The notes under the pieces were generated by a model. That model searched no databases, had not been told where the DNA came from, and saw only the letters and a list, made by a program, of their open reading frames with translations. 64,000 bases of DNA from Calditrichales bacterium MX18-03 (lineage in GTDB: Bacteria > Bacillota > Clostridia > Lutisporales > Lutisporaceae), in NCBI GenBank assembly GCA_021083345.1, contig JAJGRE010000002.1, positions 62,001 through 126,000 of the forward strand, given 5' to 3'. Made by a program: the position numbers and the translations under genes. Shown piece after piece: positions 1 through 64,000 of the stretch; the first letter of the stretch is position 1, and the number at the start of each line of letters is the position of its first letter.

Positions 1-421
1 TGCCTTCAACCACTTCACCGAAGCAATCCTGCCATGGCAAAGCCCGATGGTAACGGGAGAAACCTTCACCAATGACCGCCTCGCCTGCTACCATCACATC
101 ACCGATATGATAGTGCGGATTGACGGCTCCCGCTGAGCCGGAAAAGAAAACATTCTCACATGCTGTATATTGAAGCGCCAGTGCGCAGTCTCCAGACAGC
201 GGCGCACCGATTCCGCTGCTTATGACGGTCACCGGCTTGCCTTGGTATGTAAGGGTTGCACCTCTGTACCACCCTTCAAACTCGTTAATGACCTTGACGC
301 CGGTCTGCTTGAAAGCCTCGATTCGCCATACCGGTGACAGGATCACACTGGGTGCCATATCCTCCGGCTTGCAGCCGAAATAATTGGCTGTCATTGTTTC
401 TCTGGAAATCGAATCATACAT
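1..421 (-). CDS. Nucleoside phosphorylase family protein (C-terminus cut off by window edge)
   Basis: The reading frame starts at an ATG (complement of 419-421) behind a GGAGGTATTGTC ribosome binding site and runs off the left edge. The visible ~140 residues include SSGIGAP, FFSGSAGAVNPHYHIGDV and GEAVIGEGFSRYH. The Gly-rich phosphate-binding strand and the GSAG(A/G)V...IGD motif are typical of the PNP/UDP phosphorylase fold (uridine or purine nucleoside phosphorylase, or MTA/SAH nucleosidase). These cytosolic enzymes cleave the glycosidic bond in nucleoside salvage. It lies 43 bp downstream of the lipoprotein gene on the same strand, so the two are probably co-transcribed. Substrate specificity cannot be read from the fragment. 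Confidence 0.85.
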   Translation of the reverse strand, partial: MYDSISRETMTANYFGCKPEDMAPSVILSPVWRIEAFKQTGVKVINEFEGWYRGATLTYQGKPVTVISSGIGAPLSGDCALALQYTACENVFFSGSAGAVNPHYHIGDVMVAGEAVIGEGFSRYHRALPWQDCFGEVVEG

Positions 422-464
422 GACAATACCTCCAACCCAGTTTCACAGCATGCTGCCGTTAAAA

Positions 465-1844
465 CTATTTTCCAATATACCGGAGCACGCTTTGGTTTTC
501 CAATGACTCAAACAGCACCATGGCCTTGCCGTCTTCCGAAAGATACATATCATCCAGGTCGGTTTTCGCTGTATATATCAATGTATCTTTCAGCCCGGTA
601 TCAATCCGGACGATGCCGTTGCCTGCACTGAAATAGAGTGAATCGTATCTGTCGGTAATCACATAGCTCTCTCCCCTGATCCAATGGAGGTACTCCACGT
701 CGGTAAAGGTTTTCTGCTCAAGGGAATCGGTTTTGCAGACATACAGGTCACTCTTCTCGAAATTGCCTACCGTATAGGCTAAAAGCTTTCCGGTTGCCGA
801 AAATTTCAAATTAGCCAACTCCACAGGCTTCTCACCGCCGCCGTTCACATTGGTTTCCAGTCGGATCGCCTTGCGGCTGTCGATCTCCACCATGTATATG
901 CAATTGTATGTCAACTGCATATACCAATCGGGCGACTTTTTATCCTTAACGCTGATTCCCGCGAAGGCAATCCTGTCTTCTGCATCATCCCAGACAATGT
1001 CACCGAATACGTACTCATCACCCGTTACCATGAAGACTTCCTGGTAATCGCCATCCTGGACATCATAGACACAGACCACTTTTCCGGGATATACGGCATC
1101 CTCTTCGCCGGACGCCAGCCACTTTTCCCTTCCGTCCTCCAGAATAAAGGCTATCCTGGAGCCGGAGGAGGACCATTTGGAATAGGCAGACTTCAACTCG
1201 CTTCTCAACTTTCCGGTCTCCGCATTGAAAACATACTTGTCATTTACAATGACGTGCTTGTCATTGGGAGCCCAGCTGATCATATACCCGAAGCCCTGGA
1301 TCAGATGCTTGTCGATCAGATCCAGCATAGTGCTCAGCTTCGCATTTCCAAGATCATAGACATAGAGGCCGTACGCATCCGAGCCTTCTTTTTTGGAAGT
1401 CAGCACAACATATTTGCCGTTGGGTGACACCGACACATTGGCACTGTCAGAATAACCTATATTGACAGCGATTTTTTTCGCCTCGCCATCCTTGGCCTTA
1501 AAGAAAAGTGTATTGTCCCCTTCACTTCCCTCAACATAAAGTTGTCCGGTATCGGCGATTCTTTCATAATGCAGGTATTGCTCATTGAAATCGCTTATTC
1601 CTGCTTGAGCAAACTGCCCTGTGCCGACGTTGAGATGGTAGTTTTCAAAAACATCACCGTTCTCCGCCGTCAGCATAACAACGTCGCCGGATCTGTTGAA
1701 AACATTGACGGTGCTGCTGAACTCCTTTACAATCTTTTCATTCTTGATGGTGAGATCCTCTGCTGTCTCAACAGCGGCGGCTTTATTCCCGCAGCCTGAA
1801 AGCAGTAACAAACTGCTGAGCAGCAGGATGACTATTTTTCTCAT
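465..1844 (-). CDS. Lipoprotein with predicted beta-propeller (TolB/WD40-like) domain
   Basis: A 459-residue protein. I start it at the ATG giving MRKIVILLLSS, because GAGGAGGAAAAA sits directly upstream; a longer frame begins 36 bases earlier without a good site. Residues 1-18 are a lipoprotein signal peptide with lipobox LLSGC (Cys18), so the protein should be anchored on the outer face of the membrane. The rest has repeated beta-strand signatures such as VSPNGKYVVLTS, SWAPNDKHVIV, WSSSGSRIAFI and FSATGKLLAYT. These are typical of TolB-like or DPP-IV-like propeller blades. No catalytic domain is visible, and its ligand is unknown. It precedes the nucleoside phosphorylase gene. Confidence 0.75.
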   Translation of the reverse strand: MRKIVILLLSSLLLLSGCGNKAAAVETAEDLTIKNEKIVKEFSSTVNVFNRSGDVVMLTAENGDVFENYHLNVGTGQFAQAGISDFNEQYLHYERIADTGQLYVEGSEGDNTLFFKAKDGEAKKIAVNIGYSDSANVSVSPNGKYVVLTSKKEGSDAYGLYVYDLGNAKLSTMLDLIDKHLIQGFGYMISWAPNDKHVIVNDKYVFNAETGKLRSELKSAYSKWSSSGSRIAFILEDGREKWLASGEEDAVYPGKVVCVYDVQDGDYQEVFMVTGDEYVFGDIVWDDAEDRIAFAGISVKDKKSPDWYMQLTYNCIYMVEIDSRKAIRLETNVNGGGEKPVELANLKFSATGKLLAYTVGNFEKSDLYVCKTDSLEQKTFTDVEYLHWIRGESYVITDRYDSLYFSAGNGIVRIDTGLKDTLIYTAKTDLDDMYLSEDGKAMVLFESLENQSVLRYIGK

Positions 1845-1959
1845 TTTTTCCTCCTCATAACCTGACTTTCTTTGTTGCATCCGGATTATCTGAGATTACC
1901 GGATTTTATTTTTTATAATCTTCAATACAGCTTCATATGCTATAGCGCTCACAGTAACC

Positions 1960-1988
1960 ATTATAGCAGAAAAAACCAAAGCACCCAA
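1960..1988 (-). promoter_or_regulatory. Sigma-A-like promoter for the lipoprotein/phosphorylase unit
   Basis: On the minus strand TTGGGT (complement of 1983-1988) is followed after 17 bases by TATAAT (complement of 1960-1965), with an extended TGC before it. The predicted start lies about 110 bases before the lipoprotein ATG. The rest of 1845-2112 shows no gene. Confidence 0.5.
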
Positions 1989-2112
1989 TACGGAATATAT
2001 GTCTGTCCATTCTTAATCTTCCCCAAAGCTGCCAAACCGTATCCATTTATCTGGAAAATATTGATATTAAATATTATCGCAAATGAAGGAAATAGTCAAT
2101 TCATTTTTCCGT

Positions 2113-2147
2113 AGAAAAAAGCAGCTGCGCCGTATCGGGCAGCTGCT
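2113..2147 (-). terminator. Rho-independent terminator of thiT
   Basis: Stem AGCAGCTGC/GCAGCTGCT with a 10-base loop, followed on the minus strand by a run of T (complement of 2114-2119). It lies 12 bases past the thiT stop. Confidence 0.85.
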
Positions 2148-2158
2148 ATGCTTAATGA

Positions 2159-2689
2159 CTAGATTTGATTGATGTTCCGGATCAAGGGCTTGTATAAAAA
2201 CCACAGGATCAACGTGGAAAGGATGAACTCCGGAAGAAGGTAGGACCCATTGTAAAGTACGGCATAGATCCATGGGTTCATGCCCTCCGGCGCATAGGAA
2301 GCCCATACTATGACACCCGATACCACATGACAGGCAAACCGTCCGAAAACACCAAGAAAAGTACCGGTGAGAACACCCTTCACCGTACCCTTCAAAATGC
2401 CCGCCAAGCCTAACATCCCAAAGGCAACAAGATAATCGAACAAGATGGATATGATATGATAGGAGTAGATTTCTCCTCCAAGGAGGAATTGCATGACACC
2501 GTAGACGGCTCCCACTGCTACACCCCAACCGGCGCCCCAGCGGAGTGCAAAAAGCATGATGGGAATCATGCTTCCAGCCGTTACCGAACCGCCGAAAGGC
2601 GCCTCATAAACCTTTACATAGCTTAAGATCTGGGCCAGTGCCAGCATAAGCCCCGCTTCAGCCAGCATCCTTGTTGATGTTTTTCTCAT
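2159..2689 (-). CDS. thiT: ThiT, thiamine-binding S component of an ECF transporter
   Basis: A 176-residue, six-helix hydrophobic membrane protein of the ThiT/YuaJ family. It captures thiamine and docks on the shared EcfAA'T energising module, which is encoded elsewhere. Residues aligned with the known thiamine site are present: His121 and Trp129 in HVVSGVIVW, then Tyr142 and Asn147 in YAVLYN. They have the same relative spacing as His125, Trp133, Tyr146 and Asn151 of the lactococcal protein (comparison from memory). A TPP riboswitch and an intrinsic terminator lie upstream, so expression should fall when thiamine pyrophosphate is plentiful. It appears to be a single-gene unit ending in a terminator. 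Confidence 0.95.
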   Translation of the reverse strand: MRKTSTRMLAEAGLMLALAQILSYVKVYEAPFGGSVTAGSMIPIMLFALRWGAGWGVAVGAVYGVMQFLLGGEIYSYHIISILFDYLVAFGMLGLAGILKGTVKGVLTGTFLGVFGRFACHVVSGVIVWASYAPEGMNPWIYAVLYNGSYLLPEFILSTLILWFLYKPLIRNINQI

Positions 2690-2770
2690 TGGATACCCTC
2701 CTCAAAATATAAGCATTGCAGCACTTCATTTATAAATTGTCCGGTCGGAAAGCTATACTTTCCGAAACAA

Positions 2771-2797
2771 TAAAAAAGACCGTAATAGTTTACGGTC
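2771..2797 (-). terminator. Riboswitch-controlled terminator in the thiT leader
   Basis: Perfect 8-bp stem GACCGTAA/TTACGGTC with a 4-base loop, followed by TTTTTT on the minus strand. It lies between the TPP aptamer and thiT, the expected position for the expression platform of a transcriptional OFF switch. Confidence 0.85.
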
Positions 2798-2817
2798 CGA
2801 TTTGTTTCCTCATCACG

Positions 2818-2929
2818 ACCGCTTCCCTCCGTTAGAATTAACTAGACAGGTTCAAAGGGTCAGCACCGACAGCGCAAGCAACAGATTGCATGCGGCCAAG
2901 TGCTTCTCAGCATCAGCTCCCCCAGCGGA
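2818..2929 (-). promoter_or_regulatory. TPP (THI-box) riboswitch
   Basis: Read on the minus strand, the region carries the conserved thi-box pieces in order: GGGGAGC, then CTGAGA, then ACCCTTTGAACCTG, then CGGAGGGAAGCGG. The outer CCGC/GCGG ends can pair as P1. The variable P3 arm lies between CTGAGA and ACCC. The aptamer precedes an intrinsic terminator and the thiamine transporter gene thiT, which supports thiamine pyrophosphate as ligand. Confidence 0.95.
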
Positions 2930-2956
2930 AAATCTATTCAATTACATTTCTACCCT

Positions 2957-2985
2957 ATCATATCGTTTTCAACACCGATTGTCAA
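2957..2985 (-). promoter_or_regulatory. Sigma-A promoter of the TPP riboswitch/thiT transcript
   Basis: Consensus TTGACA (complement of 2980-2985), a 17-base spacer and TATGAT (complement of 2957-2962). Transcription would begin about 20 bases before the aptamer. Confidence 0.75.
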
Positions 2986-3177
2986 TAGATGCTGACTATC
3001 TGTCAGTAGATAGCTTTTTCAGCCTCAGCCTTATGCTAGCTGCCCTTTTCTTTCTTTTTTACATCGTCTATGAAAAAGTACTTTATTTCCTACTTTTCGT
3101 CGTACCATTCCTCGTATTGCTTACTTTTATTTACTATCTTACAATAAAACGATATAATGATTTACAGGAGGGATATG

Positions 3178-3654
3178 ATGGATAAGATAAATACCGAATT
3201 GCTTAACGTTTTGGAGGATAACGGCAGGATAACCCATGAAGAGCTGGGAAAGCGGCTGAACCTCTCTCGGCCGGCCATCCATGACCGCGTACATAAGCTG
3301 GAAAAGGAAAAGTTCATCCAGGGCTACCGCTGCATCATTGATTGGAAAAAGCTGGGTCAGGCCATCAAAGCTTTTATATACATCAGGACCAGCGGCGTGG
3401 AATGCAAACAGGTCTCACACCGGTTCGCCCAGCTTTCGGTACCCAATGTGGTCATCGAAGAATGCCACCGGCTTGCCGGTGAATGGTGCTTCGCACTGAA
3501 AGCAAGAGGCAAGACGCCGGAGGATATTGCCAATCTGATCGACATCATCCGACAGGTCCCCGGCACCATTGAGACCTCCACGACTTTTATCCTTTCGACG
3601 GTCAAGGAGAATGGGATCTGTGACTGCAAAACAAACGACTCCAAGGAGGATTAA
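3178..3654 (+). CDS. Lrp/AsnC-family transcriptional regulator
   Basis: About 158 residues with an N-terminal winged helix-turn-helix (LLNVLEDNGRITHEELGKRLNLSRPAIHDRVHKLE written in pieces: LEDNGRI, LGKRLNLSRPAIHDRV) and a C-terminal RAM/ligand-sensing domain. Lrp-type proteins are octameric or dimeric DNA binders that usually respond to amino acids. Two ATGs are adjacent; I chose the second because AGGAGG ends 5-6 bases before it. A TATAAT lies just upstream at 3153-3158. The gene is followed 3 bases later by a DMT-family exporter, so this is probably a local regulator-exporter unit, perhaps for an amino acid. The substrate is inferred, not shown. Confidence 0.9.
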   Translation: MDKINTELLNVLEDNGRITHEELGKRLNLSRPAIHDRVHKLEKEKFIQGYRCIIDWKKLGQAIKAFIYIRTSGVECKQVSHRFAQLSVPNVVIEECHRLAGEWCFALKARGKTPEDIANLIDIIRQVPGTIETSTTFILSTVKENGICDCKTNDSKED

Positions 3655-3657
3655 TCG

Positions 3658-4599
3658 ATGAAAACCCTATTTCCCAACGAACAAAGCAAGGTTATTGCGG
3701 CTTATATATCTGTATGCATCCTGTGGGGCTCCACCTATCTGGCCATGCGCATCGGCGTCAGTGATTTCCCACCAGAGCTGTTCGGCGGCATACGTTTTTT
3801 TATTGCGGGCCTGTTGATGCTCTTGTATGCCAGGCTGCGAGGCTTTTCATTTCCTGAAAACCTGACGGCAATCCGCCGGCAGGCCGTTGTCGGATTATTC
3901 CTGCTGCTGGGCGGAAACGGCCTGGTTGTGTATACGGCGCAGTGGGTGCATTCCGGTGTATCCTCCCTGCTGGTTGCAACCGTTCCTCTCTTTATGGCTA
4001 TTATTGAGCTGTTTGTACCGGGACGGCCAAGAATGGATCTTAAAGGATGGGTCGGCTTGATGATCGGCTTTGCAGGCGTTGCACTACTTGTATTTTTCAA
4101 TGCCCATACCGGTTCGGTGGATCTGCTGGGCGCTGCTCTGCTGATGGTCGCATCGCTTTCCTGGGCTATTGGCTCCATTTATTCGAAAAGCGTTCCTGCT
4201 TCCGGATCGATGTATGCAAATCTGGGCATCCAGATGCTTGCCGGAGGAATCGGTTTAAGCCTGACCGGCCTTCTGATGGGAGAAGCAGCCCGTCTCCAGA
4301 TCACTCCCAAAGCCCTTGGTGCTATGCTTTATCTGATTCTTTTCGGTTCCATGCTGGGCTATTCCTCTTATGGTTATGTCCTCCAGAAATGGCCCGCAGC
4401 AAAAGCAGGGACTTACGCCTATGTCAATCCTCCGGTTGCAGTACTTCTTGGCGCCCTCGTTTTAGGCGAACCTTTTTCACTGGGTATTCTGGTTTCAACG
4501 GTCACCATCCTGCTGGGTGTTCTACTGGTGCAGCTTTCAAAGATCACCCAGGTTTCACCCGCTGCTGCAGTTCAACATGAAAGTAGGGCAATGGAATAA
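3658..4599 (+). CDS. EamA/DMT-superfamily permease
   Basis: A 313-residue integral membrane protein with about ten hydrophobic segments in two repeated halves (EamA domains at roughly 14-145 and 160-297). The N-terminal ILWGSTYLAMRIG and the second-repeat SWAIGSIYSKSVP are characteristic. Members export amino acids, purines or other small metabolites. It starts 3 bases after the stop of the Lrp/AsnC-type regulator, which suggests a co-transcribed and co-regulated exporter. A terminator follows. The substrate is unknown. Confidence 0.9.
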   Translation: MKTLFPNEQSKVIAAYISVCILWGSTYLAMRIGVSDFPPELFGGIRFFIAGLLMLLYARLRGFSFPENLTAIRRQAVVGLFLLLGGNGLVVYTAQWVHSGVSSLLVATVPLFMAIIELFVPGRPRMDLKGWVGLMIGFAGVALLVFFNAHTGSVDLLGAALLMVASLSWAIGSIYSKSVPASGSMYANLGIQMLAGGIGLSLTGLLMGEAARLQITPKALGAMLYLILFGSMLGYSSYGYVLQKWPAAKAGTYAYVNPPVAVLLGALVLGEPFSLGILVSTVTILLGVLLVQLSKITQVSPAAAVQHESRAME

Positions 4600-4614
4600 T
4601 CATGCTTTATCAAA

Positions 4615-4656
4615 AAGCTCAGATTCAGCATTAAAACTGCATCTGAGCTTTTTTTA
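4615..4656 (+). terminator. Terminator after the DMT permease
   Basis: Stem AAGCTCAGAT/ATCTGAGCTT followed by TTTTTTT, 16 bases past the stop codon. Confidence 0.85.
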
Positions 4657-5343
4657 TTGGAAACTGTACTTTTTCAGCCTCGACGTTATGGGGTCCCCCC
4701 CCTCAGACCTGAATTCCGACTGAATAAGGCCTATTCCTTTCTTATAGTGGAACAGCATATGGGACGTCTGATCCTTGAAGTTCACCTTGACGGCGATGCA
4801 GTTGTCGAACTGGCCCGCCGGCACTGTCACAGAGGCATTGGTATCCACAATTTCATATCTGTTCTCTTCGCTGATCCAGAAGGTGCCCTTTTCCAGCGGC
4901 TTTTCAAGTATGATGATATTCAGGTTGCTGGGCTGGCCCAATAGGTTTTTGCTCTCATAAGCTTCTCCCGACCTATAGGTATTGACGATCCTGTCTTTAT
5001 AAAACTCAATGACATTTGCCATAACAGTTCCGCCGTTATCCACCGCAACCTGATACCGGTTGTCTTCTTGGAAGACCACTTCCTGTATGAATGAAGCGTA
5101 TTCGTTTCCCTCACCCTCATACTCCCACCTGTTTCCGACCTTGTAAGGAAAAAAATCTTCCAAACTTTCTTCCTCAGGCGTCGGAGTAGGAGAAGGTGTC
5201 GCTTCCGGTGTGACTGCCGTCGGAACAGGTGCCGGTTCCTGGTTCTGCTGCCGCCCGGTGCACCCCGTCAGGAAAACTGTATTAAGCAAAATGCATGAAA
5301 GCAGCAAGACACTAAGACGTATACGAACAAAACTATTTTTCAT
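4654..5343 (-). CDS. Lipoprotein of unknown function
   Basis: About 229 residues. I chose the ATG (complement of 5341-5343) because GGCGGTG lies 8 bases upstream; a GTG 9 bases earlier is possible. The signal peptide ends in lipobox FLTGC, followed by a Pro/Thr/Glu-rich linker (about residues 30-60) and a beta-rich domain starting FFPYKVGNRWEYEGEGNEY. That opening recurs in clostridial secreted proteins, but I do not recognise a function. It should be lipid-anchored outside the membrane. It is convergent with the DMT permease and shares the intervening terminator region. Confidence 0.7.
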   Translation of the reverse strand: MKNSFVRIRLSVLLLSCILLNTVFLTGCTGRQQNQEPAPVPTAVTPEATPSPTPTPEEESLEDFFPYKVGNRWEYEGEGNEYASFIQEVVFQEDNRYQVAVDNGGTVMANVIEFYKDRIVNTYRSGEAYESKNLLGQPSNLNIIILEKPLEKGTFWISEENRYEIVDTNASVTVPAGQFDNCIAVKVNFKDQTSHMLFHYKKGIGLIQSEFRSEGGDPITSRLKKYSFQ

Positions 5344-5559
5344 TTTCAACACCGCCTTTAAATATTCTATCGATGTTAGTATTCAAATTGTCCTGTCCTA
5401 AAATTCATGAACACAGCATATTGTGCCGCTTTTTCTCAAAGAATATGGTTATAATACTTCTGACATGCTGCAATTTTTTCTTGAGATCAGATAAATTGTA
5501 CTGTACTTGGCCGTTTTTTTTGATATAATGTTTATTAGAAATCTCATGGAGGGATACCA

Positions 5560-5742
5560 ATGGATAAAACCACAAGAAACGCCTTGATTTGGGGCGGAGT
5601 CCTTGTCTTTGAAGCCATCTTGCTGAAACTCCTGAAGAAGTCCGAGCTTTGGTTCTACATTACCCTCCCCATTGCTGCCGGTTTCTTTTTGGCCGAACTT
5701 TTTGTACCGAAGCCCAAAAAACCGAAACGCAATCTGAAGTGA
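5560..5742 (+). CDS. Small two-helix membrane protein
   Basis: Sixty residues with a GGAGGG ribosome binding site 8 bases before the ATG and a TATAAT at 5523-5528. Two hydrophobic segments (about residues 8-24 and 31-48) are followed by a Lys/Pro-rich tail, PKPKKPKRNLK, that probably stays in the cytoplasm. No family is recognised. It ends 15 bases before tRNA-Thr on the same strand and may share its transcript. Confidence 0.7.
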   Translation: MDKTTRNALIWGGVLVFEAILLKLLKKSELWFYITLPIAAGFFLAELFVPKPKKPKRNLK

Positions 5743-5757
5743 GCATATCCATCCCAT

Positions 5758-5833
5758 GCTGGAGTAGCTCAGCCGGTAGAGCAGAGCATTCGTAATGCTC
5801 AGGTCGTGGGTTCGAGTCCCATCTCCAGCTCCA
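5758..5833 (+). tRNA. tRNA-Thr(CGT)
   Basis: A 76-base cloverleaf including an encoded CCA. Acceptor stem GCTGGAG/CTCCAGC, D arm AGCTCAGCCGGTAGAGC, anticodon stem GAGCA/TGCTC with loop TTCGTAA (anticodon CGT), and T arm GTGGGTTCGAGTCCCAT. Confidence 0.95.
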
Positions 5834-5860
5834 AATACGTTTAATAAAGGCTGCATTGAA

Positions 5861-6074
5861 TCATTTTGTTTCGATGGAAGCCTTTTTCATTTTACGCAAA
5901 ACGCTGCCTGCCAGTCCTGCAAAATCGATGCCCGATTTGTAGATCAGCTGTTTGACACCCGGTGTATCAAGAAGGTGAAGCAGTTTGTCGAAATTTCAGC
6001 CTGCACCCCAGCCTTTCGCACTCCAAAGCGCAAGCCAGGCCGGTTACACCGCCGCCGATAATTGCAATTTTCAA
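5861..6074 (-). pseudogene. Remnant of an FAD/NAD(P)-binding oxidoreductase with internal deletion
   Basis: From a TTG behind GAGGGTG the frame reads LKIAIIGGGVTGLACALE, a dinucleotide-binding GxGxxG N-terminus, then stops after about 35 residues. In another frame the DNA continues as FDKLLHLLDTPGVKQLIYKS, ending in KKASIETK and a stop. That looks like a C-terminal end of the same kind of protein. Only about 70 of an expected 350 or more residues remain, so the middle appears deleted with a frame change at the junction. The link between the two halves is inference. This remnant fills most of the gap between tRNA-Thr and the next lipoprotein gene. Confidence 0.6.
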
Positions 6075-6185
6075 TCTGTCACCCTCTTGCTTATGTGCGG
6101 ATAATTTTAACATTTGTCACGCATGCTTTATTATCCCCACCTCGGATATTTATTATCCTCAAGCTGGGTCTGCTCAATTCATTCA

Positions 6186-6761
6186 TTATTTAGTGACAGT
6201 CTCTGCCTTTGTCAACTCTGCCGTATTCCAAATCTCTGTATGTGCATAGTTAATACAATAATCTTTAATTGTCACGGTTGCGGTTCCTTCACTTCCGGGC
6301 GGACCAAAAGCCTCGGCCGCAGCCTCACGGTTGCTGAAAGTAAACCACACGTACCGCTCGTCGTGCCGCAGCTTAGGCAATATCCCCTGTGAAGCTTCAT
6401 CCACCTTGAAGCTGATCTCGTCGCCCAGGAATTCGTCATCCTTCATATGCTTGAAGGTGCCGGTGACCGTTGCTTCTCCCTCAAAACAGATATATGCGTC
6501 ATAATCGGCTCCGTTTTCAGGATGGATCTCCAAAGATACGATCCTCATCCCGGCAACGGTATCCCCTACCTTTACCTGCTCCCCTTCAAAGATATTTCCG
6601 GCTTTGGCTGGCTGGTCCTGGGGCACCTGCGCTTGCTGAACCGGCGAGATGACAGGCACAGCGCTTGGCTCAGCAGGCTGATGTACGACTTCTTTCGGAT
6701 TGGTTGAACAACCGGCAGCCAGTATCGCAAGTATGGCAGCCAGACTTAATATTCTCTTCAT
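6186..6761 (-). CDS. Lipoprotein of unknown function
   Basis: A 191-residue protein preceded by GAGGTGAAAAG. The signal peptide has a lipobox (ILAAGC, Cys18), then a Pro/Gln/Val-rich linker to about residue 55. The C-terminal beta-rich domain opens with GEQVKVGDTVAGMRIVSLE and contains CFEGEATVTGTF. The domain is not one I can name; the GD.VAG layout resembles secreted Firmicute proteins that sit beside copper-amine-oxidase-N stalk proteins. It is downstream of such a protein here, on the same strand but separated by a terminator. Confidence 0.65.
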   Translation of the reverse strand: MKRILSLAAILAILAAGCSTNPKEVVHQPAEPSAVPVISPVQQAQVPQDQPAKAGNIFEGEQVKVGDTVAGMRIVSLEIHPENGADYDAYICFEGEATVTGTFKHMKDDEFLGDEISFKVDEASQGILPKLRHDERYVWFTFSNREAAAEAFGPPGSEGTATVTIKDYCINYAHTEIWNTAELTKAETVTK

Positions 6762-6825
6762 CTTTTCACCTCATCTTTATGACGGAAATCTGTGGAAAAG
6801 GTTCCAATGCTATTTTACCATACAA

Positions 6826-6862
6826 AAGCAAAAAGCCTTAAAAATAATTTAAGGCTTTTTGC
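6826..6862 (-). terminator. Bidirectional-type terminator
   Basis: Stem AAAAAGCCTTAAA/TTTAAGGCTTTTT. It lies 11 bases past the stop of the stalk-domain protein. Confidence 0.85.
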
Positions 6863-6872
6863 AGCATCCGAC

Positions 6873-7877
6873 TTACTGATCATTTTCATTCGTAGTTGCT
6901 GTGTCCGGAGCCCCCTGGTTTGTCCCCTCAGAGGTTGAACCTTCACCTGCAGTTGTGCCGGCAGTGTCGCTGCTGCTTTGTGTATTGTCATCTGCCGTAC
7001 CATCCCCAGCTTCTGCTTCGTTGGCATCCTCTTCATCCGCTTCTTCTTCCTCTTCGATCTCAACAGTACCGTCTTCCGGATCATGCTCGATCTTAAGCCC
7101 CAGCGACTCAACAATGAACCTTATTGGCACCACTGTCCTGTTGTTTATAGACTGTGCCGGTACATCCAGCTGCGTTTCAACCCCGTTTACCGTTACAGCC
7201 TTATTGTCCAGCTGCAGTACGATTACGATGTCACCCTTAGTTATCGTAATGACCCGTGTAGCAGGATCATAGCCTACTTCTGCTCCATATGCCTGGGACA
7301 ATGCCCTTACAGGCACCAGCATCCTGCCTGACTTGATGACCGGAGGAGTATCAAACTTGAGGTTCCTGCCTTTTGCAATGATATTCTCTACCGGTACTAC
7401 CACAAGATCTGCATCAGCGCTTTCCAAAGCTTCTCCTGTCTGTTCGAGCACTTGCAGCTCATCTTCCGTGTAGCTGCTTCTGACAGCTGCCTTCATTTGT
7501 TTCTTGAAAGCCTTTACTTCCAGAACCAATTGTGCGGTCAGTTCCAGGTTCCCGCTTTTTCTTACCTCTGCCAACTGCTGCTGCAGCGCTTTTTTCTGCT
7601 CCATCAGCTGATCCTTCAACGACTTATCCTTTTTATCACTTGTTTCTTCGGAGTCATCTCCGGTTTCTGTTTCAGAACCCTCTGCTTCAACTGCATCATC
7701 TGCCATGCCTTTATTGTCTTTTGCGTCACTGTTTTTCTCTGCTTTTTCAGTATTTGCTGCCCTTTCGCCTGATTTCTCCGCACCGTTACCGCCCGCAAAT
7801 ACTGCCGATGCCATTGTCAGAGAAAACACCATCACCAGCGCAAGTATGATCGCAGCCACTCTTCTTATGTTTTTCAT
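6873..7877 (-). CDS. Secreted copper-amine-oxidase N-terminal (stalk) domain protein
   Basis: A 334-residue protein behind GGAGGGATCAAT. Residues 1-28 form a Sec signal peptide (cleavage near AVFAGG). Residues 30-150 are charged and helix-prone, probably a coiled coil. Residues 165-270 hold the stalk domain: PPVIKSGRMLVPVRALSQA, DPATRVITI, NNRTVVPIRFIVESLG. The last 60 residues are very acidic and then Gly/Thr/Ser-rich (low complexity). This domain is a structural wall or extracellular module in Firmicutes and has no amine oxidase activity by itself. The role is probably at the cell surface. Confidence 0.8.
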   Translation of the reverse strand: MKNIRRVAAIILALVMVFSLTMASAVFAGGNGAEKSGERAANTEKAEKNSDAKDNKGMADDAVEAEGSETETGDDSEETSDKKDKSLKDQLMEQKKALQQQLAEVRKSGNLELTAQLVLEVKAFKKQMKAAVRSSYTEDELQVLEQTGEALESADADLVVVPVENIIAKGRNLKFDTPPVIKSGRMLVPVRALSQAYGAEVGYDPATRVITITKGDIVIVLQLDNKAVTVNGVETQLDVPAQSINNRTVVPIRFIVESLGLKIEHDPEDGTVEIEEEEEADEEDANEAEAGDGTADDNTQSSSDTAGTTAGEGSTSEGTNQGAPDTATTNENDQ

Positions 7878-8067
7878 ATTGATCCCTCCAAAAATATAAT
7901 CGGCAGATACACTTCTCCTGGCATGAATAAACTTGAATCGGAGATGTCTTCATCCACTTATGTTATAATATACGCATCCGCCCTGTCATTTTTAGGGGTG
8001 ATTTGGAAAAATAGGCCGATTTGCCTACTTGTCCTACTTTCGACTTATTAAGCCAGACCTTTGAACG

Positions 8068-9798
8068 CTATTGCTGCCTGCTTGCCTTAAGCTTCTGCCA
8101 GACGTCCAGATGCATGGCGCCATCCGATTCCCCAGAAAAGTCCGGGATATTTCCCAAGCGCCAAAGGGAGATACCCCCGATCCCAAAGTATTTTGCCAAT
8201 TCTACCTTGGCTTCAACACTCCTGCTGTCTTCATACCAAATGATGCTCTCTGTTCCGTCTCCATTGTTCAAATACTTGATGTATGGGCTTTCCAGCTTTT
8301 TCGAGTATTTCATCTCAAGTACAATATTGGGATCCGTGTTCCTTAGCCGTTCCGCTATCTGCGTAAAGGAAGGCCTGTATGCCGTCTGGTTGACAACAGT
8401 GCCGGTGGAACGCTTCCACTGCACTGCATCGAAGGATATCTGCAGCCATATCTTGCCGGGATCGGCCACACCTTTTGTTTTATCCGTTATCAGCCTTAAT
8501 GCATAGTAAATCTCATCAATGGGGGTAAGGGGTGTATCTACATATCCGGCTGCCATTTCCACTTCATTCAGGCGGGTGGCATTGTAGTCATGAGCCATAA
8601 GGATCACTCTGTCCGCAACTTCTCCGATGGCCTTGTAGTCATAGCCGTCATAGTAAGCCTGTCCTCTGCCCCTGCCCGGGTGAACGGCAACATACAATTT
8701 CTTTCCGTTTTTGTCCAATTCCTGCTTCAGCCTTTTCAGAAACTGGCTGAATTGCCCTCTTGGCCCTTCGCCCCTCAGGCTTTCAAAATCAATCACAATT
8801 CCATCAAAGGATGCTGCCTCATTTTCCAGCTGCGTCTGCTGAATCACCCCCACTGCCTGCCTGATCAGCACGTCCTGCCTTTCAGGGCTCGCCAGCAGGA
8901 ATTCTACCATGCCGACCTGCAAGTTGGTCGATGGATCCAATACCTTTGCCTCATTGGAAGCAAAAAGGTTCAATTGTGTCGAAACGCTCTTTTCCCTGGC
9001 TAATGCCATAGGCTGCGTAAAACCCTTCGGCAGTGCAAATTCATTGCCGTTCCGGCTTGTCATCTCGATGCAGAACTGGCCTGCCGCGCTGTCATAGGTC
9101 AGCCTGCTCCAACCAAAGCTGACCGATGTCAGATCCTGTATCATGCCTATCTGGTTAAATGCCTTTATAGCATAGAAGCCGTGCAGCTCCTTCACAGGTG
9201 TATTGATCCGCTCATAGAGCTTTGCCAGTATCATGGCCGCTTCTTCGCGCGTTACGGCTGCATCAGGCAAAAACAACATCCCATCGCTGCCTGACAGCAC
9301 ACTGTCAAACAGGCCATAGTCTGCTGCCATGTTGATATAGGCACCATATGCACTCACATCCGCAAAACGGTTGGGCAAATAGTCAAGTGCTAAAGCCAGT
9401 TCATCTTGACCCAGTGCTTTTATTGCCAGCCTTGCTGCTTCTTTTCGGGTCAACAGATTTTTCAATGCATTCTGGCCTGGTGCCACGAGGCCTGATATGG
9501 CGGCTTGCTCCGGCTGCCATCCCATAACCCGCTCCAGTGCATAGATAAACGCCTCCCCTGAGAGGGTCTGCCCCATACCGAACTTGTTCTCCTGCTCACC
9601 GCTTACCGCACCTTTCAAGCGGAGCAAGTGAATGGCATTATCCGCCGGATGTCCCGCCGGTACATCCTCATATCTGGGCACATCATAAACCGGATGTTTT
9701 TCGGTGCTTTGAGCGAATACGGTTTCAAAAAAATTTCCTGAAAATAACATGCATACTGTCAATGTGCAGCAAATTGCTTTAATCATTCCTCTGTTCAT
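8068..9798 (-). CDS. SLH-domain and GH18-type cell-wall glycoside hydrolase
   Basis: A 576-residue exported protein with a signal peptide at 1-30. Residues 38-200 look like degenerate S-layer-homology repeats (YEDVPAGHPADNAIHLL, FADVSAYGAYINMAADYGL, AAVTREEAAMILAKLY), which bind secondary wall polymers. Residues 220-570 form a GH18 TIM barrel with FDGIVIDFE, where Asp337 and Glu339 match the DxE catalytic pair; Glu339 would be the acid. ILMAHDYNA and GGISLWRLGNIP are further GH18 strands. It is closest in style to spore-cortex or peptidoglycan-acting YaaH/YdhD-like glucosaminidases, so I infer a wall or spore substrate rather than chitin. Confidence 0.85.
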   Translation of the reverse strand: MNRGMIKAICCTLTVCMLFSGNFFETVFAQSTEKHPVYDVPRYEDVPAGHPADNAIHLLRLKGAVSGEQENKFGMGQTLSGEAFIYALERVMGWQPEQAAISGLVAPGQNALKNLLTRKEAARLAIKALGQDELALALDYLPNRFADVSAYGAYINMAADYGLFDSVLSGSDGMLFLPDAAVTREEAAMILAKLYERINTPVKELHGFYAIKAFNQIGMIQDLTSVSFGWSRLTYDSAAGQFCIEMTSRNGNEFALPKGFTQPMALAREKSVSTQLNLFASNEAKVLDPSTNLQVGMVEFLLASPERQDVLIRQAVGVIQQTQLENEAASFDGIVIDFESLRGEGPRGQFSQFLKRLKQELDKNGKKLYVAVHPGRGRGQAYYDGYDYKAIGEVADRVILMAHDYNATRLNEVEMAAGYVDTPLTPIDEIYYALRLITDKTKGVADPGKIWLQISFDAVQWKRSTGTVVNQTAYRPSFTQIAERLRNTDPNIVLEMKYSKKLESPYIKYLNNGDGTESIIWYEDSRSVEAKVELAKYFGIGGISLWRLGNIPDFSGESDGAMHLDVWQKLKASRQQ

Positions 9799-9915
9799 CT
9801 TGTTAACCCCCGTTTTTCCATCCCATTCTTATTTAAATCAATTTTCTAAATATTCACTGGTTGTACAAAGGCGTCTCAGGTTTTTATTGATAGGGAATAC
9901 TATATTTATTACCAA

Positions 9916-9958
9916 TAAAAAGGATTTGGAAAGGCGCTTGTCAGCGGTTTCCAAATCC
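9916..9958 (-). terminator. Terminator of the DegV gene
   Basis: Stem GGATTTGGAAA/TTTCCAAATCC followed on the minus strand by TTTTTATT. Confidence 0.8.
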
Positions 9959-9975
9959 CCGTACCCATGCCTATT

Positions 9976-10812
9976 CTAAAATGCTACGACAATCCCGCCT
10001 TCATTGGTATAGACACTGCTTAGCCCCGCCATATCCACGATAATGATATCCTTGAAGCGGTAATGCTTCAGCAATTCAGCTTTGAAGGCCTCCGCCCGCT
10101 CCAGGCAGTTGCAGTGCGCAATACCGATAACTTTTTCTTCAAGCTTTTCACCTTGTTCCCCTATAATTTCCACGAAACGCTTAAATGCCTTTTTATAGCC
10201 GCGCACATCCTCGACCAGCTTGATGGTGCCGTCATCGTCCGCGCCCATTATAGGTTTGATATTCAGCAGGTTTGCAATTCGTCCCTTCAACTTGTTGATT
10301 CTTCCCGCTTTTATGAGGTTCTCCAAAGATTCAAGCAAAAACAAGGTTTTCATGCTTTGAATATAATCATTGACCTTTTCAACGATCTGATTGTGGTCAT
10401 GCTGGAGGTTCGCCAATTCAAAAATCTTCAGGCTGATCAGGGTCTCTGCGATAGTCGCGCTCAAGGAATCAAAAACATGGATAAACTTATTATCCACTTC
10501 CTCCAGGAACATTTTTTTCGCCAGCATCGCACTGTTATAAGTCCCGCTTAGTGCGGAGCTGAGCGTTACGACAAAAACGCTTTCCGGTCCCTCGTAGGCT
10601 TTCAAAAAATCTCCAGGGGTCGGGCAGGCCGTCTTCGGTGCTGTCTCACACTGCCGCATATCTCTTACCATTTCCTTGACGTCCAGCTTTTCATCATCCC
10701 TATATTCTCTGTCACCTATTTGAATGGTCAGGGGAACGGTTTCGATATTCATGCGCTGTCTCATTTCTGCAGATAGATCACAGCAGCTGTCGGCGACTAT
10801 TTTTATACCCAT
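9976..10812 (-). CDS. DegV-family fatty-acid-binding protein
   Basis: A 278-residue cytosolic protein behind AAGGAGGAGGT. The N-terminus IKIVADSCCDLS and the segment VVTLSSALSGTYNSAMLA are signature DegV motifs that bind the carboxylate of a fatty acid. SLENLIKAGRINKLKGRIA is a third conserved block. DegV/FakB proteins present exogenous fatty acids to the FakA kinase for phospholipid synthesis. No fakA lies nearby. Length matches the family (about 280). Confidence 0.9.
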   Translation of the reverse strand: MGIKIVADSCCDLSAEMRQRMNIETVPLTIQIGDREYRDDEKLDVKEMVRDMRQCETAPKTACPTPGDFLKAYEGPESVFVVTLSSALSGTYNSAMLAKKMFLEEVDNKFIHVFDSLSATIAETLISLKIFELANLQHDHNQIVEKVNDYIQSMKTLFLLESLENLIKAGRINKLKGRIANLLNIKPIMGADDDGTIKLVEDVRGYKKAFKRFVEIIGEQGEKLEEKVIGIAHCNCLERAEAFKAELLKHYRFKDIIIVDMAGLSSVYTNEGGIVVAF

Positions 10813-10889
10813 TCAGTTACCTCCTCCTTATCCTGCTCCGTATAATTTATTATAAACACATCTTGCAACGGTTTACAATAAAGAAAATC

Positions 10890-12263
10890 CTAGCTCTTCC
10901 CTGATAAGCCGGCACGTATTGCTGTGATGTATTCCATTCCCAATGTGATCAGAGGTCCCACCAGGCACAAGATAGCATACGGTGCGTATTGCAGAGATGT
11001 CATCCCGGTAATGGCTAGAATAATAATGGCATTGACATTCCATGGAATCAGCGGCGCCACTGTCGTGCCTGTATCTGCGATGGTCCTGGCGAGTCTCTCT
11101 CTTCCCAGATTGAATGCCTCGAATTTCTCCTGCATCAGCTTGCCCAGAAGTATAATACCTGCTGTCTGGTCACAGGTCACCACGGTAAGGAATACACTGA
11201 GAAGTGCAGTTCTCAAAAGAAGTGAGAATCCGGTACGGGCTTTGCTGACAAATTGCTCAATAACGGGATTTATCAGGTCTGTTCCTTCCAGCAGGCTGCT
11301 TAAGGCTACAGCACCCATGACAATCAGCAAGACCTCTATCATGGGCTGAATGCCGCCGCCCTTCAGGATGCTGTCCAATTCCAGCAATCCGCCGGAATAA
11401 CGGTATCCAAACCAGACATGTTTCAGCATCTTAATAAAACTGTTCTGCTGGTATAGAACGCCGAGCAAAATACCCCCGGATACGCCCACGGACATGTTGA
11501 TAATGGGCTTTACGCCCAAGACTGCCATTACTATGACCGTTAAGGGCAGTAAAAGCAGGTAAGGAGAAATAGAGAAGCTCTGCTGCAGGCTATGCTGGAA
11601 AAACTGCAGCTTGGCCGGTTCCACCACCGTTGTACCCTTCGTTCCTATATAGTAAAAGATGCCGGCAGTCAGAACAACAGTCGGTATCAAGGTTTTGGAT
11701 AGTGACCGTACATACTGCCTGTAATCCACCCTTGTGGTCCTGCAAGTCAGGTTTACCAGTCCGGATACGGGAGACAGCCTGTCGGCAATAAACGCACCGG
11801 ATACGATGGCGCCTAGAAGGACCGGTGACGGTATGCCCAACCCCTTTCCGATGCCCAGCAAGGCAAGCCCGATGGTACTGATGGTTCCCACAGCCGTTCC
11901 CATGACGACGGAGATGACGGATGTAACTGCGAAACAGGCAAACACAAAATTGATATCCTTGATATACTCAAAGCCATAGAAAATCAGCGTCGGTACGATG
12001 CCGGATGCCAGCCATACGGAGATATTTGTGCCAATGAGTATGATGATGATAAATACAATGGTGCAGCCGCGGATTCCTTCCAGCATCATCATGAACATGC
12101 TTTTTGCCGCGAAACCTCTTTTCAAAAGCATCATAAACGATAATGCCACACCTCCGAAGAAACCGAAGTAAAAAGGTATTTGAAAAACGATGCATCCTGC
12201 AATAAGCAGGATACAGCATGCAAATACCAAGCCGTTCTGAATGCCTTGTCTACTGCTTTGCAT
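10890..12263 (-). CDS. NhaC-family antiporter/permease
   Basis: A 457-residue polytopic membrane protein with about 11-12 hydrophobic segments. GAFIADRLSPVSGLVNLTC and DTGTTVAPLIPWN are the conserved NhaC-family motifs. The family includes Na+/H+ antiporters, malate/lactate antiporters and amino-acid permeases. Its start overlaps the end of the homoserine dehydrogenase gene by 14 bases, so the two are translationally coupled. That context points to an amino-acid substrate such as threonine, methionine or lysine rather than simple Na+/H+ exchange, but this is inference. Confidence 0.85.
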   Translation of the reverse strand: MQSSRQGIQNGLVFACCILLIAGCIVFQIPFYFGFFGGVALSFMMLLKRGFAAKSMFMMMLEGIRGCTIVFIIIILIGTNISVWLASGIVPTLIFYGFEYIKDINFVFACFAVTSVISVVMGTAVGTISTIGLALLGIGKGLGIPSPVLLGAIVSGAFIADRLSPVSGLVNLTCRTTRVDYRQYVRSLSKTLIPTVVLTAGIFYYIGTKGTTVVEPAKLQFFQHSLQQSFSISPYLLLLPLTVIVMAVLGVKPIINMSVGVSGGILLGVLYQQNSFIKMLKHVWFGYRYSGGLLELDSILKGGGIQPMIEVLLIVMGAVALSSLLEGTDLINPVIEQFVSKARTGFSLLLRTALLSVFLTVVTCDQTAGIILLGKLMQEKFEAFNLGRERLARTIADTGTTVAPLIPWNVNAIIILAITGMTSLQYAPYAILCLVGPLITLGMEYITAIRAGLSGKS

Positions 12264-13317
12264 AGTCCCTCCGGATGCCGGAAATGTTTTTTAGGATGGT
12301 CAGAAAATCGCTGAAAATACCATAAGCGGTCTGCTGTATCTCGGGATCTTTTTCAACGATGCAGATTTCTCCCATCAAATCTGTTGTAATGGAGAGAATG
12401 GACGAGGTCGCATCGATCAGACTGAAAAAGTCCTTCTCATCGAGTTTAACCGGATGCACGATTCCGGTGATGCCATCCGTTGTTCTTCTTCCTTCACACA
12501 GAAGCTTGATCTTTTTACCCTCAGACCGGGCCCGGTTGATCTCATCCAACGTTATGGCAGAAATACCGGTTCTCCTGATTTCAATGGGTGTCACTTCCCC
12601 CTTCAACAGCACATTGATCAATGCTGCGGTTTTTGCTGCAGCATCCCATCCATCAATATCCATGGAAGGATCCGCTTCGGCAAACCCTCTCATCTGTGCT
12701 TCTTTCAAAGACGCTTCATAGGACGCACCCTTCTCCATTTCCTCCAGTATAAAATTGGTGGTGGAGTTCAGGATCCCCTTGAAAGCAATCACCCGGCAGC
12801 CAGGCAATGTTTCTTTTACCAGATTGTACACCGGCGTCCCGTCCATAACCGTTGCTTCAAACAAAAACATTCTGTTTCTGCTATCCGCTTTTTCCTTCAA
12901 CCGTGAATACGCCCAGGCAATGGGTCCCTTGTTGGCTGTTACCACATGCATTCCCAGATCAAGGGCTTTTTCTATATGGGTGATTGCAGGCTGTCCATCA
13001 AAAATCGACAGTGTACTCAGCTCAAGCAGCACATCTGCACAGGACCTTTCGATGGCTTCAAGCACTGTTCCCTGGTACAGCCCGGTGTTGTCCGGCAGAA
13101 AACCGCCCCGCTGCTCTGCTTCCTCTATGGCCTGCTGTAAGTTCAAGCCCCCGGTATTCAGCAGAATGCCCTTGGTTTTGGTGCATATAGCCGTCACCAC
13201 CGGCTCATATCCGTATGTACTCTCCAGTTCTTCACTTTTATATAGCAGCATTCTGCAAAATGCCCTGCCTGCATTTCCAAAGCCGACCATACAGATGCGT
13301 ATTTTTTTCTTTTCCAC
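12250..13317 (-). CDS. hom: Homoserine dehydrogenase
   Basis: A 355-residue enzyme that reduces aspartate semialdehyde to homoserine, the branch to threonine and methionine. The N-terminal Rossmann motif VGFGNAGRAF, the TANKGPIAWAY block, FKGILNSTTNFILEEM and FAEADPSMDIDGWDAAAK are the family's NAD(P)-binding and catalytic signatures. It lacks a C-terminal ACT domain (usual for the short ~350-residue form), so feedback control by threonine through ACT is not expected. It overlaps an NhaC-type transporter gene at its 3' end. Confidence 0.9.
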   Translation of the reverse strand: MEKKKIRICMVGFGNAGRAFCRMLLYKSEELESTYGYEPVVTAICTKTKGILLNTGGLNLQQAIEEAEQRGGFLPDNTGLYQGTVLEAIERSCADVLLELSTLSIFDGQPAITHIEKALDLGMHVVTANKGPIAWAYSRLKEKADSRNRMFLFEATVMDGTPVYNLVKETLPGCRVIAFKGILNSTTNFILEEMEKGASYEASLKEAQMRGFAEADPSMDIDGWDAAAKTAALINVLLKGEVTPIEIRRTGISAITLDEINRARSEGKKIKLLCEGRRTTDGITGIVHPVKLDEKDFFSLIDATSSILSITTDLMGEICIVEKDPEIQQTAYGIFSDFLTILKNISGIRRDYAKQ

Positions 13318-13423
13318 TCAGATACACTCCTTTGCTGTGGGTCTATTGCCCTCCAAGTCTTCATCGCTATGAATTCTATATGCTTCAGGTAATATCCTGC
13401 TAACGTTTTTCATTTATTCTTTG

Positions 13424-13453
13424 TTGTCACGGGACAAGTAAATCTGTTAAGAT
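13424..13453 (+). promoter_or_regulatory. Possible promoter of the NimA-like gene
   Basis: TTGTCA at 13424-13429, an 18-base spacer and TAAGAT at 13448-13453, about 50 bases before the start codon. Confidence 0.4.
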
Positions 13454-13501
13454 AAGTATGTGCAAAGTCAATAATCAAAAGATAGAAGGAAGGCGTTAGA
13501 T

Positions 13502-13966
13502 GTGTTCAGAGAGATACGGAGAAAAGACAGAGTTGCCGACCCGGCGGATATTGACCGGCTTTTATCGGGCGGTGAATACGGTTTCCTAGCCACTGTGGGC
13601 CCCGACGGTTATCCCTACAGTGTTCCCCTCAGCTTTGTGTATATCAACGGCGCCATTTACTTCCACTGCGCTGTGGAGGGGCATAAACTGGACAACCTTG
13701 CATACAGCAGCAAGGTTTCATTCAGCATTGTCGGAAAAACCCAGGTACTTCCTGACCAGTTTGCTACCGAATATGAAAGTGCCGTCATTTTTGGAACCGC
13801 TGCCCTGGTTGAGGGAGACGATAAGAAAGCAGCACTGGAAGCTCTGATTGGCAAGTATTCCGGCGGCTTCGAAAAAGAAGGCGCAGCATATATTGACCAG
13901 GCCATCGGCAAGACAAAGGTTGTCAGGATCGGAATCGAACGCATAACCGGTAAAAGAAGAAAGTAA
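13502..13966 (+). CDS. Pyridoxamine-5'-phosphate oxidase-like flavoprotein (NimA type)
   Basis: A 154-residue split-barrel FMN-binding protein. It starts at GTG; GAAGGAAGG lies just upstream, and an ATG two bases earlier is out of frame. LATVGPDGYPYSVPLSF and IYFHCAVEGHKLDNL match the nitroimidazole-resistance (NimA-like) branch, in which the GHK(L/I)D segment contacts the flavin. The true substrate in anaerobes is usually unknown. A terminator follows immediately. Confidence 0.85.
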   Translation: MFREIRRKDRVADPADIDRLLSGGEYGFLATVGPDGYPYSVPLSFVYINGAIYFHCAVEGHKLDNLAYSSKVSFSIVGKTQVLPDQFATEYESAVIFGTAALVEGDDKKAALEALIGKYSGGFEKEGAAYIDQAIGKTKVVRIGIERITGKRRK

Positions 13967-13997
13967 GCCTTGGTATCAACCAAGGCTTTCCTTTTTC
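13965..13997 (+). terminator. Terminator after the NimA-like gene
   Basis: Stem AAGCCTTGGT/ACCAAGGCTT with a short loop, followed by TCCTTTTT. It overlaps the stop codon. Confidence 0.8.
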
Positions 13998-14026
13998 TCT
14001 TTATGCCAATACCGCTTCAATGATCC

Positions 14027-14548
14027 TTAATCCGCCGTAACAGGCTGCAGCATGACCGCACCGTTCTGCTTCAACCATTTAACGGCTGTTTTGTATTCCG
14101 GCATGTAGCTGCCTACAGTCAGCCAAAAATCTTTTGAGTGGTTCAGATGCTTCAAGTGGCACAGCTCATGAACGACTACATAATCCATAACCCAATCCGG
14201 TGCCAAAACCAGGCGCCAGTTGAAATTCAGGTTCCCCTTCGAAGAGCAGCTTCCCCATCTGGTCTTTTGCGATTTGATCCGGACAGCGCCATAGGTCACG
14301 CCGATTATATTGCAAAAATGCTTCAAGCGCTCTTCCAGCCTGCTTTCAAAGTCCCGTACCGCCCATTTTTCAAAGGCTTCCGCAATGGCATGTTCCTGTT
14401 GTTCTTTTGACAGCCTGCCGTTCACATAGGCTTCAAACCGGTTTTCCCGGCAAAACAGCCTGGCACCCTGTCCGGGATAGCACCGGACAAGCAGCGGCAG
14501 CATATTCCCCCTATATAAAACCACATCTGCCTCCTTAGGCTTGTTCAA
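14027..14548 (-). CDS. YgjP/WLM-type zinc metallohydrolase
   Basis: A 173-residue protein with VVHELCHLKHLNHSKDFW near residue 135, an HExxHxxxxxH zinc site, preceded by KTRWGSCSSKGNLNFNWRL. This arrangement is the SprT/YgjP-like (DUF45) metallopeptidase pattern. The physiological substrate is not known. Its start overlaps the FabK-like gene by 14 bases, so it is probably co-translated and under the same FapR-box promoter, which would tie a predicted protease to lipid-synthesis control. Confidence 0.85.
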   Translation of the reverse strand: MNKPKEADVVLYRGNMLPLLVRCYPGQGARLFCRENRFEAYVNGRLSKEQQEHAIAEAFEKWAVRDFESRLEERLKHFCNIIGVTYGAVRIKSQKTRWGSCSSKGNLNFNWRLVLAPDWVMDYVVVHELCHLKHLNHSKDFWLTVGSYMPEYKTAVKWLKQNGAVMLQPVTAD

Positions 14549-15482
14549 CCTCTGCCAGTAATCTTTTGAATATGGTATGGACCGGCAATATTTCTTTTAT
14601 CCTGTGAACATTTTCCCCTGAGAATACCAAAGCCCTGCTGTAATCGCCGCTCCTGCAGGCATTGACCAGGGCATCCATGATGCAAAAGCTGTGGGTACAG
14701 CGTTTCAGGCAGTTGACACATTCCTTAATATGCGGTGAGGAGCCGCTTTCAACTTTATCATAAAAAGCATTTCTCAGACCTCTTCCCGGGAGTCCTACCG
14801 GACTCTTCACGAGAACCACATCCTCACTGACGGCCTTTAGGTATAGTGCTTTGAATTCTTTCGATGCATTGGATTCCTCACTGGCAGCAAAGCGTGTTCC
14901 CATCTGGACGCCGTCCGCACCCAGCCGGATCACCTCTGCAATATCGTTTCCGTCAATGATTCCGCCTGCACCGATTACCGGAATGCTGACAGCACAGCGT
15001 ACTTCAGGCAACACTTCCCGCATGGACCGGTCTGTCCCCAAATGCCCGCCTGCCTCCTTGCCTTCCACGACGACCGCCGCTGCACCCAGCTTCTCTGCCA
15101 TGACAGCCAGCTTGGCTGAGGACACAATGGGTACGATGGGGGTTCCGTTTTCCTTGCCCCAGGTAAACATATCCCGGGAAAAGCCGGCACCGGAGATAAC
15201 CAGGTCGATGCCTTCATGAATGGCTGCCTTAACCAGCTCAGCGAATTCTCTTACCGCAAAAAGTACATTGACGCCGATAATTCCTTTTGTCATTTCCCTG
15301 GCTTTCCGGATCTCATTCCTTAACTCTTCAACACTCATTCCCGTACCGGCGATGATTCCTATCCCGCCTTCATTGGCAACCGCTGCCGCCAGGCTTGCTG
15401 TGGATATCCGCACCGCCATGCCGCCTTGTATGATCGGCACCGGCACAATCAGATTCCCTATTCTCAATTCCTGAAGCTTCAT
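14535..15482 (-). CDS. FabK-like enoyl-ACP reductase / nitronate monooxygenase family flavoprotein
   Basis: About 315 residues, an FMN-dependent TIM barrel: IIQGGMAVRIS, NEGGIGIIAG, GKEAGGHLGTD, IPVIGAGGI and LGADGVQMGTRFAASEES. Both FabK (enoyl-ACP reductase II) and nitronate monooxygenases share these. I take the second ATG because GGGAGA lies 7 bases before it but abuts the first. A FapR-like operator over the promoter favours a fatty-acid role. The C-terminus has a cysteine cluster, CVNCLKRC...C, that classical FabK proteins lack, so a different reductase role remains possible. Confidence 0.8.
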   Translation of the reverse strand: MKLQELRIGNLIVPVPIIQGGMAVRISTASLAAAVANEGGIGIIAGTGMSVEELRNEIRKAREMTKGIIGVNVLFAVREFAELVKAAIHEGIDLVISGAGFSRDMFTWGKENGTPIVPIVSSAKLAVMAEKLGAAAVVVEGKEAGGHLGTDRSMREVLPEVRCAVSIPVIGAGGIIDGNDIAEVIRLGADGVQMGTRFAASEESNASKEFKALYLKAVSEDVVLVKSPVGLPGRGLRNAFYDKVESGSSPHIKECVNCLKRCTHSFCIMDALVNACRSGDYSRALVFSGENVHRIKEILPVHTIFKRLLAEVEQA

Positions 15483-15524
15483 ACGCATTCTCCCATCATT
15501 CCAAACTTGCCTTGTATCCTGGTT

Positions 15525-15541
15525 TTAGTACCTGGTATTAA
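15525..15541 (-). promoter_or_regulatory. FapR-like operator
   Basis: TTAGTACCTGGTATTAA is a near-perfect match to the FapR box known from Bacillus (recalled as TTAGTACCTGRTACTAA). It begins 11 bases after the -10 element, so it covers the transcription start, as expected for repression relieved by malonyl-CoA. fapR itself is not in the window. Confidence 0.75.
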
Positions 15542-15552
15542 GTCTAATTACT

Positions 15553-15581
15553 ATTTTAACATATTCTGCATAGCGATACAA
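15553..15581 (-). promoter_or_regulatory. Sigma-A promoter of the FabK-like gene
   Basis: TTGTAT (complement of 15576-15581), a 17-base spacer and TAAAAT (complement of 15553-15558). The rest of the 290-base gap contains small inverted repeats near 15619-15645 and 15653-15677 but no gene. Confidence 0.6.
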
Positions 15582-15704
15582 TAAATATGTTTTGCAAATC
15601 TGCAATCTGATATTGCAGCATCATCGGTTCCCGTTGATGCTTCCATCTAATATTTTGCATTTTCCAGCAAAATATACGATTTTCATGCATAGCAGAACGC
15701 TATA

Positions 15705-15738
15705 AAAACAAAACCCTATCATTCGATAGGGTTTTCCT
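15705..15738 (-). terminator. Terminator downstream of the YjjW operon
   Basis: Stem AAAACCCTATC/GATAGGGTTTT with loop ATTC, with T-rich flank on both strands (TTTTGTTTTT on the minus strand). Confidence 0.85.
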
Positions 15739-15780
15739 TGCTTGATCAGACCTGTCAATGGAGCACTTTCTTTCTAAAGG

Positions 15781-15978
15781 CTACCAGAGTACTGCAGCTT
15801 TTTCCTTCCTTATATAGCCCCGCTCGTTCAGCTCGATCAGGTACGAATAGGGAATCTGCTTGTAAGTACCGTCTTCTTCGAATATTTTCACCACATTTCC
15901 ATCAATTTTAGAAATGCGCCATTTCCGGATGGTGGTATCCAGATCAAAAATCAATATATCTCCACTGTGCAGATCCAT
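15781..15978 (-). CDS. Small protein of unknown function in the YjjI/YjjW operon
   Basis: Sixty-five residues from the ATG that follows GGAGTGAAGTC; a GTG three codons earlier is less well placed. The sequence begins MDLHSGDILIFDLDTTIRKW and looks like a small beta barrel. It lies 13 bases after the yjjW-like gene on the same strand and before the terminator, so it probably belongs to that transcript. No family is recognised. Confidence 0.6.
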   Translation of the reverse strand: MDLHSGDILIFDLDTTIRKWRISKIDGNVVKIFEEDGTYKQIPYSYLIELNERGYIRKEKAAVLW

Positions 15979-15991
15979 TGACTTCACTCCA

Positions 15992-16831
15992 TCAATCAGT
16001 ATTTACAGCCCTGCTGCCTAATATATTATACGCGATATTGTACAAATGTTCAAAGGTTTCTTTACTTAATTCTTCAAAATCTGACAGAATTGACCGGACG
16101 CCCTGACGCCTGAAACGGATCAATTTGAAACAGGTATACGCATTGAGTGTCCGGATGTATTCCGAGATATTCCCGATCTCTTCTTCAGAGTCTGTAAAAC
16201 CAGGTACCACAACGGTTCTTACTTCATAAAGCCTTTGCTGCTCCGAGACATAGGACATATTTTCCAAGACCAGTCTGTTGTCCAGTCCCGTTAATAGAAC
16301 ATGCTTCTCTTTATTTAAAGCCTTCAAATCAAACATGAAACCGTCTGTAACTTCGCACAGCTCCCTGATGACAGCTTCATCCATATAGCCATTTGTATCA
16401 ATGAAACAGCTGAGGCCTGTCTGAGCTTTGACTCTGCTGAAAAACGCTTGAATCCACCTGTACTGAAGCGTACATTCTCCTCCCGACAGCGTAACGCCGT
16501 CAATAAAATCCTCATTGGCCTTAACAGTCTCAAAAAGAGCTTCATCTTCCAGCTCCAAGCATTTCGGTGAAGCCGAATGCGGACACATCCCAATGCACCG
16601 GTCACAGCCGCAGCATACTTCTTGATTATAATTTACCTTGTTACCACTCAACGTCAAAGCACCTGCCGGACAAACACCCGTACAGTATCCACAGCCTGTG
16701 CACTGGTTCTGTGTCTCGGGATTGTGGCAGTACAGGCAATTCATGTTGCAGCCCTGAAGGAAGATTGCCATTCTGCTCCCGGGACCGTCAATCAGCGTAT
16801 TGGGGATAATCCGATTAACAACAGCCTTCAT
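15992..16831 (-). CDS. yjjW: YjjW-type glycyl-radical-enzyme activase (radical SAM)
   Basis: About 279 residues from MKAVVNRIIPNTLIDGPGSR, chosen because GGAGGATCTGGAAGAGTG precedes it and homologous activases begin there. CNMNCLYC supplies the CxxxCxxC radical-SAM cluster. CTGCGYCTGVCP and CCGCDRCIGMCP add two ferredoxin-like [4Fe-4S] motifs, and GVTLSGGECTLQ is the SAM-binding GGE motif. The enzyme makes the glycyl radical on its partner by reductive cleavage of SAM. Its start lies 17 bases inside the end of the yjjI-like gene, indicating translational coupling. Confidence 0.92.
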   Translation of the reverse strand: MKAVVNRIIPNTLIDGPGSRMAIFLQGCNMNCLYCHNPETQNQCTGCGYCTGVCPAGALTLSGNKVNYNQEVCCGCDRCIGMCPHSASPKCLELEDEALFETVKANEDFIDGVTLSGGECTLQYRWIQAFFSRVKAQTGLSCFIDTNGYMDEAVIRELCEVTDGFMFDLKALNKEKHVLLTGLDNRLVLENMSYVSEQQRLYEVRTVVVPGFTDSEEEIGNISEYIRTLNAYTCFKLIRFRRQGVRSILSDFEELSKETFEHLYNIAYNILGSRAVNTD

Positions 16832-18317
16832 CACTCTTCCAGATCCTCCGCTCCAATACACTCTTGTTCTTGATGCTGTCTGCCCCAAGCTTTACAGTGC
16901 CTTCTCTCAATGGATCCCCATTCTCATATTTCCGGATATCGCTCCGCTTGACAAGATAGCCTGTAATACGCACCAATTCAGAATCTGCCGTATTCAGGGC
17001 AAATATCAGGATCCCGTTTTTCATGGCGCCGTTGATTATTTTCAGGACACCGCCGGTATTCTTTTTTGCCGTACTGTCAAAATTGTAAATGTCGCTGACA
17101 CCTGTATCAAAATAGCCTTGCAGTGAACCCTGCAACCTTATTTGCTCAAACAGACCGGGCTCCATTCCGGCTTTGATCCGCACGCCTGCTGTTACGTCCA
17201 GATCGCTATCGATACCCGATTGGGCATGAAACCCAATTTTCCCGCCTGTTCCATCGCAGTACGCACCGGTCTGGCCTTTTACCAGTTCTCTCGCCCTTCT
17301 AACGATTGCATCCGCCATATCATCCGCCGGGCGGTCATGTCCCATCCTGAGTCCGTCGGACAGCAATTCCACCGCCTCATACAATCCGAAAACGCCGGCC
17401 ATGGATGTAAAGCGTGAGAGTTGGATCAGTCCCTCCCTTACCAAGAAGGAGCTTTGGAAGAAGCCGGACGCTTCAACTAAAAACCTGGCCCTTGCATTGA
17501 TGATATCGCAAAGGGATGCGATGGCATCCGGCAGGACAGCATCCATAAAGGCCTGATAGCCGCCGGCCAGCCCTGCTGCAGCCTTTAAGTCAAGGCGCAC
17601 CAGCGTATGGCTGCCCCCGCCGATGTTCAACGAATTGTAGCAGCTGGCTATCCCGTAATTCTCACCCAGCAAGGCCAACATAGCGCTGTGATTGATAAAG
17701 TAAGGCTTCCCGACTTCAAGCGCTGTTGCAACAGCAAGCCTTGCAAAATCTGCCGGTGTTTCTTCGGAATACTTCATAGAAATATTGGGAACCGCTTTCC
17801 TGAGCTCAGCCTCCAGCTTCAGAATCAGGCGCCCGGCCTTGGTATCCCTTGGTCCTATATTCATATGCACAAAAGCATCCGGCATTACTCTGTCAATATG
17901 GGTCAGGTATAGTCTCAAAAGCTTTTCTGCTTCCTGCCCGTTTACCGTGTCCATATAAGGCTCCAGCAGCTCGTCAGCCTGTCCCAGATATACCGGATAG
18001 CCTGTGATGGACGGCACATATCTGTAAATAATCAGCAAAGCATTAACAGCCTCGTACAAATCCTCCGGCGGCTTTATGCCCAGGTACTCACTGCCATTCT
18101 TCATGAATCTCAGGTAATCAGGCAATATATATCTCGGTCTGTACGGTGCATGCCCTTCAAATATATCGCAAATAATCCTCTTATCCAGGTACTCCTTCGA
18201 TCTTTCATTGATTCCGACATAGGGCAGCATATTCTCCGCTTCGTATGCCAGCTGTCCTCTTTTCTGATGAAACTCAAGCCTTGTATCCTGGATTATGCCC
18301 TTTATACGCTCCGTCAT
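16815..18317 (-). CDS. yjjI: YjjI-family glycyl radical enzyme
   Basis: A 500-residue protein behind GGGGTGATAGA. GIASCYNSLNIGGGSHTL places a candidate catalytic cysteine at Cys226, and VRITGYLVKRSDI near the C-terminus places the radical glycine at about Gly453. Both positions and the length fit the E. coli YjjI family (about 516 residues), which is shorter than pyruvate formate-lyase. The reaction is unknown in the family. The activase gene overlaps its 3' end. Glycyl radicals are oxygen-labile, so the pair fits an anaerobe. Confidence 0.9.
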   Translation of the reverse strand: MTERIKGIIQDTRLEFHQKRGQLAYEAENMLPYVGINERSKEYLDKRIICDIFEGHAPYRPRYILPDYLRFMKNGSEYLGIKPPEDLYEAVNALLIIYRYVPSITGYPVYLGQADELLEPYMDTVNGQEAEKLLRLYLTHIDRVMPDAFVHMNIGPRDTKAGRLILKLEAELRKAVPNISMKYSEETPADFARLAVATALEVGKPYFINHSAMLALLGENYGIASCYNSLNIGGGSHTLVRLDLKAAAGLAGGYQAFMDAVLPDAIASLCDIINARARFLVEASGFFQSSFLVREGLIQLSRFTSMAGVFGLYEAVELLSDGLRMGHDRPADDMADAIVRRARELVKGQTGAYCDGTGGKIGFHAQSGIDSDLDVTAGVRIKAGMEPGLFEQIRLQGSLQGYFDTGVSDIYNFDSTAKKNTGGVLKIINGAMKNGILIFALNTADSELVRITGYLVKRSDIRKYENGDPLREGTVKLGADSIKNKSVLERRIWKSDEGCC

Positions 18318-18399
18318 TCTATCACCCCACTTATATTATAATCCATTCTCATCCAATACACTATAGGGTTCCTGTAGGATTTTCGGAGGCTTCCGGCTT

Positions 18400-18437
18400 A
18401 TAGCAAAGCAGCAGGCGAAGGCCTGCTGCTTTGCTAT
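18400..18437 (-). terminator. Long perfect hairpin at the end of the cyanophycin operon
   Basis: A 16-bp perfect stem, TAGCAAAGCAGCAGGC/GCCTGCTGCTTTGCTA, with loop GAAG. It contains the stop codon of the last small gene. No T-run follows on either strand, so it may stabilise the mRNA 3' end rather than act as a classical terminator. Confidence 0.55.
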
Positions 18438-18628
18438 CTCATATCCGATTCTTCTCCTATTGTCGGGTACCTTTCCTCTGTCGTATTGATCCCACCCAGG
18501 GGATCGATTTCATGCTTGTAAAGAATAGGATACTCCGTCTCGACATCGGTGATTTTTTCCAAAGAATCGATATCCTCTGCATTCCTGAATTTCTCTTTCC
18601 TAAGGCTCTTTACTGTATGATCCGCCAT
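18434..18628 (-). CDS. Small acidic protein at the end of the cyanophycin operon
   Basis: Sixty-four residues from the ATG that follows GAGAGGTGGCAAGC. It begins MADHTVKSLRKEKFRNAEDI and is rich in Asp, Glu and Lys with no hydrophobic segment, so it should be cytosolic. It starts 29 bases after the cphA stop on the same strand. I do not recognise a family. Context suggests a role linked to cyanophycin or simple co-transcription. Confidence 0.6.
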   Translation of the reverse strand: MADHTVKSLRKEKFRNAEDIDSLEKITDVETEYPILYKHEIDPLGGINTTEERYPTIGEESDMR

Positions 18629-18657
18629 GCTTGCCACCTCTCTTCCAATCCACCGGA

Positions 18658-21285
18658 TTATGCGATCACCGGCTGGATACTGCCCAAATCTGCTTTGAGC
18701 CTTTCTATGACGTCGATAAGCGGCTTGTATTCCTCATAGTACACAATGACGATATCACCTTTATCCGCGCTTAGAATTGCTTTTTCAAGGGCCTTTTCTT
18801 CCAAAAGCTCAATATGGATTTCTGATGCTTTTATCTTCCCTTTCCTGCAGCCTTGCTCCAGCAATGCAGCGATTTCACCGGATTTTCTGCCTCTTCTATC
18901 CTTATCCTCTTTGATATAGACTCTGTCAAAGACCTCACCGCAAAGTTCCCCTACCTTGACGGTGCTGGAATCGGTCCTGTCACCGGGTGTACCGATAACA
19001 CCGATCAGTTTTCTCAGTTTCATCTTCTGCAGCGCCTCCAGCGTCACCTTGTAACCGTCAATATTATGTCCGTAATCCAGTATGACGGTGATACCATTGA
19101 CTTCAAACCGGTTGAAGCGGCCAGGATTGTCAGAGGCACTGGAGCTGAATAACTTGAGGCCTCTCCCAATCTCCTCCGCCGGTATGCCGAGGCCGATGCA
19201 GCCGGCTGCAGCAGCCAGGCTGTTGTAGATGTTATGCTGCAGAATACCATCCAGCGTTGCCGGTATATCCGAAATTGCCGCTATCTTTTCCTGCTTGCCG
19301 CCTCTTAAGACATAAATATGTGTTTCGTCGCTATATACCACTGTCCCGCCTTCCGCAGCATGCCGCCGGATGATCTCATTGTCTCTAAAGGATGAAAAAA
19401 AGATTGTCCTTGCTTTTACGTTTTCTTCCATCCCCACGCAGTACGGATCATCTGCGTTCAATACGGCAAACCCATTCCCTTTCACAGCTTCCACTACCAG
19501 GGACTTTACATAAGCCAGATCCTCCAGCGTTTCAATACCGTCTATGCCCAGATGGTCCTCGGTGATATTTGTTACGATCCCTACATCGGCAAGGTCATAG
19601 CCCAACCCACGTGATATCAGACCGCCTCTGGCCGTTTCCAGCACGGCGCAGTCAACCCGCTTGTCTGTCAGCACTGTTCTGGCACTGATTGCACCGGTGT
19701 TGTCTCCTGTCCTGATCAATTGATTGTCTAAATAGATGCCGCTGGTCGTGGTCATCCCGACCTGATAACCTATCTGCTTCAGTATATTGCTGATCATTCT
19801 GACTGTTGTTGTTTTTCCGTTGGTACCGGTTACCGAAACGATTGGAATGGTTCCTGTCCCGCCTTCCGGAAACAGCATATCGACAATGGCGCCTGCTGCA
19901 TTGCGGGCCTTCCCCTTGTAAGGATAATGGTGCATCCTGATTCCTGGGGCAGCATTGACTTCGATGACAGCTCCCCCGGTTTCGGTCAGCGGCTTTGATA
20001 TATCTATCGAACAAATATCAATGCCGGCTACATCGAGGCCAATGACCTGAGCTGCCAGAACGGCCAGCTGCCTGTTTCTTTCATGGATCACATCCGTCAT
20101 ATCGATAGCTACCCCGCCGGTACTTAAATTATCATTTTCTCTAAGATAAATGATTTCCTTGTTATGGGGAACATATTGGAGACTCAGATCCTGTCTTTTC
20201 AAGAACCGCTCCGATACTTTGTCGATGGTGATCTTTGTAAGGGGCTTGGCATGGCCTTCCCCTCTCAGTGGATTGCTGTTCTCTCGATCCACCAGCTCCT
20301 GGATGGTGCTGTGTCCATCCCCTTCCACAAAAGCGGATATCCTCTGAGAGACGGCGGCAACTTTTCCATCCACCACCAATACGCGGTAATAATTGCCTTT
20401 GATATATTTTTCCACCATCACCGTTTCTTCAAATTCCCGTGCTATCTCATAGGCATCCAATACCTCCTGAGGGTTCTTCAGATTGACTGAGACGCCTTTA
20501 CCCTGATTGCAGGAATTGGGCTTGACAACAACGGGATAACCCAGCTTTTCACTGTACGCCAAAGCTTCCTGAACATTCTTCACAATTCTGCCCTGGGGTA
20601 CGGGTATGCCGTACTCCGATAGGATTTCTTTGGTCAGATCCTTATTGCAGGCCGTATCCACTGCGATGCAGCTTGCGTTTTCCGTAAGCGTCGCCTGTAT
20701 CCTTTTCTGCTTTTTTCCGTAGCCCAGCTGTAGGAGACTGCTGCGGTCAATCCTCAGGATCGGTATGCCTCTCTTTTTTGCCTCTTCCACAATCGCAGCA
20801 GTACTGGGACCAAAGTCGGTTTCAGCACACAGCTTTTTGATCTGTTCTATACGCTCTTCCACAGAAAAACGCTTTCCGTCCAGCAAGGCTGTAATCAGTT
20901 CTACTGCCAGTTTGCCGGACTCAAGGCCTGCAAACTCGTTTCTGTAAGCATATATGATGTTGTAATGCCCCTTTTCACTCGCTTTCCTAGCTTTCCCATA
21001 GCTCAGGTCATAGCCCAGCATGCTTTGGAGTTCCAGAGCTACATGCTCTATGACATGGGCCAGGTAGGTTCCCTCCTTAAGCCGTTCTGCAAACCCGCCT
21101 GCATATCCTGTGGAGCACTGGTGCTTCATGAGCCCCGGCAGCAAATTCGTGAGTCCATTACTGAATCCCGGCAGCTCAGAGGTGGGTATGTCATCATAAA
21201 TTCCCAGGTCCACCACGATTTTCACCACCGGCTTGTGACTGTAAATGCTTCTGCCTTGATATGCATGACTACTGACAATGTCCAC
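18658..21285 (-). CDS. cphA: Cyanophycin synthetase
   Basis: An 875-residue enzyme starting at GTG after GGGAGGAAGACAA. It polymerises Asp and Arg into the storage polymer multi-L-arginyl-poly-L-aspartate using ATP. Residues 1-160 form the N-terminal domain. Residues about 215-470 form the ATP-grasp domain (GYPVVVKPNSCNQGKGVSV, AAPGIRMHHYP). From about 480 a Mur-ligase-like half carries VSVTGTNGKTTTVRM and TNITEDHLG. Length and domain order match cyanobacterial CphA. It lies 66 bases after cphB, so synthesis and breakdown genes form one unit. Confidence 0.97.
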   Translation of the reverse strand: MDIVSSHAYQGRSIYSHKPVVKIVVDLGIYDDIPTSELPGFSNGLTNLLPGLMKHQCSTGYAGGFAERLKEGTYLAHVIEHVALELQSMLGYDLSYGKARKASEKGHYNIIYAYRNEFAGLESGKLAVELITALLDGKRFSVEERIEQIKKLCAETDFGPSTAAIVEEAKKRGIPILRIDRSSLLQLGYGKKQKRIQATLTENASCIAVDTACNKDLTKEILSEYGIPVPQGRIVKNVQEALAYSEKLGYPVVVKPNSCNQGKGVSVNLKNPQEVLDAYEIAREFEETVMVEKYIKGNYYRVLVVDGKVAAVSQRISAFVEGDGHSTIQELVDRENSNPLRGEGHAKPLTKITIDKVSERFLKRQDLSLQYVPHNKEIIYLRENDNLSTGGVAIDMTDVIHERNRQLAVLAAQVIGLDVAGIDICSIDISKPLTETGGAVIEVNAAPGIRMHHYPYKGKARNAAGAIVDMLFPEGGTGTIPIVSVTGTNGKTTTVRMISNILKQIGYQVGMTTTSGIYLDNQLIRTGDNTGAISARTVLTDKRVDCAVLETARGGLISRGLGYDLADVGIVTNITEDHLGIDGIETLEDLAYVKSLVVEAVKGNGFAVLNADDPYCVGMEENVKARTIFFSSFRDNEIIRRHAAEGGTVVYSDETHIYVLRGGKQEKIAAISDIPATLDGILQHNIYNSLAAAAGCIGLGIPAEEIGRGLKLFSSSASDNPGRFNRFEVNGITVILDYGHNIDGYKVTLEALQKMKLRKLIGVIGTPGDRTDSSTVKVGELCGEVFDRVYIKEDKDRRGRKSGEIAALLEQGCRKGKIKASEIHIELLEEKALEKAILSADKGDIVIVYYEEYKPLIDVIERLKADLGSIQPVIA

Positions 21286-21351
21286 TTGTCTTCCTCCCTG
21301 TAAATTTGTAATCTATGCGTTGTTAAGAAATGCAGTTTATGACGTCATTTC

Positions 21352-22161
21352 TTATTCCTTTATTATTTCCACTTTGTTTGACAGATTAAACCCATAACCT
21401 TTTGGCAGAATGTGTATTTTTACGTTGGTTATGGCAAGCGGATCATCGGGGTGCTGTTCTGAAATGTTGGTATAGTTGATATAACGTCCATCCACCACTG
21501 TTACGACACCGGAACCTTCGACAAAAAATTCCAGTTCTGGATTGACCACCATTGCCGTATCTTCATCGATTCCGATTCCTAAAATATTCGGATTCTGTGC
21601 GACTGCTGCCAGAAGCCTGCCGATCCTGCCCCGCTGGTTAAAGTGCTGGTCGATGATAACGCCGTCCAGCAAGGCCATACCGGGAGCCATTTTCAGAGTA
21701 CATTTCCTCGGTGCCTCCTCATCTTTGCCTTCCACCACCATCACCTCACTCATCATGGATGCACCGGCACTTGTTCCTGCAATGACCTTCCCGGACTGAT
21801 AGGCTGCATGAACGGCGTGGTGCACTTTGGTACCGCCCAGAATACTGGTGATCCGCAACTGATCGCCGCCCACAAAAAAGATACAGCTTGCACTTTCCAG
21901 CGTTTGAAGGATTTTCTCGTCATCCGCTGCCGGCCTGTCGGCAATATAAACAGCTTCTACATGGGCTGCACCCAATGTTTTAAAAAGGCGGACATATTGC
22001 TGGCCTGCTTCCTTGGGACTTGCTGTAGCCGTTGTAACCAGAACCACTGAAGCTTTTTCACCGCCTGAAAGAGCCAGCACCTTCTTTAGAATTGTCTTGT
22101 CCGTCTGTTTGTCTTCTGCTCCCCCAATGATAATAAGGCTGCCTTTTTTTGTATCGGCCAT
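21352..22161 (-). CDS. cphB: Cyanophycinase
   Basis: A 269-residue serine exopeptidase (S51 family) that releases beta-Asp-Arg dipeptides from cyanophycin. IIGGAEDK opens the protein, FVGGDQLRITS follows, and GTSAGASMMSEVM holds the nucleophilic serine. DGVIIDQHFNQRGRIGRLL and GIGIDEDTAMVV complete the signature. It is the first gene of the cphB-cphA unit. A separate isoaspartyl dipeptidase would be needed to finish degradation and is not in this window. Confidence 0.96.
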   Translation of the reverse strand: MADTKKGSLIIIGGAEDKQTDKTILKKVLALSGGEKASVVLVTTATASPKEAGQQYVRLFKTLGAAHVEAVYIADRPAADDEKILQTLESASCIFFVGGDQLRITSILGGTKVHHAVHAAYQSGKVIAGTSAGASMMSEVMVVEGKDEEAPRKCTLKMAPGMALLDGVIIDQHFNQRGRIGRLLAAVAQNPNILGIGIDEDTAMVVNPELEFFVEGSGVVTVVDGRYINYTNISEQHPDDPLAITNVKIHILPKGYGFNLSNKVEIIKE

Positions 22162-22278
22162 GTCATACTCCTTTCATAAATTGTTTCTTGACTTAATATT
22201 CCAAAAAAAACGCTTATCATGTATAAAAGCGCCTATGATATGCATTCTTCCATTCCGGCGCATTCTGATGCATTGCCC

Positions 22279-22308
22279 TGAATATTTGGCCTGTTTTGAT
22301 GGATACTA
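22279..22308 (+). promoter_or_regulatory. Sigma-G-like forespore promoter of sspH
   Basis: TGAATA at 22279-22284, a 17-base spacer and GATACTA at 22302-22308 match the sigma-G consensus TGHATA...CATAMTA at all but one position. It lies 45 bases before the SASP start. Confidence 0.65.
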
Positions 22309-22352
22309 ATATAGAGTTTCAGGGACAAATCTGTTTCTAAGGAGATGCGCAT

Positions 22353-22529
22353 ATGGATTTTGAGAGAGCGGATCAGATCATTCATTCCAAGGGCATAGTT
22401 GAAGTCTGGTATCGTAACGACCCGGTATGGCTGGAAAGCTTACAGACCGATCATCGGACTGTACATGTCAAAAATCTGAACACACGTGAGACAATGAACA
22501 TACCGTTGTCGGAACTGCAGGAAAAATAG
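22353..22529 (+). CDS. sspH: H-type small acid-soluble spore protein
   Basis: Fifty-eight residues, behind AAGGAGATGCGCAT. The sequence begins MDFERADQIIHSKGIVEVWY and ends NIPLSELQEK. It matches the SspH family pattern: the VWY...PVWLESL segment and the acidic (V/I)PLSEL end. SASPs are made in the forespore and loaded into the spore. A sigma-G-type promoter sits upstream, which supports the assignment independently. It is divergent from cphB. Confidence 0.9.
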   Translation: MDFERADQIIHSKGIVEVWYRNDPVWLESLQTDHRTVHVKNLNTRETMNIPLSELQEK

Positions 22530-22542
22530 CGCAAAATTAGAT

Positions 22543-22582
22543 GGCGGAAGGCCTGAGGTTATCTTGCCTCCGGCCTTCCGCC
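22543..22582 (+). terminator. Terminator after sspH
   Basis: Stem GGCGGAAGGCC/GGCCTTCCGCC, 14 bases past the stop; the following T-tract is weak. Confidence 0.6.
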
Positions 22583-22640
22583 GTTATTCATATGAAATGC
22601 TCGTTTTTTCATTTGGAATGTAGTATTTTGTCATTTCATG

Positions 22641-22669
22641 CAATTCATGTTTTAGAAACAACAGTTCAT
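22641..22669 (+). promoter_or_regulatory. Putative LytTR (AgrA) direct-repeat operator
   Basis: CAATTCAT at 22641 and CAGTTCAT at 22662 form a direct repeat with a 21-base period, about two helical turns. The downstream copy ends 10 bases before the agrB -35. This geometry is typical of AgrA-type LytTR binding sites; the assignment is inference from spacing and position. Confidence 0.45.
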
Positions 22670-22679
22670 ATAAAGAACA

Positions 22680-22708
22680 TTGAACCGGTAATTTTTCTTA
22701 ACTATAAT
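22680..22708 (+). promoter_or_regulatory. agrBD promoter
   Basis: TTGAAC at 22680-22685, a 17-base spacer and a perfect TATAAT at 22703-22708, about 43 bases before the agrB start. Confidence 0.75.
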
Positions 22709-22751
22709 TTAAGTAGACAAGCCTCTTAATATGAATTGGGGAGGTGCGGTA

Positions 22752-23408
22752 TTGGAGTTTCCTGAAAGGTTGAGTGAAAGGCTTACCCGCATCATTGCGG
22801 AGAATGTGGATGGCTTTTCTGAGGAAAAGCTGGCCGAAATCAACTATGGCATCGCCGTTTTCATTACAAACAGCTACAAGATTATATTAATGTTTCTAAT
22901 GGCGATGGTTGCTGGAGTCTTTAAACACTTTCTCCTGACCTTTCTATGTTTCGGTACCCTGAGAACTTTTGCCGCCGGTATCCATGCAAAGCGCGAGTGG
23001 ACATGCCTGCCCGTAAGCATTATCATTTATTTCGGAATGGTTTATGCCAGCCTCCATCTGAAGCTTAACACAGTACTAACCAGCATCATATTCTTGTTTT
23101 GTTTTGTCGTCATGCTGCGCTATGCACCTGCTGATACGGAAGAAAGGCCCATAGTCAGCAAAAAGCTGAGGGCCCTGCTTAAGCGCTTGTCATGCATAAT
23201 CACGACTTTATTCTACCTTTTGACTGTCCATAATTCTGGAACGCCGGTTTCTTTGATCTTGACATTCAGCACCGTTATGGAATGTATTTTAATTTTACCG
23301 GCAACATACAGGCTTGTAAGAAGCCCATACGATAACGGTAAAATAATAAATGGAAGGGAGAGTCAGAATCATGAAAAGAGCGTTGAAGCCTATTCTGTTA
23401 CTCATTAG
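22752..23408 (+). CDS. agrB: AgrB, autoinducer-peptide processing membrane protease
   Basis: About 218 residues from a TTG 7 bases after GGGAGG; the upstream ATG at 22731 has no ribosome binding site. AgrB cuts the AgrD propeptide and closes the ring. LRTFAAGIHAKREWTC contains the catalytic His78 and Cys85, seven residues apart as in the family. About five to six hydrophobic segments place it in the membrane. Its 3' end overlaps agrD by 38 bases. The position usually Gly-Gly before the histidine is Ala-Gly here. Confidence 0.93.
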   Translation: MEFPERLSERLTRIIAENVDGFSEEKLAEINYGIAVFITNSYKIILMFLMAMVAGVFKHFLLTFLCFGTLRTFAAGIHAKREWTCLPVSIIIYFGMVYASLHLKLNTVLTSIIFLFCFVVMLRYAPADTEERPIVSKKLRALLKRLSCIITTLFYLLTVHNSGTPVSLILTFSTVMECILILPATYRLVRSPYDNGKIINGRESQNHEKSVEAYSVTH

Positions 23409-23508
23409 CTCACTGGCACTCTTTATTGCGGGTGTCTCTACAATGGCCAGCTTTATGTGGGTATTCAGAGAGCCTAAAATACCAGAATCCCTCATAAAGA
23501 GAGACTAA
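23371..23508 (+). CDS. agrD: AgrD, cyclic lactone autoinducer propeptide
   Basis: Forty-five residues behind GGAAGGGAG, overlapping agrB. The parts fit AgrD: an amphipathic/hydrophobic leader (MKRALKPILLLISSLALF), a core around TMASFMWVF, and the acidic recognition tail REPKIPESLIKRD with the P-x-x-P-x-x-L pattern. There is no cysteine anywhere in the peptide. The position where the thiolactone Cys normally sits appears to be Ser27, so the signal would be a lactone, or the ring may close from Ser23. The mature ends are not known. Confidence 0.85.
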   Translation: MKRALKPILLLISSLALFIAGVSTMASFMWVFREPKIPESLIKRD

Positions 23509-23537
23509 AAAATAAGAGCACCTGCTCTTATTTTTTT
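23508..23537 (+). terminator. Bidirectional terminator between agrD and agrC
   Basis: Stem AAAAATAAGAGCA/TGCTCTTATTTTT with a 2-base loop. It serves the convergent agrBD and agrAC units and overlaps the end of agrC. Confidence 0.88.
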
Positions 23538-24829
23538 ATAACCAGCTCTTGTATGAACCGACTATTTTCGACTATTGTATTTTGAAGCACATTATTGTAT
23601 TTTGTCAGCAGTGATTTTGTAATTGAAAGCCCGAATCCTCTTTCATTACCCCTTGTAGAGTATCCTTTCTCATAAATCCGGTTTACATCCAAGCTGCCTT
23701 CATATCCGTTTTCAATCCTTATGGTCAGATAACCGTTCTCATCCAAGAAACCGACAGATAACTTCCTATCAGTTGTCATTTGTACTGCCTCTATAGCATT
23801 GTCCAGGTAGTTGCCGAGTATCTCACATAGATCAGACAGCTTCATTCCGACACTGTGAACCTCATTGGGTACAGCAACTTCAAGGCGGATGCCCAAGGCT
23901 TCCGCCTTGGCAATCTTGTTCCACAGCAATCCGAAGACCGAGTAGACTTTAATTTTTTGCAATGCCAGGAGGATATTCTGATCCACCCTTACAGCCTCGT
24001 CCATAATCTCGCCGAAATATACCTCCAGACCATGCCAATCTTTTTCCCGAATATAACCGTAAATACTGTAAATGGTGTTGGCATGACTGTGCTTAAGACG
24101 CCTGAAGTCATTTACTAGATAATCTATGGTCTTGATATAATCCTGCTGCTGGTCGTACTGCTGCTCCTTTATTGCCAATTCGCTATTTATAAAGTTCATA
24201 TAGAGGCTGACAATAAAATAAATCCAGATTGCTATCGTGTAATATAATAGAAGCTTACTTGAAATAACATCGACATACTGGGCAAACAAAGAAATATTGA
24301 TGACAATAACCACAAAGGTAAGAAGCATGTAAAACGTCGTCCTATAGCTCATCTGCTTTTTATAGTGATGTGCCATTTCTCTTGTCTGCATGATAAACCT
24401 CAGAAGAAATATGATGCCGATTTGGGTACCATAGATAATGATGTCCGAAATAACAGAGAGGAACATGTTGTTCTTGATCTGTGTAATCGAATAGTCATAT
24501 TGCTTAACCAGAAGGAGCCCTACCGTCATATCCCCGATTGCCAGGATGATACCGAAAAGGATGCTGCATATAATGCTCCTGACCAAGCTTTGCTTCAGAA
24601 TAAAGTATGCAAAAGCTATCAGAATAGCCAGGGATATGAAGGTTCTAAATGCAAGGTTTAAAAACCGGTCAAGATACAATAGCAGTTCCAGAACTATTCC
24701 TGTCGCAGCAATGTAAGGGAAGATAATGCGTTTGTCGGTTTTTACCGAGTATAATACCTGAATAAAGCTGACATAGATAAAGACAGCAACGATATTGATA
24801 AACAACTTATAAACTATCAGCATGTTCAT
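23528..24829 (-). CDS. agrC: AgrC-like sensor histidine kinase
   Basis: A 433-residue protein. Residues 1-215 contain about six to seven transmembrane helices that should detect the AgrD-derived peptide. The kinase core has RRLKHSHANTIYSIYGY with the phospho-acceptor histidine, the N-box GNYLDNAIEA, and ERGFGLSITKSLL for ATP binding (GHKL type). This is the AgrC/HPK10 architecture. Its start overlaps the end of the response-regulator gene by 23 bases. It is convergent with agrBD rather than downstream of them as in Staphylococcus. Confidence 0.9.
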   Translation of the reverse strand: MNMLIVYKLFINIVAVFIYVSFIQVLYSVKTDKRIIFPYIAATGIVLELLLYLDRFLNLAFRTFISLAILIAFAYFILKQSLVRSIICSILFGIILAIGDMTVGLLLVKQYDYSITQIKNNMFLSVISDIIIYGTQIGIIFLLRFIMQTREMAHHYKKQMSYRTTFYMLLTFVVIVINISLFAQYVDVISSKLLLYYTIAIWIYFIVSLYMNFINSELAIKEQQYDQQQDYIKTIDYLVNDFRRLKHSHANTIYSIYGYIREKDWHGLEVYFGEIMDEAVRVDQNILLALQKIKVYSVFGLLWNKIAKAEALGIRLEVAVPNEVHSVGMKLSDLCEILGNYLDNAIEAVQMTTDRKLSVGFLDENGYLTIRIENGYEGSLDVNRIYEKGYSTRGNERGFGLSITKSLLTKYNNVLQNTIVENSRFIQELVIKK

Positions 24830-25583
24830 AACCCATCCTATCCAATATTTCTTTTATCTCACCTTTTTGTTGTCTGGCTATGAAGCACCTTTCCCCATTG
24901 GACATGACCAGGCAGGAATCCTTGAAATTGGCCTCCCTGATATGATTGATGTTTATGATATAAGACCTGTGGCATCTGTAAAACTGAACCTCATTCTTGT
25001 TCAGCTCTTCAATGATATCTTTCATATAACCGAAGAACTCGATCTTTTTGTTGGGCGTATGCATCACCAGTTTCTGGCTTGCAGCCTCCACAAAAATGAT
25101 GTCCTTCAAATCCACCTTGTACTCACTGGCGCCTGATTTGATTATATATACAGCACTCTTGCAGTTTTTCTGGAAGGTCAGATAGTTCTGATAGTGCCTG
25201 CTTATGGAGAGCAAACATTCTTCCAAAGCCTGGCAGGAGACCGGCTTTATCAAGTATTCAAACGCCTCGATATGATATTTGAATACTGACATGCATAGCT
25301 CGGGGTGACCCGTTACAAACGTAATATAGCAGTGGGGATCATGGCTTCTGATCTGCCTGGCCAGCTCCAGACCGTTCATCTGCATTCCCAGGTTGATATC
25401 CAAAAAATAAGCATTGATACCCTCAGAATACTGTTTTGCATACTCCAGTATTTTCCGGGTGCTTTCCGTTGTAAAGCATACCATTGCATCCAGACGGTTC
25501 TTTTTTATTGCATTTTCCATATGGGTTTTCAAAGTGTTGAGTATGACTTGCTTGTCCTCACACAGAACAATATTGATTGACAC
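24807..25583 (-). CDS. agrA: AgrA-like LytTR response regulator
   Basis: A 258-residue protein. Residues 1-125 form a receiver with YFLDINL carrying the phospho-acceptor Asp; the acidic pair is CEDK near the start. TGHP and YLIKPV are the switch Thr and Lys regions. Residues about 145-250 form a LytTR DNA-binding domain (IIFVEAASQKLVMHT, FYRCHRSYIININHI). It is the expected partner of the adjacent AgrC-like kinase and the candidate activator of the agrBD promoter. The gene precedes and overlaps agrC. Confidence 0.9.
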   Translation of the reverse strand: MSINIVLCEDKQVILNTLKTHMENAIKKNRLDAMVCFTTESTRKILEYAKQYSEGINAYFLDINLGMQMNGLELARQIRSHDPHCYITFVTGHPELCMSVFKYHIEAFEYLIKPVSCQALEECLLSISRHYQNYLTFQKNCKSAVYIIKSGASEYKVDLKDIIFVEAASQKLVMHTPNKKIEFFGYMKDIIEELNKNEVQFYRCHRSYIININHIREANFKDSCLVMSNGERCFIARQQKGEIKEILDRMGYEHADSL

Positions 25584-25730
25584 GCTACCGCCCTCCCTGT
25601 TTATCCTCCAAAGGTCAAATATCAGATAATGTCAACAAAAGGATCGCATTGGTCAATAACCTCATAGAATTTCCATATATTACTTCGACGGAAAATTGCG
25701 TTTCCCTTTATTCATCAAAAATTCGACAAC

Positions 25731-25757
25731 TAAAAAAAATCGGCCGAAGCCGATTTT
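25731..25757 (-). terminator. Terminator of the membrane-anchored protein at 25756
   Basis: Stem AAAATCGGC/GCCGATTTT followed by TTTTTTT on the minus strand; it overlaps the stop codon. Confidence 0.8.
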
Positions 25758-26355
25758 ACGGTGTGACCTCCATGGCATTGATCATCCTGTCAAACAATAT
25801 AGGATAATGGTTCTTCCAGTCCCTTTCCAGAACAAAAAAACTGATACGGTAAACCTTATTACCGCTTCCCTGTACAAACGCCTCATAACCCCTATAATAA
25901 TCGCCGCCGGCATTAGGCCGGCTGTACTCCAGCAGGTAGCCCGGCCTATTGCCGGACATGATCTCCTTGGTATTTAAAAACTTGAAGTCCGCAGCACCTG
26001 CAGCGGCATTCTTTGACACATCGATAAACTGCTTCAGAGGCTGATTGAGCTTCCATACCTGCACGTAACCGCTGATCAGCTTATCCTTTGACAGGAAGTA
26101 CATATGATAAACGACCTCTCCACCCGAAAAGCTCTCCTCCCTGGTGGTCCACGCCTCCGGCAGCTGGTACTTGAATGTACCGTCCAATGCCGAATAGGTT
26201 TTAAAAAGCTGTTGATTCGCACTTGCTGCAAGCCTATTGTGCTTGAAAGCCTCTATTGACGGAACCGCCAGGCGGAAGCCCGTATACAGCAGACCTGTGC
26301 CTGCAGCCAGCAGTATGACAGCCAGAATAGTTTTTTTCCTCAGCTTCAGACGCAT
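25756..26355 (-). CDS. Membrane-anchored extracytoplasmic protein of unknown function
   Basis: A 199-residue protein from the ATG that follows GGAGGGAATGCAAAG. The much longer open frame upstream is only the antisense of threonine aldolase. One transmembrane helix (about residues 8-26) is followed by an outer domain containing YQLPEAWTTREESFSGGEVV, YHMYFLS and GNKVYRISFFVLE. The layout resembles PsbP-like domains of other Firmicute surface proteins, but I do not assign a family. It is divergent from threonine aldolase. Confidence 0.7.
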   Translation of the reverse strand: MRLKLRKKTILAVILLAAGTGLLYTGFRLAVPSIEAFKHNRLAASANQQLFKTYSALDGTFKYQLPEAWTTREESFSGGEVVYHMYFLSKDKLISGYVQVWKLNQPLKQFIDVSKNAAAGAADFKFLNTKEIMSGNRPGYLLEYSRPNAGGDYYRGYEAFVQGSGNKVYRISFFVLERDWKNHYPILFDRMINAMEVTP

Positions 26356-26502
26356 CTTTGCATTCCCTCCATCCTCATATTTCATTAATAGCATATTATG
26401 AATCATATGGGATAGAACCAAAAATTCAAGCTGTGACAAGAGCGTCCGATAGGGTATAATGAAAAATGATAAGGACACATCATTTGAAGAGAGGTGTTGG
26501 AT

Positions 26503-27528
26503 TTGCGTTTTATTGATTTGAGGAGCGATACCGTTACGCAGCCCACGGCGGAAATGCGCAAAGCGATGGCGGAAGCAGTTGTCGGCGATGATGTCTACGG
26601 AGACGACCCGACAGTGAACCTGCTGGAGGAGCGGGCAGCAGCTATTGCCGGCAAGGAGGCGGCGCTTTTCGTGCCCAGCGGTACGATGGGAAACCAGCTT
26701 GCCGTTATGAGCCACACTAAAAGAGGCGACGAAATCATCGCAGAAGAAAACTGTCATATCGTGCAGCACGAAGTAGGTGCAACAGCCGTCCTGGCCGGTG
26801 TGCAGCTCCGTACGATCAAAGGCAGCGCCGGTGTCATGGACCCCGCTGATGTAGAAAAAGCTATCCGCGGGGAGGATATCCATTACCCTGAAACAGGTCT
26901 GATCTGCATGGAAAATGCTCTGTCCAACGGAAAGATCGTTCCGCTGGAGGTTATGGAAAAGATCTATCAGGTAGCGGCGAAGCATCAAATACCCGTACAT
27001 ACCGACGGCGCAAGATTATTTAATGCCGCTGCCGGACTGGGTGTCGACGTTAAAGAAGTCACCCGTTTCACCGACTCAGTCATGTTCTGCTTGTCAAAAG
27101 GACTTTGCGCTCCTGTGGGCTCCATGCTGGCGGGAAGCAAGCGCTTCATTGACAAGGCCAGAAAATATAGAAAGCTCCTGGGCGGTGGTATGCGTCAGGC
27201 CGGGATTCTGGCGGCAGCAGGCCTGATTGCACTGGATGCCATGGCAAAAAGGCTGCCTGTTGATCATGACAATGCAAAATATATGGCAGCGCGGCTTGCC
27301 GAGATTCGCGGCATCCGGCTGGCACCGGAAAGTGTCGAGATCAATATGGTGTTCTTTGACATGCAGGAAACCGGCATCGACTCCGACCTTTTGGTTAAGC
27401 GTCTGTTGGAAAAGGGGATCAAGATCAACGGCGCGGAAAACGGCATCATGCGCTATGTCACCAATAATGATGTAACCCGTGAGGATATCGATACGGTCAT
27501 CGCATATATGAAGGAAATAATCGGATAA
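26503..27528 (+). CDS. ltaE: Low-specificity L-threonine aldolase
   Basis: About 341 residues, a PLP enzyme that splits threonine and allo-threonine to glycine and acetaldehyde. I start at the TTG giving [15 protein letters not shown], 8 bases after GAGAGG, because family members begin exactly there; GTG and TTG codons slightly upstream are too close to the site. [21 protein letters not shown] and [10 protein letters not shown] are conserved, and [15 protein letters not shown] carries the PLP lysine. It stands alone, followed by a very long hairpin. Confidence 0.95.
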
Positions 27529-27578
27529 ATAGAATAAGCCCTGTGCATACGGTGCACAGGGCTTATTCTATTTATCCG
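27522..27578. terminator. 26-bp perfect inverted repeat between ltaE and the nucleoid-associated protein gene
   Basis: The arms 27522-27547 and 27553-27578 are perfect complements with a 5-base loop. The repeat contains the ltaE stop codon and stops 4 bases short of the convergent gene. It may terminate in both directions; U-tracts are weak. Confidence 0.7.
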
Positions 27579-27581
27579 ATC

Positions 27582-28592
27582 CTATCGCTCGATATAATTT
27601 TTTACATTCTTTAGGATGATGTCGATGGTGCCGTCGCCGTTGCGCTTGATCTGGAATTTGTCCTTATCCTGATAGACCTCATTGTCGATATACAACTCGA
27701 TGGACTTATCAACCTTCAGTCTTTTCCGTTTCAGCTTCTTTTCGGCCCATTCCCGGTCGATGACTACTTCGCTCTCCTGTAACCCTTCATTGATCATGGT
27801 AGCCTTGAACTCATTCTTGATGACCGGGTCATCAAAGCTCTCCTCTGCAATTTTCTCTATATTTACATTCTCTTCATTCCGGAGGATACTGCTCATCCTG
27901 CTCCTGAAACGCTCGGCTTCCTGTGCATTGTCTTTGAAAACCTTCCGTGCGAACTGCTCCGATGCTTTCGCGATGATCTTGGTATTCTCCCTTTCATCCC
28001 GCACAAAACAGCACTTCAAAAATGCCTGATTAAACACCCCGTCCCAATCCCGGTCCGCTACAAGCAGATTAAAGGCTTCATGATCCTTAACGTCCTTTAC
28101 GATGACCGCCTTGGAAAGACGCTGTCCCGGTCCTGGAAGACCTGTTTTGCTCACGCCGACACTGATACCCGGCTTTCCTTCCACTTCTTTGACATAATGG
28201 CAGTATGCCTCGGTAAAATTCAGCTTCATCAGTGCCAGATACCTGCCCTCCTGGCTTTCAAAAAGGCATACCGCGAAATCCCCTGAGCTGTCCTTCTCGT
28301 CGCTGCTTGCACACTTAAACAGATACTGTGCCATTTTACCCGCGTTATCCACAAAAAAGCACTCATCCTCAAATATCTCCTGACAAAGCTCCCGGACTAA
28401 GTTCCTCTCTCCGTCAAAGCTTGCAGGCCTTGCATCCTCATCCTTTAAAAGCTTCAGTATATGTTTCTCAAAATAGCCGTAGACCTCCTCCGTCAGTTCT
28501 GCTTCCTGAACGCTGAACACGACATGGTTGCTCTCCTTATCCAGAATATTGACCGCTACCTTGCTTATGATGAACTCTTCGATATTTCTCAT
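27582..28592 (-). CDS. Nucleoid-associated protein (NdpA/YejK family)
   Basis: A 336-residue cytosolic protein. The N-terminal block IISKVAVNILDK, then YLALMKLNFTEAYCHYV, and DHEAFNLLVADRD and FLKCCFVRDERENTK are recognisable NdpA (37-kDa nucleoid-associated protein) segments. The family is best known from Proteobacteria, where it binds the nucleoid; its molecular function in Firmicutes is not established. It appears monocistronic, facing away from the H-NOX chemoreceptor. Confidence 0.75.
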   Translation of the reverse strand: MRNIEEFIISKVAVNILDKESNHVVFSVQEAELTEEVYGYFEKHILKLLKDEDARPASFDGERNLVRELCQEIFEDECFFVDNAGKMAQYLFKCASSDEKDSSGDFAVCLFESQEGRYLALMKLNFTEAYCHYVKEVEGKPGISVGVSKTGLPGPGQRLSKAVIVKDVKDHEAFNLLVADRDWDGVFNQAFLKCCFVRDERENTKIIAKASEQFARKVFKDNAQEAERFRSRMSSILRNEENVNIEKIAEESFDDPVIKNEFKATMINEGLQESEVVIDREWAEKKLKRKRLKVDKSIELYIDNEVYQDKDKFQIKRNGDGTIDIILKNVKNYIER

Positions 28593-28732
28593 ACGATGCC
28601 CCCAATTGACTTGTTTTCATTTTCATTAACCATGATAGCATATTTAACAGGTTCTGTCTTTAAAATCCCACTTTATCGTAATGTTTATTATTTAGTAATT
28701 TATATTTGTAGCAAGTTTCTATATCTGATTCA

Positions 28733-28761
28733 TTGTAATATCGGCACGAATATTGTATAAT
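28733..28761 (+). promoter_or_regulatory. Promoter of the H-NOX chemoreceptor
   Basis: TTGTAA at 28733-28738, a 17-base spacer and TATAAT at 28756-28761, about 90 bases before the start codon. A second TATAAT follows at 28767-28772. Confidence 0.65.
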
Positions 28762-28851
28762 TTTGTTATAATGATGACAAAGCGCTCCCATCGCGTGTTC
28801 TATACAGCAAGCCGCGCTTATATACTATAAGATTGAGTTGGAGGTTATACA

Positions 28852-30657
28852 ATGAAAGGAACGGTAGTATCCACCTGGATCAACAGTTTACGAACCATGT
28901 ATGGTGACAACACAGTCAACCAGGCTCTTCGGAAAATTGGGTGGGCTGAAAACAGGATCCTTTCCCCGCTGGAAGAGATTAATGACAATGAGCCTAAGAG
29001 CCTGGTAGCCGAAATCGGCCGTCACACCGGCAAAAGCGAAAACGAAATCTGGCGAGCCATCGGAAAGCATAATATTGAATCTTTCTCCAAATGGTTTCCT
29101 TCGTATTTTGAGCGCAGCAGCCTGAAATCCTTCCTCATGATGATGGACGACGTCCATGCTCAGTTGACCAAGATGATAAAAGGTGCAGTTCCACCAAGGC
29201 TCCTGGCAACCGATCTGGGTGAAAAGGAACTTGAGCTGAAATATCTCTCTAAGCGGGGTATGTACGACTATTTCCTGGGCTTACTGGAAGGAAGTGCCGA
29301 ATTTTTCAAAGAAAAGCTGGAGATTACTGAGTTGGAAAGAGGCAGTGAAAACGGTCAAAGCATGATGAAGGTCCGTTTGAAGCTGGAGAAGGGTTTCAGT
29401 TCATCCAAGGATTTCCCACTGAGCAGGCTGCTTTCACTTGGCATTCTGAAAAAGCTTTCTATGAAAATTGCCGTTGCTATCGGTGTGCTGACTGCACCTC
29501 TGAGTTTTCTTGTAACCGGCAATCTTATGGATACCGCCGTCATTTCCTTATCTGTGCTTGTTTTGTCTGCAGCTGCAGCAGCTATTACGCTATCTCCGTT
29601 GAATTCCATACGGAAAGAGCTTCAGGAGCTGAATGAATTGAATTTTGCCAGCTTTACAACCATAAAGACAGGTGATGAGCTGGAGGAAATACAGAGCAGC
29701 ATCAACCTGATCAAGGAAACCATGCAGAAGGACTTCCTTTTCCTGAAAGGCGGAAATGACGATATGTATAGCTTTACCAAAGCCTTTGGTGATATTGCCG
29801 CCAATATGAAGACGGTTTCCGACGGTATTTCCGACATTGTTCAGGATGTTGCCAACGGAGCGGTCCACCAGGCCGAGGAAACGGAAAAATCTGTTGATAT
29901 CATCGGCGCTAATATGAATATGCTCAACAAGATTGCCGAAGAAGAGCTGAAAAGCAGTGATCAGCTAAAGTCAGCCGTTAACAGCATCAAGCATTCTGCA
30001 CAGGAAACGCAAAGCGTTGCAAAAATGTTGTTGAACGTAAAGGATAATTTTGCACATGTCAATACACAGGGTGTGGAGCTTTCCAGACGTGTTGCCGATA
30101 TCATGAATATTGTCACAACGGTAGAAAATATCGCCGACCAGACCAACCTGCTGTCATTGAATGCGGCCATCGAATCCGCAAGAGCAGGGGAAATGGGCCG
30201 GGGCTTCGCTGTGGTGGCAGGGGAAATCAGAGGCCTTGCCGAGAACTCCAAGACAGCCGTCAAAACCATTAATGCCAACCTTCAGCTTTTTACCGATGAG
30301 GTCAGCAGGCTGGTAGCTCAGATCAACGCCCAGTTTAAGCAGTTGGAGGAGAGCAACAAAACCTTGGAGAAAGTGGCTACGGACAACACGGACTCAACAG
30401 AGAAGATTGCCGTTGTAGCAGGAAGCATTGTGAAGCTGGTGGAGGAAATGTCCGCCCAAACCCTGCAGTTGTCCAATGTGTTCGAAAATGTCCACTCCCT
30501 GGCGGCTATTGCTCAGGAAAACTCCGCTTCATCACAAGAAATGAGTGCCAACGTTATCGAGTATTCCAATAAGATCAAGGAGTTGACATCTTATATTGAA
30601 GAGCTTGAAAAGCTTTCGCACAACTTCAAGTCTGAATTGAACCGGTATAAAATCTGA
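28852..30657 (+). CDS. Methyl-accepting chemotaxis protein with N-terminal H-NOX heme domain
   Basis: A 601-residue receptor behind GGAGGTTATACA. Residues 1-185 form an H-NOX domain: [19 protein letters not shown], heme ligand His102 in [15 protein letters not shown], Pro115, and YLSKR (Tyr131, Ser133, Arg135) that binds the heme propionates. The distal Tyr140 in MYDYF is the residue that lets Thermoanaerobacter H-NOX bind O2. Two transmembrane helices follow (about 200-240), with no large outer domain between them, then a signalling domain with [20 protein letters not shown]. It should report O2 or NO to the chemotaxis kinase. Confidence 0.96.
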
Positions 30658-30686
30658 TGCAAAACATAAATAAGGTATCATAAATG

Positions 30687-30709
30687 AAGGACGCCGTGCA
30701 GGCGTCCTT
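30687..30709. terminator. Hairpin between the convergent chemoreceptor and permease genes
   Basis: Stem AAGGACGCC/GGCGTCCTT with a 5-base loop. The T-tract is poor. Confidence 0.5.
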
Positions 30710-31718
30710 ATACTTTGCTCAACTTCTGTTTTCTTAGCAGAAATATGAAAAAAGGGCCTCCCATAATGGAAGTCATTATCCCTACAGGTATATCCACCGG
30801 CTGGATCAGAGTCCTGCCTACGGTATCGGATGCGACCAGAAGGATTGCCCCAAGTATCGCAGAATATGCCAGCACCTTTTTATTATCAGATCCGCAGACC
30901 AGCCTGATGATATGGGGTGCAACCAGACCCAGAAAACCGATAGTACCACCGGTGGACACGACACAGCCAACGATAATGGAACAGGTAATCAGTAGTCTGT
31001 TCTTTAACTTTGCCGTTTCGATGCCCAGGTGATGGGCTGAATCCTCTCCCAGAGCCAGTATGTTCAGTTCTCTTGCATAAAAAAGCAGCACAAGGATCGC
31101 CGGAAGTATGATCGCAGATGCAACAGCCACTTTGCTCCAGGTTGCCATGGAAATGCTGCCCATCGTCCAAAAAACAATATGTTCTATCTTGTTGTGGTTC
31201 AACATCATGATGAAGGATATGATGGAAGCCAGGAAATAGCTTACAGCAACACCTGCCAGAAGCAGGGAATTGATTGAGACCCTGCTCCGGTTGTACGCCA
31301 GGCTGTAAACAAACAGCAGCGTCAGAATCGCGCCCAGGAATGCAAAAACGCCGGTGGTATCGATGCCGAATATACGGATATTGATACCGGTAACGATGGA
31401 TATCACTGCACCAAGGGCTGCTCCGGAAGTCATACCCATAGTATAGGCATCGACAAGTGGATTCTTGAATATCCCCTGCATTACGCCCCCTACTACTGCC
31501 AGGCCTGCTCCGGCAACACACGCCAAAATGACCCTCGGAAGCCTGATATCCATTAGGATGGATGCATTGACCGTCTGCACATGACCGGTCAGTATGTCCA
31601 TGATCTCAGCCGCTGGGATATTCACTGCACCGATGCCGATTGCTGCGATAATAGAGGCAGCTAACGCCGAAAACAGCAGCAGCGGTACTGCAATGTCCTT
31701 GATTCTGCTATTTTTCAT
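30708..31718 (-). CDS. FecCD/BtuC-type ABC transporter permease
   Basis: A 336-residue permease with about ten hydrophobic segments. LPRVILACVAGAGLAVVGGVMQGIFKNPLVDAY (in pieces LPRVILA, GVMQGIFKNPL) and GFLGLVAPHIIRL are the FecCD/BtuC signatures. It carries cobalamin, heme or ferric siderophores across the membrane, powered by the adjacent ATPase. Its start overlaps the ATPase gene by 11 bases. It is the last gene of the alcohol dehydrogenase/binding protein/ATPase/permease unit. Confidence 0.93.
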   Translation of the reverse strand: MKNSRIKDIAVPLLLFSALAASIIAAIGIGAVNIPAAEIMDILTGHVQTVNASILMDIRLPRVILACVAGAGLAVVGGVMQGIFKNPLVDAYTMGMTSGAALGAVISIVTGINIRIFGIDTTGVFAFLGAILTLLFVYSLAYNRSRVSINSLLLAGVAVSYFLASIISFIMMLNHNKIEHIVFWTMGSISMATWSKVAVASAIILPAILVLLFYARELNILALGEDSAHHLGIETAKLKNRLLITCSIIVGCVVSTGGTIGFLGLVAPHIIRLVCGSDNKKVLAYSAILGAILLVASDTVGRTLIQPVDIPVGIMTSIMGGPFFIFLLRKQKLSKV

Positions 31719-32976
31719 GCGTCTTTCCTACTTTCAGGATTTCTTCATACAGACAGTGGACTTCCGTCAACCTTGAATTGGGGTTTGACTTAATCCGCTC
31801 ATAAAGTTCACATCCGTATCCCCCTGTATAATCTCTTTCTGCAAAGCTACCATCTTCCAGGATATACAGCGGCTTTGCCGCAATATCCGCTTCTGTCAGC
31901 AATTCCAGGTTTCGTACATTGGCTTTTCCAAAATACAACCCTGTCAGGACGACCAGGTCTGCAGCCTTTGCCAGGGCTTTGTTGCGCTGATAGGCCGCTT
32001 CGGAAATCTCCGCAAAGGGAATTTCTTCCGCCACTTCTATATCGCTTTCCTTAGCCAGCTTCCAATCCAGATCACCGATGCCAAGTACGCCGCAGCTCAA
32101 CTGGAAGCCATTGCGGCTCAACTCGGGTATAAGGCTGCCCCCGCTGCCGCCGCCGCATACCAGATGGATCCGGATATCCTTCTTTTCCACAATGGTTTTT
32201 GTCAAGGTATAAATATAGGGACGGCTGCTGACCGGACTGACGGATATATAAACAGGGGTCTCAAAAACCTCCCGGATATGCTCAACGGTCAGCGTCTCAA
32301 ATGGTGTCCCGCGGAAAAGGATTTCTCCGTTTTTCATCATGATGATATCGTCACTATAGGTAGATGCCATGTTGAGATCATGCAGCACCGCTATTGCCGT
32401 CAGGTTTTTATCCACACACATCCTTTTGATCAGGTTCAGTATTTCTACCTGGTGCTGCAGGTCCAGATGCGATACCGGCTCGTCCAGCAGGATAATATCC
32501 GGCTCCTGGCATAATGCCTGTGCCAGTATGACCCGCTGCCTTTCGCCGCCTGAAAGCTCCATAAAGCTTCTTTGCGCCAGATGGAGGGTGTTGGTGTATT
32601 TCATTGACTGCTCTGCAATCTCCACATCCTTGCGGGTCTCCCCCCTTAACTTGTGTATATGCGGGTGCCTTCCCATCAATACGATATCCTTTACGCTGAA
32701 GTCAAACTCCAAAGAGGTATTTTGCGGCACGAAGGACAAGCTTTTTGCCAGCTCCTTGCGGTTCATTTCAGCAACACTCTTGCTCTCAATATACACAACC
32801 CCATTCTGGGGTTTCAGCGCAGAAGATATGACCTTCAGCAAGGTGCTTTTACCTGATCCGTTGGGACCCACTATGCAAAAAAAGCTGCCCTTCTTCACAT
32901 TCATATTGATTTGATCCAGCACCGGCTTATATTGGTAGCCAAAGCTGATTTCACTGACCAGAATCTGTTGATTCAT
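31708..32976 (-). CDS. BtuD/FecE-type ABC ATPase fused to an extra C-terminal domain
   Basis: A 422-residue protein. Residues 1-250 form a standard ABC ATPase: Walker A GPNGSGKSTLLK, signature LSGGERQRV, Walker B IILLDEPVSHLD. The remaining ~165 residues (from IRIHLVCGGGSGGSLIPEL) look like a Rossmann-type alpha/beta domain with a glycine-rich loop and ADLVVLTGLYFGKANVRNLELL. Typical BtuD/FecE ATPases end near residue 260. I do not recognise the extra domain. Some Bacillus homologues fuse BtuD to CbiZ, but CbiZ motifs are not evident here. Confidence 0.9.
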   Translation of the reverse strand: MNQQILVSEISFGYQYKPVLDQINMNVKKGSFFCIVGPNGSGKSTLLKVISSALKPQNGVVYIESKSVAEMNRKELAKSLSFVPQNTSLEFDFSVKDIVLMGRHPHIHKLRGETRKDVEIAEQSMKYTNTLHLAQRSFMELSGGERQRVILAQALCQEPDIILLDEPVSHLDLQHQVEILNLIKRMCVDKNLTAIAVLHDLNMASTYSDDIIMMKNGEILFRGTPFETLTVEHIREVFETPVYISVSPVSSRPYIYTLTKTIVEKKDIRIHLVCGGGSGGSLIPELSRNGFQLSCGVLGIGDLDWKLAKESDIEVAEEIPFAEISEAAYQRNKALAKAADLVVLTGLYFGKANVRNLELLTEADIAAKPLYILEDGSFAERDYTGGYGCELYERIKSNPNSRLTEVHCLYEEILKVGKTHEK

Positions 32977-33001
32977 ATGCTTTACCTTCTTTGTTCATCA
33001 A

Positions 33002-33958
33002 TTACAATTCGCCGTAAAAAGCTGCGGCCATCTCCTCAATGGCTTTGACAATTCTGGGCCCTGGCCTTGAAATGATATTGTCGTCGCTCATGACATAAAT
33101 ATGGCCTTTCTTAACGCAATCCAGCTTAGAATAAATCGGATTCTTTGCAATATTGTCCTTTGTTATCCCATCATCAGTGGAGTGGAATGCCGCGACCAGG
33201 ATATCGGGGTTGTCCAGCATCAGCTCTTCAGCGCTGTACTTGGCCCAGCCGTCCACCTTGGCAGCCGCATTTACGCCTCCTGCAGCAAGGATGACATCAT
33301 TGATGAAAGTACCACTGCCTGCTGTCGTCATTGGGTCCATCCATACCAGGTAAAACACTTTCTTCTTCGCCTTGTCCTTTGTTTTTTCACTGATAGCCGC
33401 TATGGATTCCTTCATTCTGTTAACAAGTGCATCCGCCTTCTCTTCCGTGCCTGTGATCTTGCCGATCAGTTTGACTGAATCAAAGATAGAGCCAAAATCC
33501 ATCGCTTCCGTAGAAATCACAGGGATATTCAGTGCCTCCAGATTTTTTATCAGGTCCTCCTGGATATAACCGCCTGCCAGCACGACATCAGGCTGGGCCT
33601 TCTTGATCAGTTCCATGTTGGGTCCCTCAAAGGTGCCGACTTTCTCTACCGCCTTCACCTGCTCGGGGAAATCACAATAACTTGTCACCCCTACCACCTT
33701 GTCTCCTGCACCCAGTTCAAACAGAATCTCGGTGTTGGCAGGAGACAAAGACACAATCCGTTCAGGCAGCTTATCCAAAGTCGTCACTCTACCCTTGAGA
33801 TCCGTAATCTCCAGCTTGCCGGAAGTTTCCTGACCGGCGGCAGGTTCCGTGGACTGGGGCTGGACTGTCTGGGTTTGCTCCTGCTGCAGTGCTGAGCACC
33901 CACTCATGCTGAAAAGCAGCATTAAGATCAGTAATCCTATACTCAACCTGTATTTCAT
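33002..33958 (-). CDS. BtuF-like ABC substrate-binding lipoprotein
   Basis: About 318 residues from MKYRLSIGLL, chosen because AAGGTGA lies 8 bases upstream; an ATG 21 bases earlier overlaps the stop of the preceding gene as TAATG. The lipobox is FSMSGC. PERIVSLSPANTEILFELG, VVGVTSYCDFP and ISTEAMDFGSI mark the helical-backbone metal-receptor fold used for cobalamin or siderophores. The lobes are joined by one long helix (about 185-210). Substrate cannot be settled; the BtuF-like opening favours corrinoids. Confidence 0.9.
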   Translation of the reverse strand: MKYRLSIGLLILMLLFSMSGCSALQQEQTQTVQPQSTEPAAGQETSGKLEITDLKGRVTTLDKLPERIVSLSPANTEILFELGAGDKVVGVTSYCDFPEQVKAVEKVGTFEGPNMELIKKAQPDVVLAGGYIQEDLIKNLEALNIPVISTEAMDFGSIFDSVKLIGKITGTEEKADALVNRMKESIAAISEKTKDKAKKKVFYLVWMDPMTTAGSGTFINDVILAAGGVNAAAKVDGWAKYSAEELMLDNPDILVAAFHSTDDGITKDNIAKNPIYSKLDCVKKGHIYVMSDDNIISRPGPRIVKAIEEMAAAFYGEL

Positions 33959-33978
33959 TTTGTCATTCACCTTGATCA

Positions 33979-35124
33979 TTAGAAGTCAACATCCTTTCCT
34001 TCATAGGCATAAACCAGAAACTTCTCCATTACTTCCCGGGCAATACCGACCGGATTGACTCTGGTAGAGCCTTTCATGGCATTTTCAGCCAGTATGTCGA
34101 AATTGGCCGTGAACGCTTCCTTGCTCAGTCCTATTTCCTTCAGAGCGTGGGGAATTCCCAGCTCTTTGTTCAGCTCCTTGATGGCCTGGATAAAATCAGG
34201 CTTGCCGACCCGCTGTGCCAGATACGCCAATCTGCTTCGAACCTCCGGCTCTCTGCTGTTGTATTGCAGCACATAAGGCAGAAGAACCGCATTCAGCAAG
34301 CCATGGCCATAATCGAATTTTCCGCCGAAGGAATGGGATATGCCGTGGGCCATACCTAACCCCACATTTGATAACACGATGCCGGCAATACATTGGAAGT
34401 TATGTACCTTTTCTCTGCTTTCCAGATCTCCCTGCTTGCAGGATTGCAGCAGATGCTTGAACAAGCCTTCCACTGCTCCTGCTGCAAGGCAAGCTGTGTA
34501 ATCATCCAGGTTTTTGTTGATATAGGCTTCCACCACATGGGTCATTGCATCCATACCGGTCTCTGCAGCAACGTTCCCGGGCATGGACAGCGTTAGCGAC
34601 GCATCTACAATTGCCACGTCCGGTATCAGCGCATTAGACTTTAAGCCGATCTTGATATTGTCTTCCTTATACGTTATGACTGCGGCTTTTGTGACTTCGC
34701 TCCCCGTTCCCGAAGTTGTCGGAATAGCTATGAGGCGTACCAGGCCTCTTTTTTCCGGCAGCGTTTCCTGGAGAGCCCGTTCAAAACTCCAATCAGGATA
34801 CTCGTAGAAGAAGCACATGGCCTTGGCAGCATCAATGGGTGACCCGCCTCCCACTCCGATAACGGTATCGGGTTTGAATTCCTGCATCCTTATAACACCA
34901 GCCATAACCTCTTCTGTGGTCGGATTTATTTTAATGCCTGCGTGTATTTCATAGGTGCAGCCTTTTTCCTCCAGAATCGCCTTGATCTTGTCTATAGCAC
35001 CGTTCCTGAAGGCAGAACCTGTTCCGGTTACGATAAAAACACGGCTGTAAGCATCCTTTCTCAGGTAGTCCAAAGCCCCTGAACCTATGATGATCGCCTC
35101 GCCGTGCAGTCTCAGTTCTTTCAT
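33979..35124 (-). CDS. Iron-containing alcohol dehydrogenase
   Basis: A 381-residue group III (Fe-dependent) alcohol dehydrogenase: VIGVGGGSPIDAAKAM binds NAD(P), PTTSGTGSEVTKAAVI follows, and GMDAMTHVVEAYI plus GMAHGISHSFGGKFDYGHG supply the metal-binding His residues. It interconverts alcohols and aldehydes. It is the first gene of a unit that continues through the binding protein, ATPase and permease, joined by a TAATG overlap. No riboswitch is evident upstream. The link to the transporter is unexplained; corrinoid-dependent diol metabolism is one possibility. Confidence 0.9.
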   Translation of the reverse strand: MKELRLHGEAIIIGSGALDYLRKDAYSRVFIVTGTGSAFRNGAIDKIKAILEEKGCTYEIHAGIKINPTTEEVMAGVIRMQEFKPDTVIGVGGGSPIDAAKAMCFFYEYPDWSFERALQETLPEKRGLVRLIAIPTTSGTGSEVTKAAVITYKEDNIKIGLKSNALIPDVAIVDASLTLSMPGNVAAETGMDAMTHVVEAYINKNLDDYTACLAAGAVEGLFKHLLQSCKQGDLESREKVHNFQCIAGIVLSNVGLGMAHGISHSFGGKFDYGHGLLNAVLLPYVLQYNSREPEVRSRLAYLAQRVGKPDFIQAIKELNKELGIPHALKEIGLSKEAFTANFDILAENAMKGSTRVNPVGIAREVMEKFLVYAYEGKDVDF

Positions 35125-35288
35125 CGTCCTTCCCCTTTTCTGTACATTTATTTACCAATAGATTATATCAAACCTTTTCCGCGAAAGCCACGCCTAATAT
35201 AGAAACGCTTTAAATGCATCCATGTAGCATTCGAAAGTCAACTCTGCTATAATTCTTATAGTAAATGATTTAAAAGGAGCTGAGCGCC

Positions 35289-35459
35289 TTGAATAGATCA
35301 AAAGCCAGGGATTTCGACTACGAAGAGGATGATTATGACCATTTGAAGAGCCGGAGTAAAAATATAGGTTATCATCAGAATTTTACCAATAAAGCCACCT
35401 TAAAAAAGACTGAGTTCGATTATGAGGAAGATCCCTATGAGCCCGGGCAGAGCAAGTAA
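35289..35459 (+). CDS. Small acidic protein with a repeated FDYEED motif
   Basis: Fifty-six residues from a TTG 9 bases after AAGGAG. The sequence has FDYEEDDYDHL near the N-terminus and FDYEEDPYEPG near the C-terminus, separated by a basic, Asn-rich middle. No hydrophobic segment. No family is recognised. A TATAAT lies about 35 bases upstream and two hairpins follow, so it looks like a genuine single-gene unit. Confidence 0.65.
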   Translation: MNRSKARDFDYEEDDYDHLKSRSKNIGYHQNFTNKATLKKTEFDYEEDPYEPGQSK

Positions 35460-35470
35460 ACTCTGCCCGG
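35443..35470 (+). terminator. Hairpin over the stop codon of the FDYEED gene
   Basis: Stem CCGGGCAGAG/CTCTGCCCGG with the stop codon in the loop; no T-run on the plus strand. Confidence 0.45.
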
Positions 35471-35480
35471 CAAAAAATAA

Positions 35481-35509
35481 AACTTCAAGGTCAAGCTGAC
35501 CTTGAAGTT
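35481..35509. terminator. Convergent hairpin AACTTCAAGGTCA/TGACCTTGAAGTT
   Basis: Perfect 13-bp stem with a 3-base loop between the FDYEED gene and the convergent HMA-like gene. The minus strand continues with TTTATTTTTTG, so it best terminates the HMA-like gene. Confidence 0.75.
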
Positions 35510-35520
35510 CTGTTTATGCA

Positions 35521-35748
35521 TTATAATGCTGCAATCCTATCCAACACCTGCTGCTGCGTAATCTTGTCGGACTCGTAGTCAATAAATACCGTATCCAGGT
35601 CCAAGTCCACGTCTACCTCAACAATCCCTTTTACGTTCAGCAAAGCTTCCTTAAGCTCATCATATGTACCGTTGCATTTAAGGTTCTCCAGACCCATCTT
35701 GACAGATGCCATTTTCTTCTCGTCCTTTCCCACTTGACAACCGTCCAT
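35521..35748 (-). CDS. Heavy-metal-associated-domain-like protein lacking the CxxC pair
   Basis: Seventy-five residues starting MDGCQVGKDEKK, because GGGAGG lies 8 bases before that ATG. The body has the HMA beta-alpha-beta fold pattern: VKMGLENLKCNGTYDELKEA, LLNVKGIVEVDVDLDLDT, and QQQVLDRIAAL. The canonical GMTCxxC metal loop is replaced by NLKCNGT, leaving one loop cysteine, plus Cys4 in the N-terminal extension. Copper-chaperone function is therefore doubtful. Confidence 0.75.
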   Translation of the reverse strand: MDGCQVGKDEKKMASVKMGLENLKCNGTYDELKEALLNVKGIVEVDVDLDLDTVFIDYESDKITQQQVLDRIAAL

Positions 35749-35876
35749 GCTTCAAACCTCCCATTTATTTATTAATTCTACTATATCAAAGGTCATCGCA
35801 TAATGCAATTTATTATGCCGCGTTCTTTCCGCAGTCAAAAACAAAAAGAGCCTTGATTAGGCTCTGTCTTAACTTA

Positions 35877-35959
35877 TGGTGCGGTCGATGGGACTTGAAC
35901 CCATACGGTTGCCCACACGCCCCTCAAACGTGCGCGTCTGCCAGTTCCGCCACGACCGC
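35877..35959 (-). tRNA. tRNA-Leu(GAG)
   Basis: An 83-base class II tRNA with encoded CCA. Acceptor GCGGTCG/CGACCGC, anticodon loop TTTGAGG (anticodon GAG), a variable arm, and T arm ATGGGTTCAAGTCCCAT. Confidence 0.93.
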
Positions 35960-36066
35960 ATTTTGGGATTTTTAAACGTTTTTTGACTGTTTCTGTGCCC
36001 CGAGGTCAGGTCACATTGACTATTATATATCCCAGCAGGCAAAGTGTCAATAGCATTTTGATTACT

Positions 36067-37698
36067 TTATTGCTTGTTCTTGGGAATATACCATTCTGTG
36101 ATGCTTCTAAACGGATTGACAACATCCGGTTTGATGTTGCCTCTTATTTTGTTTCGGGCAACAATGGCTGCATCCCTGAAAAACAAACTGATGCATGGCA
36201 ATTCTTCACGAAAATGCGCTTGAAGCTTCTGATAGATTTCCTTCTTTCCATTTTCGTCGAAGGTTACATAAGCTTGCTGAAGCATTGCATCCAGGTCCGG
36301 ATTACTATAGGAAACAAAATTCCTGTTGGACTCGATCTGTGTGCTATGGAAAGCAAAGGACAAGTCCTGGGTATACGACAGGTTATAGCCGGTCAATACC
36401 GCATCAAACTGCTTGCTGTCAATGGCTGCCTTGAGGTCTGCAAAGGGCAGCTGCTTTACTTCAACGTTAAAACCGCTTTCGCCCAGACTTTTCTTTATTT
36501 CCTCCGCCGCTTTCTTACGGAAATCATTTTCCAAATTCGTCAGCAGGGTGAAACTGAGCATCTGCTTTTCACCATTGACCTCCCGCTCCAGTATGCCATC
36601 ATTGTTGCTGTCAGCAAAGCCCGCATTCTTCAGGCTGTTCTGCGCGTCGACCCTGCTATAGGCATATTTGACACCCTCTTTGTCATTCAGCCAGGAGTCA
36701 GGATGAACCGGCACATCCGTTACAGTTGCATTCCCCAGTAGGTATTGATCTACCAAAGCCTTTCTGTTGATGCCCTGCAGGATTGCCTTCCTTACCGCTT
36801 TATCCTGAAAAATGGGTTTATTGAAGTTCAAGCCTACAAAATCATATAGCATCGTGGGATATCTATAATCCTCAATGTCCTTCATTTCACTGTATTTTTC
36901 CCAGTCATAGGCCGTGGTATGAAGCACATCCAGTTCCTTCGACTGAAAAGCGGTGGAGAAGGCGTCCAGATCGCTGATGAAAACGACCTTGATCCGGTCA
37001 ACGTATGGTTTTTCTGTCCCGCTCCATTTTTCATTGTGTGCCAGTTCCATGGATTTCAGCTTTTCATACTGAATGACCTTGAACACGCCATTTCCAACAG
37101 GCACCGCGTTAAGATCCTTTTCATACACATGCTTGGGAATGACAGGAAAATGCAGCATATCCGCAGCATTGACAAAAGGCTGGTCAAAAACGATTTCTAT
37201 CGTCCGGTCGTTGACCGTCCGGTATGAATACATATGCTCCATATTGGCATAATAGGGCGAATCGGCAGCATTCCGGATGGTATCAAGTGAAAACTTGACA
37301 TCTTCCGCTGTCACAGGTTTGCCATCGCTCCAGAGCACATTGCTTTTCAATGTCACGGTGAATTTGGCTGTACCACCTTCAAAGCTCCAGCTTTCTGCCA
37401 GTGCAGGCTTCAGATGTAAGTCTGCGTCGTATTCAACCAGGTTCTGAAACAGAAGCCTGGATACATCCATATAACTTTTGCTTTTATTTAGAAGCGGATT
37501 CAGTGAATTGGGCTCAACCGAACCCATCTGCATGGTACCGCCGACTGCAGGCTTTTCATCTTCGATCGTCATTTCTGTCTCTGGCTGCTCTACTTTATCA
37601 CAGGCAGTCAGTGGAATCCATAATGCACATATCAGCAGAAGCACTGCCGCTTTTTTAAAATGAATGCACACACCATTTTTCATCCTTCGTATTCCCAT
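36067..37698 (-). CDS. Peptide/nickel-type ABC substrate-binding lipoprotein
   Basis: A 543-residue family 5 solute-binding protein. The signal peptide ends in a lipobox (PLTAC). GTMQMGSVEPNSLNPLLN, LKPALAESWSFEGGTAKFTVTLKSNV (in pieces LKPALAESW, FTVTLKSNVLWSDGKPVT) and ADSPYYANMEHMYSY fit OppA/DppA-like proteins that bind oligopeptides. The permease and ATPase genes are not adjacent, so this is an orphan component. The start is uncertain: ATGs give MGIRRMKNG, and neither has ideal spacing from the purine-rich stretch upstream. Confidence 0.9.
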   Translation of the reverse strand: MGIRRMKNGVCIHFKKAAVLLLICALWIPLTACDKVEQPETEMTIEDEKPAVGGTMQMGSVEPNSLNPLLNKSKSYMDVSRLLFQNLVEYDADLHLKPALAESWSFEGGTAKFTVTLKSNVLWSDGKPVTAEDVKFSLDTIRNAADSPYYANMEHMYSYRTVNDRTIEIVFDQPFVNAADMLHFPVIPKHVYEKDLNAVPVGNGVFKVIQYEKLKSMELAHNEKWSGTEKPYVDRIKVVFISDLDAFSTAFQSKELDVLHTTAYDWEKYSEMKDIEDYRYPTMLYDFVGLNFNKPIFQDKAVRKAILQGINRKALVDQYLLGNATVTDVPVHPDSWLNDKEGVKYAYSRVDAQNSLKNAGFADSNNDGILEREVNGEKQMLSFTLLTNLENDFRKKAAEEIKKSLGESGFNVEVKQLPFADLKAAIDSKQFDAVLTGYNLSYTQDLSFAFHSTQIESNRNFVSYSNPDLDAMLQQAYVTFDENGKKEIYQKLQAHFREELPCISLFFRDAAIVARNKIRGNIKPDVVNPFRSITEWYIPKNKQ

Positions 37699-37771
37699 CC
37701 TTTTTGTGCAGCTTAATGGAGTTTATGGGCAAACACCGAGATTAATCTTATGAAGAGAGTTCTTCAAAAGA

Positions 37772-38347
37772 TTAATCCACCCAACTGTACAACTCTCTGT
37801 AAATCATGTAGTTACGCTTAATGCGGTTGACAAAGTTTTCCGTTTCCTTGAACGGAATCACTTCCAGGGTTTTGCCGTCCCGGCTCAGGCTTTCGTTCTT
37901 CAGCCATTTGTCCACATTTCCCCTGCCGCCGTTGTAAGCGGCAAATATCAATACAAAATCACCGCGGTACAGCCCTGCAAGGTGTTTTATGTACCAGCAC
38001 CCCAGCCTTATGTTGGTCTCCGGATCATACAGCATGTCGTTGTCGTAGCTTTTTATACCCAGTTTTTCTGCAATCCATTCACCGGTAGCAGGTGTCACCT
38101 GCATCAGTCCTCTAGCTCCTTTTTGGGATTCCGCCAGGGCGTCAAAATTGCTTTCCGTCCGGATGACCGCTGCGACAAGGGGTGGATCTATCTCATATTC
38201 CTTTGCATATGCCATGACGATGTCTTTGTACTTTACCGGATAGACCAGCTTTAGCAGGTTTGGAAAGTTTATCAGAGCAACATACAGCAGCACAATGATA
38301 ATAGCCAAAAATAACAGCCTGTTTTTCCCAAATAATTTCAAATTCAA
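37772..38347 (-). CDS. Lytic murein transglycosylase (SLT family)
   Basis: A 191-residue protein with one N-terminal transmembrane helix (about 10-30) and a soluble-lytic-transglycosylase domain. VAAVIRTESNFDALAES carries the catalytic glutamate, GARGLMQVTPATGEWIA and NIRLGCWYIKHL are the conserved goose-lysozyme-like strands, and FAAYNGGRGNVDKWL closes the cleft. It cleaves peptidoglycan outside the membrane. It starts 18 bases after the coaE stop and is part of the coaE unit. Confidence 0.93.
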   Translation of the reverse strand: MNLKLFGKNRLLFLAIIIVLLYVALINFPNLLKLVYPVKYKDIVMAYAKEYEIDPPLVAAVIRTESNFDALAESQKGARGLMQVTPATGEWIAEKLGIKSYDNDMLYDPETNIRLGCWYIKHLAGLYRGDFVLIFAAYNGGRGNVDKWLKNESLSRDGKTLEVIPFKETENFVNRIKRNYMIYRELYSWVD

Positions 38348-38365
38348 TTCTCCCCTATAGACATA

Positions 38366-38956
38366 TTACGCTACGATCCTGCGCCATATTTCCTCTATGG
38401 TCCTTCCAACCTCTTCAATGGGTTTGTTGTTGTCAATGACAATATCGGCATGCTTTATTCTTTCTTCGCTGGTAAACTGGGAGTCGATCCGGTTGACGGC
38501 GTCTTTGACTGCAAACTTATCCCGCTCAATCAAACGTTTGATCTGTGTCGCCCGGTCAACGACGATAACCCATACCTGGTCCACATGCTGATGCAGCCCC
38601 ATCTCCAGCAGAATGGCCGCATCCACGACGATGACCCGGGAACCTGTTTCCTTCAGTTCTTCAATCTTCAGCCTGACTTTTTCAATGATTTCAGGATGTG
38701 TTATGCTGTTCAGCAAGGCCAGCTTTTCCTTATCGGAAAACACGATTCCTCCCAGCATTTTTCGGTTTATTTCACCGCTGGGCAGCAAAATATCATTGCC
38801 GAAATGCTGAACTATTTTATTATATGCGATTTCGCCTTTACTTACAACACCTCTAGCCAGGATGTCCACATCAATAATTGCAGCCCCCAGCGCCTTCAGC
38901 TTGGCTGATACTGTGCTTTTCCCGCTGGCAATGCCGCCGGTCAATCCGATCACCAT
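38366..38956 (-). CDS. coaE: Dephospho-CoA kinase
   Basis: About 196 residues from the ATG that follows AGAGGTGAGAATA. It performs the last step of coenzyme A synthesis. GLTGGIASGKST is the P-loop, IDVDILAR the substrate-binding segment, and VVDAAILLEMGLH and VDQVWVI complete the family pattern. It lies downstream of polA on the same strand, a common clostridial order, with a 140-base gap that contains an AGCTAAA hairpin at 39066-39084. Confidence 0.96.
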   Translation of the reverse strand: MVIGLTGGIASGKSTVSAKLKALGAAIIDVDILARGVVSKGEIAYNKIVQHFGNDILLPSGEINRKMLGGIVFSDKEKLALLNSITHPEIIEKVRLKIEELKETGSRVIVVDAAILLEMGLHQHVDQVWVIVVDRATQIKRLIERDKFAVKDAVNRIDSQFTSEERIKHADIVIDNNKPIEEVGRTIEEIWRRIVA

Positions 38957-39095
38957 TATTCTCACCTCTCATGTGGATTCGTTAAGGAGTAAAAAGCAAT
39001 TGAGTGGTCTTATTCGTTTAATGACAAACCTTCCATCAAACGGCAGTATATATAATGACGTATCTTTAGCTGTTCAGCTAAAAGGACTTTGCTTT

Positions 39096-41717
39096 TTACT
39101 TCGCTTCGTACCAGCTCTCGCCGTGGCTGATATCTGCTAAAACAGGCACGTTCAGACTGTACGCCTGCTCCATGCATTCCTTTACCAGCTGCTCCACTTC
39201 GTCCAGCTCGTTCCGGTACGTTTCTACGATCAGTTCGTCATGCACCTGAAGGATCAGCCTGGACTTGAGTCCCCTTTCCTTCAGCGCCCTGTGCACTTTG
39301 ATCATGGCAATCTTGATCAAGTCGGCCGCACTGCCCTGAATTGGCGTGTTCATTGCCAGCCTTTCGCCGAAATTCCGGTTGATGGCATTCCTGGAATGAA
39401 TCTCGGGGATATACCTTCTTCTATGCAGAATCGTTGTCACATACCCCTTCTCCTTAGCCTCTTCCACAATATCCTTCATATATTGTCTGACCTTGGGGTA
39501 TCTGTCAAAATAGCTTTCAATGTACTGTTTTGCTTCTTTCCTGGTTATCTTGAGGTCCTGTGACAGACCAAAATCGCTTATACCATAGACGATTCCAAAA
39601 TTCACGGCCTTTGCCCTTTTTCTTTGCAGCGGCGTCACCTGATCCAGGCTCACACCGAATACTTCGGATGCCGTCCTGGTATGGATGTCTTCATTCCGCA
39701 CGAATGCCTCAATCAGGCCCTCATCCCCTGAAATGTGCGCCAAAACCCTAAGCTCGATCTGCGAATAGTCCGCATCCGTCAGAATCCGGTCGGGGCCTGA
39801 GGGTACGAAAACCTTTCTGATTTTCCGTCCGTTTTCCGTCTTGATGGGAATGTTCTGCAAATTGGGGTCGGTGCTGCTCAGACGGCCGGTTGCTGTAACT
39901 GTCTGATTCAGCTTGGTATGGATTTTGCCCGTATCGGGATTGATCAGATTGACCAGACCTTCCACATAAGTGGATTTCAGCTTTGTAAGCTGGCGGTATT
40001 CCAATATTTTTTCAATGATGGGATGCTTGTCGGACAAGGCATCCAATACCTCCACATCAGTTGAGTAACCTGTCTTGGTCTTCTTGAAGGCCGGCAGTCC
40101 CAGCTTTTCAAAAAGAATAACGCCCAGTTGCTTTGTGGAGTTGATGTTGAAGTGTTCTCCCGCCATATCATAGATTTCCAGTGTTAATGCATCGATTTGC
40201 AGTGCAAAGCCTTTTGACAGCTCGTTGAGCATTTCCCTGTCAACCTTGAAACCCTCATACTCCATATCTGCCAAAACAGTGATCAGCGGAAGTTCCACTT
40301 CACGATACAGCATTTCCATCTCCTGCTCTTTGAGCTTGGTTTCCATAACGTTCTTCAATTCAAATACCCCCGACAGGCTTTCGCCATATTGCCGGGGTGA
40401 GCCGCCTCCCTTGATCTCATAGCCGGCCAGCTCTCTGCCCAGGAATTCCTGTGCTATTTCCGAGGTCGTATAGGAGCCTTTGGACGGATCCAGGACATAG
40501 GCTGCCACCATGGTGTCGAAAACGATGCCCTCAATACCGATCCCAAGCTGCTTCAGTGTCAGTATATCCTGCTTCACATCATGCCCCAGCTTTTTTATCC
40601 TGCCGTCCTCCATCATTTTTTTGATGTAGGGCTTTGTATTATCGCTGACATTGAAGCTATAAAGCTTTCCGTCCGTAAAGGCATAAAAATTGTTTACCAG
40701 TTCTAATTCTTTGTAATCGATCTTAAAGGCCATTTCCTCAGCCTGCAACGCATTCGCAAGCAGTGCTTCGATTTCTTCAGATGATTGGAGCACCCTCATT
40801 TCAAGCTCAATCTTTTTATCCTGTTTTTCTTCCTTGGGTATAGCGGTACTTCCCCCGCACATCTTATCAATCAGGGACTTGAAGCCAAGCTCTGAAAAAA
40901 GCCTGCAAAGTGCTGCCTTGTCAGCTTCGCGCAAAGCATAGTCCGTCAATTGGAAACCGATGGGAACGTCCTGCACGATGGTAGCCAGCTTCTTGGAGAA
41001 CAGTGCCTGCTCTTTGTTGTTTTCAACATTCTCCCGCACCTTGTTTTTCTTGATTGCCCCGGTGTTCTCCAGAACATTTTCAACGTTTCCGAACTGATGC
41101 AAAAGTTCCAGGGCCGTTTTTTCACCAACACCGGGTACTCCCGGTATATTGTCGGAGGCGTCTCCCATCAAGCCTTTAAGATCGGTCACCTGCTGTGGGG
41201 ATATCTGATAGACCTCCTTCAGATGGGCTTCATCAAAGCATTCAATCTCAGAGATCCCCTTCTTCGTGATCAATACCTGCACCCTTTCTCCGATCAGCTG
41301 AAAGGCATCCCGGTCTCCGGTAACGATCAGCGCTTGTACTTCCTGGTCGGCGCAGTGTCTGGAAATGGTCCCGATCAAGTCATCCGCCTCATAGCCGTCC
41401 ATTTCAATCTGCTTGATCTGCATGGCAGTGATGACTTCCTTCAAAACCGGAATCTGCTCGGCCATTTCCTCCGGCATCTTCTGCCGTCCTGCCTTGTACT
41501 CGGCATACTCGGTATGCCTGAAGGTGGGCGCCTTCCTGTCAAAGGCAATGCCGATATGGCTGGGCTTGTATTCTTCTATCAGCTTGTTCAGCATGTTGAC
41601 AAAACCATAGATGACATTGGTATGCATCCCCTTTGAATTTTTCAGGGGCGGCAGGGCATAATACGCCCGATGCATCAGGCTGTTGCCGTCAATCACAATA
41701 AATTTATCCTTTTCCAT
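39096..41717 (-). CDS. polA: DNA polymerase I
   Basis: About 873 residues from MEKDKFIVIDGNSLMHRAYY, behind GGAGGAAAAG; an upstream ATG in frame gives an unlikely extension. Residues 1-290 form the 5'-3' exonuclease (GLMGDASDNIPGVPGVGEKTA). Residues about 300-470 form an exonuclease-like domain without a clear DxE metal site, so proofreading is probably absent, as in many Firmicute enzymes. Residues 480-873 form the family A polymerase: DADYSQIELRVLAHISGD, RKRAKAVNFGIVYGISDFG and LQVHDELIVE. Confidence 0.97.
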   Translation of the reverse strand: MEKDKFIVIDGNSLMHRAYYALPPLKNSKGMHTNVIYGFVNMLNKLIEEYKPSHIGIAFDRKAPTFRHTEYAEYKAGRQKMPEEMAEQIPVLKEVITAMQIKQIEMDGYEADDLIGTISRHCADQEVQALIVTGDRDAFQLIGERVQVLITKKGISEIECFDEAHLKEVYQISPQQVTDLKGLMGDASDNIPGVPGVGEKTALELLHQFGNVENVLENTGAIKKNKVRENVENNKEQALFSKKLATIVQDVPIGFQLTDYALREADKAALCRLFSELGFKSLIDKMCGGSTAIPKEEKQDKKIELEMRVLQSSEEIEALLANALQAEEMAFKIDYKELELVNNFYAFTDGKLYSFNVSDNTKPYIKKMMEDGRIKKLGHDVKQDILTLKQLGIGIEGIVFDTMVAAYVLDPSKGSYTTSEIAQEFLGRELAGYEIKGGGSPRQYGESLSGVFELKNVMETKLKEQEMEMLYREVELPLITVLADMEYEGFKVDREMLNELSKGFALQIDALTLEIYDMAGEHFNINSTKQLGVILFEKLGLPAFKKTKTGYSTDVEVLDALSDKHPIIEKILEYRQLTKLKSTYVEGLVNLINPDTGKIHTKLNQTVTATGRLSSTDPNLQNIPIKTENGRKIRKVFVPSGPDRILTDADYSQIELRVLAHISGDEGLIEAFVRNEDIHTRTASEVFGVSLDQVTPLQRKRAKAVNFGIVYGISDFGLSQDLKITRKEAKQYIESYFDRYPKVRQYMKDIVEEAKEKGYVTTILHRRRYIPEIHSRNAINRNFGERLAMNTPIQGSAADLIKIAMIKVHRALKERGLKSRLILQVHDELIVETYRNELDEVEQLVKECMEQAYSLNVPVLADISHGESWYEAK

Positions 41718-41792
41718 CAATTGCTTTTCCTCCGTTTTCGTATGTATGGTATTATTTCCACTTAAATACGAAAATACCTCCTGAGGCACAAG

Positions 41793-41829
41793 AAAAAAAC
41801 ACTGCTTGGCTATCGCTTTGCAGTGTTTT
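41793..41829 (-). terminator. Terminator after the anti-sigma/DUF4349 gene
   Basis: Stem AAAACACTGC/GCAGTGTTTT followed on the minus strand by TTTTTTC. Confidence 0.85.
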
Positions 41830-41835
41830 CCATTT

Positions 41836-43188
41836 CTACTTCCTGTTCTTCTTAAACCGCCTGTATCCGATCAACCCGGCAAGCGCCAGAACACCTGCTG
41901 CCGCAAGGTACGGAACGGATGTCACAGCCAGTATGAATAGCGCCTGCAGTCCCTTGATAATGGTATTGACCGCGCTGATAAATCCTTTGTATGCCTCATC
42001 CCAAAGATCAGGCACATCCACTTTTGCAAGCACCTCGTCTTTTTCTTCTACCAGGTTGACCTGAAGCGTGGAGAGCGCCACCAGGTTATCCCACTGCCTG
42101 AGCTGCCCTGTCTGGATCTCGATTTCTGTCCGGATCCGGTTCAACTCGTTTTCAACCTGTATCAGCTCATTGACCTTTTCAGTCTTTGTCATCAGCTCCT
42201 GCAGCCTTTTCTCCTGTATCTTCAGGTTTTCTACCCTGCTGTTGGTATCCCTGTATACCGAAGTGATGTCGCTGCCGTTAATATTCTCGCTGACCGGTTT
42301 GCCCATGGCTTTTATGGTATTCATGGCTTCATCAAACCGATCCGCCGGTATCCTTATCGACATGTTGGCCTGCGTTATGGTTGCCTCGCCCACGATCTTC
42401 CCGGTGGCCGGATCAGCAGTCTGGCTGACAGTATAGTTGTCGACCTGGGAACTCTCAACAAAACCACCCCGTTGATTCGTCAGGTTTTTTATGTCGTTGA
42501 CTGCATTGTTCACGTCCTTTACCTTTAGTGAAAGGTATCCGGACTTTATGACTTTTCTGGCAGCCTCCCTATAGTCACCGCCTGAAGCCGGTGCATTTTG
42601 AGCTGCAAGGCTCTCGCTGAACATTACCCCGATCTCTGCTTTACCATCGCCGGCACCGGTAATAACCGGAGGCGCTTCCGGCGCTGCTGCCTCTCCGCCG
42701 TTATCCATAGCGAAATTGACGCCTGGTGCAGCTTTGCCCTTACTTGGCTCGGACGCTCTGCCTGCTTCGGCTGCTTCCGGTGCCGCCGGGGCCATCTGCC
42801 CGTAATCTGCCATATCGGTTTCGCTTTTTGTCGTGCTGAACCTGCCGTTATTGAGAAGGTCCATACTGCCGATTCCCACTGCAACCACCAGGACGGCTGC
42901 AACCAATCCGGCTGCTGCCTTCCATCTGTTTTTGCCGATCCGGTTGATGAAACCGGCTTTATTTGCTTTCTCCGCCGCCAGCCTTTCATGGAGTTCTTCC
43001 CTGAAGCCCTCAGGCAGCTCAACATCTTCCACGTTGTTGCATTCCAGCACCAGCTCAAGAAGCAGTTCGTACTCTTCCCTGCATTCACTGCATTGGGCCA
43101 GGTGCTTCTCGAAGGCTGTCTTTTCTATATCATTCAAATCTTTATCGATATATGCTGACATCAGATTTCTTATTGCATCACACTTCAT
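41836..43188 (-). CDS. Zinc-finger anti-sigma factor fused to a DUF4349 domain
   Basis: A 450-residue membrane protein. The cytoplasmic N-terminus has a ZAS motif, KHLAQCSECREE (His-x3-Cys-x2-Cys), which binds ECF sigma factors. A transmembrane helix follows at about 90-108, then a Pro/Ala/Glu-rich linker. Residues about 210-400 form the DUF4349 extracellular domain (KSGYLSLKVKDVNNAVNDI, GGFVESSQ) with a coiled coil (VENLKIQEKRLQELMTKTEK). A second helix at about 413-440 ends in GYRRFKKNRK. It lies 23 bases after the sigma gene and is its probable antagonist. Confidence 0.88.
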   Translation of the reverse strand: MKCDAIRNLMSAYIDKDLNDIEKTAFEKHLAQCSECREEYELLLELVLECNNVEDVELPEGFREELHERLAAEKANKAGFINRIGKNRWKAAAGLVAAVLVVAVGIGSMDLLNNGRFSTTKSETDMADYGQMAPAAPEAAEAGRASEPSKGKAAPGVNFAMDNGGEAAAPEAPPVITGAGDGKAEIGVMFSESLAAQNAPASGGDYREAARKVIKSGYLSLKVKDVNNAVNDIKNLTNQRGGFVESSQVDNYTVSQTADPATGKIVGEATITQANMSIRIPADRFDEAMNTIKAMGKPVSENINGSDITSVYRDTNSRVENLKIQEKRLQELMTKTEKVNELIQVENELNRIRTEIEIQTGQLRQWDNLVALSTLQVNLVEEKDEVLAKVDVPDLWDEAYKGFISAVNTIIKGLQALFILAVTSVPYLAAAGVLALAGLIGYRRFKKNRK

Positions 43189-43211
43189 TGCCGTTCCCTC
43201 CTTTCACAAGA

Positions 43212-43805
43212 TTAGACGCCGTTTTGCCTTGAAAGTTCCAAGCGAACCGAAAGCTTGTCCTTCAACGCATGGCGGGCTCTATTTATTCTTGATTTGACCG
43301 TTCCCAGGCTCAGATCCAGCATCGCGGCGATTTCCTCATAGCTGAAGCCCTGAATATCCCGGAGGACAATGGCGCTCCGGTGCTCTTCATTCAACTCGCT
43401 GATGGCATTCAGTATGACTTTCTTCCGCTCCTGCTTTACGTACACCTCTTCCGGTGTTTCATGCTCGACACCGACCTCCAGGTGCATTTCCCCATCCTCG
43501 GTCTCTATGGTACCGTCCACCGGCACGGTCTTGGCATTCTTCCGTTTGCGGAGCTCGTCCAGGCAGACATTGGTCACGATACGGTAGAGCCATGTGGAGA
43601 AAGACGATTGCTCCTTAAAGTCCCTGATGGACCTGTAAACCCGGATCAAAGCCTCTTGTGACATATCCTTGGCATCTTCTTCATTTCCCATGATCCTTAA
43701 GGCAATGTTGTATGCTTTTTTGTCATGCATGCCAACCAGCTTTTCAAAGGCATCGGTATCCCCGGCCTTGCTCTTGCTGATCAATAATTTTTCCAGCTCA
43801 CTCAC
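43212..43805 (-). CDS. ECF sigma factor (SigW-like)
   Basis: A 197-residue sigma-70 family member starting at GTG after GGGAGGGGGAGAAGCT. Region 2 contains YNIALRIMGNEEDAKDMSQEALIRVY and SFSTWLYRIVTNVCLDELRK (shown in pieces: NEEDAKDMSQEALIRVY, FSTWLYRIVTN). Region 4 contains LRDIQGFSYEEIAAMLDLSL and GTVKSRINRAR. The next gene encodes its likely membrane anti-sigma factor. A promoter of ECF type lies upstream, suggesting autoregulation in an envelope-stress response. Confidence 0.93.
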   Translation of the reverse strand: MSELEKLLISKSKAGDTDAFEKLVGMHDKKAYNIALRIMGNEEDAKDMSQEALIRVYRSIRDFKEQSSFSTWLYRIVTNVCLDELRKRKNAKTVPVDGTIETEDGEMHLEVGVEHETPEEVYVKQERKKVILNAISELNEEHRSAIVLRDIQGFSYEEIAAMLDLSLGTVKSRINRARHALKDKLSVRLELSRQNGV

Positions 43806-43865
43806 AGCTTCTCCCCCTCCCGCTAAAACTTGTTTTTTTATCGTCCATACCCATATCCTATATTC

Positions 43866-43892
43866 GGACGTGCATTTTTAAAAAAAGTTCCC
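43866..43892 (-). promoter_or_regulatory. ECF-type promoter of the sigma gene
   Basis: GGGAAC (complement of 43887-43892), 16 bases after GAAC, then CGTCC (complement of 43866-43870). This matches the SigW/SigX-type pattern (G)GAAC-N16-CGTC and lies about 60 bases before the sigma start. Confidence 0.65.
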
Positions 43893-43900
43893 AAAAGTTT

Positions 43901-43938
43901 AAAATCGACAGATCCGTCTTCCTGCACCTGCCGATTTT
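43901..43938 (-). terminator. Terminator of the L,D-transpeptidase gene
   Basis: Imperfect stem AAAATCGGCAG/CTGTCGATTTT on the minus strand, followed by a T-rich stretch. Confidence 0.6.
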
Positions 43939-43954
43939 CCGTTACTATTGTTAT

Positions 43955-45361
43955 TTAATTCGATGCCGCTTCGGAATCTCCTTCTTCCAATATCTCTATA
44001 ACCGTATTGTATTCGTTGGTACGGTAATGCATACCCGCCAGAAAGGTTTCCAGTGGAATGTCTCCTTCCTGGCTATTCAATGCTTCCAAGGCTGCTTCCG
44101 TATTTTCCGTCAATGCCCACTCCGGTTTTATTGCTTCGGCAGTCTGACCGCTGATAAAAACACCTTGATGGTTCTTTACCGTATCATAGTATTTTCCATC
44201 CTTCTTTAACCGGACCGGAATGACTGCATCAACGATACCCAATAAGGTATCCGTCCGTTTTTCACCGTTTAGTAAGGCCAATAGCGGATCAATTCCGATG
44301 CAGTTCTTTTTTTCCCGTTGGACCTTGACCAGTGCGCTTCCGAAAAGCATCAGATCCACTTCATCTTCCTGCATGGGATATCCAAGAGATTTCAAGCTCT
44401 TTGTGTCAATCAGGCTTTGCGTGTCGTCATTGCCAAGATTTTTTGCCAGGTATACGCCGTTTATCTTGACCGGCATCAGCTTGAGATAGGCTCCGGCACT
44501 TTTCTCATCATAGTGCATATCCCAGCCCAATACCTTGGCACTGCCGCTCAAATCGATGAAGATAATTCCATTCTTTTCCTCAGTGGCAATTTGATAGCCG
44601 GTCAAAAACTCGGGAGACAATCCCAAAAGCTCCCTGGCGGCCTGATAGCTGATAAAAACCGCGCCATTTTCATAAAATCCGCTGCCGGTAACGAACCGGT
44701 TATTGAGGAATATTCCGATATTCAGAGCAGCCGCCGCCGGTGCCTTCAGACTGGCTTTTAAAAGGTCCTGGACACGGTCAAGCTGCTCCTTGCCCAGCCC
44801 TTTGCCCGCCGGCTCCTGCAGCAGCTCCTTCCCGTATTTTCCCCCGGCTTTATAGGAATCGGGGAAAACCACCGCAGCCTTTTCTTTACCATAGGGGTCT
44901 TCAAAAACCTCGACACATTCATAAATGATACGGACCGGCGTTCCTACAGGAACCTGCGCATATAACTCCGCCACATCCTTATTATACATCCGGATGCAGC
45001 CTGCGGAGGCCAGCGTCCCTATGGACTGCGGCTGATTGTTTCCATGGATGCCGATGCCGTCGGCAATCCCTATCCACCGGATGCCCAAAGGGTTCTTCGG
45101 CCCTGGCGGAATTATTTTTCCGTCATGGAGCCAGTGGGGGTTGACTGCTTTGTATATGACTTTGAAGCTGCCCGTCGGTGTCGGTGTGGTGGGCTTCCCT
45201 ACACAGACCGGATAGCGCTTGACCAGCTCATCCCCTTTATAGAAACTCAAGGTCCGGGACGGAATATTGATTTCTATCCTGGCCTTTTTTTCTGAATTAT
45301 CAGCAAATGCCATACAAAAAAGAAGCATGACCATCAGACAGACCCACAAAAAACGTTTCAA
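43955..45361 (-). CDS. L,D-transpeptidase (YkuD) with C-terminal stalk-like domain
   Basis: A 468-residue exported protein with a signal peptide (residues 1-20). Residues 27-155 form the YkuD domain: IEINIPSRTLSFYKGDELV, then IGIHGNNQPQSIGTLASAGC with the catalytic His and Cys in HGxx...SAGCIRM. It makes 3-3 cross-links in peptidoglycan. Residues about 205-400 contain LNIGIFLNNRFVTGSGFYE and PVKINGVYLAKNLGNDDTQS, reminiscent of copper-amine-oxidase-N stalk repeats. It stands alone on this strand. Confidence 0.9.
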   Translation of the reverse strand: MKRFLWVCLMVMLLFCMAFADNSEKKARIEINIPSRTLSFYKGDELVKRYPVCVGKPTTPTPTGSFKVIYKAVNPHWLHDGKIIPPGPKNPLGIRWIGIADGIGIHGNNQPQSIGTLASAGCIRMYNKDVAELYAQVPVGTPVRIIYECVEVFEDPYGKEKAAVVFPDSYKAGGKYGKELLQEPAGKGLGKEQLDRVQDLLKASLKAPAAAALNIGIFLNNRFVTGSGFYENGAVFISYQAARELLGLSPEFLTGYQIATEEKNGIIFIDLSGSAKVLGWDMHYDEKSAGAYLKLMPVKINGVYLAKNLGNDDTQSLIDTKSLKSLGYPMQEDEVDLMLFGSALVKVQREKKNCIGIDPLLALLNGEKRTDTLLGIVDAVIPVRLKKDGKYYDTVKNHQGVFISGQTAEAIKPEWALTENTEAALEALNSQEGDIPLETFLAGMHYRTNEYNTVIEILEEGDSEAASN

Positions 45362-45483
45362 ATCCCATTCCCCCCGTTATCTTGGCGTAAGCCCGCCAAA
45401 GCGTTCCATTATTTGTATTATTGACAACGGGCAATTATTCAATCAAAAGTTGAAAACTTTTCTTTATCAATGGACAGAATAAC

Positions 45484-45511
45484 AAAGGCGGCCTTCGTGA
45501 GCCGCCTTTCT
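45484..45511 (-). terminator. Terminator of the YdjM-like gene
   Basis: Stem AAAGGCGGC/GCCGCCTTT with an 8-base loop, 17 bases past the stop on the minus strand. Confidence 0.7.
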
Positions 45512-45527
45512 TGGATTCAAAAATAAA

Positions 45528-46466
45528 CTAAATTTCGACGTTTCTTCCCTTGTGGTATGGGTGAAACAGGGAAGTGACGACCTCCAGGTCATGATTCAGG
45601 ACTGCCGTCGCATGGTGGAGGAAGTCCTTTGCAATATAATACCTCAAGTCGATAAACCGGAAAACATAGTGTCCGGCATCCTGCTCGCAGGCGATATGGT
45701 AAATGGGCGTAAATTCGCTGAAAAATTCTGCTACCGGCGTGCCGGTCACCATGTCGCGGAGCTGGCTGTCAATAGTCTTTAATACCTTGATGACGCGGAA
45801 ATACCTTGGGAAAACATTGACTTCTCCAATGATCTTTTCATGCTCATCCGCCAGGATGAAATGCCACTTGATCAGGCCGATCATGGAGGGAAGCACTCTG
45901 AGATAAGTCAGCTTGCGGCCGCTGTATTGTTCCATGATCAATGCCTTCACCATTCGTTTCATCATATAGCGGGCTGCGAGGTAAAAAGCGAAAACAGCGA
46001 TCACCACTGCGGCCGGAACAAGGTTTCTGGTCTTCGGAATGATGGTCAGCAAGGACAGGATGATGATCATCGGGTCATATATCAGAAGGAGATCCAGCGT
46101 TATCCTTTTGGGGCTGAAAGGCCATAAAACCTGTGCCCCGTACGAATTCATAATATCCAAAGCGATATGGGACAGACACCCGGCAATTGAAAACAACAGT
46201 ACTTTCCAGAAAGCGATACTGCCGAACAATAACCACAGCACACTGGTAATGGCTAAGGCATATATAGGCATTATCGGCAAAGAGTGGGACATCCCTCTAT
46301 GATTTTTCAGGTAGGCATAATCGCCTTTTATTTGCATGATGATGTCGCCATCAGGGATGACTGCGCCTGCGATACAGCCGATCAGCGCAGGATTGGACAG
46401 AGTCATGGGTTCACCGCCCAGTACGGCGATACTGAGACCCACAACCGCATGAGTTATCGGATCCAT
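45528..46466 (-). CDS. YdjM/LexA-binding-type membrane metal-dependent hydrolase
   Basis: A 312-residue integral membrane protein. MDPITHAVVGLSIAVL opens it, then GAVIPDGDIIMQI, KNHRGMSHSLPIMPIYAL and GCLSHIALDIMNSYGAQVLWPF. The paired His/Asp sites in PITH, PDGD, HRGMSHS and SHIALD are the conserved putative metal ligands of PF04307 (DUF457/YdjM). Activity is unproven in the family. The C-terminal ~130 residues form a soluble domain. Confidence 0.88.
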   Translation of the reverse strand: MDPITHAVVGLSIAVLGGEPMTLSNPALIGCIAGAVIPDGDIIMQIKGDYAYLKNHRGMSHSLPIMPIYALAITSVLWLLFGSIAFWKVLLFSIAGCLSHIALDIMNSYGAQVLWPFSPKRITLDLLLIYDPMIIILSLLTIIPKTRNLVPAAVVIAVFAFYLAARYMMKRMVKALIMEQYSGRKLTYLRVLPSMIGLIKWHFILADEHEKIIGEVNVFPRYFRVIKVLKTIDSQLRDMVTGTPVAEFFSEFTPIYHIACEQDAGHYVFRFIDLRYYIAKDFLHHATAVLNHDLEVVTSLFHPYHKGRNVEI

Positions 46467-46577
46467 TGAATTTGACCTCCTACATTGGTTTCATACAGTT
46501 CATTATACCACATTCCCATGTTTTTTTTAGATGTAATTCTTGTAACTAATTTGTTACAATTTGTCTTAAATTTGTCC

Positions 46578-46605
46578 TTACAATTTACTTCATGTTTTGT
46601 ATAAT
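46578..46605 (+). promoter_or_regulatory. Promoter of tRNA-Leu(CAA)
   Basis: TTACAA at 46578-46583, a 16-base spacer and TATAAT at 46600-46605, about 45 bases before the mature tRNA. Confidence 0.6.
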
Positions 46606-46656
46606 ATTTTTATTGATTTTTGAAATATGATGTGTTATCATAATATTCGTGGTTAT

Positions 46657-46743
46657 GCCGGAGTGGTGGAATTGGCAGACGCACTGGACTCAAAATCCAG
46701 CGGTAGCAATACCATGTCGGTTCGAGTCCGACCTCCGGCACCA
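46657..46743 (+). tRNA. tRNA-Leu(CAA)
   Basis: An 87-base class II tRNA with encoded CCA. Acceptor GCCGGAG/CTCCGGC, anticodon stem CTGGA/TCCAG with loop CTCAAAA (anticodon CAA), long variable arm, and T arm GTCGGTTCGAGTCCGAC. Confidence 0.95.
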
Positions 46744-46800
46744 TCCTTAAAACTGAATTTACCATAGGAAGGCCATGAGAATGGTCCCATATCGATAAGA

Positions 46801-46839
46801 AAAGAACTGACACTCTTAGAGCGAGGTTCTTTTTTATTT
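46801..46839 (+). terminator. Terminator after tRNA-Leu(CAA)
   Basis: Stem AAAGAAC/GTTCTTT with a long inner loop, followed by TTTTATTTT. Confidence 0.65.
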
Positions 46840-46861
46840 TATCAAAAAGAATATTTCCGAT

Positions 46862-46890
46862 AAAAAAGAAAAATGCGCCTAAGCGCATTT
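46862..46890 (-). terminator. Terminator of the CoA-disulfide-reductase-like gene
   Basis: Perfect stem AAATGCGC/GCGCATTT with a 4-base loop and TTCTTTTTT on the minus strand; it overlaps the stop codon. Confidence 0.85.
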
Positions 46891-49354
46891 AAATAAACAG
46901 ATTAACGTTGGATTCTTCCGCTTCTCCCAGATAATAGCCTACGCCGCCAATCTTGATGCCGTCGATCATCTCTTCCTTTTTCAACCCCATGACATCCAGG
47001 GACATCTGGCATGCGACAATTTCAATACCGTTATCCATAGCGGCCTGGATCAACTCTTCCAGTGATGTCACATTCTTGTTTTTCATGACCATTCTGATCA
47101 TTTTGGATCCCATTCCCATCATGTTCATTTTTGAAAGACCCAGCCGTTTGCTGCCTCTTGGCATCATCATGCCGAACATGCTGTCCATAAAGCCCTTTTT
47201 GACACTGACGCCCTCATGCTTCCTCAATATGTTGAGACCCCAGAACGTAAAGAACATGGTCACCTTTCTTCCCATTGCAGCAGCACCATTTGCAATGATA
47301 AAGGATGCAATGGCCTTATCCAGATCTCCGCTGAACACTACAATGGTTTTGTTCTCCCTGACAGCTGCCGAAGCACCAATTGCCGGAGCACCCGCTACCA
47401 TCTGGTTCTTTTCGCCCTTCTTTATATAAGCCGTAATGGTTCCGCCATCTTTGGAAAGATGAACAAGCTCATTATCCGTCCGCTTGCACCATGCCTTTAT
47501 ATCCTCGTAGAAGCCTGCATCCGATGCAGATACACGAAGCACCTGGCCTTCCTTCATGTCTTCCACGCATGCCCTGACCTGCATCAAGGGACCGGGGCAG
47601 CACAAGCCGCATGCGTCCAGATTCCTATCATAATTCAACACGTTCATTACTCCCTTCCCGTCATCAGTTGCAGCGCTGTATGTCGTACTGCCGTTTTTCC
47701 CGTTTTCAGGCGAGAATTTTTCCAAAAGATACGACTTATAGCCCCCTGCTGCGTTTTTGACCCTGAAGCCGTTCTCTTTCAGTATACGGCTTGCAATATA
47801 GCCTCGCAGACCAACCTGGCAGTATTCGATGATCTCTTTGGATTTATCCAGTTCCGCCAGCCTTTCCCTCAGACTGTCTATCGGGATATTCAGCGCACCG
47901 CTGATGTGCCCGTTGTTATACTCTTCTTCTGAACGGACATCCAACAGGATTTGTTTTTCCGAGTCTATGTGATCCAATACATCGGTATTAACTGTTTCCA
48001 TTCTTCCTTCCAGGATGTTCTGGGCAATAAAGCCCGCCATATTGACAGGATCCTTGGCGGAGGAGTAAGGCGGTGCATAGGCTAATTCCAGCTCGGTCAT
48101 GTCATAAATGGTTCCCCCAAGCCGGATGACTGTCGCCAGTACATCGATGCGCTTATCGACGCCTTCATATCCCAGAATTTGGGCGCCCAGCACCTTGCCT
48201 TCATCGTTGAATAAAACCTTGATGGAAAGCGGTGTGCTGTTGGGATAATATCCGGCATGCGCATTGGGATGAAGCTTGACAACCTTGTAAGGGATTCCCA
48301 GCCTTTGAAGTGTCCGCTCATTTGCGCCGGTGCTTGCAGCCGTCAGGCTGAATACCTTCAGGATGGAAGTGCCTTGCGTTCCTTTGAATACAGAGTTCAG
48401 GCCTGCTGCATTATCCGCAGCAATCCTTCCCTGCTTGTTGGCAGGTCCTGCCAGCGGAACTGCCGTCTTCTGGCCGGTTACGAAATCCACGACCTCAATG
48501 GCATCTCCCACTGCATAGATATCCTTGATGTTGGTTTCCAAACTCTCATTGACCACAATATGCCCCCTGGGCCCTAAAGCGATTCCTGAATCCTTGAGAA
48601 ATGCCGTATCCGGTGCAACACCGATGGCCAATATCACCAGGTCCGCCTGCAGCTTCTTATCGCTGTTCAGCGTTACCTCTACGCTGCCGTCTTTTTCTTC
48701 AAAGTTCTTGACCCCATCGCCCAGAACCAGCCTGACACCGTGCTCCTGAAGCTCCTTTTCAGCAATAACCACCATATCCGAGTCAAAAGGCGCCAGTATG
48801 TGAGGAACTGCTTCCACCAGTGTCACTTCTACCGCCCTTTCCCTCAGGTTCTCGGCCATTTCAACTCCAATAAAGCCTCCGCCTATGACAACGGCACGTT
48901 TGACATTGCCGCTGTCCACCAGGTCTTTGATCTTGTCGGTGTCCGGTATGTTCCGAAGGCTTAGTATCCGGCTGCCGGATATGCCGGGTATATTGGGCCT
49001 TACCGGCTTTGCACCGGGAGAAAGGATCAGGCAGTCAAAGCTTTCCTGGTATTCGCCCTTTTCCTTGCTTTTTACCGTTACTTTTTTGTTTGCTGCATCG
49101 ATAGCCACAACCTCGCTGTTGATCCGCACATCAATGCCGAAACGCTGGTGCATGGCTTCAGGTGTTTGCACCAGCAGTTTGCTCCGTTCCTGAATGACCT
49201 CGCCGATATGATACGGCAGCCCGCAATTTGCAAAGGAGATATACTCATCCCTTTCAAAAAGGACGATCTCCGCGCCTTCATCCAGCCGTCTCAGTCTTGC
49301 TGCTGCAGAAGCACCGCCTGCAACACCACCTACGATTAATACTTTTTTGCTCAT
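46889..49354 (-). CDS. CoA-disulfide reductase-like flavoprotein fused to rhodanese, TusA and DsrE domains
   Basis: An 821-residue cytosolic protein. Residues 1-450 form an FAD/NAD(P)H disulfide reductase with the redox cysteine in FANCGLPY (Cys44). About 455-545 is a rhodanese domain with active-site loop EYCQVGLRGY. About 585-655 is a TusA/SirA domain with LDACGLCCPGPLMQV. About 665-821 is a DsrE/DsrF/PeroxiR-like domain (IVVFSGDLDKAIASFI, MNMMGMGSKMI, VACQMSLDVMG). Each domain can carry sulfur on a cysteine, so the protein probably reduces polysulfide or CoA persulfide and relays sulfane sulfur. It is transcribed alone. Confidence 0.93.
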   Translation of the reverse strand: MSKKVLIVGGVAGGASAAARLRRLDEGAEIVLFERDEYISFANCGLPYHIGEVIQERSKLLVQTPEAMHQRFGIDVRINSEVVAIDAANKKVTVKSKEKGEYQESFDCLILSPGAKPVRPNIPGISGSRILSLRNIPDTDKIKDLVDSGNVKRAVVIGGGFIGVEMAENLRERAVEVTLVEAVPHILAPFDSDMVVIAEKELQEHGVRLVLGDGVKNFEEKDGSVEVTLNSDKKLQADLVILAIGVAPDTAFLKDSGIALGPRGHIVVNESLETNIKDIYAVGDAIEVVDFVTGQKTAVPLAGPANKQGRIAADNAAGLNSVFKGTQGTSILKVFSLTAASTGANERTLQRLGIPYKVVKLHPNAHAGYYPNSTPLSIKVLFNDEGKVLGAQILGYEGVDKRIDVLATVIRLGGTIYDMTELELAYAPPYSSAKDPVNMAGFIAQNILEGRMETVNTDVLDHIDSEKQILLDVRSEEEYNNGHISGALNIPIDSLRERLAELDKSKEIIEYCQVGLRGYIASRILKENGFRVKNAAGGYKSYLLEKFSPENGKNGSTTYSAATDDGKGVMNVLNYDRNLDACGLCCPGPLMQVRACVEDMKEGQVLRVSASDAGFYEDIKAWCKRTDNELVHLSKDGGTITAYIKKGEKNQMVAGAPAIGASAAVRENKTIVVFSGDLDKAIASFIIANGAAAMGRKVTMFFTFWGLNILRKHEGVSVKKGFMDSMFGMMMPRGSKRLGLSKMNMMGMGSKMIRMVMKNKNVTSLEELIQAAMDNGIEIVACQMSLDVMGLKKEEMIDGIKIGGVGYYLGEAEESNVNLFI

Positions 49355-49480
49355 TTTACAACCTCCGCTTTACATGTTCATATGATGGTAAATATCCTTA
49401 TATTCAAATATTACGTTTTAATAATATCATATGTGCAGAAAAATTGCCATAGGCGGCCTATATTTTTTCACAGCAGAACA

Positions 49481-49520
49481 AAGGCGGCAGGCGCCCGTTT
49501 GAACCGGGCCCCGCCGCCTT
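49481..49520 (-). terminator. Terminator of the CNNM/CBS gene
   Basis: Stem AAGGCGGC/GCCGCCTT enclosing an inner GCCCG/CGGGC stem; 17 bases past the stop. Confidence 0.65.
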
Positions 49521-49537
49521 AAATGTGAAAGACTTCC

Positions 49538-50863
49538 TTATTGCTCTTCTAGCTTGTTTCCGCTTTGCTTTATAATCTTTATTTTGGAGATCCGTTTGTC
49601 GTCTACTTCCTCGATCCGGAAATAAAGATTCTTATAAGTAACCTCATCTCCAACCGCCGGCATCTTTCCTGACTCGCTCAGAATCATGCCGCTGATGGTA
49701 TCAAATTCTTCCTCAGGGATATCTACGTCCAGGATGTCATTGATTTCTCCAACGCTGAGCATCCCGTTAACAATATATGTATTGTCGTCCAGCTTTTCAT
49801 AATCCTGGATGACATCATCATATTCATCAAAAATATTTCCTACAATTTCCTCAAGAAGATCTTCTATGGTAATCAAGCCTGCAGTACCGCCATATTCATC
49901 AATAACAATGGCTATATGGGTCTTGGACTTCTGCATTTCCTTGAACAGCTCATCGATTTTCTTGTATTCCGGTACGAAAAAAGCCGGCCGGATGATGTCC
50001 TTTAAAGAAAGTTCCCAGTCCATTTTCCGCTTGATCATGCCAAACAGGTCTTTTACATATAAAATTCCAATAATATGATCTATGGAGTCCTCGTATACAG
50101 GTATCCTGGAAAAGTTCTCCTCTACAATGATATCCAGCATTTCCTCCAGATTGGTATCCGATGCAATGGCTATGATATCCGTCCGGGGTGTCATCACTTC
50201 CTTGGAAACGGTATCATCAAACTCAAAAATACTGTTGATCATTTCTGTCTCTGTTTCCTGGAAAATGCCCTTCTCTTCTCCTACATTGATCATCAGGCGG
50301 ATCTCTTCCTCTGTGATCTGGTCTCCCGTGGTTTTGATAGAGCCTCCAAGAAGCTTGACAAACACGTTGGTTGTCAGTGTCAATAACCTGACCACCGGTG
50401 ATGTAATCCGGAAAATGAGATTAACCGTGCCTGCTACCGAAATGGCAATTTTTTCGGACTGAGACAATGCCATCCGTTTAGGTACCAACTCACCCAGAAC
50501 CAAGGTTACAAAGGCTATAAGGCTTGTGATGACGAAAGTCGATATCCATACCGCAGAGCTCGAGACTACAGGCATGTTCAGCTGCTGAAGCACACGCGCC
50601 AGGGCGGCAGACAATGTCTGGGCGCCGATAGCACTGGCCAGAAAGCCGGCGAAGGTGATCCCGATCTGAATGGTAGCCAAAAGCTTACTTGGTTCCTCTA
50701 AGAATTTTCCCACAATGACAGCCGATTTGTTGCCTTCGTCTATGAGAGGCTTTAGCCTGGATTGCCTTACAGAAACGATTGCCATTTCCGAGGCTGCAAA
50801 AAAAGCGTTGATGCCGATTAAAAGAAGAATTGCCAGCACCTGCCCCCACAAGTCTCCGTCCAT
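49538..50863 (-). CDS. CNNM/CBS-domain membrane protein ("hemolysin" family)
   Basis: A 441-residue protein behind AGGGGGAATTTTTTTA. Residues 1-195 form the DUF21/CNNM transmembrane domain (FFAASEMAIVSVRQSRL, ITSLIAFVTLVLGELVPKR in pieces). About 215-340 holds two CBS domains (VMTPRTDIIAI, EENFSRIPVYEDS, DEYGGTAGLITIEDLLEEIV). The end is a CorC/HlyC transporter-associated domain (VNGMLSVGEINDILD). Relatives export Mg2+ or Co2+; the word hemolysin is historical. It is a single-gene unit. Confidence 0.9.
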   Translation of the reverse strand: MDGDLWGQVLAILLLIGINAFFAASEMAIVSVRQSRLKPLIDEGNKSAVIVGKFLEEPSKLLATIQIGITFAGFLASAIGAQTLSAALARVLQQLNMPVVSSSAVWISTFVITSLIAFVTLVLGELVPKRMALSQSEKIAISVAGTVNLIFRITSPVVRLLTLTTNVFVKLLGGSIKTTGDQITEEEIRLMINVGEEKGIFQETETEMINSIFEFDDTVSKEVMTPRTDIIAIASDTNLEEMLDIIVEENFSRIPVYEDSIDHIIGILYVKDLFGMIKRKMDWELSLKDIIRPAFFVPEYKKIDELFKEMQKSKTHIAIVIDEYGGTAGLITIEDLLEEIVGNIFDEYDDVIQDYEKLDDNTYIVNGMLSVGEINDILDVDIPEEEFDTISGMILSESGKMPAVGDEVTYKNLYFRIEEVDDKRISKIKIIKQSGNKLEEQ

Positions 50864-51030
50864 TAAAAAAATTCCCCCTATGCGTTTTTGATTCGGTTAA
50901 CGACTTTGAATCTTTATCCGAAATATCTTAGCGTATCTTGGATATAATATTTTATTACTATTATACTATTTTTTTGTCCATCAATTCAAATCAATATTTG
51001 TGAATTTTTGCTGCTGTCCGGAATTTCACA

Positions 51031-51064
51031 AAAAAATAAAGGCTATCCATTTCCTATGAAGCCT
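51031..51064 (-). terminator. Terminator of the small-gene cluster
   Basis: Stem AGGCT/AGCCT with a long inner part followed by TTTATTTTTTTG on the minus strand, about 32 bases past the last stop. The remaining gap to 50864 shows no gene. Confidence 0.55.
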
Positions 51065-51095
51065 CTATGAAAGACCGGCAGCAAACGAAAAACCT

Positions 51096-51320
51096 TTAGA
51101 AGTGCCTGAAGGGACCACCGTTATATCCGAAGCCAGCCATGTTCAATAACGGCTGCAGCTTTACTTCCTTAAGAAAAATGAGGGCAAGCATAAGCATAAA
51201 AGTACGGTCGCATTTCCGGTCTATAACAAATATAAAAATGATAGCAAGGAGAAAAAAATCCTCTGCACTTAATTGCTTTAAAATATTCCTGGCATTAAAC
51301 AATAAGTATTCAAAGTTCAT
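51096..51320 (-). CDS. Small membrane protein, last gene of the small-gene cluster
   Basis: Seventy-four residues from MNFEYLLFNARNILKQLSAEDF; GGGAGC lies 4 bases upstream and the ATG overlaps the region of the preceding stop. A hydrophobic segment FFLLAIIFIFVID is followed by RKCDRTF, a second segment FMLMLALIFLK and a Gly/Phe/Asn tail. This two-helix layout with a charged turn is similar to small sporulation-associated proteins of clostridia, but no family is assigned. It starts 1 base from the stop of the 204-residue gene. Confidence 0.65.
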   Translation of the reverse strand: MNFEYLLFNARNILKQLSAEDFFLLAIIFIFVIDRKCDRTFMLMLALIFLKEVKLQPLLNMAGFGYNGGPFRHF

Positions 51321-51321
51321 T

Positions 51322-51936
51322 TTAGCTCCCTGCCTTGTTTCCAAAAGTCTCAAAGAAACCCATGATGCTGATGATGCGGATGCAGTCATCGATGCTTTTC
51401 TGCCTGCCGTCGGATACAAACGGTTTGATGGAGTTCAACAGAATGACGCGCTTATCGTTTTTTACAGCACTCGCCGAACTGTTGCTCAAGAGGTTGAAAA
51501 GGAAATTGTAATCAAATCCGCTTCCGGCTCCGTTGCTGCTTTTGCTTTCTCCGTTTGGATCATTATCCTGCCCTACTTCATTTTTTTTTTGAGATGTCAT
51601 GTTGGATAGCAACATGCCCATCAATTGGCTCCTCAAACCATCCATATCGTTGTTTTTCAGCATCTCCACCAGCTTGTCGCTGTTGCCGTCCCTGGACTTG
51701 TTCCTGCTCAGGTAGTTGATGATATCGTCCTTGAGTCCGTCAATGTCACCCTTGTTGATCTTTTCCTTGACAGAGTCGTCTATGTTGAGGCTTTGATTAT
51801 TGTTTATTTCATTGATGATCATATTTTTCATATCATTTGCAGACATGTTGTCAACGTTCATTCCCTTAAGCTGATCAGCCAGCTTGCTTTTCATATCGTT
51901 CATGTTGCTCCCGTCACTGCCTCTTCCAAATGACAT
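51322..51936 (-). CDS. Asn/Asp-rich protein of unknown function in the small-gene cluster
   Basis: A 204-residue soluble protein behind AGGAGGAGCGCAT. It is rich in Asn, Asp, Lys, Met and Ser: NVDNMSANDMKNMIINEINN, DSVKEKINKGDIDGLKDDI, KLVEMLKNNDMDGL. The pattern IDGLKDDI/MDGLRSQL repeats. The C-terminus (about 140-204) is more folded, with FLFNLLSNSSASAVKNDKRV and DDCIRIISIMGFF. Not recognised. The gene is immediately followed by a small membrane protein gene and preceded by Cys-rich peptide genes on the same strand. Confidence 0.7.
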   Translation of the reverse strand: MSFGRGSDGSNMNDMKSKLADQLKGMNVDNMSANDMKNMIINEINNNQSLNIDDSVKEKINKGDIDGLKDDIINYLSRNKSRDGNSDKLVEMLKNNDMDGLRSQLMGMLLSNMTSQKKNEVGQDNDPNGESKSSNGAGSGFDYNFLFNLLSNSSASAVKNDKRVILLNSIKPFVSDGRQKSIDDCIRIISIMGFFETFGNKAGS

Positions 51937-51958
51937 ATGCGCTCCTCCTACTCAATCC

Positions 51959-52168
51959 TTAATAAATGCACTTCCTGCATTCTCTTTTATTGCTCCGGTA
52001 TGAAACATAACACAGTTTCTTTTCTTCACAATCCGGCACCGGCGGTGTGCTGTCGCAGCACGGATCGCAGACAGGTGCTTTCGGCTGGCAGTTGGGCATT
52101 AACAGAAACGCCAACAGGATGATGATGACCCAACCGAAATTATCACCGAATAGATTATCCAATGCCAT
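51959..52168 (-). CDS. Small membrane protein with a Cys-rich tail
   Basis: Sixty-nine residues from ATG after AAGGGGGTT. One transmembrane helix (GWVIIILLAFLLMP, about 12-26) is followed by a Cys-rich, Pro-rich tail with CQPKAPVCDPCCDS, CEEKKLC and CRKCIY (eight cysteines). The tail probably lies outside the helix and could bind metal or form disulfide cross-links. It belongs to the same-strand cluster of small membrane genes. No family is recognised. Confidence 0.65.
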   Translation of the reverse strand: MALDNLFGDNFGWVIIILLAFLLMPNCQPKAPVCDPCCDSTPPVPDCEEKKLCYVSYRSNKRECRKCIY

Positions 52169-52256
52169 AACCCCCTTACGACTAAGAACATTTCCCTTAA
52201 TCCCATTGTATTCAGATTCCGGCTTTTGGTTACAGCATAAAAGACATAAAATTACG

Positions 52257-52283
52257 GCAGGTCGGCACTGCCGCCAACCTGCC
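52257..52283 (-). terminator. Hairpin after the 68-residue peptide gene
   Basis: Stem GGCAGGT/ACCTGCC followed by GTAATTTTATG on the minus strand. A partial internal terminator in the cluster. Confidence 0.5.
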
Positions 52284-52293
52284 GGCTTTTTTC

Positions 52294-52500
52294 CTAAACC
52301 CCGAATCCGAAAGTTCTTCCAATACCGCCGAATGCGATAACTGCCAGTATGATAATAAAGAAGTATCTGCTTTCAATACCCCAGGTGCAGCAGGATGCAA
52401 GCAGGATGAACAACAGCAGCAAAAGTAAAAAGGAATTGCACCCAAAATCTCCGATAGGAGCAACTGCAACAGGAGCAGCGCATCCGCAACCGTCTGCCAT
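52294..52500 (-). CDS. Two-helix Cys-rich small membrane peptide (paralog 3)
   Basis: Sixty-eight residues behind GGAGGTGCCGTT. The layout is MADGCGCAAPVAVAPIGDF, then GCNSFLLLLLLFILLASCC, a polar turn WGIESRY, and a second helix FFIIILAVIAFGGIGRTFGF. It is a close paralog of the genes at 52869 and 53146, differing at about a dozen residues. Four to five conserved cysteines flank the first helix. The role is unknown; it could be a spore-coat or membrane peptide. Confidence 0.8.
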   Translation of the reverse strand: MADGCGCAAPVAVAPIGDFGCNSFLLLLLLFILLASCCTWGIESRYFFIIILAVIAFGGIGRTFGFGV

Positions 52501-52546
52501 AACGGCACCTCCACTTCCATTTTATTTTCAAATTGACTGTGTCCGA

Positions 52547-52798
52547 TCAGCAGCCTCTGAAGAATCCGCCGAAGCCCGGGCACAAGAAGAAGATCAGAAC
52601 TAGAATCCATATCCAATTGCCACCGAAAAATCCGCCACAGCCGGTCCCGCAGCCGGATCCGCCTCCGAAACCAAAGCCCGGGCACAGGCAGAATAAGATG
52701 ACCAATATCCAAATCCAGTTAGAGCCGAAGAGGGAGCCAAAACCCGTACCACATCCACAGCCTGCTCCAGGCGGTGTGCAGCAAGCACCTCCTGACAT
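52547..52798 (-). CDS. Gly/Cys-rich small membrane peptide with an internal duplication
   Basis: Eighty-three residues from the ATG 8 bases after GGGAGG; an ATG six codons earlier lacks a site. It begins MSGGACCTPPGAGCGCGTGF. Two copies of a ~31-residue unit follow: GSNWIWILVILFCLCPGFGF and GGNWIWILVLIFFLCPGFGG. Each unit is one short aromatic transmembrane helix capped by Gly and Cys. It lies between two of the two-helix paralogs on the same strand and is probably part of the same system. Confidence 0.78.
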   Translation of the reverse strand: MSGGACCTPPGAGCGCGTGFGSLFGSNWIWILVILFCLCPGFGFGGGSGCGTGCGGFFGGNWIWILVLIFFLCPGFGGFFRGC

Positions 52799-52868
52799 CA
52801 CGACACCTCCCTTCAAAAAATGTTTTCTTTTGTGCTTCCTGATGGTTCGTCTTCAGTAAAAGAGTCTA

Positions 52869-53078
52869 CTAGACGCCGAAACCAAAGGTTCTGCCAAAGC
52901 CGCCGAAAGCGATGACAGCCAGGATGATGATAAAGAAGAAGTTGTTTTCTCTACCCTGTGTGCAGCAGGATGCAAGCAGGATGAACAGTAACAGAAGGAG
53001 CAGGAAGGAGTTGCATCCGAAAAGGCCGCCAACCGGTGCTGTTGCTACAGGAGAAACGCATCCACAACCTAATGACAT
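52869..53078 (-). CDS. Two-helix Cys-rich small membrane peptide (paralog 2)
   Basis: Sixty-nine residues behind GGAGGTGTAATAT. MSLGCGCVSPVATAPVGGLF is followed by GCNSFLLLLLLFILLASCC, the turn TQGRENN and FFFIIILAVIAFGGFGRTFG. Both the protein and DNA are very similar to the copy at 53146; the turn between the helices is the most variable part. No family is recognised. The conservation of the first helix and its cysteines under divergence in the turn suggests selection on the membrane core. Confidence 0.8.
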   Translation of the reverse strand: MSLGCGCVSPVATAPVGGLFGCNSFLLLLLLFILLASCCTQGRENNFFFIIILAVIAFGGFGRTFGFGV

Positions 53079-53145
53079 ATATTACACCTCCTATCTGGCA
53101 TATTTATGATGAGTGGGTTCTTACATACTGTCTGATGTGTCTTAC

Positions 53146-53355
53146 CTATACTTCAAAACCGAAGGTTCTTCCAATACCGCCGAAAGCGATAACTGCCAGT
53201 ATGATAATAAAGAAGTATCTGCTTTCAATACCCCATACGCAGCAGGATGCAAGCAGGATGAACAGCAGCAGGAGCAGCAGGAAGGAGTTGCATCCGAAAA
53301 GACCGCCAACCGGTGCTGTTGCTACAGGAGCAGCGCATCCACAACCAAATGCCAT
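53146..53355 (-). CDS. Two-helix Cys-rich small membrane peptide (paralog 1)
   Basis: Sixty-nine residues behind AAAGGAGGTGTCGTT. MAFGCGCAAPVATAPVGGLF precedes GCNSFLLLLLLFILLASCC, VWGIESRY and FFIIILAVIAFGGIGRTFGF. The two hydrophobic segments make a probable helical hairpin. Cysteines lie at 5, 7 and 22 and as a pair after the first helix. The N-terminal Gly/Cys region with a Leu-rich helix faintly recalls YjcZ-type sporulation peptides, but the match is not close enough to name it. Confidence 0.8.
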   Translation of the reverse strand: MAFGCGCAAPVATAPVGGLFGCNSFLLLLLLFILLASCCVWGIESRYFFIIILAVIAFGGIGRTFGFEV

Positions 53356-53521
53356 AACGACACCTCCTTTCTTTTAAAGAAGCGTTTTGTTCCTTTTGAG
53401 ATATAGACATGCTATTTTTCAGGCATTCAGCCTTCCGATCCGAAGATCCATGTTTTGGGAAATGTCTTAACAGAAGTTCATCCTATGCAATAGCGGAAAT
53501 GAATCGGCCTTGCTGTTTTCC

Positions 53522-53680
53522 TTAGCTGAACAAGCACTTCAACTTGCCGTCTGCTCCGAGGGCCAGGATTGCCAGCAGTATGACAAATAGCATTCTACTG
53601 TTCTTATTGCCTGATGCAATCAATATAATAAGAAGCAGTACCAATAAAAACATATTGCTACCGCCAACAGAGATCTCCAT
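53522..53680 (-). CDS. Small two-segment hydrophobic peptide, first gene of the cluster
   Basis: Fifty-two residues from the ATG after GGAGGGTACGG; longer upstream starts lack a site. MEISVGGSNMFLLVLLLIIL is followed by IASGNKNSRM, a second segment LFVILLAILALG and the tail ADGKLKCLFS. It shares the helix-turn-helix membrane layout and an AxG(A/G) second-helix end with the downstream paralogs but lacks their N-terminal cysteines. A CATAGTAT element (complement of 53728-53735), 15 bases after AACC, is a possible mother-cell (sigma-K/E type) promoter. Confidence 0.7.
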   Translation of the reverse strand: MEISVGGSNMFLLVLLLIILIASGNKNSRMLFVILLAILALGADGKLKCLFS

Positions 53681-53886
53681 CCGTACCCTCCTTCCCGGGA
53701 TTAAGGTTGTTTCCTGTTCCCACTTCCATACTATGTACAATTCCGTCTTTGGTTACAGGTGAAGCAAAAAAAAAGAAGAAGCCGTCGAAAGCAGCCTCCT
53801 GGAGCCTGATATGATTTCTCTTCTGTTAATTCTGATAAAAGTCAGTTATACTATACATAATTACTGCCATTGAAAGGAGTTTTATC

Positions 53887-54474
53887 ATGCCGAAGCAAAT
53901 GTGGAAACCGGGTACCATGCTCTATCCGGTTCCGGCCGTCATGGTTTCCTGCCATAATAGCGTAGGAGCCGCCAACATCATCACTGTAGCATGGACCGGC
54001 ATCGTATGCTCAGAGCCCCCCATGCTGTATGTATCCATTCGTCCTGAGCGTTTCTCCTACGATATGATCAAAAATACAGGCTGCTTTGTGGTTAACCTTC
54101 CTACAAAACACTTGGCTTATGCCCTTGATTTTTGCGGCGTCAAATCAGGAAGGGACATCGATAAATTCGTGCATCTCCGGCTGACACCGGAGCAATCCCA
54201 TGAAGTCAGCGCCCCAGGTATTGCCGAATGTCCCGTCAACATCGAGTGCCGGGTGAAGGATATCCTCTCTCTGGGATCCCATGACATGTTCCTTGCTGAA
54301 ATTGCCTGCGTGAACGTGGATGAAAGCTATATCGACCGGACGGGCAAGCTGCAGCTGAACAAAGCAGATCTGATATGCTACAATCATGGTGAGTATAGGG
54401 CCCTGGCAGAATCATTAGGCCATTTCGGCTTTTCGGTCAGAAAAAAACCGGAAAAGCCTGCAAAAAAAAGCTGA
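53887..54474 (+). CDS. Flavin reductase-like FMN-binding protein
   Basis: A 195-residue split-barrel flavoprotein behind AAAGGAGTTTTATC. VPAVMVSCHNSVGAANIITV and MLYVSIRPERFSYDMIKNTG match the flavin-reductase-like (PF01613) family, and NIECRVKDILSLGSHDMFLA holds the flavin-contact end. Clostridial relatives act as NAD(P)H-linked FMN reductases or flavoredoxins. The last ten residues are Lys-rich. It stands alone and is convergent with the TPR gene. Confidence 0.88.
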   Translation: MPKQMWKPGTMLYPVPAVMVSCHNSVGAANIITVAWTGIVCSEPPMLYVSIRPERFSYDMIKNTGCFVVNLPTKHLAYALDFCGVKSGRDIDKFVHLRLTPEQSHEVSAPGIAECPVNIECRVKDILSLGSHDMFLAEIACVNVDESYIDRTGKLQLNKADLICYNHGEYRALAESLGHFGFSVRKKPEKPAKKS

Positions 54475-54485
54475 TGCTTTCCGAA

Positions 54486-54530
54486 AGAAAAAAGTGAAAG
54501 ACCTCTTCAATGGCCATTTCACTTTTTTTC
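54486..54530. terminator. Bidirectional terminator between flavin reductase and TPR genes
   Basis: Perfect stem AAAAAAGTGAAA/TTTCACTTTTTT with a 17-base loop; it overlaps the TPR stop codon. Confidence 0.8.
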
Positions 54531-56228
54531 TTTCCCCAATATAAATTTGCTGCCGATGATCTGATGAATCCGTACGTATTTTTCCTCCAGATTGCTTACC
54601 GGTATCGCATATTTTTCTGCTATATCAGCAAAACCCGGACCGACGCCCATCAATGCTGCGTAAGTATACTCCAGAGCTGCAGCCCATGTGTCAGTTTCTT
54701 GGGTTTCGGGCACATCGGGATAAGTGGATTTGATAAACTCATACCAGATATCCTCTACAATTTTCTTGTAGGGTCTGGAATAGCAGCTTTTCATCATGCT
54801 CAGCGCTTTGCGCTTGACCTGCTCCCAGTCTTCCTTCCACTCTGCTTCCGGAAAGCTCAGCGGATCTATACTGACGTTTTTGATTTCCCCGTCAAAATCA
54901 ACCGTGTAGGGCTCCTTGGCCCCAATGGTGTTCAAAAGAAAAATGCTTTCCATCTTAACATGGTTCTCCACATCCCGCTGCATAATGAATTTCCGTAAAA
55001 CCGGTTCTGTTTCAAGCAGCCTTTCATTCTTCAGCTTGTTGAAGATCAGTTTGCGCAGGAAGCATTTATCAAAGTTGATGCCGAAATACAAGATCTCCAG
55101 TGCCTTATCATTCCCTTGGATCATCTCCCGGCATGCACTGCCTGGAAGTTCAATGAATTTGTAAATGAAGTCCAGCCGGTTCTTGATCTCATCCCGGGGC
55201 AGCTGGTAGATATAGGCAAGGTTCACTGCCCCTTCTTCATTCTCGGCTGCCTTCAGCGCCGCTTCGATATAATAACTCGCAATCCCATCCCCATTGTCCA
55301 GCTTACTGAGACTTTCCCACAGCCTGATGCTTTCCTTGAACCGCTTGCAGTTATATGCTGCTATTGCGGCATAATGGGTATACAGCGTGTTGTCTGGTGA
55401 AATGGTCAGCACCTTTTTATAAGCCTTATAGGCCTCCGCATGCTTGCCCAGGCTTCCCAGGGTATCAGCTATCTTATACAAATAATCCTCATTATCGGTT
55501 TGAAGTTTTTTGATGATCCGCAGTTGTTTTTCTACCCAGCTCGACACGCCCATCTTGTTGTAAAAAATGGCCAGGTTGCAATTTGCATGGACATTGCCTT
55601 CTTCATAAGTCAATACTTCACGGGCCAGCTCCACCGCTTTTTCGAAGGAGCCCAGGTAGTAATAGGCCAGTGCCAGATTATTCCTGGCAGGGATCGCATT
55701 GGGCAGCATTTCCACTACCGCTTCGAATTTTTGTGCTGCCTTCTCATACTCTCTTTTCTCAAGATGATGGATGGCCTCTTCTTCAATTGAATAGATCTTC
55801 TCCAGTTCCTCGTCATCCAGGTTGTTATTGGCGTCCTTGATCATGGTCAACATTTCAAGCAGTTCTTCTGCTTCCTCGGAGAACTCGCCGTCAGGATCCT
55901 TTTCCAGGTAAAGCTTGAAAAACTCCACAGACTTTTTTATCTTCTGCATCTGCAGATAGTTGCAGCCCAACCCGAAATAGCACTCCAGATAGCTGGGATC
56001 CAAATCCTTTATGATATTCAGCAGCACCTGGGAAGAGCGGTCCACTTCCCCCAGTTCGGCAAGAAGACCGGCATAATTGAACAGGATAAAGCTGTCCGAA
56101 GGCTTCAGGCCTGCTGCTTTCTCCATATATCTCAAAGCTGTATTGAGCTTTCCTTTTTGAACGTATTTAAAGCCCAAGTCAAAATAAAACTCGGCACCTC
56201 TTTCAAAAAGCACCACATTGCTCTTCAT
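54519..56228 (-). CDS. Tetratricopeptide-repeat protein
   Basis: About 569 residues from MKSNVVLFERGAEFYFDLGF, behind GGCGGTGATAGA. Residues 10-320 contain about eight TPR units, for example LNTALRYMEKAAGLKPSDSF, YEKAAQKFEAVVEMLPNAIP and HAEAYKAYKKVLTISPDNTL. The C-terminal ~240 residues are helical without clear repeats and include DEIKNRLDFIYKFIELPGSA. TPRs bind other proteins; the partner is unknown. It starts 37 bases after the AlbA_2-type regulator gene, so the two are probably one transcript. Confidence 0.85.
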   Translation of the reverse strand: MKSNVVLFERGAEFYFDLGFKYVQKGKLNTALRYMEKAAGLKPSDSFILFNYAGLLAELGEVDRSSQVLLNIIKDLDPSYLECYFGLGCNYLQMQKIKKSVEFFKLYLEKDPDGEFSEEAEELLEMLTMIKDANNNLDDEELEKIYSIEEEAIHHLEKREYEKAAQKFEAVVEMLPNAIPARNNLALAYYYLGSFEKAVELAREVLTYEEGNVHANCNLAIFYNKMGVSSWVEKQLRIIKKLQTDNEDYLYKIADTLGSLGKHAEAYKAYKKVLTISPDNTLYTHYAAIAAYNCKRFKESIRLWESLSKLDNGDGIASYYIEAALKAAENEEGAVNLAYIYQLPRDEIKNRLDFIYKFIELPGSACREMIQGNDKALEILYFGINFDKCFLRKLIFNKLKNERLLETEPVLRKFIMQRDVENHVKMESIFLLNTIGAKEPYTVDFDGEIKNVSIDPLSFPEAEWKEDWEQVKRKALSMMKSCYSRPYKKIVEDIWYEFIKSTYPDVPETQETDTWAAALEYTYAALMGVGPGFADIAEKYAIPVSNLEEKYVRIHQIIGSKFILGKEKK

Positions 56229-56265
56229 TCTATCACCGCCAAATCGCGTCATCATCGGTCTGCCG

Positions 56266-57423
56266 CTATTCCACTGCAGGCCCGGGCATTATCACCTTGA
56301 ACAGGTTCCTTTTATCATTATTGACAATCTGAATATCGCCTATGTGCCTGAAGGCCTCCTGAATCCTTTTTAGTCCCATGCCGGATTTCAGGAACCGCTT
56401 CTTGTTGTCAAGAACCAGCAGGCGCTGGTATAGCCATTGGTTTCTTCTGCAGGGGTTACGCTCCTCGAATATGGATGCAATCTCGTCTTCTGCGCATATG
56501 GATCCGGGATTGCTGACCTCTATCCTTTTCTTTTCTATGTAGATCACAATGTCTCTGCCCATAACACAGTAATCGCGGTGTACCGCTGAATTGCATACCG
56601 CTTCAATACAACCCCCAATAGGATATTCCCTGTTTAGCGGCAAAACGTAGCTTGCAAGGTAATCTTCTACCCCATCCAGCATGGCAGTGATGCAGCCGGT
56701 AAAATAAGCATCCTGTCTTCCGCCCAGGTGATTAATAATCCTGATCCCGGTATGGGGAAGGAACTGCTGAGGATAACGGCCAAAAACCAAAAGGCCGCCT
56801 ATCGTGGGATGGAAACGGGTGCTGTCCTCTTCACGGCCTACTATGCCGATCCCCTCCAGCAGCGTATAATGGTTATCGCTGCTGCTTGCCAACCCGGTTT
56901 TGGAAATATATTCGTTGATTCTCGCTTCGTCCAATTCCTTGATATCCACCTGATGCAACATGGTTTTCTCATATTGGAGCATGCCGGTTTCCTGAAGCAT
57001 GCTGGCAATCTCTTCCCGTCTGGCAATGTCCGTCGTGGAGCCCCTTCGAATGTAAAAGGCCCCGTTTTGCCTTATTTGATGGGGTTTCTGGCTGCTCTTG
57101 TAAATGGTCAGCACCCCTACCGTTTTTTCCTCTACAGTGAAATCATCAAGCCTGACGGAGACCGGTGGGTCGCAGCGCTGACTGATGATCTGCTGGACCT
57201 GTTCTTCGGTATATTTCTTTTCTTCAATACCGAGGATCCTTTTGGTTTTATCCTCAATTCCAAAAACGATGTAGCCTCTGCCGCCTTTCGAATTGGCAAT
57301 AGCGGTCACGTCTTTGGCCAGCTCTTTTTTATCGCTATCTGTTTTTAGTGACAGCTGCGCCTTGAAGTCCAGCTTGGTTCCTTCTGTCCGCTGCAGCAGG
57401 ATATTCAGTTTTTGCCGGTCCAT
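56266..57423 (-). CDS. AlbA_2/Schlafen-type ATP-binding regulator
   Basis: A 385-residue protein behind AGAGGTGAAAGG. Residues 10-125 form the AlbA_2 (formerly AAA_4) domain: EGTKLDFKAQLSL, DVTAIANSKGGRGYIVFGIED and FYIRRGSTT. Residues about 230-360 resemble the C-terminal GHKL-type ATP-binding half: YPIGGCIEAVCNSAVHRDY and FLKSGMGLKRIQEAF. Such proteins are annotated as transcriptional regulators or putative helicases; related Schlafen-like proteins act in RNA or phage defence. No defence genes lie nearby. Confidence 0.85.
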   Translation of the reverse strand: MDRQKLNILLQRTEGTKLDFKAQLSLKTDSDKKELAKDVTAIANSKGGRGYIVFGIEDKTKRILGIEEKKYTEEQVQQIISQRCDPPVSVRLDDFTVEEKTVGVLTIYKSSQKPHQIRQNGAFYIRRGSTTDIARREEIASMLQETGMLQYEKTMLHQVDIKELDEARINEYISKTGLASSSDNHYTLLEGIGIVGREEDSTRFHPTIGGLLVFGRYPQQFLPHTGIRIINHLGGRQDAYFTGCITAMLDGVEDYLASYVLPLNREYPIGGCIEAVCNSAVHRDYCVMGRDIVIYIEKKRIEVSNPGSICAEDEIASIFEERNPCRRNQWLYQRLLVLDNKKRFLKSGMGLKRIQEAFRHIGDIQIVNNDKRNLFKVIMPGPAVE

Positions 57424-57504
57424 CCTTTCACCTCTTTACTGTCCATGTTGCACGTATCCTAGTTATAGTTTACCATAATTTATCCTCTTATTATAGTATT
57501 GTGC

Positions 57505-57541
57505 TAAAAAAGGACGGTTCACTTAAGAACCGTCCTTTTTG
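57505..57541 (-). terminator. Terminator of the 82-residue protein gene
   Basis: Stem AAAAGGACGGTTC/GAACCGTCCTTTT with loop ACTTAA and T-runs on both sides. Confidence 0.85.
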
Positions 57542-57548
57542 ATCCAAA

Positions 57549-57797
57549 TTACATCCTGTAATATTCAGCCATTTCCCGGATCATATTGAACCCATCCGTG
57601 GCTTTGTTCCGTCTGAGGGAGATACGAGTTACCGCAGCGCTTCTTCTCCTCTTCAGCCACAGTTTGATCTGTGACAGCTTCTCTTCTTGAATCATACCCT
57701 TGATAAAATTTCTATTTGTAATGGTTGTCATTTCTATCCCTACTTTCATATTTTCACTGATTTGCCGATGTGCTTTAGCCAATAGCCAATAATTCAT
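57549..57797 (-). CDS. Small basic protein of unknown function
   Basis: Eighty-two residues behind AAAGGAGGGATTCGT, with a terminator right after it. The sequence begins MNYWLLAKAHRQISENMKVG and contains a very basic stretch, KLWLKRRRSAAVTRISLRRN. It may bind nucleic acid or an acidic partner. No family is recognised. Upstream is a ten-codon micro-ORF (57846-57878) with its own strong site, suggesting leader-peptide control or a polycistronic set of micro-genes. Confidence 0.65.
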   Translation of the reverse strand: MNYWLLAKAHRQISENMKVGIEMTTITNRNFIKGMIQEEKLSQIKLWLKRRRSAAVTRISLRRNKATDGFNMIREMAEYYRM

Positions 57798-57926
57798 ACG
57801 AATCCCTCCTTTTGTCCGACACTGCTGCTGCGGTATTCCTCCCTATCAGGACCGAACCACCCTTTTGCTGACGATCATATCGATTGCCTCCTTTCCTAAG
57901 GTGATGGTTTTTTTATTCAATAATAA

Positions 57927-57950
57927 AAGGCCATGGTTACCCATGACCTT
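57927..57950 (-). terminator. Hairpin between micro-genes
   Basis: Near-perfect stem AAGGTCATGG/CCATGGCCTT followed by TTATTATTG on the minus strand. Confidence 0.5.
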
Positions 57951-57974
57951 CTAAAGGCTCGCTTAAAATAAATA

Positions 57975-57998
57975 AGTCACAGGCGTTGGCCTGTGACT
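57975..57998 (-). terminator. Terminator-like hairpin after the 42-residue peptide gene
   Basis: Perfect stem AGTCACAGGC/GCCTGTGACT with a 4-base loop, followed by TATTTATTTT on the minus strand. Confidence 0.65.
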
Positions 57999-58029
57999 GT
58001 CAATACACTGTATCTCAATGTTTGGAATA

Positions 58030-58158
58030 TCACTCAAACAATCTCAGGCCGCGATATGGAATTTTGAACGCACTTGGATAAGCCGCGAAAACAGGCGCGC
58101 CAAATGCAGACACATGGCTGGTACAATAAATGCCTTGGATTACAACAAACTTCATCAT
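58030..58158 (-). CDS. Predicted 42-residue peptide
   Basis: An ATG-ATG start (complement of 58153-58158) follows GGAAGGAGGTCGTGAAT, one of the strongest ribosome binding sites in the window. The peptide begins MMKFVVIQGIYCTSHVSAFG, continues APVFAAYPSAFKIPYRG and ends LRLFE. It is mildly hydrophobic and aromatic with one cysteine. A promoter-like TTGTAA-N17-TATATT lies upstream and a hairpin terminator follows, so it has all parts of a transcription unit. No homologue is recognised. Confidence 0.55.
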   Translation of the reverse strand: MMKFVVIQGIYCTSHVSAFGAPVFAAYPSAFKIPYRGLRLFE

Positions 58159-58315
58159 ATTCACGACCTCCTTCCAATTTGTAATAATTTTTTCATCATT
58201 TTTAGTATATTGTAAATCTGTTTATAATATACCATGGATCGATGTATTTTACAATACTTCCAATCTTTACAATTTGATTACACAACAACACATTTGTCCT
58301 TCCAGGAAATACAAA

Positions 58316-58338
58316 AGCCAGTCCTATGAGAACCGGCT
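58316..58338 (-). terminator. Terminator of the DegU-like gene
   Basis: Stem AGCCGGT/(A)CTGGCT followed by TTTTGTATTT on the minus strand. Confidence 0.6.
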
Positions 58339-58349
58339 ATATGCTTCAA

Positions 58350-58994
58350 TTACTTCTTTATATTGTTCTTATAGGCATAGATGGCTGCCTGGGTCCGGTC
58401 GCTTACGTTGATCTTCCTGAAAATATTGGATACATGGTTCTTGACGGTCTTTTCACTGATAAACAGCTTATCGGCAATATCCTTGTTGTTCAGGCCCTCG
58501 GCTATCAGTGCGATAACCTCATACTCCCGCTGAGTCAGCTCATTTTCACTCTTGATTCGGTTGCCCTTGGGCTTGTTGAATTCCCTGATCAACTCCGCTG
58601 CAAGCTTGGGCTGGATATAGGACTCTCCATTATAGGCATCCCTTATGGCTTTAAAAAAGCTTGCCGAATCGGAATCCTTCAGAATATACCCTGATGCACC
58701 GATTTGCATGGTTTCCAGCAGGTATTCCCGGTCCTCATGGATGGTCAGGATGATGACTCTGGTATCTATATCTTCTTCCTTGATCTTTTTCAGGGCTTTA
58801 ATCCCGTTCATAACGGGCATATTGATATCCAAAAGCAGTACGTCCGGTTTAAGGGCCTTCACTTTTGCGATGGTTTCCTCTCCGTTAGAAGCTTGCCCAA
58901 CCACTTCAAAGTCCGGCTCCAGTTCCAAAAGCTGCTTCAGTCCTTCCCTAACGATAGAATGGTCATCAGCGATTAAAATCCTTATATTATTCAC
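58350..58994 (-). CDS. NarL/DegU-type response regulator
   Basis: About 214 residues from a GTG that follows AGGAGGGATAGA; the longer ATG frame overlaps the kinase gene without a site. The receiver starts IRILIADDHSIVREGLKQLL, the phospho-acceptor Asp is in DVLLLDINMPVMNG, and ILKDSDSASFFKAI follows the conserved Lys. The C-terminal LuxR-type helix-turn-helix reads LTQREYEVIALIAEGLNNKD and EKTVKNHVSNIFRKI. It is translated just after the DegS-like kinase. Confidence 0.92.
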   Translation of the reverse strand: MNNIRILIADDHSIVREGLKQLLELEPDFEVVGQASNGEETIAKVKALKPDVLLLDINMPVMNGIKALKKIKEEDIDTRVIILTIHEDREYLLETMQIGASGYILKDSDSASFFKAIRDAYNGESYIQPKLAAELIREFNKPKGNRIKSENELTQREYEVIALIAEGLNNKDIADKLFISEKTVKNHVSNIFRKINVSDRTQAAIYAYKNNIKK

Positions 58995-58995
58995 T

Positions 58996-60132
58996 CTATC
59001 CCTCCTCGTTAATTTGTATCGGTACACTTACAAATACTCGTGTTCCCTTACCCGGCGTCGTATTCAAATCAAAACGACCGTTCAAAAGCTCCACGCGTTC
59101 CTTCATGCTCAGAAGTCCGTACCCCCCGTCTTCTGTCACTTTAACCGCTTCTTTATCAAAGCCTTTGCCGTCATCACTGATCAGAATATTGACAAAGTCC
59201 TTTTTGAATTCAATGCGAAGCCCGGCATTTTTTGCACCGGAATGCTTCTTGATATTATTGAATGCCTCCTGAATAATGCGAAAGGCCGCAAGCTCAATAA
59301 CGGACTTTAGTGCCACTGCTTCTCCGAAAACGTCAAAGTCAACGAAAATACCCGTTTCCTCTGCGTAGTTGGAAATATAACGCTGTACTGTCGGTACCAA
59401 ACCCAAATCATCGAGAGACATCGGCCTGAGATCATATATGATTTTCCGGACGTCTCCCAGGCTGGATCTAAGAACTTGCTTCAGATTGTTCAGCTCGTCC
59501 TTGACCTTCTCCTTATCTATATCCACCAGCTTTTCACAAAGCTCTGCCTTGATGACCAAATTGGCCATCAACTGGGCAGGACCGTCGTGAATTTCCCTTG
59601 CAACTCTTTTTCTTTCCTCTTCCTGAGCTTTGATGATCCTGATTCCCAGAAACTGCTTCTGCTTGATATCTTCCAGCTGCATCGTCAGGTCCTGCAGGCT
59701 TCCGCTCAGATAGCCCATTGCCACTCCAACCTTTGAAACCAGGGATTCTGCTTTGGCCACGGTTTCCCTTACCATGCGCAGACGGCGCTCCAGCTCGCTC
59801 CTTCTTTGAATCAGCTGCTGTTCCTCTGCTTTCTTGGTAACCAGGCTGATCTGGAGATCCTTGGCTTTTTCATAGGCCTTTTTAATGTCTGATTCGGTAT
59901 ACTCCTTGATGTTCTTGCTGACGATCATTAACCGGTAACGGCTGTCTTTCTCCAGCTTTTCGAGCATATCCACCTGCTTGATGACTTCTGCCGTTTGATT
60001 GCGGATCATGTTCAGCTCTTCCTCAATGGTCTTGCATTCAGTTCTGGAGCTCTCAGCAATGCTGAAAATCTCTTCCCTGCTCTTGTCAATGACTTCAATG
60101 GTGCTCTGAATGATTTCATTTAGCCTATCGAT
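58996..60132 (-). CDS. DegS-type cytosolic sensor histidine kinase
   Basis: About 378-391 residues. The N-terminal half (to about 175) is a long coiled coil like DegS, with no transmembrane helix. EEERKRVAREIHDGPAQLMA carries the HisKA_3 phospho-acceptor His; AFRIIQEAFNNIKKHSGA and DDGKGFD form the ATP-binding domain. The start is unclear: GGAGGGG lies 7 bases before an in-frame ATC (complement of 60130-60132), the point where homologues begin, while the nearest ATG (complement of 60169-60171) has a weak site. It pairs with the adjacent DegU-like regulator. Confidence 0.88.
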   Translation of the reverse strand: MDRLNEIIQSTIEVIDKSREEIFSIAESSRTECKTIEEELNMIRNQTAEVIKQVDMLEKLEKDSRYRLMIVSKNIKEYTESDIKKAYEKAKDLQISLVTKKAEEQQLIQRRSELERRLRMVRETVAKAESLVSKVGVAMGYLSGSLQDLTMQLEDIKQKQFLGIRIIKAQEEERKRVAREIHDGPAQLMANLVIKAELCEKLVDIDKEKVKDELNNLKQVLRSSLGDVRKIIYDLRPMSLDDLGLVPTVQRYISNYAEETGIFVDFDVFGEAVALKSVIELAAFRIIQEAFNNIKKHSGAKNAGLRIEFKKDFVNILISDDGKGFDKEAVKVTEDGGYGLLSMKERVELLNGRFDLNTTPGKGTRVFVSVPIQINEEG

Positions 60133-60277
60133 ACTAACACCCCTCCGTCGTCGGTACAGCAATGTAGGCATGACTCGCTCGTATTACCTCTATTATACTA
60201 TCTATGTTGAAAAAGCGCAAATTTCCTTGAAAAATGCTGTTTTTCCTTCCCAGTTATATACTTCCGGAATACATATA

Positions 60278-60310
60278 AGGCAACAGACTGTCTTATACAG
60301 CCTGTTGCCT
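60278..60310 (-). terminator. Terminator after cheW
   Basis: Stem AGGCAACAG/CTGTTGCCT with a 15-base loop, about 31 bases past the cheW stop on the minus strand. Confidence 0.6.
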
Positions 60311-60340
60311 GCCATCTGCGCATAATTGAAACGGTGTCGG

Positions 60341-60790
60341 TTATATCGCTTCCAGCTGCCGGTGCTCTTGCTCATTGAGAAGATATGACAAATCCAGAAT
60401 GATCAAAAGCCTGCTTCCCTGCTTTCCGATTCCTGTAATATACTTTCGTTCCGCACCTGCTATGATTGCCGGTGTATCTTCGATGTCCCCGGTGTCAATG
60501 GTCAATACTTCCGAAGCGTCATCCACGATAAAGGCAACCTGCTTGGTGCCGAAATTGATTACGACATTTCTTGTATTCTCCGTGATGCCGCCTCCGGAAA
60601 TATTGAACCGCTTCTTCAGGCTGATAACGGGAATGACGGTGCCTCTGAGATTGATGATCCCTTCAATGAAATCCGGAACATTGGGTACCTTCACCGGCGC
60701 TTCATAGGGACCAATCTCCTGTACATTCATGATATTGACGCCATATTCTTCATTGCCAAGCTTAAAAACCACCAATTGTATTTCGGCCAT
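60341..60790 (-). CDS. cheW: CheW chemotaxis coupling protein
   Basis: A 149-residue protein from MAEIQLVVFKLGNEEYGVNI, behind AAAGGAGGAAACGTC; an upstream in-frame ATG is not supported. CheW links chemoreceptors to the kinase CheA. VPNVPDFIEGIINLRGTVIP is the signature, and TKQVAFIVDDASEVLTI is the second subdomain. No other che genes lie nearby. It could couple the H-NOX receptor at 28852, but this is inferred. Confidence 0.94.
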   Translation of the reverse strand: MAEIQLVVFKLGNEEYGVNIMNVQEIGPYEAPVKVPNVPDFIEGIINLRGTVIPVISLKKRFNISGGGITENTRNVVINFGTKQVAFIVDDASEVLTIDTGDIEDTPAIIAGAERKYITGIGKQGSRLLIILDLSYLLNEQEHRQLEAI

Positions 60791-60913
60791 GACGTTTCCT
60801 CCTTTGTATTCGTTTCGACGGTCACGAAGCATATTGTTTAAGTTGTTCCGAGGGCTTGTCTCCATTATACCACTAATAGGTATTTTGTGAATATTAATAA
60901 TTTTCTACCAGTA

Positions 60914-60954
60914 CTCTGTAACACCGAATAATGCAAGGTTTAAGTGTTACAGAG
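60914..60954 (-). terminator. Hairpin after the UPF0291 gene
   Basis: Perfect 11-bp stem CTCTGTAACAC/GTGTTACAGAG with a 19-base loop; U-tract absent. Confidence 0.45.
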
Positions 60955-60956
60955 TG

Positions 60957-61199
60957 TTAATGTTTTTTGCAGCCGCACTTGCACTGGACATCATGGCTAT
61001 GTCCGCATCCGCAGTCAGGCTTCTTTTGGTCCTCCACAAACTCGATGCATTCCAACTGCTGTCTGACTTGTCCCTTGATGAAGGCCACATATTCCGAGCG
61101 CAGCTTCTGCTGCTCCTCCCGTTCCGAATCCGTCAGACCTTCCAATTTTGATTTTTTGGCAAGGTGATTGATCCGATCGATCATTTCTTTTGTTATCAT
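60957..61199 (-). CDS. UPF0291/DUF896 (YnzC-like) protein with a Cys/His-rich tail
   Basis: Eighty residues behind GAGGAGCGGATAGCAT. Residues 1-58 are the DUF896 helical hairpin: MITKEMIDRINHLAKKSKLE, GLTDSEREEQQKLRSEYVAF, IKGQVRQQLE. The last 20 residues, ending DCGCGHSHDVQCKCGCKKH, hold five Cys and three His. Standard family members are about 65-77 residues and lack such a cluster. The tail suggests Zn or Cu binding. It is transcribed after hutH with a 43-base gap. Confidence 0.88.
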   Translation of the reverse strand: MITKEMIDRINHLAKKSKLEGLTDSEREEQQKLRSEYVAFIKGQVRQQLECIEFVEDQKKPDCGCGHSHDVQCKCGCKKH

Positions 61200-61242
61200 A
61201 TGCTATCCGCTCCTCTGCACGGCTGCTTCAACGGGAACACAT

Positions 61243-62784
61243 TTATTCCAGCGTCCCGATCGCTTCTTCTACTGTATTGACCAACACTTCATTTTTTATC
61301 ATGACATCAAGCTTATTCATTTCAATATACATGATCCGGTCTTCATCCACAGGTGCCACTTCTTTTCGGATGGCTGCATAGGCTTCTGCCGTTCCCCTGC
61401 CCAGCTTTGCGCTGCCGCGGAAGCTGATGGCCTGAGCAGCTGCGAAGGCTTCGATTCCCAATACTTTCTGTACATTGTCCAGAATGACCCTGGCTTTCCT
61501 TGCTGCAGTGGTTCCCATGCTGACATGGTCTTCCTGGTTGGCCGAGGAAGGAATGGAATCGACACTGGCCGGATGTGCCAGCACCTTGTTTTCCGACACG
61601 ATGGAAGCCGCAGAATACTGCGTGATCATGAAGCCGGAGTTGAGACCGCCCTTCTTGGTCAGGAATGCAGGCAGGTCGTTGAGCTGTGGATTAACCAGTC
61701 TTTCCAGCCTTCTTTCCGATACATTTGCCAATTCTGAAACGGCAATACCCAGGAAGTCCATAGCCAAAGCGATGGGCTGCCCATGGAAATTTCCTCCTGA
61801 AATGACTTCTCCTGCTTCCGGGAATATCAGCGGGTTGTCAGTGGCGGCATTCAGCTCGATGGATACCTTTTCCTTGACGTATTGGATGGCATCCCGGCTG
61901 GCGCCGTGAATCTGCGGCGTGCATCTCAGTGTATATGCATCTTGAACCCGTATCTGGCCTTGTACCGTCGTCAGTCCGCTTTCTTCCGCAATCCTCAGTA
62001 CATTTCTGGCAGTAACCATCTGCCCTTTATGGCCTCTTACCTGATGAACCTTCTCATCGAAAGCATTTGTAATACCCTTTAATGCTTCAAGGGTCATCGT
62101 AAAGACGATATCGGCATTTTTCAACAGGTTTTCCGCATCATACACGGCCAATGCGCCGATAGCGGTCATGACTTGCGTTCCGTTGATCAGAGCCAGGCCT
62201 TCCTTGGAGGTCAGCTCCACTACCGGGATTCCTGCCTTCTCCATGGCTTCTTTTCCTGTCATCCGCACGCCCTTGTAGATGGCTTCCCCTTCACCCAGCA
62301 TAACAAGGACCATATGGGCAAGAGGCGACAAATCGCCGCTGGCGCCTAATGAGCCTTTTTCCGGTATGATGGGATGGACGCCCTTATTGAGCATATCGAT
62401 CAATGTATTGACCGTTTCCAGTCGTATGCCGGAAAAGCCCTTCGATAAAGCGTTGGCTCTCAGAAACATAATCGCTCTGACTGTTTCCTCCGAAAGCGGC
62501 TCTCCAAGAGAGCAGGCATGACTGACAATCAGATTTCTTTGCAGCGCCTTGGTATCCTCCTTGGAGATATACACGTCGCTGAATTTCCCGAAACCCGTCG
62601 TTATACCATATACAACCTCTTCCCTGTCAACCAGTCCGTCGACAAACGCCCTTGCAGCCTTGATCTTTGCCACTGCCTGCTCGGAAAGCTGTACCTGCTG
62701 ATGTCTTCTGGAAACATTTACCACATCTAGAATCGTGAGATGCTCGCCGTCAATAACCAGCCTCTCCGTTTGAATATGCGCCAT
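61243..62784 (-). CDS. hutH: Histidine ammonia-lyase
   Basis: A 513-residue enzyme behind AAGGAGTGGTATTTTCAA. It converts histidine to urocanate, the first step of degradation. GSLGASGDLSPLAH contains the Ala-Ser-Gly that cyclises to the MIO cofactor. YGITTGFGKFSDVYI, the catalytic Tyr region, and ATDNPLIFPEAGEVISGGNF are conserved. Length is standard. No other hut genes are in the window; the next gene on the strand is the UPF0291 protein. Confidence 0.96.
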   Translation of the reverse strand: MAHIQTERLVIDGEHLTILDVVNVSRRHQQVQLSEQAVAKIKAARAFVDGLVDREEVVYGITTGFGKFSDVYISKEDTKALQRNLIVSHACSLGEPLSEETVRAIMFLRANALSKGFSGIRLETVNTLIDMLNKGVHPIIPEKGSLGASGDLSPLAHMVLVMLGEGEAIYKGVRMTGKEAMEKAGIPVVELTSKEGLALINGTQVMTAIGALAVYDAENLLKNADIVFTMTLEALKGITNAFDEKVHQVRGHKGQMVTARNVLRIAEESGLTTVQGQIRVQDAYTLRCTPQIHGASRDAIQYVKEKVSIELNAATDNPLIFPEAGEVISGGNFHGQPIALAMDFLGIAVSELANVSERRLERLVNPQLNDLPAFLTKKGGLNSGFMITQYSAASIVSENKVLAHPASVDSIPSSANQEDHVSMGTTAARKARVILDNVQKVLGIEAFAAAQAISFRGSAKLGRGTAEAYAAIRKEVAPVDEDRIMYIEMNKLDVMIKNEVLVNTVEEAIGTLE

Positions 62785-62925
62785 TTGAAAATACCACTCC
62801 TTATTCTTTTATACGCTTCAAGCCCGTATTCCTTCGTATGCATGCATACGACAAGGTCTTGTTCTTATCAAGTCTATTCTACCAAAGTTTTTCAGCGGCG
62901 TAAACCATCCTTCTTAAAAGTCAAC

Positions 62926-62952
62926 AAGGCTTCCAAAAAAAATGGAAGCCTT
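62926..62952 (-). terminator. Terminator of the amidohydrolase gene
   Basis: Stem AAGGCTTCC/GGAAGCCTT with an A-rich loop; a T-rich stretch lies inside the loop on the minus strand. Confidence 0.6.
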
Positions 62953-62974
62953 TAAAGCCATATCGCCTGCCGGA

Positions 62975-64000
62975 TTACCTATTTCCTGCAAAAAGAAACC
63001 GCTCCGGATTGTTGTATACAAAATCATGCTTTTCGTCGTGGGTGAAGCTGGGCGATTGAAGGAACAAATCTATATAACCGCTGTAGGAGTCGATATAGAG
63101 CAGGTTGATCATAAAATCCGACCCGAACAAAATCCTGCCCATCAGCTTTTCCTTCTGCTGATCTGAATATTTTTCCAACATGGCTTTCAGCGACGCATAA
63201 AAAGCTTCGCTGAAGCCGCAGCAGGAAAAATCGGTATAGACCTCGTCATATTTTAGAACCAGCTCAAAAATCTGACGGGCCCATTGATCCCGGGTCAGTA
63301 CCTTCCAGAACTTGCTGCTCTTGCCCATGTGGGCAAAATTGACTCTAAGCTGCGGATACTTTTCCAGCACTTTTTTCCATCGCTTCGGATTGGTCCGCAG
63401 CTCTGCATCCCTGGCCTTTCCGACAACAAAACCACCGTCGCTGCAGTGGACTGTAACCGGAATCCGGTGTCTCTGGCAGTATCCGTACAGATAATCCACT
63501 TTATCCAGTTCCGCCTTGCTGTCTTCCGGCCATGGGTCAAAGCCAAGAGGGGGATACAGTTTGACACCTGAAAAAAAGTTGCTGCCCATTGTCTCAATGT
63601 TGCCGTCAAATCCTGTCAATCTGTCATAATTTCGCCTGAGCCTCTCGTAGGTCCCGTTGTAGTCGGAGAAATATTTATCCAGCATGGTACGGATCTGGTC
63701 CAAGGAGTAGTTCTGCGTGTTGATTGCCAGGAAGGGATAAATCTCCAAAAGCTTATCCGGGCTTTCCTTCAGGTATTTCCTGATACCGTTGAACAGGTCG
63801 GTTACCTGCTCCACAATCGGTTTTTGCACCGGCTTTCCGTAAAAGATCCCCGGATCCTTCATATCCTTGTAGCCGAAATCCATCATCAGCGGCGTCAGGA
63901 CGATTTTTTCATACAGCCTGCCGCCGACCTTCAGTCCTTTTCCTGCTGTATCCGACCGCCATGCACCGGAATGGTTCTTTAAATCCGCCTCCATCAGAAG
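62975..64000 (-). CDS. Amidohydrolase (metal-dependent TIM-barrel) family protein, 5' end off window
   Basis: At least 339 residues; the frame is open to the right edge, so the N-terminus is probably missing. NFFSGVKLYPPLGFDPWPED, RIPVTVHCSDGGFV, LRVNFAHMGKSSKFW and GRILFGSDFMIN outline the beta strands with metal-binding Lys/His/Asp of the amidohydrolase-2 type. Such enzymes act as decarboxylases or hydrolases. The C-terminus YNNPERFLF is a classic family end. Substrate unknown. Confidence 0.75.
   Translation of the reverse strand, partial: LLMEADLKNHSGAWRSDTAGKGLKVGGRLYEKIVLTPLMMDFGYKDMKDPGIFYGKPVQKPIVEQVTDLFNGIRKYLKESPDKLLEIYPFLAINTQNYSLDQIRTMLDKYFSDYNGTYERLRRNYDRLTGFDGNIETMGSNFFSGVKLYPPLGFDPWPEDSKAELDKVDYLYGYCQRHRIPVTVHCSDGGFVVGKARDAELRTNPKRWKKVLEKYPQLRVNFAHMGKSSKFWKVLTRDQWARQIFELVLKYDEVYTDFSCCGFSEAFYASLKAMLEKYSDQQKEKLMGRILFGSDFMINLLYIDSYSGYIDLFLQSPSFTHDEKHDFVYNNPERFLFAGNR

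Follow-up and report, generated by a model that had tools for sequence, protein, structure and literature searches.

A conserved cluster of small hydrophobic hairpin proteins with a putative late-sporulation promoter in a family of Clostridia

The window, a stretch of 64,000 nucleotides from a 4.69 Mb Clostridia genome (G000), carries on its minus strand, at positions 51096-53680, eight small genes (g1 to g8) which, with a probability that we put at roughly two in three, would form a late mother-cell operon whose products are spore-envelope microproteins built as hydrophobic hairpins. Because a putative late-sporulation signal is found together with unnamed protein families in a conserved order, the encoded peptides are promising as envelope components of the spore that have so far been overlooked. 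Catalogues of clostridial spore-coat proteins are poor, since most of the parts are short and lineage-specific, and several microprotein families that lack a database model can now be assigned a common, testable late-sporulation promoter.

All eight ORFs lie on the minus strand. The cluster starts with g1 (53522..53680, 52 aa), a divergent two-helix paralogue of the two-helix hydrophobic peptides encoded by g2 (53146..53355, 69 aa), g3 (52869..53078, 69 aa) and g5 (52294..52500, 68 aa), which we call family P. Between g3 and g5 lies g4 (52547..52798), coding for a Gly/Cys-rich protein of 83 aa with two NWIWILV segments. The product of g6 (51959..52168, 69 aa) has a single hydrophobic segment followed by a Cys-rich tail, g7 (51322..51936) encodes an all-helical soluble protein of 204 aa, and its partner g8 (51096..51320, 74 aa) has a charged loop between two short hydrophobic segments. 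Ribosome-binding sites of the GGAGG type or similar were found for seven of the eight genes; the g8 site, GCAGGGAG, lies partly within the last stretch of g7, and a single base separates the g7 stop codon from the g8 ATG. The first-pass annotation had described eight minus-strand genes with strong ribosome-binding sites, a duplicated NWIWILV segment in g4 and Cys-rich members, all of which were recovered, the Cys-rich members being g4 (10 Cys) and g6 (8 Cys). Comparison with relatives gave pN/pS values of 0.31-0.54, i.e. amino-acid changes are suppressed relative to silent ones, and because of these values and the gene order conserved throughout the family we regard the eight as genuine genes and not as chance ORFs.

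Pfam and NCBIfam searches with all eight proteins at E values up to 1 yielded chance-level matches at most, YjcZ not among them. The initial statement that the peptides belong to no named family is thereby borne out, and the match to YjcZ that had been named as fatal to their novelty did not appear. No account of the cluster turned up in searches of the literature. Judged from sequence, it appears to consist of unnamed protein families, probably late-sporulation microproteins.

The g2, g3 and g5 proteins, reported at the outset as three near-identical two-helix peptides, are indeed 83-91% identical and share a GCNSFLLLLLLFILLASCC core, and g1 has to be added to them as a fourth, divergent member of the family. 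Silent differences between the three genes (pS 0.28-0.64 versus pN 0.07-0.13) show that these are paralogues that have been maintained, and not an artefact of recent origin. Both hydrophobic segments of family P, FLLLLLLFILLA and FFIIILAIIAFGGFGRTFGF, are almost invariant across 63 copies; the Gly/Cys/Pro head is of variable length, and a copy may have anything between 0 and 6 Cys. Cys7 and Cys20, numbered by alignment position, occur in many copies, no Cys column is universal, and the conserved cysteine pattern expected of a Cys-rich coat or exosporium protein was not found in these copies. The cysteines had been called conserved; this is right in so far as two positions are frequently occupied, but the invariant part is the hairpin. 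Because the two segments hardly change while head and cysteines vary, the hairpin core is likely the functional part of family P, with cysteines frequent and not required. Structure prediction placed helices at residues 21-38 and 45-57 of family P with low confidence, and the models of family P and g7 (pLDDT 59 and 55, respectively) proved too weak for an annotation by structure. In one genus (genus g3; L069, L064, L042) a divergent P type, NNELLILIILFVLLAASPSLGLDSSYFFIIIMAVIGIGG, is seen in pairs with a P copy of the normal type, and in genome G002 a 50-aa GYGYGYP-repeat peptide (L042:8905-9057), which resembles Gly/Tyr-rich coat peptides, adjoins two P copies.

Upstream of g1, some 46 nt from its start codon, we found a sigma-K-like promoter, TAACCAAA-N11-ACATAGTATG (53727..53755, minus strand), in which AC and CATAGTATG are 16 nt apart; sigma-K promoters have a spacing of 16-17 nt. 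The pattern AC-N15..18-CATAnnAT[AG] is present within 220 nt upstream of 24 out of 24 peptide-led transcription units examined, unlinked copies included, where shuffled sequences lead one to expect 0.33 (background 0.027 per 220 nt), a count to be read with the restriction that the alignment used for it had also served to derive the pattern and that the 24 units share ancestry and are not independent. Judged by this motif, all 24 units have the AC -35 and the CATA-type -10, 16-17 nt apart, that are expected of a sigma-K regulon member. The longer pattern TAACCAAA-N11-ACATAGTATR has two matches with zero mismatches in the 4.69 Mb genome, one before g1 and one before an unlinked P copy; at two mismatches the genome contains 29 matches versus 33 for the reversed-pattern control, i.e. 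no excess. Sigma-K and sigma-E promoters of C. difficile have a common -10 and differ in the -35, which is AC for sigma-K (PMC3789822), and the cluster motif has the same layout as these sigma-K promoters, an AC -35 with a CATA-type -10. The window genome contains an intact sigK (TIGR02846) as well as SpoIVA.

Directly after the -10 element, at the likely start of the transcript, lies a conserved block, GAAGTGGGAA...AACAACC (53705..53726, minus strand), which could be aligned in most units of the family. An RNA element in this 5' region was considered and rejected, as Rfam gave no match in the cluster region including the 5' region and the block has no unusually stable fold. Between g5 and g6 we noted a GC-rich 13-bp hairpin with a weak T tail (52255..52284, minus strand, z -5.0), which appears terminator- or attenuator-like, and behind this strong hairpin, before g6, a second promoter-like TAACCAAA-N11 element (52204..52232, minus strand). 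Similar hairpins precede g6 at three loci of relatives (L047, L049, L066); counterparts of the second element are found before g6 at the same three loci and before g7 at three others (L051, L062, L068). In genus g3, where g7 heads a unit of its own that is unlinked from the peptides, a full CATA-type motif plus a variant is located upstream of g7 (L051 and L068).

Family P was detected in 20 of 21 genomes of the same bacterial family (the window's own excluded), mostly in several copies, and is nearly missing outside this family. The first-pass annotation had proposed a check of gene order, and the order proved to be kept across the family from DegS to the CNNM transporter, although individual genes within g1-g8 have been gained or lost: DegS, DegU, AlbA/RecG-like, TPR, flavin reductase (opposite strand), g1, P copies, g4, P, g6, g7, g8, CNNM transporter. 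One genus has the peptides at a different locus from g7-g8 (L040 and L041, both in one genome). Extra single P copies are present at other sites, one of them in the window genome (C8:520.8 kb, L039).

The last two genes reach far beyond the family. The C-terminal domain of g7, with the motif RI.LL.S.KPF.S..RQK.ID.C, is widespread in Clostridia and was found in 123 of 291 sampled genomes of the class (74 of 181 genera), which is more than 40% of the genomes; g8 was found in 57 of the 291. Nearly always g8 comes after g7: of the 46 genomes outside the bacterium's family in which g8 was matched, 42 have g7 within 1 kb of it, and this pair is unnamed in the databases searched. SpoIVA is present in 112 of the 123 g7 carriers (Fisher p 5e-11, computed on genomes that are not independent samples, several of the exceptions being incomplete assemblies), and g7 was not detected in 96 of 208 SpoIVA-bearing genomes. 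Of 112 genomes outside the family, 22 have a SleB gene, confirmed by TIGR02869, no more than 2.5 kb from g7, and at the loci inspected there the order is gN, g7, g8, SleB, gN being the gene before g7 in other Clostridia. The neighbourhood resembles the SleB-YpeB germination operon in that g7-g8 of other Clostridia stand directly before the SleB gene, but neither g7 nor g8 matches SleB or YpeB. The window genome has its sleB on the same contig at a distance of about 900 kb, with a YpeB-like gene behind it (so called from its position and length), and because SleB sits elsewhere in this genome its link to the cluster is indirect. An unrelated double-helix hydrophobic peptide, SELLFFILVFLLLF, was found within 2 kb of g7 in all 14 genomes with a strong match, so that in other lineages, too, g7-g8 have hydrophobic hairpin peptides as partners, though unrelated ones. 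At L135 the gene before gN-g7 codes for a W-rich peptide with a score against the g4 profile. As to a fusion of gN into g7, comparison of the N-terminal half of g7 with gN gave a short partial alignment (hhalign probability 4%) and no support. The link to sporulation that had been proposed at first sight is now a strong one, given the sigma-K-like promoters, the co-occurrence of g7 with SpoIVA and the SleB genes beside g7-g8 in other Clostridia.

In the operon that we propose, sigma-K RNA polymerase would start at 53727-53755 in the mother cell, with a probable second start at 52204-52232. The transcript would supply four hairpin peptides of one family (g1, g2, g3, g5), the W/Gly/Cys-rich g4 with its double segment and the one-segment, Cys-rich g6, together with the helical soluble g7 and its hairpin partner g8. 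We infer for the peptides a location and function in the spore envelope: they may be inserted into the outer forespore membrane or the inner coat, or packed against it, their Gly/Cys heads could be cross-linked in the coat, and g7 might serve as a helical adaptor with g8 as its membrane anchor. Possible, if rather doubtful, is a more general arrangement in which g7-g8, with gN and sometimes SleB, would be a class-wide spore-envelope scaffold to which each lineage adds its own unrelated hairpin peptides; together they would make up a proteolipid layer on the outer forespore membrane and so govern cortex access or activation. The SleB neighbourhood offers a direct test here: does a small membrane pair aid the cortex-lytic enzyme in lineages without a YpeB gene behind SleB?

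Short hydrophobic hairpins in several copies behind a late mother-cell promoter motif, with SleB next to g7-g8 in other Clostridia, could also be holin-like, membrane-permeabilising peptides that aid mother-cell lysis at the end of sporulation, with nearby cortex or cell-wall enzymes as partners. We consider this unlikely, as a holin can do without eight distinct products, without heads rich in Gly and Cys and without a soluble helical protein that is conserved, and SleB is annotated as a germination enzyme and not as a lysis enzyme. B. subtilis YjcZ is tiny and hydrophobic, and its family is presumably that of PF09680 / TIGR01732. The cluster peptides share these properties and a promoter motif of the sigma-K type with yjcZ, a member of the B. 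subtilis sigma-K regulon (PMC517825), and could be diverged members of this or another known tiny-protein family; given that no sequence match was detectable in the searches above and that they have two hydrophobic segments compared to one, such a descent is quite improbable. A further difference from YjcZ is their putative multi-gene operon including g7-g8. Clusters of C. difficile controlled by sigma-K, such as the coat/exosporium genes of the CD1067 region (PMC3738446), resemble the window cluster in that both comprise late mother-cell genes (for the latter as suggested by the motif) for small lineage-specific hypothetical proteins, some of them Cys-rich; no match was found between them, and in the window cluster it is the hydrophobic core that is conserved, not the cysteines.

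Small size, tandem paralogues and cysteines would suit signal peptides or bacteriocins released from a Cys-rich precursor, but it is the hydrophobic hairpin that is conserved and not a mature peptide, the Cys number ranges as widely as described above, and no gene for a transporter, protease, modification enzyme or receptor was seen in the conserved neighbourhood, so that we hold this to be very improbable. Of the roles suggested by the first-pass annotation, the spore coat is thus favoured over signalling by the late-sporulation evidence, and peptide signalling found no support. Repeated small hydrophobic ORFs are typical of type I toxin loci. That the cluster is a tandem array of such toxins with antisense RNA antitoxins nevertheless deserves very little credence, as the region has no Rfam match and the operon order is conserved, with a common sporulation promoter motif and g7-g8 linked to the peptides.

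Similar motifs were noted elsewhere in the window genome. The paralogues L154 and L155, which lie in tandem (C7:56-57 kb), are each about 260 aa long, contain several Cys and are preceded by a TCACCAAA-N11-CATA motif; they are possible exosporium or coat proteins, and near the unlinked P copy an unnamed 100-aa protein (L039:9633-9935) has its own TAACCAA-type motif. For the motif-led genes at L152 (75 aa), L154/L155 and L167 (100 aa) no Pfam or NCBIfam family was found, with a DUF3980 match below threshold only. In the relative G010 (L191, G010:C31:27500-30900) sigK is split into an N-terminal half (516-869) and a C-terminal half (2467-2865), between which lie a 70-aa ORF and then a serine-recombinase-like ORF of 454 aa (1140-2504), which makes a very small skin-like element. 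The sigK genes of G006 and G013 are split as in G010.
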